A stretch of DNA of 23,059 nucleotides, taken from a virus. The stretch covers positions 1 to 23,059 of IMG/VR virus record IMGVR_UViG_3300046692_000407; one strand, written 5' to 3'. Shown in pieces: positions 1 through 23,059 of this stretch. The notes under the pieces were generated by a model. It did not search any database. It was not told where the DNA came from and saw only the letters and a list, made by a program, of their open reading frames with translations. Positions within the stretch are counted from its first letter, which is position 1. Each line of letters opens with the position of its first letter. The position numbers and the translations under genes are program-made.

Positions 1-2670
1 GACCGGTACTGGACCTGTCGCCTGATAGATGCGCTTGCCCTGCACCACCAGGTCATACTCTTCGTAGGTGGCTTCTGGGTCGTAGCCTTTCAGTCCATCG
101 AGCGCGTCGATTTGCGCCTGCAAGCCTGGGATCTTCTCGATTTCTGCCAGAAGGTCCTCACCGAGTTCTGTCTCGGTGATCTGTCCCGCGATCATTTCCA
201 GAATGGCGGCTGCATCAGAACTGGATTGCCCCTGAACGCCGAGGCCGATCGGATACCACGGACCGATGTTTCCGATCTTGTCGACGATGCGTCCCCAGAA
301 ATAGAAGGTCACGCCGGCGCGCAGGCCGAGCATGGAGAAATCACTCTGCGGATAGGCCAAGTCAGTCAGCTTGGTTGCCGCTTCCAGCGAGGTCGTGGGC
401 CCGTACCAGATCTCCGTGCGCTGACTGTCCTCGGCACCAGCAGGGAACCCCCACTTCAGGTAGATACCGAACAGCAGCGGAGTTGCGGTCAGGAACGCCA
501 AGGCCGGCGGCATACCCTGCTTCCCGCTGAGGTTCGTCAGGATCGAGTTGCGCCATGGCGAAGTGATGTCGAACGCGCTCACCGCACGCACCCGTGCCAC
601 GTAGGCACCGGCATAGATACCGACCACGTCTACGTTGGTCATACCTGTGCGCTGTAGTTTGATCCAGTTTCCGCTGTCCTTGCGCCATTCCACGTCGTAA
701 CCGACCGCGCCGTCCACGGCCGGCCAGCTTATGGTCATGGTGGCCACAGCCAGACCTTGCACGATCGACGACGTCGACGACAGTGTCACGCTCGCCGGCG
801 CCGGAACAACCGTGATCGGGATGACGCTGATCGGCCGCTCTTCCAAGCGGGCGCCGGTATCGATATAGGCGAACTTGCTCGGCTCGAACTGCAACGCGCT
901 GATTTCGTAGTCGCCCTCGGTAGTGCGCTTGGTGCGCAGCACTCGATATAGGGGGATTGCCAAATCATCGGCGTCGAGCGCCCATTGCAGTTGCGCGACC
1001 GGTGGTTCGCTGTAGGCAACTGTGACGGTCACGGCGCGGCCGTTGACGCTCTGCACGGTACGCCCTTCGGCACGGCCGCCGGGCAGGTTGATGATCAGTC
1101 GATCGCCGGCTTTGGCCTGGGTGTCACGATCGAGCGTAATCACCCGCCCCGCCACTGCCGAGATTCGGCCGCCGACTTCACGACCAGCGAGCAGCGAATC
1201 GGCAACCGGGATGATATGGCCAGGCAGCGGAATTACGCCTTCCATGCCGGTCTTGAACGACACAGTGCGATCTTGGTTGTTGCTCAAGATCGCCCACTTT
1301 CCACGGCGTTGGGCCTCAGATGCGCGTGTGCAGCCAATGGCACTCAGCTCGGTCGGCCGATCACCATAGCGGCGCTGGAGATCGAGGTCAGCAAACGGGA
1401 TGACGTCTGTGTCGTAGTTGTTCGCCGGGTTGTCATAGCTGACCAGCGCCCGGGTGTAACGGGTCTTCGCCGAGGCGCTGCCATACGAGAATTTGCCATC
1501 GATGACGTTTGCCCGGGTGAAGACGTAGTCGAAGTCCTGCGCTCGCGGCATGTCTGCCTGCATCACCAACTGTCCCTGCGCCCAGTACGTCATGCCTCGG
1601 TAAATCGCCGAAATATCGCGCAGCAGCGACCAAGCATCGGCCTTCCCCTGCAGGTTCATGTCACAGAGGAAGCGTGGTTCCTGCCCGCCTAATCCGTTAG
1701 GCACCAGCTGATCGCAGTATTGGGCGATGCGATACAGCTCCCACTTGTCGACCATGAACGGCTTGATGCGCTTGCCCAAGCCGAAGCGCTCTTCAGTGCA
1801 AATGCCGTAGGTGATCCACGCCGGGTTATTGGTCCAGGCCGATTTCATCGAACCGTCCCAAGTCCCTGTATAGGTGCGCTGAATCGGGTCGTAGTTGCTC
1901 GGCGCCATCCAGCGGCGAGCTTTGCACTTAACGGTGACGGCCGGGATGTTGGTGAACTGCTCGGCGTCGAACTCGATGTAGAGCAGAGCGGTGTTCGGGT
2001 AGCGCAGTTTCGCGTCGATCACCTCGGTGTAACCAGCCACCAGCATGATGTCTGCGATCTTGTTGGTGTTCTGGTTCGGCGTCAGGCGGCGCACGCGAAT
2101 CTGCCATCCTGTGGTGGCGTCCGGTAGATCAATGCGGCGCGAGCGCTCGTAGCGAGTGGTGGTCTTGCCGTCGACGGCATCCACCACAACCTGCTGATAG
2201 GCGCCGCCATCCGTGGACACGTCAATGGCATACTCGATGCGATAGCCACCGACATTGCCTTCGTTGTCGACTCGTTGCAGCGCTGGCCAGGCCAACCGCA
2301 CCCGCACGGCGGACAGCTGAGTGTTAGTGATCGACCGCACCCACGCGGTATCGCTGCGCAGTTCGATGTTCAGCGATGTCTCATTCTCCACCGACGGAAT
2401 GCCCGGGATGTAGGTCTGATCCACAGAGCCAGGGCGCCAGTCCCACTTCACGTTCGGAAAGTTGTAGTTGCCGCTGGCATCCCGGATCGGCGTGTTGTCC
2501 AAATAGATGTCGTATTCGGTCGGAACGCCGTCGAATTCACCTTCGCCCACAGCGATCAGCAGCTTGGACAGGTTGGTCGAGCGCAGGCTGTCGCTGGCTT
2601 CGGTCGGCGACTTCGGCTTGCTGCTGCCGCCCTTCTCGCCATGAATATCGATCTGTGCTGCTGCGCCCAT
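1..2670 (-). CDS. J: tail tip attachment protein J (host specificity), 3' end outside window
   Basis: This gene encodes the central tail-fibre/tip attachment protein of a lambda-type tail, which contacts the host receptor. The frame is open from the ATG at 2670 to base 1 without a stop, giving 890 visible codons; the C-terminus is beyond the left edge. I checked the whole frame codon by codon. The N-terminal 600 residues look like the conserved J hub region. A fibronectin type III-like segment lies at about residues 620-705. Near the visible end is an AGQITE segment followed by a short stretch (TYEEYDLVVQGKRIYQA) resembling chitin/carbohydrate-binding modules. The start is preceded by TGGAGGAAAGC, a strong ribosome binding site lying directly after the terminator of the upstream cargo gene. 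It is the last visible gene of the tail operon, which fits lambda order (K, I, J). Confidence 0.93.
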   Translation of the reverse strand, partial: MGAAAQIDIHGEKGGSSKPKSPTEASDSLRSTNLSKLLIAVGEGEFDGVPTEYDIYLDNTPIRDASGNYNFPNVKWDWRPGSVDQTYIPGIPSVENETSLNIELRSDTAWVRSITNTQLSAVRVRLAWPALQRVDNEGNVGGYRIEYAIDVSTDGGAYQQVVVDAVDGKTTTRYERSRRIDLPDATTGWQIRVRRLTPNQNTNKIADIMLVAGYTEVIDAKLRYPNTALLYIEFDAEQFTNIPAVTVKCKARRWMAPSNYDPIQRTYTGTWDGSMKSAWTNNPAWITYGICTEERFGLGKRIKPFMVDKWELYRIAQYCDQLVPNGLGGQEPRFLCDMNLQGKADAWSLLRDISAIYRGMTYWAQGQLVMQADMPRAQDFDYVFTRANVIDGKFSYGSASAKTRYTRALVSYDNPANNYDTDVIPFADLDLQRRYGDRPTELSAIGCTRASEAQRRGKWAILSNNQDRTVSFKTGMEGVIPLPGHIIPVADSLLAGREVGGRISAVAGRVITLDRDTQAKAGDRLIINLPGGRAEGRTVQSVNGRAVTVTVAYSEPPVAQLQWALDADDLAIPLYRVLRTKRTTEGDYEISALQFEPSKFAYIDTGARLEERPISVIPITVVPAPASVTLSSTSSIVQGLAVATMTISWPAVDGAVGYDVEWRKDSGNWIKLQRTGMTNVDVVGIYAGAYVARVRAVSAFDITSPWRNSILTNLSGKQGMPPALAFLTATPLLFGIYLKWGFPAGAEDSQRTEIWYGPTTSLEAATKLTDLAYPQSDFSMLGLRAGVTFYFWGRIVDKIGNIGPWYPIGLGVQGQSSSDAAAILEMIAGQITETELGEDLLAEIEKIPGLQAQIDALDGLKGYDPEATYEEYDLVVQGKRIYQATGPVPV

Positions 2671-2685
2671 GCTTTCCTCCAGGCA

Positions 2686-2708
2686 TAAAAAAACCCGCCG
2701 TAGCGGGT
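2686..2708 (-). terminator. Rho-independent terminator of the putAbiC-like gene
   Basis: On the minus strand a 6-bp perfect stem (ACCCGC/GCGGGT, 4-nt loop) is followed by a run of seven T. It lies 17 nt after the stop of the abortive-infection-like gene and about 15 nt before the start codon of J, so it insulates the cargo gene while sitting in front of J. Confidence 0.82.
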
Positions 2709-2724
2709 AATAAGGTGACGAAAA

Positions 2725-3627
2725 TCAAAGTGAAAGAATCGGCAATCCCAGCACATGAGCTCTATCCAACAGCCTATGTTGGGGCACACCTATACAGAAA
2801 GAATACTTCACCAACAATTCTTTTAAATGATCAGTACCGCAAACCACTGCATAATAAAAAATTAACAATTTTTCCGAATCCGAGAAAAGCGATTTATACA
2901 TATCTATATATAGCTTATTACCTTCCAAAAACGAATCAATATATGACAGAGTTATTTCGACACCTGCCATGTATTGCTGCAACTCCTCACCATCATTTTG
3001 CCAAAAATGATCAAAAGCGATAACAAGCCCTCTAAGCTCATCTCTACGTGGCTTTATATTTAACAGCCCGATCACTGTAACGTTCGGATTATCGGGTAAA
3101 GCCGTACTTTTCACAAAAGACGAATGAAGCCTCTTGCAAAAAATCTTTATACAGTCACGCCCCTTTGTAACTTTATTATTACTATCAACCAAGTCTATGG
3201 CGGCCAACGCTGCCATATGCGTATCAATCATTTTATAGAAGGTCGCGACCGAGCTTTGCAGTTTGAAATTCTCAACCTGCTGATCTAGCGCATTTGCGGA
3301 TTTAGCCAGCTCGACACGAGATTCCTTTAATTCCACCCTTTGTATGGTGATAGTTATCAAAAGCCCCATAAAAGCAAAAAATGTCAGTATTGGGTTAGTT
3401 ACCCCTCCAAAAAAATCCCCAAAAACACCTGATGAAAAAAACTCTTCCTTTGACCGAACCGCGATTACAACATCCGCAATAAAAACAACAAAAATCACAA
3501 CTACAGCCGCAACAAAAATACGGTAAAGCTTTCGGACCCCATCCTCTTCTCCCGGAAGCACCAACGCTTCAAACCACTTATATGGAGCACTCAATAGTTT
3601 TTTTAAAAATCCATTTTTGCTGTCCAT
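2725..3627 (-). CDS. putative phage abortive infection protein (putAbiC-like), membrane-anchored
   Basis: A 300-aa protein inserted between tail genes I and J. Two membrane helices are visible at about residues 37-57 and 77-96. A charged, coiled-coil-like stretch follows (97-125), then a conserved-looking TFYKMIDTH segment (129-137), a GRD at 156-158, and a soluble alpha-helical C-terminus. This arrangement (two N-terminal helices, NPILTFFAFMGLLITI, then QR.EL and TFYKM) matches my memory of the putAbiC family, described as putative phage abortive infection proteins; I could not run a profile search. The start is supported by TTGGAG upstream. The gene is clearly AT-richer than its neighbours and has its own terminator. 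A TAGAAT box at 3666-3671, overlapping the end of gene I, could be a -10 element. Likely role: superinfection defence expressed by the lysogen. Confidence 0.72.
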   Translation of the reverse strand: MDSKNGFLKKLLSAPYKWFEALVLPGEEDGVRKLYRIFVAAVVVIFVVFIADVVIAVRSKEEFFSSGVFGDFFGGVTNPILTFFAFMGLLITITIQRVELKESRVELAKSANALDQQVENFKLQSSVATFYKMIDTHMAALAAIDLVDSNNKVTKGRDCIKIFCKRLHSSFVKSTALPDNPNVTVIGLLNIKPRRDELRGLVIAFDHFWQNDGEELQQYMAGVEITLSYIDSFLEGNKLYIDMYKSLFSDSEKLLIFYYAVVCGTDHLKELLVKYSFCIGVPQHRLLDRAHVLGLPILSL

Positions 3628-3661
3628 ACTGTGGCTCCAATAATCTCAAAAAATAATGTTG

Positions 3662-4270
3662 CTACATTCTATCCTCTGCGTAAATGGATGCAGAGATGAT
3701 CATCCCACCCCACCGCCTTTCGCCGATGCAAATCGGCACCGGATTGCCGCTGGCCGTGGTGTTCTTAGCGCTGCCGAAGGCGTAGGACGGTGCGTTTTCG
3801 GGGGATGCGCTCTGCTTCAGGCCGGAGGCCTGCGGACTGAGCATCTGAATGACGCCGCCAATTGCCATAGACGCGCCAGCTGCATACAAAAACGGTGATG
3901 CGGCTGCAAACGGAGTGAAGGACAGCACATAGGCTGCGGCGATCATGACTGTGCCGATGATGGTCTGCAGGTCACCAGCACGCTTGCTGCCACCAATCAC
4001 CGGAACAATGCGGATTTCCCGTGTGCCGCCGAGATCGAATCCGTCTATCCCGATGTTTGCGCGATTCCGGAAGATCGCAAACTTCAGCCCAAGGCGCTCC
4101 AGTCTTTTAATTTCATCGGCGAAACCATCAATGGTCGCATTGAGCGCACGGAACACCTCTACGGCCGATCCGCCGTCGAGAAGGAATTGCTTGCTTCGAA
4201 AAAACTTCTTGGCGAGCGAACCGGACAGCATCACTTTCGTCATTGGCGTGTAGATAATTGCTGAGCACAT
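3662..4270 (-). CDS. I: tail tip assembly protein I
   Basis: A 202-aa homologue of lambda gpI, a tail tip assembly protein acting with gpK and gpJ. The N-terminal half is a beta-grasp-like region (KVMLSGSLAKKFF at residues 11-23, a FRALNATIDGF segment near 40). A hydrophobic alanine/glycine-rich segment at about 105-143 (VMIAAAYVLSFTPFAAA, then GGVIQMLSPQ) is typical of the family. The C-terminus carries a NPVPICIGERRWGG motif also typical of gpI (PVP.lYG-like). The start is chosen from CTGGAGAATGGC upstream. The gene lies just after the terminator of the lipoprotein gene and 34 nt before the putAbiC-like gene. In lambda, K and I are adjacent; here about 3.8 kb of cargo separate them. Confidence 0.88.
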   Translation of the reverse strand: MCSAIIYTPMTKVMLSGSLAKKFFRSKQFLLDGGSAVEVFRALNATIDGFADEIKRLERLGLKFAIFRNRANIGIDGFDLGGTREIRIVPVIGGSKRAGDLQTIIGTVMIAAAYVLSFTPFAAASPFLYAAGASMAIGGVIQMLSPQASGLKQSASPENAPSYAFGSAKNTTASGNPVPICIGERRWGGMIISASIYAEDRM

Positions 4271-4285
4271 GCCATTCTCCAGGCA

Positions 4286-4310
4286 ATAAAAAACCGCCCG
4301 GAGGCGGTTT
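4286..4310 (-). terminator. Rho-independent terminator of lipoprotein gene A
   Basis: On the minus strand an 8-bp perfect stem (AAACCGCC/GGCGGTTT, 4-nt loop) runs into a T-rich tract. It starts within 3 nt of the lipoprotein stop and ends about 15 nt before the start codon of gene I. The sequence CTCCAGGCA next to it on the plus strand is repeated next to the terminator in front of J. Confidence 0.85.
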
Positions 4311-4312
4311 GT

Positions 4313-4735
4313 TCAGAGAGTAGTGGGCAGTATGTCGATCTGCCCATCGCCCCCGGTAAAAACTCGGTATTTCTTGATCGCGCCATCTTTCACGATCGCT
4401 TCCCGTTCCACTCGGGCTGCGCCCATGGAGCAGATGCCAGAGCCGGTGTAAGCGGCGCCAACTGAAACCGAATCAGGTGGTAGATAAAACGATGCCTTCT
4501 GGCCAGGGTCGAGCTTTGCGGCTTGTTTTCCATCGATGAAAACGGCCATTGAACAAAGGCTTCCAGTTTGTCCAGAGTCGCGGATCACTTGCAGTGTCCC
4601 GTATGCGCCTGATGGCTTGGCCTGGTAAGCCGACAACTGACTGGACGGCGCCTGCTTGGCTTCATTGGAAGGCGTTGGCGAAGTCGCACACCCCGCCAAC
4701 AGCGCTACCGCCAACGCTCCTAAGATCAATTTCAT
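4313..4735 (-). CDS. small lipoprotein, module A
   Basis: A 140-aa predicted lipoprotein. The signal peptide MKLILGALAVALLAGC ends in a clear lipobox (LLAGC, Cys16), so the mature protein should be lipidated and held in the inner or outer membrane. The mature part has a Ser/Ala-rich linker (17-43), then a compact beta-rich domain with a pair of cysteines (in GSLCSM and GICSMG) that could form a disulphide. It has the look of small prophage and Pseudomonas lipoproteins with a DUF2846-like fold, but I cannot assign a family. Start: the ATG at 4735 has AAAGGAG eight bases upstream; a GTG at 4744 would overlap that site. Its first 16 codons and upstream region are almost identical to those of the lipoprotein gene at 6513-6863, while the rest is unrelated. 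Prophage lipoproteins of this kind can act in superinfection exclusion; that is only an inference here. Confidence 0.75.
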   Translation of the reverse strand: MKLILGALAVALLAGCATSPTPSNEAKQAPSSQLSAYQAKPSGAYGTLQVIRDSGQTGSLCSMAVFIDGKQAAKLDPGQKASFYLPPDSVSVGAAYTGSGICSMGAARVEREAIVKDGAIKKYRVFTGGDGQIDILPTTL

Positions 4736-4845
4736 GCAGGTCACTCCTTTACAAAAAAGCTTACTCTAGCGCGACCACTGTCATAACATCCAGCATGTAT
4801 ATAACACCAGTAACAATTTGCGAGTCGCCGTAGTAGCGTTGTGCC
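4696..4845. repeat. duplicated 5' cassette, copy A (signal peptide plus divergent promoter region)
   Basis: Bases 4696-4748 match 6824-6876 with only two differences in 53; they cover the lipoprotein signal-peptide codons and ribosome binding site. The similarity continues, weaker, through the intergenic region: CTAGCGCG, CACTGTC, CATCCAGC, CCAGT, CAA.ATT and TAGTAGCGTT.TGCCT occur in the same order and spacing in both copies. The second copy is at 6824-6974. Confidence 0.85.
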
Positions 4846-4868
4846 TCCAATGCAATGGATTAGCATAG
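4736..4868. promoter_or_regulatory. divergent promoter region between lipoprotein A and the 72-aa gene
   Basis: This 133-nt region separates two divergent start codons and is homologous to 6864-6997. On the plus strand TTGCGA (4818-4823) and TGTGCC (4840-4845), 16 nt apart, line up with TTGGAT/TATGCC in the other copy. TAGTAGCGT lies at 4831-4839, 29 nt before the start. On the minus strand a conserved CTGGAT and TAGAGT pair is a possible promoter for the lipoprotein. The boxes are weak matches to sigma-70, so exact promoter placement is a guess; the conservation is what supports a regulatory role. Confidence 0.5.
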
Positions 4869-5087
4869 ATGACCACCAAATATGCGTTTGACGAAGAAGC
4901 GGCAATGAAACTTGATGCTGCTTACGCAGTGATTATCGGGCTAGTAAGTATCGTCCAAGATGACCCGATAAAATTGCAGTCGGCTAAAAAAATCGCATTG
5001 GCATCCTTAGGATCAACTCATTCAGAATACATTAAAACCGTGCAAGGAAAGGTTAGTGCGATTTTATCATTTAACCCATCAAAATAA
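4869..5087 (+). CDS. 72-aa protein of unknown function, module A
   Basis: A small, probably soluble alpha-helical protein with no membrane segment, signal peptide or motif I recognise. It lies on the strand opposite to the tail genes, first in a two-gene unit with the 314-aa gene 94 nt downstream. No strong ribosome binding site precedes the start, but the position of the ATG matches that of the 178-aa gene in the homologous module (29 nt after TAGTAGCGT in both), which supports the start. Base composition is AT-richer than the tail genes. It could be a partner or antitoxin-like regulator of the next gene, but nothing in the sequence proves this. Confidence 0.6.
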   Translation: MTTKYAFDEEAAMKLDAAYAVIIGLVSIVQDDPIKLQSAKKIALASLGSTHSEYIKTVQGKVSAILSFNPSK

Positions 5088-5181
5088 CTTATTCACCAGA
5101 AATATCCAAACCCTATCCAAACGCAAAAAATCTCGCCTACAGATTAAACCACACGAATACCGACCAACTAAATAGCCTTCT

Positions 5182-6126
5182 ATGACATTAAAAAACATCA
5201 GCTCTGAATCTCAACCCACAGAAAAGAGAAAGCCGCTTTCTGAGTATTTTGATTACATATGTGACTTCCATCATATAGATATGAATTTAAAAACAAACTA
5301 TGCCAGACAAAAATATCATGACGATTGGATGAGGAAATATCAAATCGCAATAGCCGACTGGGTAAGCTATGACATCACCATCTGGGCTACTCGACTGCGA
5401 CAGTCACTAAAACTTTGCTTCAGCGCCACTTATTTTGCACTAGAATCAAGAAAAGCCCAATCAAACAGATCAATGGCTTCCGCGTATTACTTGGGATATT
5501 ACTCTGCCTTACACGCAATGTGGGCAGTTATTTATCTTGACCCGCAGCAATCCACGAAAAACGTCTACAGCATTACCCACTCAAAAATCCTGAACTTATT
5601 TCATTCTACGTACGCCCATGGGAATAACAGTCCCCTGCAGGTGAACACGAAGAAATTCATCGAAAATTTGCGCTTTCTACGCGAGTACTATTCTTACCGC
5701 ATGCCTCTAAACTCGCCATTTCAAGGAGATGCCGAGTTAAAAAACGCATTAACCTCGCTGGGTGGATTCGTGAAACAATGCATTCAGCTATCGCACTTGC
5801 AATCTCACTTAATAATGAAGTCCGCTTATAAAAAAAGAAAATCATCCGCATCACTCCCCTACAATTCGAGACAGCAGTTCATTCAAGAATTCTCCTTAAT
5901 AAATGGAAAAGAGCGCGAATCAAACAAAACAATAATACTTGACCCCTCAGATAAATCAGCACTACACGAGGCCATTAATCAAGGCTGCGACATCATGGCC
6001 CACAGCATATCTTACGATCATATGTTTGATGAATATATGACATACGATGATGATCACACACCTATTGGTGCCATTGTAGCTGAAGCCAGAACGCTTGTTG
6101 GGGCGGCACTTTATGGCAGGCCCTAA
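5182..6126 (+). CDS. 314-aa protein of unknown function, possible HEPN-like helical fold
   Basis: This AT-rich gene in the K-I cargo block encodes a soluble, mostly alpha-helical protein. Residues 100-112 (SAYYLGYYSALHA), a THSKILNLF segment at 132-140 and LRFLREYYSYRMP at 163-175 recall the order of helices in HEPN-type domains (AYYAxxHA, then KTH..., then LR..R.YY). No canonical HEPN RNase motif (R-x4-6-H) is seen, so a catalytic role is doubtful and the resemblance may be superficial. The C-terminus (DPSDKSALHEAINQGCDIMA) is charged and not recognised. There is no clear Shine-Dalgarno before 5182, so the start could be later, for example near 5281. Opposite strand, skewed composition and position in a moron hotspot suggest cargo, possibly defence or host modification. 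Confidence 0.62.
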   Translation: MTLKNISSESQPTEKRKPLSEYFDYICDFHHIDMNLKTNYARQKYHDDWMRKYQIAIADWVSYDITIWATRLRQSLKLCFSATYFALESRKAQSNRSMASAYYLGYYSALHAMWAVIYLDPQQSTKNVYSITHSKILNLFHSTYAHGNNSPLQVNTKKFIENLRFLREYYSYRMPLNSPFQGDAELKNALTSLGGFVKQCIQLSHLQSHLIMKSAYKKRKSSASLPYNSRQQFIQEFSLINGKERESNKTIILDPSDKSALHEAINQGCDIMAHSISYDHMFDEYMTYDDDHTPIGAIVAEARTLVGAALYGRP

Positions 6127-6148
6127 TTTGAAATAGCGTACAACACAA

Positions 6149-6168
6149 CGCAACTTAAGTTAGTTGCG
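6149..6168. other. hairpin after the 314-aa gene
   Basis: A 7-bp perfect inverted repeat (CGCAACT/AGTTGCG, 6-nt loop) starts 22 nt after the stop codon at 6126. There is no T-tract, so it is at best a weak terminator or an RNA 3'-end stabiliser. I see nothing else in the remaining sequence from 6127 to 6305 apart from a GGAGGGTATG followed by an immediate stop on the minus strand near 6256-6268. Confidence 0.4.
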
Positions 6169-6305
6169 CACAAGTAGAACAACTGATGCAGACCATCACA
6201 CGCCGGGCTCAATAACAGCGCCGCGGTCATGTTCAGCTCGCATTTTCTAACCGTCCATACCCTCCAACGGCAACTGAGGACTCGACGCGCCCGGCTATTA
6301 CCTTC

Positions 6306-6480
6306 TTATTCCTGCACCCATTTCGCCGCCGGGCCGCATGATTTGCTGGTAGGTGCATCTTTGTGCCTAAGGATCAGTCGCGAGCGGTCGAGCCACGGAC
6401 CGCCGAAGACAATGACATCAGGCGCTAGTCCGTACATATGGTGTAAAGAACGGGCAAAAACCGAACGCTGCGGCATGCTC
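6306..6480 (-). pseudogene. relict 3' end of a second tail assembly gene K
   Basis: On the minus strand, frame ending at the TAA at 6306-6308, the translation contains HHMYG, then DVIVFGGPW and RLILRHKDA, aligned with HHLYG, EVIVFGGPW and RLILRHKDA at the end of the intact gpK gene at 8092-8856. The similarity continues upstream as AAAFG (intact: AATFG) but in a different frame, because about 2 nt are missing near 6446-6450. It stops abruptly at about 6480, right next to the terminator of lipoprotein gene B. The fragment has a different C-terminal tail (PTSKSCGPAAKWVQE) from the intact gene, so it comes from a diverged K allele, not a recent copy. No start codon or ribosome binding site belongs to it; it should be non-functional. 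Confidence 0.85.
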
Positions 6481-6487
6481 GAAACAC

Positions 6488-6507
6488 AAAAAACCGCCCG
6501 ATGGCAA
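6488..6507 (-). terminator. weak terminator of lipoprotein gene B
   Basis: On the minus strand TTGCC/GGCGG (five pairs, two of them G-U, 4-nt loop) is followed by six T. It begins a few bases after the lipoprotein stop codon. The right-hand side (AAAAAACCGCCCG on the plus strand) is the same as in the intact terminator at 4286-4310, while the left-hand arm has diverged, so this is a decayed version of the same element. Confidence 0.5.
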
Positions 6508-6512
6508 CTCTG

Positions 6513-6863
6513 TCAAAGACATTTATTCACAACTTCGGCTCGTCGGTTTTTACGCCAATCCATCAGTCCAGACGTGAAATACAATTCAACGCGGCTTCCA
6601 TTTGAAGAGTTCTTAAAATCCGCAAACTCAATCTGGCCTGCGCTTACGACTGTTTCACCACTATCAGGTAGCGGCTGTACAAAGACGTCGTAATGCGCCC
6701 CAGCTATGGACTGATTCTGCCAGCCATAGAGAACACATTCGGCCACAGTATTAGCATCTTTTTTACTGTTAAATGTTTTCCATGGCCCGTCAGCACGACG
6801 CTCGCTCATTGAGGCACAACCAGCCAACAGCGCTACCGCCAACGCTCCTACGATCAATTTCAT
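6513..6863 (-). CDS. small lipoprotein, module B
   Basis: A 116-aa predicted lipoprotein. Signal peptide MKLIVGALAVALLAGC with lipobox LLAGC (Cys16) differs by one residue from that of the lipoprotein at 4313-4735. The mature part is unrelated to it: a Lys/Asp-rich segment, two cysteines (in AECVLYG and the C-terminal NKCL) and a beta-rich middle. It resembles short phage and bacterial lipoproteins in which AECVLxxW precedes a beta domain, but I do not assign a family. The start is the ATG at 6863 with CAGGAG eight bases upstream; upstream in-frame codons to 6956 are non-coding promoter sequence, as the homologous module shows. It is followed by a weak terminator and the gpK relict. Confidence 0.75.
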   Translation of the reverse strand: MKLIVGALAVALLAGCASMSERRADGPWKTFNSKKDANTVAECVLYGWQNQSIAGAHYDVFVQPLPDSGETVVSAGQIEFADFKNSSNGSRVELYFTSGLMDWRKNRRAEVVNKCL

Positions 6864-6974
6864 CCAGGTCACTCCTGTGGGAAAGGAGAGTACTGTAGCG
6901 CGGCACTGTCCGGGCATCCAGCGTGGATGGAATGCCAGTGGCAAAATTGGATCCATAAGTAGTAGCGTTATGCC
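6824..6974. repeat. duplicated 5' cassette, copy B
   Basis: This is the second copy of the element at 4696-4845: 53 nt with two differences over the signal peptide and ribosome binding site, then colinear blocks through the divergent promoter region. Copy B additionally has a dyad CATCCA/TGGATG (6915-6929) that is not conserved in copy A. Confidence 0.85.
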
Positions 6975-6997
6975 TTATTTCTTTTGAAGGATCCGGT
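6864..6997. promoter_or_regulatory. divergent promoter region between lipoprotein B and the 178-aa gene
   Basis: This 134-nt region is homologous to 4736-4868. On the plus strand TTGGAT (6947-6952) and TATGCC (6969-6974) are 16 nt apart, and TAGTAGCGT lies at 6960-6968, again 29 nt before the start codon. On the minus strand CTGGAT and TACAGT, about 18 nt apart, are candidates for the lipoprotein promoter. The dyad CATCCA-GCG-TGGATG at 6915-6929 may be an operator. Promoter positions are inferred. Confidence 0.5.
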
Positions 6998-7534
6998 ATG
7001 GATCTCGCTACTGATTTACCTAGCTACAAAGATCTGTATCTCCCTGTTCTTGTCGCTTTGGCTTTTTGGGGCTTCAAAAAAGCTTTCGTTCCCGCACAGC
7101 GCTTTGTAGGGAAAGCCCTTCGAAAGTCTCGCAGCAAAGAGCTGAAAAAGGCGAAAGCGATTCGTGTCGATGCCTTCGCTGTACAGCGACAGCTTCAGAA
7201 AGAAGGCGCGCTTTTCGGAGCGTTCATGTTGTCAGCAATCGTATCGATGGGAGTCATGTTAATAGCGCTTCAAACGACTTCTTCAACAAGTCGAGTCTTT
7301 TACCAACTCGTTTACATGGCTCCGCCGCTCGCGCTAGAAGTGTGGTGGTTATCCCAGAAAACGTTTGTTGAGACGCTCCTTCAAGAAGCCAGTCGCCTTG
7401 GACATGGATTCACAAGAACCATCCCCTCCAGATATCGCTCGCCTAGGCGAGCAAAAGATCGTGAAGTTCGACAAGAACAAATCAGGATCGTGAAGAAAAC
7501 GAAGACCACTTGGAGGCAAATCAAACAGTGCTGA
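6998..7534 (+). CDS. 178-aa membrane protein of unknown function, module B
   Basis: This plus-strand cargo gene has GAAGGA upstream of the ATG. Hydrophobic segments at about residues 13-29, 71-92 and 102-118 predict three membrane helices. Between the first and second lies a basic cytoplasmic-type loop (LRKSRSKELKKAKAIR), and the last 40 residues are rich in Arg and Lys (RYRSPRRAKDREVR), so the tail is probably cytoplasmic. I do not recognise the family. It occupies the place in module B that the 72-aa gene has in module A and is followed by a hairpin and the 67-aa gene. A small inner-membrane protein encoded in a moron is compatible with superinfection exclusion, but that is inference. Confidence 0.68.
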   Translation: MDLATDLPSYKDLYLPVLVALAFWGFKKAFVPAQRFVGKALRKSRSKELKKAKAIRVDAFAVQRQLQKEGALFGAFMLSAIVSMGVMLIALQTTSSTSRVFYQLVYMAPPLALEVWWLSQKTFVETLLQEASRLGHGFTRTIPSRYRSPRRAKDREVRQEQIRIVKKTKTTWRQIKQC

Positions 7535-7547
7535 TTGCTTTTAAATA

Positions 7548-7580
7548 CCCAGTCCTTTGCCTGCAAGCCCAAGGACTGGG
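7548..7580. other. strong hairpin between the 178-aa and 67-aa genes
   Basis: A 10-bp perfect inverted repeat (CCCAGTCCTT/AAGGACTGGG) with a 13-nt loop begins 13 nt after the stop at 7534. It is followed by a second short repeat, GCGCC/GGCGC at 7584-7599. No T-run follows on either strand, so this is not a classic terminator; it could be an RNA-stability element, an attenuator for the 67-aa gene, or a protein-binding dyad. Confidence 0.55.
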
Positions 7581-7620
7581 ATTGCGCCAATTTCGGCGCG
7601 GATAACGCAAGGAAAGTGAA

Positions 7621-7824
7621 ATGAGCAAAGAGCTGCCAAAAGATCCAGAAAATGAAGGCTGGGTACTCGGCTGGGGTGTTGTCCGCAATGCGCCTTGGAG
7701 CTTTATTGGCATTTATCAAAGCGAAGACGAGGCAAGATCCGCAGCGAATAATGCTGGAGAGGGCTACTTGGTACATCACGGATCGCACAAGCCAGGAACA
7801 GATGATTTCGTCTGGACTTCCTAA
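7621..7824 (+). CDS. 67-aa protein of unknown function
   Basis: A small soluble protein preceded by AAGGAAAG, a good ribosome binding site. The aromatic-rich N-terminal half (GWVLGWGV, APWSFIGIY) followed by SEDEARSAA and GYLVHHGSH suggests a small alpha/beta domain; I do not recognise the family. It is probably co-transcribed with the 178-aa membrane protein gene 86 nt upstream. Its stop codon overlaps that of the convergent tail-operon gene at 7821-8066 by 4 nt (CTAA). Confidence 0.65.
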   Translation: MSKELPKDPENEGWVLGWGVVRNAPWSFIGIYQSEDEARSAANNAGEGYLVHHGSHKPGTDDFVWTS

Positions 7825-8066
7825 GCCAGATTCGTGAGCGTAACGGTCCCGGGGCCGAAGGTGATTTCGGCTCTTAGCCCAGGCTTTCCAATGTAGCCGC
7901 GACTATGGCCATCACCGCCGGGGCCGACTTTGCCCTTGAAGTTCAAACGGTCGATTTCAATATTGTCGTCGAGGACAGAGATCACAACTTCTGCACCCCG
8001 CAGCGCCCCGCAGGACGCAGTAAATAAATCTCGAATATTCAATACGTAGTTCTGAGTGACTTCCAT
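7821..8066 (-). CDS. 81-aa protein of unknown function downstream of K
   Basis: A small protein on the tail-gene strand, 25 nt after the end of K. The start at 8066 has GGGAGCAGGAA upstream; an earlier ATG at 8111 lies inside the end of K without a better site. The N-terminal half reads as an alpha/beta segment (VLNIRDLF, VVISVLDDNIEIDRL), the C-terminal half is glycine-rich (GPGGDGHSRGYIG) and ends in a beta-strand-like stretch. It could be an accessory tail protein or cargo. I cannot assign a function. Confidence 0.6.
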   Translation of the reverse strand: MEVTQNYVLNIRDLFTASCGALRGAEVVISVLDDNIEIDRLNFKGKVGPGGDGHSRGYIGKPGLRAEITFGPGTVTLTNLA

Positions 8067-8091
8067 TTCCTGCTCCCGCGGCCGTGCCGCA

Positions 8092-8856
8092 TCAGGTGGT
8101 TGGTTGTGCATCTTTATGCCGGAGTATCAGGCGTGTTCTCTCATGCCACGGACCGCCGAACACGATGACTTCGGACGGCCTGCCATACAGGTGGTGAAGC
8201 AGGAACGGACCGGGTCCGAACGTTGCTGCGCCCTCACCGGGCAAAGCCGGATCAGCGCCTAGGAAAATCCCGGCGTGGTTTGGGTAAACCGTGCGCCCCA
8301 CTTCCATCACGATCATGTCGCCGCGCTGCGGCTGGTCGACGCGGTAGAAGCCGGCGGCCTCGTAGTTCGCCTCGTACAGACTGGTGTTGTCCTTGCTCTC
8401 CCACCAGCCATCGGCGCGTTTGAAGGCTTCGAACTCCAGCCCCCACTCGCGCTTGTACCAATCCGCGCAGACCTGCCAACAGTCCCACGCGCCGTGCACG
8501 AAAGGCCGCTTCAGTAGCGGCACCTCGCCGGACGGTATGACCGTTCGAAGATCGCCTTCGGGCCAGCTCAGGATGTGCCAAGGCAACGCAGTCGCCTCGC
8601 ACATGGCCAGGTCGCGCGGTGACGGCCTGCTGGTGGCGTCCGGATGCGAATGAACTACACCAATCACCTCCCCGACGTCCTCGGCCGCTGCGTACTCCTC
8701 CGGGTCGATTCGAAACTCTTCGTTCGGCTCAGTAGAGACGTTGCGGCACGGGTAGTACTGCTGCTTTCGACCCACCGCCAGCAGCAACCCGCAGCACTCT
8801 TTCGGGTACTCGGCTGCCGCGTGCGCCTGGATCGCATTCAAGATGTGCTTTCGCAT
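8092..8856 (-). CDS. K: tail tip assembly protein K (JAMM plus NlpC/P60)
   Basis: A 254-aa lambda gpK-type protein, active in tail tip assembly. The N-terminal domain is a JAMM/Mov34 metalloprotease-like fold with the full metal motif: Glu20, His69 and His71 (VVHSHP), Ser79 and Asp82. The C-terminal domain is NlpC/P60-like, with the catalytic Cys126 (GAWDCWQVC) and His194 (NHAGIF), typical of peptidoglycan-cleaving cysteine peptidases. Ribosome binding site AAGGAG precedes the ATG. It lies directly after L, as in lambda. A relict of another K 3' end occurs at 6306-6480. Confidence 0.93.
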   Translation of the reverse strand: MRKHILNAIQAHAAAEYPKECCGLLLAVGRKQQYYPCRNVSTEPNEEFRIDPEEYAAAEDVGEVIGVVHSHPDATSRPSPRDLAMCEATALPWHILSWPEGDLRTVIPSGEVPLLKRPFVHGAWDCWQVCADWYKREWGLEFEAFKRADGWWESKDNTSLYEANYEAAGFYRVDQPQRGDMIVMEVGRTVYPNHAGIFLGADPALPGEGAATFGPGPFLLHHLYGRPSEVIVFGGPWHERTRLILRHKDAQPTT

Positions 8857-8857
8857 G

Positions 8858-9607
8858 TCAGCTCCTTGCGATCAGGGATACAGCCGGGAAGCCACCGAAC
8901 GGCAACGGATTACCCTCGCCGAAGCGCGGGATGCAGCCCTTTCCTAGTGTGGCGTCGCACTCGTCTAATTCCGGGTTGTCGGTGATGACGCCATCTTTCG
9001 TGACGTATGGCCCGGTGTACCCGCAGTTCGGCCCGCGATAGCCGCCGGTGAGACACCAGTGGCAAAGGGTTGTGGCCTGCCGCCCGATTGATTCATTGCC
9101 AACGTCGCCCGGGCTGGCCAACTCCCAACTGACGGTCTCCCCGTCCTCGTTCATCTTCTGGTCGACATACCAAACCTCAATCGTCTCTTGAGTCGGATCC
9201 GCCGTAGGATTGCCCCCCGGAAAGTTCGCTGCATCAAGGTATGTGCCGAGCGTGTGGCGCATCGTCAGTTTGAAATCGGCCAAGTCTTGGAACGCTAAGC
9301 AAAGCGCCGTGATGCGCCCGTTTACGTTGCCGACCGAAAGCGTGGGCCGAACCGCCGTACCATCCCCGTTCGCCTCAATGCCTTCGATCTGCATCGGCCA
9401 GGCGCTGTATTCATCGCCCTGCCAGTAGATCGCCTTCGCCGGGAGTTGGTCTGCATTGTCGCCGGCGGCAATCAGCTCGGCCGCCGTGTGCGGGATCGCG
9501 TGCCCGTGGAAGCGCAGAACGTCCGCGCCGTAGTCCGTGCCGTCCAATTCAAAGAGCAGCACTTCGCTGCCAGGCTCGAGCACTTGGATATCACTGATCA
9601 GCGGCAT
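8858..9607 (-). CDS. L: minor tail protein L (tail tip, Fe-S type)
   Basis: A 249-aa homologue of lambda gpL, a tail tip protein. The lambda protein binds an iron-sulphur cluster through four C-terminal cysteines. Here Cys185, Cys195, Cys217 and Cys225 have matching spacing (x9, x21, x7), with extra cysteines at 103 and 182. The N-terminal half is beta-rich with GTDYGADVLRFHGH near the start. AAGGGG precedes the ATG at 9607. It lies 9 nt after M and 1 nt before K, in lambda order (M, L, K). Confidence 0.92.
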   Translation of the reverse strand: MPLISDIQVLEPGSEVLLFELDGTDYGADVLRFHGHAIPHTAAELIAAGDNADQLPAKAIYWQGDEYSAWPMQIEGIEANGDGTAVRPTLSVGNVNGRITALCLAFQDLADFKLTMRHTLGTYLDAANFPGGNPTADPTQETIEVWYVDQKMNEDGETVSWELASPGDVGNESIGRQATTLCHWCLTGGYRGPNCGYTGPYVTKDGVITDNPELDECDATLGKGCIPRFGEGNPLPFGGFPAVSLIARS

Positions 9608-9616
9608 GATTGCCCC

Positions 9617-9955
9617 TTATGGTTGGAATGCCCGCTCGAAAGTGGCGGTGAGTTTGAAGACCCTGCCACCCATTGCTGTGGGAGCGGGATTTTTGCAGGT
9701 GAACAGTCCGAGTTCGCCGAGCGGCGTTGTCCAGAGAAATGCCTTTGCCCCAGCGTGCCGGTCGAGGAACTCCATGATCTTCACCACCACGGCCTCCTGG
9801 CCTACGCAGGTGACCGGATACGAGTCCTCTTTGTTATTCGGCCCGTCACCGACGTTCTGCGCGTAGCCGTTTCCGAATTTCGAGGTACGCACCCGATAAT
9901 TGATATCGGGCGTTTCCCCCCGCTCGGTCGGCCAGGTGAATTTCTCGATGGCCAT
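9617..9955 (-). CDS. M: minor tail protein M
   Basis: A 112-aa lambda gpM-type minor tail protein of the tail tip complex. The family is recognised by FTWPTERGETPDINYRV near the N-terminus, YAQNVGDG, AFLWTTP and the final KLTATFERAF. The start at 9955 is supported by a TGATG overlap with the tape-measure stop codon; the longer frame to 10003 lies inside the tape-measure gene. Confidence 0.9.
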   Translation of the reverse strand: MAIEKFTWPTERGETPDINYRVRTSKFGNGYAQNVGDGPNNKEDSYPVTCVGQEAVVVKIMEFLDRHAGAKAFLWTTPLGELGLFTCKNPAPTAMGGRVFKLTATFERAFQP

Positions 9956-12900
9956 CAGGCCCTCCCATTTGCGTTTCGGAAGCTGGTACCGCCCGCGCGC
10001 CAAGAGTCAGCGACGGCTTTCTCGGCCACGGCCTGCATTTGCGATTGCAGGTTTCTCGACAGGGCCTGCTGGTCAATCTGCATGCCTTCGGAGCCTCGAT
10101 CCTGCGTCACCACCGTGACCGGCGCGCTGATGCTGATCGCAGTCCCGGAGCCACCGCCGGCCGCGAGGACACCCAGCTTGCCGCTGGAAGTCCGGGTCAG
10201 TGGCATGATCGCCTCCGGCCCCGCCTCACCCATGACGCCCGCCCGGCCTCCAGCCATCCCGAAAGCGGTTGGCGAACTGACGATGTTGTTGGTGAAGGCG
10301 CCGCCATTGGCGAACATTTGCACGCCGGACGACCAGGCGCCGCCGAGCGCTTGCGGGAAGTAGTTGCTGGAGTAACCCGCCGAGGACGCCCCGAGATTCG
10401 ACGATGTCGCACCTGCTGATCCAGCCGCCAGCCCATTCCCGCCACCTCCGCCAGTGAAGTAACTGGTGGCCGCACCAACCAGACTGCTCAGCAACGCCGA
10501 ACTGGCCTGACGGGTCGCGATCCGCGCCATATCCGCCAGAATCGACTTGGTGAAGTCAGCAAACGACAGCTTCCCGGTCATGGCAAAGTTGACGACCGCG
10601 TCTTCCATCGAACTGAAGGCGTTGCCGAACAGGGTCTTCGTCTGGCCAGCAATATTGCTCGCCGAATCCAGGTAGTTGGCCCAGGCCGACGTTGCGCCTT
10701 TGGTCCAGTCACCCTGCGCCGCCTCCACGTCCGCGTAGTTCTGGCGGATTTGGTCGGTGGCAGCTTTGTTCGCATCGGCGAGGGCCTGCGACTTCCGAGC
10801 GAACTCCTCCTCCGACATGTTCCGCGACGGATCGGACTTCTGGTTTGCCAGTTCCAGTGATTGCTGAGCGAACCGATCCTGCTGGCTATTCAGCTCATTG
10901 TTGAGCGCGTTCTGGCGATCGCCTTGTCCGACGCCAAGCACGGCGCGCTGCCCCGCCAGTTCCAACGCTCGCTGCTGCTGAGCCAAGGCCTGAACGTAGG
11001 TCGCTATCGCACGCTCTTGTCGGGCGAGGCGGCCGGTCTCGTTTGTGGCCAAAACCTCGAGCTGGCTGTCCGCATCTTTCTGCGCTTTGACCATGCCGGC
11101 GCGCGCATCGGCGATCTTCTGGTCAAGCTGGATGCTTTGGGCGGCAGAGGTGGTCTTTTTCGCCTTCGCGGCTTCCAGTGCGGCAATCTCTGCCTCGTAG
11201 GCTGCGGTTACCTCGTCGCGCTCGTTGCCGATCAGTGCTTCGCGTTTCAAGGCGTAGTCAACTTGAGAAACGAGTCCGGCCTTCTGCGCTGCGTCCAGTT
11301 CCTTCTGCGCGTTTTTGTACTCTTCACTGATGGCTGCGAGGTTGATCTTGGCGTTGTTGAAACTTATCAGATCAACTTGCGACCCGGCCGCTTTCGAATC
11401 CTTGAACTGGTCGTTGATGTTCGCCAGGTTCTTGTCGATCGCCGCCTGATTCAGCCGCGGGTCATTGGGTGCAACCTTTCGGATGTCTTCGAGCTGCCGC
11501 TTGTACTCCTTGATCGCATCGGTACGTTTCTGCTCATTCGTCCATGCAGATTTGGTGAGGGCGTCAATCTTCGTCATCGACGAAACAGCTGCCCCTTGGG
11601 CTTTCGCCTGCTCGCCTTCCCATTTAGCGATATCGGCTTCCGCAGCCTTCTGATCCTCCAGCATGTTGAGCCGATTTCGCCGAAACTCGATCAGCGCATC
11701 CTTGGACTTCTGACTCTGAAACAAGCCGTCCATGCTTTCAGCCTGCTGGAGATCATTCCGAGCAGTTTCGATTTCCGCATTGATGTCGCGGCGACCGATG
11801 TTCTTCAGCCCATCAGCAGCTCGAGCAACAGCGTTGTAGCCCTTCTCCCAGAAACTAAGGTTCTCAAGGATCTTCGGCGTGCGTTGATTGATAGCATCGG
11901 CGAACGATTCAGTTGCCAGCTTCACAGCACCCGCATGGTCGCCTTGTTTTTCCAGCGCGGTGATTTGCGAGTAAACCGATGCGGTTAGATAGTGGTACTG
12001 CTCATTCAGCGCGGCAGACGCCTTGACCGGGTCGTCAGCGAGCTTGGAAAACTCGGCAACTGTCTCGCTCACTGCCTTGCCTGTCGCTTCCTGCATCGAC
12101 ACGGCGGCTTGGGTGATGTCTGTGAAACTTTCACCAGCAACCTTTCCATTACCGGCCAGCAGCGCAAGTACCTCGGCGGCTTGCCCGGTCGTGCCAACAG
12201 TCGCGCTCACTTGGCGCGCCATATCGCCGAGCTGTCCAGCACTGACGCCGGCGTAGTTGCCGGTGAGAATCAGCGACTTGTTGTAGCTGTCCTGCTCCTC
12301 GCTGCCTTTGTAGAAAGCATATGCAAGGCCGCCAACGGCGGCAGTGGCGAGTGCCAGCGGCCCGAGAATGGCAAGCAGGCTGGCCGCGCCCTCACCCGCA
12401 CCAGCGCCCAACTGAGCAACCGCGCGGACGCCGCTCCCCCAGTCGCCGGACGACAGCGCATTCCCCAGCTGCACCACGTTTTCCTGCGCCTGGCGCGAGC
12501 CGAGGCGCAGCTTGTCGAAGCCGGTGGTGGTTTTGTTGAGTTTGTCGTAGTCCTTATCGATCTTGCTCAGGGCGGTGTTGTACTCGTCCTGACTGATTCG
12601 GCCGGCGTCCAGGTGCTTGCCCAATTGCTCGACCTGGGTGTCCAGCTTCGCCAGTGCGGCGCGGGCCGGGTCAATGGCGCCCAACAGGCTGTTCAGTGCC
12701 TTCTGCTCATCCATGGTCGACTTGGCCAGCGCTACCTGTTGCTTGTCGAGCTGCGCAGAGATCTTCGCGGCCTCAGCCTCGCCATAGGCGCCGGTCTTGG
12801 TCAGCTTCGCCAATGCATCGCGCTGTTTGGCAAGGTCCTGTGTGGTCTTGGCGTTGGTAGAAAGCGACTTCTCCAGCGCCTGCATTTCGTTCATCAGCGA

Positions 12901-13011
12901 AACGGCGGACTGCTCGGCCCGGCCGCCAGCTTTCGCCATTTCATCTAGGCTCGTTTTGGCCTCGATCGCATCGGCCGAGTCGATCTTGACGCCGAGTTCT
13001 GCAATGTTCAT
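9955..13011 (-). CDS. H: tail tape measure protein
   Basis: A 1018-aa protein that sets tail length and is released during DNA ejection. The N-terminal 200 residues and the region 400-790 are coiled-coil-like and rich in Ala, Gln, Lys and Glu. A hydrophobic segment lies at about 208-234 (SLLAILGPLALATAAVGGLA). The C-terminal part has the lambda tape-measure pattern SSMEDAVVNFAMTGKLSF followed by FTKSILADMARIATRQ, then a glycine-rich stretch. By the usual scaling of about 0.15 nm per residue the tail would be roughly 150 nm. The start has AAGGTGA upstream. It follows the GT chaperone, as expected. Confidence 0.95.
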   Translation of the reverse strand: MNIAELGVKIDSADAIEAKTSLDEMAKAGGRAEQSAVSLMNEMQALEKSLSTNAKTTQDLAKQRDALAKLTKTGAYGEAEAAKISAQLDKQQVALAKSTMDEQKALNSLLGAIDPARAALAKLDTQVEQLGKHLDAGRISQDEYNTALSKIDKDYDKLNKTTTGFDKLRLGSRQAQENVVQLGNALSSGDWGSGVRAVAQLGAGAGEGAASLLAILGPLALATAAVGGLAYAFYKGSEEQDSYNKSLILTGNYAGVSAGQLGDMARQVSATVGTTGQAAEVLALLAGNGKVAGESFTDITQAAVSMQEATGKAVSETVAEFSKLADDPVKASAALNEQYHYLTASVYSQITALEKQGDHAGAVKLATESFADAINQRTPKILENLSFWEKGYNAVARAADGLKNIGRRDINAEIETARNDLQQAESMDGLFQSQKSKDALIEFRRNRLNMLEDQKAAEADIAKWEGEQAKAQGAAVSSMTKIDALTKSAWTNEQKRTDAIKEYKRQLEDIRKVAPNDPRLNQAAIDKNLANINDQFKDSKAAGSQVDLISFNNAKINLAAISEEYKNAQKELDAAQKAGLVSQVDYALKREALIGNERDEVTAAYEAEIAALEAAKAKKTTSAAQSIQLDQKIADARAGMVKAQKDADSQLEVLATNETGRLARQERAIATYVQALAQQQRALELAGQRAVLGVGQGDRQNALNNELNSQQDRFAQQSLELANQKSDPSRNMSEEEFARKSQALADANKAATDQIRQNYADVEAAQGDWTKGATSAWANYLDSASNIAGQTKTLFGNAFSSMEDAVVNFAMTGKLSFADFTKSILADMARIATRQASSALLSSLVGAATSYFTGGGGGNGLAAGSAGATSSNLGASSAGYSSNYFPQALGGAWSSGVQMFANGGAFTNNIVSSPTAFGMAGGRAGVMGEAGPEAIMPLTRTSSGKLGVLAAGGGSGTAISISAPVTVVTQDRGSEGMQIDQQALSRNLQSQMQAVAEKAVADSWRAGGTSFRNANGRA

Positions 13012-13038
13012 CGACTCACCTTGAATAAGTGCCCGTGG

Positions 13039-13365
13039 TTACGGGCTGTTTTCCCTTTCCTCCGCCATCACGCGCAGGGCTTCGCCTTCCAGCACCTGCA
13101 GGTCAGGAAAGATTTCAGCGAGTTTCTTTTTCTTGATGCCGAGGAATTTGGCGACGTCGCGAATGCAGTTGTAATCGAGACCGATCGGGCCACCGGTGCC
13201 GACCCGCCACTGCGTGGACATTCGGTTGAACAAGAGAAAGGCCGGCCAGTTGCATGGCCAGACCTCTACATCGTCACCGCACAAATCGGCAGCCGTCAGC
13301 CCGAGGATTGCCAACTGCTCAGCAGATGGTCCGCTTTCGTACAACGCCGCGGCGGCCGCCCTCAG
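13039..13365 (-). CDS. tail assembly chaperone GT, frameshift-dependent T part (DUF1799-like)
   Basis: This frame is open from the slippery site to the stop at 13039 but has no good start: the first candidate is a TTG at 13344 without a ribosome binding site. A -1 shift at GGGAAAC (13365-13371) joins it to G, adding 108 residues after G residue 126 for a fusion of about 234 aa. The T part looks like DUF1799 (AILGLTAADL, then FLLFNRMSTQW and a Lys-rich IKKKKLAEIF). In lambda GT binds the tape measure and tube proteins during assembly and is absent from the virion. An alanine-rich linker (LRAAAAAL) follows the shift point. Confidence 0.82.
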   Translation of the reverse strand: MRAAAAALYESGPSAEQLAILGLTAADLCGDDVEVWPCNWPAFLLFNRMSTQWRVGTGGPIGLDYNCIRDVAKFLGIKKKKLAEIFPDLQVLEGEALRVMAEERENSP

Positions 13366-13742
13366 TTTCCCAAGCGGGCCTGATTGAATGCGCTCTGGTA
13401 GGCATTCACCACCGCTTCAGCAGTTCCTTGGCATGACTTCACAAGGGCAAGGATGCTCTTGTCGTCGAACTTGTCATCAAAGCCCCAACCCGCGACCAGA
13501 TCCTTGATCTGCTGCACCTGATACTCGGTTTCGGCAGCAACGACATCCGACAATGTGGTGCCTTCCCCGAACCCCTCGCGCATTTCCTTCGCCTTCAGGT
13601 TCCATTCGTCGAACAGCGCTGCGAGTGCCGGGCGATCGCGATACTTGAAGGTGAACTCGATTGCCTCGGGCTCACACCCAACGACGGGGATGTGCACAAG
13701 TGCCCTGAACGTAGGGTTCTGAGCGATCCTGATCTTTGCCAT
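13362..13742 (-). CDS. G: tail assembly chaperone G
   Basis: A 126-aa lambda gpG-type chaperone that coats the tape measure during tail assembly. The beta-rich N-terminus (FRALVHIPVVGCEPEAIEF) and helical C-terminus fit the phage tail assembly chaperone family. AAGGA precedes the ATG. The gene ends in CTTGGGAAACTGA, in which the slippery heptamer directly abuts the stop codon. It lies between tail tube and tape measure, the invariant place of the G/GT pair. Confidence 0.88.
   Translation of the reverse strand: MAKIRIAQNPTFRALVHIPVVGCEPEAIEFTFKYRDRPALAALFDEWNLKAKEMREGFGEGTTLSDVVAAETEYQVQQIKDLVAGWGFDDKFDDKSILALVKSCQGTAEAVVNAYQSAFNQARLGN
13365..13371 (-). promoter_or_regulatory. programmed -1 frameshift site GGGAAAC
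   Basis: Read on the minus strand in the G frame, the site is G-GGA-AAC followed at once by the TGA stop of G. Slipping back one base gives GGG-AAA-CTG, which is exactly the open T frame. It has the X-XXY-YYZ form and differs from the lambda site GGGAAAG only in the last base. A self-complementary GGCGGCCGCC follows 4 nt downstream (13351-13360) and may add structure. Confidence 0.85.
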
Positions 13743-13751
13743 GAGAAGTCC

Positions 13752-14411
13752 TTATGCGCCAGCCAAGTAACGGAGCGAACGAGCAGAAAGCCCGATGCTG
13801 ATGGTGCGCGTCATGACGTTGTTGCGCTCCATCGTTGGATCGGGAGTGATGCTCACATAACCCGGATAGAGGATCTGATCGCCGTTGCGCAACTTCATGC
13901 GCACGACGGCCAGCTCTTTGGTGTCATCGAAGCCCTCGACTGTCTCGACGTATTGAGCGGTCGGCTGATCCTCCACCACGATGGTGATCGTGGTCGGGTT
14001 TCGGTTGGTTGGAAATTGCTTGTCGTCGTCATCTTCCAGGTAGCCGACAGTTTGGTATTGCTGCTCACCGCCGGAGGATGTGAAGGACGTAACTTTCGAG
14101 ATTTGCGTCCATCCGGACACAGGAATCACTGAGCCAGAACCTGCGCCAACAGTGAATTTGTCAGTGTTGATGGTATTGAGACCAGCCAAGGCAAAAGCAT
14201 CGGCAGTGACGCCGGACGCCTTTACTGCACGGTCATTGATCAGCGCCCAACCGGAGTTGATCAGCAAAACGTCGCCGTTTTCAATGTCGTGCCCTACTGA
14301 GGCAGCGACCGGCGGTTTCGCATTGGTCAATGCAGTGAAAGCGACGGCGGATCCCATAATGCTGGCGATCTCCAGCACAGCGCCGTTCGGCAGCGGAAAG
14401 CGTGCGGCCAT
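13752..14411 (-). CDS. tail tube (major tail) protein
   Basis: A 219-aa protein with the composition and place of a siphophage tail tube subunit: beta-rich, many Thr, Val and Ser residues, and a middle segment TVGYLEDDDDKQFPTNRNP followed by TTITIVVEDQ, which is typical of this family's loop and sheet region. The start at 14411 has AGAGGAAA upstream. It lies between the tail terminator and chaperone G. A small hairpin without a T-run (CCGCC/GGCGG) occurs in the 39-nt gap before the gene. Confidence 0.88.
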   Translation of the reverse strand: MAARFPLPNGAVLEIASIMGSAVAFTALTNAKPPVAASVGHDIENGDVLLINSGWALINDRAVKASGVTADAFALAGLNTINTDKFTVGAGSGSVIPVSGWTQISKVTSFTSSGGEQQYQTVGYLEDDDDKQFPTNRNPTTITIVVEDQPTAQYVETVEGFDDTKELAVVRMKLRNGDQILYPGYVSITPDPTMERNNVMTRTISIGLSARSLRYLAGA

Positions 14412-14450
14412 GGTGTGTTTCCTCTTGAATGCCCGCCTGACGGCGGTAGG

Positions 14451-14879
14451 TTATGCCCCAGCGGGCGGTTGGTCTGCGACACCCACATAGGTGAAGCTGG
14501 CCGGGACCGTGTAGGTCGCCGACTCTGTGATGGTTGGCCCCCGATCTACTGGTTCCGTGATGAGGCCATCGAACCCGTTGCGGGCCAGTGGCGTGTCTAC
14601 GCGAAAGAGTCGTGTCAGCTCTTCAACAAGCGTCTCTGCTGTGGCCATGGCCTGGGCAGACGGACAAACAATGCTGATCTGATAGACGCCGGCGTACTCG
14701 TAGGCGTCCCCGCCGAGATAACGGCAGATGGTGCTGGCTGGTAGCTGAAAGGCCCGCAGATAGGTTTCAGATGGATTTGGCGTGAAAGGCTGATTTGAGT
14801 AGGCCACTCGTATTGGACGCGCAGCCGACCATGCGGCCAGCTTCGTTTCGATGGCCTGACGGGCGCGTGCGTGACTCAT
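14451..14879 (-). CDS. tail terminator protein (DUF4128-like)
   Basis: A 142-aa protein resembling DUF4128/tail-terminator-like proteins, which cap the tail tube and connect it to the neck. It starts with a helical HARARQAIETKLAAWSAA and continues with YLRAFQLPAS and a beta-rich GVYQISIVCP segment, as in this family. The ATG at 14879 overlaps the stop of the upstream gp10-like gene (ATGA), so the two are translationally coupled. The gene precedes the tail tube, where lambda has U. Confidence 0.82.
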   Translation of the reverse strand: MSHARARQAIETKLAAWSAARPIRVAYSNQPFTPNPSETYLRAFQLPASTICRYLGGDAYEYAGVYQISIVCPSAQAMATAETLVEELTRLFRVDTPLARNGFDGLITEPVDRGPTITESATYTVPASFTYVGVADQPPAGA

Positions 14880-15472
14880 ACCTGATTGTTCCTGATGGCC
14901 TCCTGCACGATCTGCTGGAAGCGAGCAACGGTTACCCGGACCATGCCGCCGGGAGCCTGAGTGGAATGGCCGAACTCCAGCGGGATCGCATAGGGCAAGT
15001 TATTGATGATGTAAGCGATCTGGCCGGCAGTGAAGTCGCTCATCGCGGCAACCAGCGCGGCTAAGGTCTCGGTGCCACTCGGGTCAACCTCGTCGAACGT
15101 GACGCTCTCGACCACGCCAAGGGAAATGTGCCAGTTCGCGCGGAACCGGCCGCCGACGTAACCTTCGGGCGCCTTGATGTCCATGCCGTCGTTGAGCTTG
15201 CGGCCTTTCTTGAGCCTGCCGCCCTTGGTGAGGTTGGCCGGATCGCTGCGCAGCGCGCTGTTGTGGTTGTCGACGGCCTTGTTGTACTGCGTCGCCACTG
15301 CGTTCTGCGCCCAGATCTCCGGGTTACCGACGGGAGACATGCGGATCAGGCTGCTGCCGACTTCAATGATGATCTCGCGCACACTGGCGTCGATGGCTTC
15401 GCTGGTCTGGGCTGCAAACTCCGCAAGGCTCAGCGCAAAGTTACCGGACTGGCCGGCACCCGCCCTGCTCAC
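14876..15472 (-). CDS. neck protein, HK97 gp10-like (tail completion)
   Basis: A 198-aa protein with an HK97 gp10-like layout: helical N-terminus (LAEFAAQTSEAIDASVREII), RMSPVGNPEIW, GGRFRANW, and NNLPYAIPLEFGHSTQAPGG with VRVTVARFQQIV at the end. The pattern of a P-VGT/NP loop, GxxRxNW and YA..lEfG is characteristic. The start is taken as the GTG at 15472, which overlaps the stop of the head closure gene (GTGA); the longer frame to 15592 lies inside that gene. It works at the junction of head and tail. Confidence 0.85.
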   Translation of the reverse strand: MSRAGAGQSGNFALSLAEFAAQTSEAIDASVREIIIEVGSSLIRMSPVGNPEIWAQNAVATQYNKAVDNHNSALRSDPANLTKGGRLKKGRKLNDGMDIKAPEGYVGGRFRANWHISLGVVESVTFDEVDPSGTETLAALVAAMSDFTAGQIAYIINNLPYAIPLEFGHSTQAPGGMVRVTVARFQQIVQEAIRNNQV

Positions 15473-15837
15473 GACCGCACCTGCAACTCGTAGAGGATCG
15501 GCGTCCCGGCGGGATTCACCTCTTTCAGCGGCGGCACAATTGACCAGGTGCGTCCTTGGATGATCACTTTGTTCAGCAGATCCGGAACCCATTCCAGCCC
15601 CTGCGCGGCGATCTTCAGTTTCTTGTCGCCCTGCTTGATGAGGCTGTTGTTCTGGAATTCTTGGCCGGTGAAGTCGAGCAAGATGCCTTGGGCGGCCTGC
15701 TCGATGGTAAAGCCCGGTGACTCGCCACCGGTCTCAGGATCGTACTCGCCAGGCTCCGTCTTGCTGATGGTCACGGGCTGGCCGAACTCTGTGATCATCT
15801 CCAGAGCCATCACGGCCATTTCGTCGTATAAGGCCAT
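15469..15837 (-). CDS. head closure / head-tail joining protein
   Basis: A 122-aa protein between the connector and the gp10-like gene, where siphophages encode a head closure (stopper) protein. It reads VTISKTEPGEYDPETGGE near residue 25 and ends with KVIIQGRTWSIVPPLKEV, the SH3-like beta pattern of small head-tail joining proteins. The start at 15837 has CGGAG 5 nt before it; an ATG at 15861 lies further upstream and is not preferred. The gene is separated from its usual neighbour by the plus-strand cargo gene at 15918. Confidence 0.75.
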   Translation of the reverse strand: MALYDEMAVMALEMITEFGQPVTISKTEPGEYDPETGGESPGFTIEQAAQGILLDFTGQEFQNNSLIKQGDKKLKIAAQGLEWVPDLLNKVIIQGRTWSIVPPLKEVNPAGTPILYELQVRS

Positions 15838-15863
15838 GAGGGCTCCGTATGCATAGGTCAAGC

Positions 15864-15883
15864 GGGACGGTTAGTATCGTCCC
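15864..15883 (+). promoter_or_regulatory. putative promoter/operator of the 124-aa cargo gene
   Basis: A dyad GGGACG/CGTCCC with an 8-nt spacer encloses TAGTAT (15872-15877), a possible -10 element 40 nt before the start codon. No good -35 is seen. The core TAGTATCGT resembles TAGTAGCGT found upstream of both other plus-strand cargo genes in the window (4831 and 6960), which supports a shared signal. The dyad could be bound by a repressor. Confidence 0.4.
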
Positions 15884-15917
15884 TCCAAGAACATGGTTGA
15901 TGGAACAGGAAACCACG

Positions 15918-16292
15918 ATGACGAAAGAAGAGCAGCATGCCCGCGAAGTGATATGCAAGATGCGCTGTTTCTGCAGCCAGGCCAACGAGTTAATGGCACT
16001 GCACAAGCCCAGACTCGATCGCCTAGAGAAGGACGAATTGCAGCAGCGTTTCAGATTGCTCAAGGAAGAAATCAAGCGATACGCCAAAACCGGCACTGTA
16101 GATGGCGAAAAACGTGCCCGTAGCGAATGCGAGGAGTTTTACTTCGAGCCAGCTGTCAGCACAGCGGCAGCCAACATTCTTGTGAGCGTAAACGCCGACC
16201 CAGCAACGCAACAATGGTTCTCCTGCGTCTACGGCATCAATACAGATATTGGACATCTGCTTTCCCAACTGGAAGAGCAGTATCCTGACTAA
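15918..16292 (+). CDS. 124-aa cargo protein on the opposite strand
   Basis: The only plus-strand gene inside the head-neck region. It is predicted to be mostly helical and soluble, with a charged stretch (DRLEKDELQQRFRLLKEEIKRY at 34-55) and five cysteines, and it has no membrane helix. I do not recognise the family. The start at 15918 has CAGGAAACC upstream; in-frame ATGs at 15849 and 15900 lack a site. It carries its own putative promoter and its stop overlaps that of the convergent connector gene by 4 nt (CTAA). As a moron it is likely expressed in the lysogen. Confidence 0.68.
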   Translation: MTKEEQHAREVICKMRCFCSQANELMALHKPRLDRLEKDELQQRFRLLKEEIKRYAKTGTVDGEKRARSECEEFYFEPAVSTAAANILVSVNADPATQQWFSCVYGINTDIGHLLSQLEEQYPD

Positions 16293-16792
16293 GCCCTTAC
16301 AGCGAACAACCCTCTACGCTGAAGGTAATCAGCAAACTGCGTGGCGCTCGGCCGGTCCGGCGCCGCCGGCAACAGTCGGCCGCTGGTGTTGGAGATCGTC
16401 GCGTACTCGCGAGTCACTGCCCCTTCGACACGCTCCAGCGTCACCGCGCCTTTGCGCTTCTCGATCGGGTCGACGTCGTCGGTATGGATCTCGGCAGCCA
16501 GCGCCATCTGTCCGTACTGGATCCGCGCCGGCAGGTAGTTGTCGGGCTTGAGCTCGTAATCCAGCTCGACGCCGCGGCGTGGCCAGGACAAAGCTTGCTC
16601 GCTGTTTGACTTCCGCCCTTTCCATGTCATGCCATCCATTGCCAGAGCGGCACGACGCAGCAGCGCCTCCTGCGCAGGCACCTCCGTCGGGATGATCACG
16701 CCGAACTTTACGGCGTACATGGCCAGATCCTCGGCGGATGCATAGCTTTCGGCGTCTGGCTTGCCGGTACCGTCCTCAATGATGAGAGTCAT
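16289..16792 (-). CDS. head-tail connector protein (annotated DnaT-like in databases)
   Basis: A 167-aa protein in the place of the first head-tail connector after the capsid. It begins with IIEDGTGKPDAESYAS and has DLAMYAVKFG and ALAMDGMTWKGRKS, then SWPRRGVELDYE, a pattern I know from phage proteins labelled DnaT-like ssDNA-binding, which are probably gp6-type adaptor proteins. The label should not be taken as a replication function. No strong ribosome binding site precedes the ATG at 16792. Confidence 0.78.
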   Translation of the reverse strand: MTLIIEDGTGKPDAESYASAEDLAMYAVKFGVIIPTEVPAQEALLRRAALAMDGMTWKGRKSNSEQALSWPRRGVELDYELKPDNYLPARIQYGQMALAAEIHTDDVDPIEKRKGAVTLERVEGAVTREYATISNTSGRLLPAAPDRPSATQFADYLQRRGLFAVRA

Positions 16793-16847
16793 GAATCAGC
16801 TCGCTGTGTTTTTTGAATCGGGCACCAGTGAATGCGCACCCGGATTA

Positions 16848-17432
16848 TTACGCCTGCTGAAGATCAGCAACTGCCTTTTCCAGCGATTCTACCGAAGCAT
16901 TCGCCCGATACGTCACGTTGGCAGCGTCGAGTAGCGCTTTGAGGCTCGCGATCTTCTCGGCATTGTCGACCGGTTCCACTGCCGCCTTGAGCCGTTCGAC
17001 TTCAGCGCGGAGAGATTTAACCTCGCCCGCCAAGTTGTCACGTTCACCCGTAAGGGATTCGAAACCCTCATGAATGGCTTTCAGCGCGCCGAACAAGCGG
17101 ATTGGCAGTTCGCCCGCGCCCGGGTGCTCCAGTTCGGAAAGACCTTCAGCGGCATCGATCAGCAACACGATGCCGTCACGTTCTGCGTTCAACTTGCCAA
17201 TCAGCTCTTGCAGCGCAGCGCCATCAAAATCAACGCTATCGGCGATCAACAGCACCGATGCCGAATCAACCTGTCGCACCGTCACTTCCGGCACATCCTC
17301 AGCCTCGTCGTCACGGCTTTCAGTGGCGTTCGCGTCAACAATGCGCAGGCCGTTTTGCTTGGCCAGCGCCTTCACATCTTCCTGGTACTGGTGGAACGGG
17401 CCGGGCAAGTACCAGATGTTTTTGTTGCTCAT
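16848..17432 (-). CDS. phage structural-region protein with C-terminal HeH/LEM-like domain
   Basis: A 194-aa protein between the capsid and the connector. Residues 1-35 (MSNKNIWYLPGPFHQY...) are typical of phage proteins at this position. A coiled-coil-like stretch covers about 125-153 (LTGERDNLAGEVKSLRAEVE). Residues 160-190 (KIASLKALLDAANVTYRANA...) have the helix-extended-helix pattern of HeH/LEM domains, which are common in phage proteins and thought to bind DNA or protein. The start at 17432 is set by GAGG eight bases upstream; an ATG two codons earlier is too close to that site. Role not known; possibly a head decoration or connector-related protein. Confidence 0.68.
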   Translation of the reverse strand: MSNKNIWYLPGPFHQYQEDVKALAKQNGLRIVDANATESRDDEAEDVPEVTVRQVDSASVLLIADSVDFDGAALQELIGKLNAERDGIVLLIDAAEGLSELEHPGAGELPIRLFGALKAIHEGFESLTGERDNLAGEVKSLRAEVERLKAAVEPVDNAEKIASLKALLDAANVTYRANASVESLEKAVADLQQA

Positions 17433-17448
17433 GATCATTACCTCGTCA

Positions 17449-17469
17449 AGCCGGGCACACCGCCCGGCT
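17449..17469. other. hairpin after the major capsid gene
   Basis: An 8-bp perfect GC-rich inverted repeat (AGCCGGGC/GCCCGGCT, 5-nt loop) lies between the major capsid start-side neighbour and the capsid stop, in the 50-nt gap before the HeH gene. There is no T-tract. Such hairpins after capsid genes may protect the mRNA 3' end or cause partial termination and so favour capsid over downstream genes; that role is inferred. Confidence 0.5.
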
Positions 17470-17482
17470 CAACATTCAGGGG

Positions 17483-18451
17483 TTACTTGGAGGCATCACC
17501 GATCAGAGCCACACCGGCGGTGTGCTTGATGCTGGTAGCAGTCTTGTCCCAGTTGGTGCCGGTCGCCAGCTCGGCGTCGGTCGGAGACTTGCCGCCGGTG
17601 GTGGTGTCCCAGGTGTAACCCTTCAGACCCAAGCCGAAGGTGTAATCGGTTTGGAGCGTGGTTTCGATGCGCTCCTTGCCGTTGGTGGTCTGGACGTTGC
17701 TGATGATGTCGCGGCCGTCGTGGACCAGCGCAGCGCCTTGCACCAGGGAGAGGATGATTTCCTTGTTCGGGGTGCCGGCCTGCATCAGCGCAGGGGCATC
17801 CGTCACAACGGAGATCTTGCCGAGGATGTCCACCACGCGAACGTTGCCCGCCTGGAACAGCTGCTGCTGGTTCGCCAGGTTCTGGCCGACCAACTTGTGG
17901 TAGCTGGTGCCCTGCATCACCTGGGTGACCAAGTTCTGACTGGCGTCGCCGAACTTCGCATGCGCGTTGTTCAGGCCGGCGTAGGTGATGCCTGCGGTCG
18001 CCGACACATCGTTGACTGCGGCGGCTTGGGCGGTGATCGCTGCAACCAGTGCCGCGATCGCAGTGTTCAACTGGTCCTTCAGCAGGATTTCAGCGAACGC
18101 GCGGCTCGCGACTTCGATACCTTGCGCTGTTGGGCGCTCCAGCCAGGTCATCTGCGATGGCTCATAGCGGATCGGGCCGAAGCCGCCGGCGACCTTCACC
18201 GAAGTGTTCTTCAGCTCGGTCAGGTCGGTGGCAGCAACGGCGGCGTTGGCGCTGTAGCGGTCCACGCGGCGCTGGGCAGCAGCAAGAGTCTGGAAGAACG
18301 ACTCTTGAAGGAAGTCGCCAGTGAAGCCGTCCGGGGACAGCACAATAGCGCCCCGGCTCGCAGCGTTGAACGCGGCGAGATATTGATCCAGCGTCTCGAG
18401 AGTCGCCGGCATGATGTATTCGTTGAAAACCTGCATTTGCGACAGGGACAT
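17483..18451 (-). CDS. major capsid protein
   Basis: A 322-aa capsid protein after the scaffold gene. It starts with FNEYIMPATLETLDQYLAAF, followed by GAIVLSPDGFTGDFLQESFF and a long Ala-rich helical middle region. A segment QGTSYHKLVGQNL and the C-terminal GLGLKGYTWDTTTGGKSP fit major capsid proteins of this group of phages (HK97-fold expected). AAGGAAAT precedes the ATG. Length and position agree, and the preceding gene is scaffold-like. Confidence 0.87.
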   Translation of the reverse strand: MSLSQMQVFNEYIMPATLETLDQYLAAFNAASRGAIVLSPDGFTGDFLQESFFQTLAAAQRRVDRYSANAAVAATDLTELKNTSVKVAGGFGPIRYEPSQMTWLERPTAQGIEVASRAFAEILLKDQLNTAIAALVAAITAQAAAVNDVSATAGITYAGLNNAHAKFGDASQNLVTQVMQGTSYHKLVGQNLANQQQLFQAGNVRVVDILGKISVVTDAPALMQAGTPNKEIILSLVQGAALVHDGRDIISNVQTTNGKERIETTLQTDYTFGLGLKGYTWDTTTGGKSPTDAELATGTNWDKTATSIKHTAGVALIGDASK

Positions 18452-18462
18452 GAGTTATTTCC

Positions 18463-19170
18463 TTACGATTGAGGGAGATCTGGGAACCGGCTTGCGATTG
18501 CAGCCGTGCGTTCCTCTTTGGTACCGCCGATTTTTCCTTTCGGGGCCCCGCCCCCACCACCTGCACCGCCGGCCCCGCCGCCAGATGCCTTGCTACCCGC
18601 GATCAACGGCGCGAACGCCGCGTCATTCGCGATTTCTGCTTTCAGCTCGTCCAGCGTTGCCGCCGAGAGCTTGCCCTGTGCGTCGAGGACGACCACAACA
18701 GGTTTCCCTTCGCGCTGCTCGACGCTCAGGCGGCGTTCGATGTGCGGCAGCAGGGCTTTTGCGCTGCCTTGAACAGCCAGGGCAGACGCGATATCAGTAG
18801 CGGTACGGCCGACAGTCAGATCCCGGATCTGTCCGCTCAGCGTTGACCGCTCCTGCTCCAGCGTGCCGTTCAGCTCAGCTTCACGGCGGTTGTATTTCTC
18901 AGACCAGGAACGTTCGAGTTCTTCGACGTTGCCGGACTTGCGAGCGGCTTCTTCACGCTCCAGGCGTGCTGCTTCTTCAGCCTCACGCGCCTTCTTCTCG
19001 GCCAGCTTCTTCTCGCCAAGCAGTTCATCAACCTTGGCCTTCAGGCCGGATACATCTTCTTGCTGCGGCAGACCTTCAATGCCGAGTACGAACTTACCGT
19101 CCTTCTCGGTGTAAAGAGCGCGCACGGCTTCATCTACCCCTTCCAGGGTATCCAGTTGGAATTTCAGCAT
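18463..19170 (-). CDS. capsid scaffold protein
   Basis: A 235-aa protein upstream of the major capsid gene. Residues about 40-115 are a long charged coiled coil (KAKVDELLGEKKLAEKKARE, then REEAARKSG), the hallmark of phage scaffold proteins. A Gly-rich linker (197-212) and a conserved-looking basic tail (TKEERTAAIASRF) follow, probably the capsid-binding end. The start at 19170 is fixed by GGGAGACAACC; the longer frame to 19215 is excluded because it runs through the terminator. Confidence 0.85.
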   Translation of the reverse strand: MLKFQLDTLEGVDEAVRALYTEKDGKFVLGIEGLPQQEDVSGLKAKVDELLGEKKLAEKKAREAEEAARLEREEAARKSGNVEELERSWSEKYNRREAELNGTLEQERSTLSGQIRDLTVGRTATDIASALAVQGSAKALLPHIERRLSVEQREGKPVVVVLDAQGKLSAATLDELKAEIANDAAFAPLIAGSKASGGGAGGAGGGGGAPKGKIGGTKEERTAAIASRFPDLPQS

Positions 19171-19213
19171 TGGTTGTCTCCCAGAGACATAGGTGCAGGC
19201 CCTGCCTGCGGGC

Positions 19214-19240
19214 ATAAAAAAGCCCCGCTAGTGCGGGGCT
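19214..19240 (-). terminator. Rho-independent terminator of the 198-aa membrane protein gene
   Basis: On the minus strand an 8-bp perfect stem (AGCCCCGC/GCGGGGCT, 4-nt loop) is followed by a run of T. It ends about 44 nt before the scaffold start codon and lies 29 nt after the stop of the cargo gene, so it terminates that gene in the middle of the head operon. Confidence 0.85.
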
Positions 19241-19268
19241 TGTGAGTGTTTTTACGATTGGCTGTCCG

Positions 19269-19865
19269 TTATGGCTCGAGACCATCTGGCATGGAGCGAT
19301 GACCTTCTATGAAGTCAATTACTTCGCGATCAGCCGGGACGATAAATGTTCTTGTACTTGCCTCAACGACTATTTCCAAATCCGGAAAATCGCAGTGGTC
19401 AACGGACCTAGAAATAAAATTGGAAAAATTTCCGCAGCGGCTCCTATCAGCGGTTATTGCCAAAATTCCACCGTACTCAAGTGTCTTTGGAAGATCTCTC
19501 AAAGAGACCAACCGCGCCCTCCCGTCCAGCTTTCGAGATCTCAGGTATACGGCCAGAATATGAGCACTACGATCTCCTACGGAAACCAGGTTTATGCTGA
19601 TTTCTCTCGCCCCAACACTCTGCCGAACATCAATTTGGGGCAGGCTGTCCCTGCGTTGCTTGTCGGCGAGATAAATCGCTATAACTGCGGCGGCAAGAGC
19701 CCCAAGACCCGACACCCAATCCCCTACAGACCCAAGGAAAGTCTTCAATGTTTCTGCAGAACTGCCGCCTCCCTCATAGGACAGCGCGACTGACAATCCG
19801 GCAACAAAAGCTATCGGCAAACCAAGCACGGCCATGACAATGAAGCCCACCAACGATTTGTTCAT
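19269..19865 (-). CDS. 198-aa membrane protein, moron between head and scaffold genes
   Basis: Two membrane helices are predicted at about residues 5-29 and 48-67 (GDWVSGLGALAAAVIAIYL), followed by a soluble beta-rich domain of about 125 residues that begins with DKQRRDSLPQIDV. Similar two-helix proteins occur as prophage and mobile-element cargo, but I know no defined function. The start has GAGGGGA upstream. TAGAAT at 19893-19898, overlapping the stop codon of the F-like gene, may be a -10 box. AT-richer than neighbours, with its own terminator, it behaves as an independent cargo unit on the same strand as the head genes. Confidence 0.7.
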   Translation of the reverse strand: MNKSLVGFIVMAVLGLPIAFVAGLSVALSYEGGGSSAETLKTFLGSVGDWVSGLGALAAAVIAIYLADKQRRDSLPQIDVRQSVGAREISINLVSVGDRSAHILAVYLRSRKLDGRARLVSLRDLPKTLEYGGILAITADRSRCGNFSNFISRSVDHCDFPDLEIVVEASTRTFIVPADREVIDFIEGHRSMPDGLEP

Positions 19866-19895
19866 ACCATCCCCTCAATGCTCAAGGAATGGATT

Positions 19896-20984
19896 CTAAC
19901 TTATACCTGCCCGAACAAACGCCAGAGGCTCAAGAGTCTTCATCTGCAGGAGGGTCAGAGGTGAAAAGTTTCGATCAAGCTGCAGCTCGGCGAAGCGTTC
20001 GACGCTCAGACCGCCTTCACGGAACAACTTCGCCCGAACCGGACCGATAGCCTTGTCCTGAAACGCCGCCGGCTGCTGCTTGAGCCAGTCGTAGTAGCTG
20101 AGGTCCGCTCTAACCTGTTGCGCGCCGCTATCGCCGACGGATGCCCGAGTGGCTCCCTCGGCGAACAGCGCGCTGAAGCGAGTCACCGCTACCACCGTCG
20201 AACGGCAATTGATGTGGATCGGCGGCCGCGGCCCTTCGGTCAGCTTGAAACGGCGCTTGTCGAGCGTCCGGCACTGGCTGGTAGTCTTCGAATCCAGGGT
20301 GCTGACCCACTCCACCGACGGCACGACATCAGAGTTCGCTTTCAGCGTCTCCATGCGCGCCTGGGTAGCGACGTGCTGCACCGCCGTTCGCACGATGGCG
20401 CCAGCGTTGCGGTTCGTCGTGGCTAGGATCCCGTCGTTGTACTTGAGCGCTTTGGTGCCACGGATGTTCTTGATGATCTCGAAGTTGGTTTGGCCTTCGA
20501 AGAAGCCCTGCCGGATCGCGCCTGTGAGGCGTTGTCGCTCCGTGGCGGTGAAGCCATCAATGAACGTCTTGAGCAGCTTGCCGCCATCCGCGCCGCGCAC
20601 GCTCAGCGGATTGGTGAGGATTGCCGCCCTGATTGCTGCAGCACCTGGCACCGCCGCGTCGAAGGTGATGCCTACCGGCGCAGCCCGGGTCAGGCTGGTT
20701 GCCTCAAACTCGGCCTCGTAGTTGGCGATATCGACCAAGTCTAGATTCAGCTTCTCGCTGTACCGGTCGAAGATGCCCAGCAGCAGGCTGTCTACCTCGC
20801 TCAGCAGCCGCTCCAGACGCGCAACGGTGTAATCCGTCAGGTCGGCCCGGGTCAGCCGCTCGCGAATCGAGCGGTCGATCTCTTTGAGGAAAGGTGCGAA
20901 CTTGGCCACCTCCCCCGACTTCAGTTGCTCAAGGAAGACGGCGTGCCGAATCGTGGCATCAAGGATCGCTTGGTTTGCCGCCAT
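19896..20984 (-). CDS. minor head / head morphogenesis protein (Mu F-like)
   Basis: A 362-aa protein of the Mu gpF/SPP1 gp7 type, a minor head protein made next to the portal. The diagnostic C-terminal region is present: a helical part with ILATTNRNAGAIVRTAVQHV, then WVSTLDSKTTSQCRTLDKRR (226-245) and PPIHINCRST (254-263), a pattern with conserved D, C, H and NCR. It overlaps the end of the portal gene by 26 nt; a GAGG site inside the portal end serves the ATG at 20984. Confidence 0.87.
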   Translation of the reverse strand: MAANQAILDATIRHAVFLEQLKSGEVAKFAPFLKEIDRSIRERLTRADLTDYTVARLERLLSEVDSLLLGIFDRYSEKLNLDLVDIANYEAEFEATSLTRAAPVGITFDAAVPGAAAIRAAILTNPLSVRGADGGKLLKTFIDGFTATERQRLTGAIRQGFFEGQTNFEIIKNIRGTKALKYNDGILATTNRNAGAIVRTAVQHVATQARMETLKANSDVVPSVEWVSTLDSKTTSQCRTLDKRRFKLTEGPRPPIHINCRSTVVAVTRFSALFAEGATRASVGDSGAQQVRADLSYYDWLKQQPAAFQDKAIGPVRAKLFREGGLSVERFAELQLDRNFSPLTLLQMKTLEPLAFVRAGIS

Positions 20985-22419
20985 TTAGGTTTGCCTCGTC
21001 GTCATCCAGGTCAGGCCCAGTGCTTTGCGCTTCCAGCTCTCCCCGGATTTCATCGTCCGTTTTCTCCGGGTTGATCACGCCTCGATCGCGCAGGTACTGC
21101 CAGAAGTCGCCCTCCGGCAGTTTCCCGCCCTGCACTGCGTTGAACAGCGCCGCCAAGATCGTCGCGTCCAGAGTGATCTGGCTGAAGTCCTGATTGAGTT
21201 TGTAGACCACTTCACCGGAGGCGTTCACGAACTCAGCCATCCACTCGAGGCACTGACTGTAGGCCTCGCTGACGTTGCTGACCACCAGCGACAGGACGCT
21301 GTGCTCTGCTGCGCTGTCGTTGTCTGCCTGGGTAGCAGTCTTCACCGCACTTCCACGCTCGATCAGCCGGGCACCGAGGGACACCATGTCCTGCTTCTTG
21401 GCGTCCATCGCCTCTTTCACAAGCGTGTTCGGTTCAGGCTGGGCAAAGCCGCACGAACCGCTGGCCGGAAGTGTCAGCGGCGCCCTGGAGCCGACATAAA
21501 TGCCGTTTGTCTCAAGGTGATCGCGCCAGGCTTCGTCCAGCCCCGAGATCCAGAACTGCGGCTGGCCGGAAAACCATACCGAATCCTCATAGTCCGCACT
21601 GTTGCAGTAATGGCCGATGTTCAGCACAGCCATGTCGTATAGCGGCGCGTCGTCGATGCTGGTGTCGTTGCTCTCGCTGCCGAGAAAGTGAAACGGGATG
21701 ATCCGCCAAGGCTGGCCAGCGCCGTTCAGTGGAGTGAAAGGGGGGGTAATCATAGCCGTTTGGCTTGAACCCTCTTCCCACACCTCCTGCGTGTAGACGC
21801 CGGTTTCATCCAAGCGAAGCACGCGGTATTGGGTAATCTTTTCGCTGCCGAAGCCATCATCGGTATCGACATCCACGGATTCCTGCAGCACCACCAAGCT
21901 CAGCAGGTGCTGACCGCCAACTTTGCGGGTCTTCCAGTTCCTGATCGACTCAGCGGGGTAGCTCGCAACACTCGCTCGAGCGCGTCCGGCCTGCTCGTCC
22001 GCTTTGCTCACCGTGCCGGTTTGCACTGCGGCGTAGTCCACCAACAAGCCATGCCGACCCACCTCGAGCAGGTGTCCGATGACTGATTGAGACTGCTGGT
22101 AAACGCTCACGCCCTGCCCGTCGATATCCGTGGACACGTAATCGAGTGCGCCGGGGACAGTGAGGGTTGGCCAGGTGCGGAACACCGCGCCGACCAAGCT
22201 GTGTTTCGTACGCCCCGTAGCGTTGTAGAACACTGCCCGCTGCTTGTAGGACTTGTACCGCTCGACGTTTTCACGGCTGGTGTCGTGATGGTTGGGCTTC
22301 GGCAAATACACATCGCCGCGAGCCTTTACAGTCTCGGATCCCTTGCACACGTCGCGCACCAGCCGCCAACGGGACTGTGCCGCGTCGTATTCCGGGCGGG
22401 TATAGGTGACGTCTGCCAT
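20959..22419 (-). CDS. portal protein (DUF4055-like)
   Basis: A 486-aa protein directly after the terminase, forming the DNA entry/exit ring in the head. It starts MADVTYTRPEYD and has DVYLPKPNHHDT, YKSYKQRAVFYNATG and RTKHSLVGAVFRTWP, a pattern I know from DUF4055 phage proteins with portal function. The ATG at 22419 shares one base with the terminase stop (TAATG), so the pair is coupled. The open frame continues to 22602 inside the terminase gene; that extension is not coding. Confidence 0.85.
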   Translation of the reverse strand: MADVTYTRPEYDAAQSRWRLVRDVCKGSETVKARGDVYLPKPNHHDTSRENVERYKSYKQRAVFYNATGRTKHSLVGAVFRTWPTLTVPGALDYVSTDIDGQGVSVYQQSQSVIGHLLEVGRHGLLVDYAAVQTGTVSKADEQAGRARASVASYPAESIRNWKTRKVGGQHLLSLVVLQESVDVDTDDGFGSEKITQYRVLRLDETGVYTQEVWEEGSSQTAMITPPFTPLNGAGQPWRIIPFHFLGSESNDTSIDDAPLYDMAVLNIGHYCNSADYEDSVWFSGQPQFWISGLDEAWRDHLETNGIYVGSRAPLTLPASGSCGFAQPEPNTLVKEAMDAKKQDMVSLGARLIERGSAVKTATQADNDSAAEHSVLSLVVSNVSEAYSQCLEWMAEFVNASGEVVYKLNQDFSQITLDATILAALFNAVQGGKLPEGDFWQYLRDRGVINPEKTDDEIRGELEAQSTGPDLDDDEANLNGGKPSDP

Positions 22420-23059
22420 TAGCGTGCGAATCCCATTTTGAGTGATTTGACCGGCTTCCTTGCGCTCTTGGCGACAGCGAAGTACCGGAATGCATCGGAC
22501 GGATGAGACGCCCAGTCGTGAAGCGGCTTGTCTTTCCAGCAACCCTTCTTGTCGTCCCACTCTTTGCGGTAGTTCTCGAGCGCGGTGATGCCCTCTTCGC
22601 ACTTCGCCTCGTCAAAGGCGCAGTGGGCGAGGATCTCGCGCGCTTGGTCGATGCCGTCATCCACGCCGATCTTCGGCACGACCTGGAACGTCATGCGGTA
22701 GTGCTGGCCGTCGATCTCGTAGCCTTCGAGCGCCATTTCCCGGCGGGTCTTGGCATCGCTGCCGAACTCGCGGTTGTCGATGTCGTGCGGCCCCCAGTGC
22801 TCGGAGTAGGTGTAACCCTTGTCCTTGAGCACCTTCATGTAGTGCCGCAGGCCTTCCCCGCTGTTCTGGTAGAAGTCAATGACGTGATACTCGTTGCCGA
22901 CCTGACGCACGAACCAGATGGCCGTGGAGTCGCCGACGCCGATGTCCCAGAAGGTCATCACCGGCAGGTGGCTGTTGTCTGGCAACGTGCCGATGCGCTG
23001 AGCGGCGTACAGCTTTGTGAACTGCTGGGCGTAGTAGGCGCCCTCGATCGACTGTTGGA
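22419..23059 (-). CDS. terminase large subunit, C-terminal part
   Basis: The visible 212 residues are the C-terminal nuclease domain of a terminase large subunit; the ATPase domain lies beyond the right edge. The frame is open from the window end (IEGAYYAQQF precedes the first listed Met-like TTG), so no start is seen. FWDIGVGDSTAI has the conserved Asp of the RNase H-like nuclease, GPHDIDNREFGSDAKTR is the next conserved block, and HDWASHPSDAFRY is the final motif with the catalytic Asp. It packages DNA through the portal encoded next to it. Confidence 0.93.
   Translation of the reverse strand, partial: QQSIEGAYYAQQFTKLYAAQRIGTLPDNSHLPVMTFWDIGVGDSTAIWFVRQVGNEYHVIDFYQNSGEGLRHYMKVLKDKGYTYSEHWGPHDIDNREFGSDAKTRREMALEGYEIDGQHYRMTFQVVPKIGVDDGIDQAREILAHCAFDEAKCEEGITALENYRKEWDDKKGCWKDKPLHDWASHPSDAFRYFAVAKSARKPVKSLKMGFAR

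Follow-up and report, generated by a model that had tools for sequence, protein, structure and literature searches.

The DNA between two cargo modules of a lambda-like temperate phage holds a dead copy of the 3' end of tail gene K, and we judge, with a probability of about 80%, that this relict is a scar left by two successive recombination events. The window, that is, the whole stretch of DNA analyzed here, comprises 23,059 nucleotides (positions 1 to 23,059 of the IMG/VR virus record IMGVR_UViG_3300046692_000407) and is a fragment of this phage, whose late genes are read from the minus strand. Two cargo modules, A and B, lie between the intact K and tail gene I (Table 1). The relict copies the last ∼120 nt of K, lacks the 5' portion of the gene, contains a frameshift, and runs on the minus strand from 6477 to ∼6340.

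For comparison, we obtained 80 loci by a K search of IMG/VR and 13 loci by a lipoprotein B search, for which the 3' flanks (L086-L098) were compared, and we added loci from genomes of the genus to which L101, Pseudomonas palmensis, belongs. In total, 132 K loci were compared, a few of which were fetched twice and some of which are short downstream.

The K relict and its surroundings

Modules A and B are built alike, each with plus-strand genes (at 6998 and 7621 in B and at 4869 and 5182 in A), a control region, and a minus-strand lipoprotein gene. A terminator-like hairpin with a T run behind lipoprotein B and a conserved control element upstream of it were recognized from sequence only. This element consists of ACGCTACTAC, ∼20 nt of spacing, and TACTGGCATTCCATCCACGCTGGATGCCCGGACAG with the inverted repeat ATCCA-TGGAT, and it is found between divergent cargo genes and the lipoprotein in many loci; at 6890-7000, it is probably a shared promoter/operator of the cargo modules. 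PADLOC gave no defence annotation for the cargo genes. On the upstream side, a conserved border made up of the K end and its linker, TGATGCGGC-N-GCCGC-GGAG-ATG, is present at 8066-8099 of the window and in ∼42 K loci; it places a short hairpin and a ribosome-binding site directly before the variable cargo. On the downstream side, lipoprotein A with gene I is a common arrangement. Variation in the lipoprotein beside gene I is correlated with variation in the first 130 residues of gpI (window 3662-4732 and 87 loci; Mantel r 0.66, 0 of 999 permutations), which could reflect plain linkage or a lipoprotein matched to the tail-tip protein. An extra gene between I and J (2725-3627) is weakly similar to the putative abortive-infection family putAbiC (E 0.0016, below the cutoff), and a 95% identical copy of it occupies the same place in L064. 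A scar of another kind was seen in L036 (3445-3540), where a lipoprotein leader remnant cut just behind the lipobox lies between two modules, so that the scar is at the leader and not at K.

Table 1. Features of the K-I region of the window
Feature	Position	Strand	Basis
Intact tail gene K, 254 aa, JAB and NlpC/P60 domains	8092..8856	-	Pfam Prok-JAB 1.4e-19, NLPC_P60 1.1e-7; phrog_30 minor tail protein
First ORF of module B, 96 aa, overlaps the K end; starts in the conserved K linker GATGCGGC..GCCGC..GGAG	7821..8111	-	phrog_38193
Opposite-strand genes of module B: 6998-7534 (178 aa) and 7621-7824 (67 aa)	6998..7824	+	Same genes in L021, L104/L134
Control region, conserved, separating lipoprotein B from the divergent module genes (ACGCTACTAC ... 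ATCCACGCTGGATGCCCGGACAG)	6890..7000	.	53/158 loci, at most 6 substitutions
Lipoprotein B, 119 aa, lipobox LAGC	6513..6872	-	phrog_914
Lipoprotein B terminator and what is left of the ribosome-binding site found before gene I in lipoprotein B homologues; old joint ∼6477/6478	6478..6512	-	3' flanks of L086-L098
K relict, 5' part (66 nt), common to all five carriers	6412..6477	-	92-100% identical among carriers; best match among 132 intact K genes ∼73%
K relict, 3' part, other K-tail type (RLILRHKDA), K stop lost; younger joint ∼6383-6412	6339..6411	-	73-79% to other carriers, 90% to the L069 intact K; L134 similarity ends at 6387
Remnant of K linker and decayed 60-aa ORF (ORF 3' of K in L020, L007, L009, L072, L076)	6180..6338	-	Sequence alignment
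Module A gene, 314 aa, no relatives in the collections searched	5182..6126	+	No match in any search
Module A small gene, 72 aa	4869..5087	+	ORF list
Lipoprotein A, 139 aa	4313..4732	-	phrog_890 lipoprotein; full-length in ∼20 K-I loci
Tail gene I	3662..4270	-	phrog_32 tail assembly protein 5.6e-61

A first-pass annotation of the window had described a frameshifted, 5'-truncated K fragment between the two modules at 6306-6480, and the alignments agree with this description. The reverse strand of that interval matched the 3' end of the intact K (8077-8229) with 69% DNA identity (E 1e-12); the local alignment scored 61, whereas none of 200 shuffles exceeded 18. Both the VIVFGGPW and RLILRHKDA motifs were found in the relict translation. 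A 2-nt gap disrupts the reading frame, and the K stop codon is changed from TGA to TCA (6341-6339). As the annotation had stated, the homology stops beside the lipoprotein B terminator, the end of which lies ∼10 nt from the relict start at 6477. The interval does contain the fragment and is slightly short, since similarity continues beyond the K end to ∼6180 through a K linker and a decayed 60-aa ORF, the same order as behind the intact K in L020. This post-K part alone scored 27 against L020 (shuffle maximum 16 in 500 shuffles). The ORF begins MHTQPHDAAS... and has relatives 3' of K in L007, L009, L072, and L076. Because the window aligns with both the linker and the 60-aa ORF of L020, the remnant corresponds to the K end, the linker, and the first small cargo gene of another phage. 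What we find at the module border is, in short, a truncated and non-functional K copy in a phage that also has an intact K.

Carriers of the joint and the two parts of the scar

Lipoprotein B is present at an identity of at least 97% in four other records, namely L086, L068 (= L087), L088, and L134 (G027), the last being a genome of the genus Pseudomonas. In all four, the same joint leads into a K fragment. Only five of the 132 K loci contain a second K fragment, in each case immediately behind lipoprotein B, and a search of Pseudomonadaceae genomes gave no further copies of the scar besides that in G027. In more distant homologues of lipoprotein B (56-68% identical; L089-L093 and L095-L097), the terminator leads to a ribosome-binding site and the start of gene I. 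The carriers retain the terminator and, in L086, the GGAG, and then continue with K sequence. Since they leave the gene I flank for K after the terminator, one side of the joint is the gene I start and the other lies within K, and the two have only a few bases in common. Independent K scars behind other lipoproteins were absent from the 132 K loci, yet ∼20 of 96 complete K-J spans hold at least two lipoprotein-like ORFs (a pattern-based count in which some are false and some lie behind gene I), which implies that stacking mostly occurs by another route.

The fragment itself is made up of two parts with different relatives. When it was cut after CTGATGTCAT, the 66-nt 5' part (6477-6412) was 92-100% identical among the five carriers and reached ∼70-73% at best to any intact K. 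The 3' part of the window is 73-79% identical to those of the other carriers, but matches the intact K of L069 at 47 of 52 positions (90%). For the other four carriers, the 3' parts match the intact K of L085 at 47-50 of 52 positions (90-96%). The 3' parts follow two of the K-tail types seen in the group. In type 1, RLVLRHK.A[QR] or a close variant is followed by the stop codon, and a lipoprotein ribosome-binding site lies 18-19 nt past the stop in 9 of 9 cases; in type 2, RLILRHKDAQ..T and the stop are followed by GCGGC..GCCGC..GGAG and a small cargo ORF. The scar tail is of type 1 in L086, L068, L088, and L134, where it precedes three different lipoproteins, whereas that of the window is of type 2 and precedes module A.

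These identities also bear on the origin of the fragment. The annotation had taken it for a diverged K allele on account of its own C-terminal tail, and this was upheld: the identity is 69% to the K of the window against 90% (47/52, 3' part) to that of L069. Together with the 97.6% identity of the L088 scar region to L085, this indicates that the remnant came from another lineage and not from a local duplication. Accordingly, we give a negligible probability to a tandem copy of the resident K and to an assembly artefact. Apart from the presence of two K ends nothing speaks for either, the relict is 90% identical to K alleles elsewhere, and the same joint recurs in separate metagenome contigs and one genome assembly. 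Tandem duplication of the window's own K is in fact ruled out by the 69% and 90% values.

The closest relative of the window is L134, with 99.5% identity from 6387 to ∼9700 (3.3 kb) and 95% identity to 15848. The match to the window breaks off at 6387, within the scar, and resumes farther on in the gene I 3' part and J. Because the similarity ends inside the scar, the two phages differ by a replacement of everything behind a point in the scar. The switch in parental similarity falls at ∼6383-6412, within the FGGPWLDR-coding stretch that is conserved in nearly all K genes. As judged by these alignments, the scar is a two-step chimera, with a 5' part from one old event and a remainder that varies with the downstream module. 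The divergence of the 5' part from intact K genes need not be decay, as this part could derive from a distant K allele instead.

Conservation of the 5' 66 nt (92-100% in five carriers) is what one would see if the fragment were kept for a function, for example as a small peptide, a regulatory RNA, or an extra terminator. However, it is no higher than the conservation of the neighbouring lipoprotein B, and the fragment is frameshifted, has lost the K stop in the window, and has a 3' part that was swapped between carriers. We consider retention for a function very improbable.

Parental arrangements and proposed order of events

The first-pass annotation had read the fragment as a recombination joint between two stacked modules, and the existence of both kinds of parent supports this reading. 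Parents without the joint are represented by L085, L060, and L020 on one side and by L010, L021, L089-L093, and L095-L097 on the other. From the conserved stretch of its scar through the next lipoprotein, L088 is 97.6% identical to L085 over 796 bp, and in L085 the same K end belongs to an intact K. L086/L134 and L060 are 84% identical over 1350 bp, and L020 aligns across the scar, linker, and small ORF of the window. A relict-free parent with K and module B had been predicted and was found in L010 and L021, both of which reach gene I via another lipoprotein. The prediction of a parent with K' and its module was borne out in part. The arrangements of L085 (compared with L088), L060, and L020 are of this kind, but an intact K followed directly by the 314-aa module A gene was found in none of the viral contigs, phage and plasmid records, and 399 genomes of the genus. 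Of the module A side, only the K end with linker and small ORF (L020) and the lipoprotein A-gene I end were seen elsewhere, and the immediate donor of the window K tail is unseen (best match 90% over 52 nt).

We propose the following two steps. The first, old and shared by the carriers, would have started from a phage with K, a module, and lipoprotein B. Just behind the lipoprotein B terminator, at the ribosome-binding site/start of gene I, this DNA would have been joined to the K gene of another phage (K') by illegitimate, out-of-register recombination. The last ∼120 nt of K' and its module would have been kept, giving two modules in series with a dead K end between them. In the second, younger step, seen in the window, the dead K end would have resembled intact K 3' ends enough to serve as a homology arm. 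A crossover at the FGGPWLDR-coding stretch (∼6383-6412) would then have replaced the rest of the scar and all behind it with DNA of another phage, from its K tail through the linker and small ORF to module A. The window tail and module A are most simply viewed as the later arrival because the other tail is found in four of the five carriers, the closest relative among them; most likely, module A was brought in by a crossover inside the existing fragment. On this parsimony argument, the illegitimate joint would precede the exchange. Downstream cargo seems to have been exchanged repeatedly with the K remnant as the homology arm, and homologous pairing at the scar may have driven these exchanges.

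The annotation had put forward a simpler course, in which a resident K'-module A-I and an incoming K-module B were joined within K' in a single event. Such an event would yield the same order of parts, and both parental arrangements exist in kind, but four other records combine this 5' joint with a different K tail and other modules downstream, and the closest relative diverges from the window within the scar and not where the scar begins. A single joining is thus unlikely. The stacked-module model is right in outline and too simple in its history, which involved at least two recombination events with the scar itself as a crossover site.

A circular DNA carrying a K end and module B could also have entered by a single crossover in K, which would leave direct repeats of the K end around module B. 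Copies of the K end do flank module B in the window; they are, however, only 69% alike, and the downstream copy is a different allele that starts with an illegitimate joint at the gene I start. No free cassette was seen, and the insertion would not itself account for the differing downstream tails, which makes this route quite improbable.

Comparison with known phage mosaicism

Across the five carriers, three other modules and module A follow the same scar. We suggest tentatively, at somewhat less than even odds, that the scar may act as a reusable landing site, into which new modules would plug by homologous recombination with any phage of the group while the working tail genes stay untouched, and that it would raise the stacking and turnover of modules. 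In this Pseudomonas phage group, the borders map to the 3' end of K together with the linker, to the leader of the lipoprotein, and to the 3' part of gene I.

The modules resemble phage morons in being small genes that lie between tail genes, with a putative control region and terminator. They also resemble superinfection-exclusion lipoproteins, such as mEpimmI Lpp (PMC11893012), in having lipoproteins in the structural cluster; of the features of such lipoproteins, it is the lipobox and this position alone that are seen here. Unlike both, the window has two modules in series, each with opposite-strand genes.

According to De Paepe et al. (PMC3945230), exchange between temperate phages is homology-driven and tolerates high divergence, and the recombinases use short, diverged homology, with a minimum of 30 bp for Red-beta. 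A Red-beta-like or other temperate-phage recombinase may have acted at the scar. The likeness to mosaicism by Rad52-like recombinases (PMC3945230) is that crossovers at short conserved boundary sequences swap the genes between them; the difference is that one boundary here is a dead gene fragment, a homology arm copied into mid-cargo.

The literature searched, which did not extend to the classic novel-joint papers, gave no specific precedent for scars of tail genes. Leftover gene fragments occur at the novel joints of mosaic phages. The K scar shares with these joints a truncated gene end at a module border, few shared bases at the joint, and the presence of an intact copy. In lambdoid phages and mycobacteriophages, mosaic novel joints are ascribed in general to illegitimate, out-of-register recombination (PMC3029335). 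The scar differs from them in that its relatives allow it to be ordered: several records share the joint, and there are known parents in which the K end is intact. As a rule, phage mosaicism is deduced solely from the borders that exist today, whereas parents, joint, and later exchanges inside the leftover fragment form one natural series here, which makes the dead gene end as a homology arm for cargo exchange a testable idea. Taken together, these comparisons show that the K-end scar is a case of known phage mosaicism, unusually well resolved.
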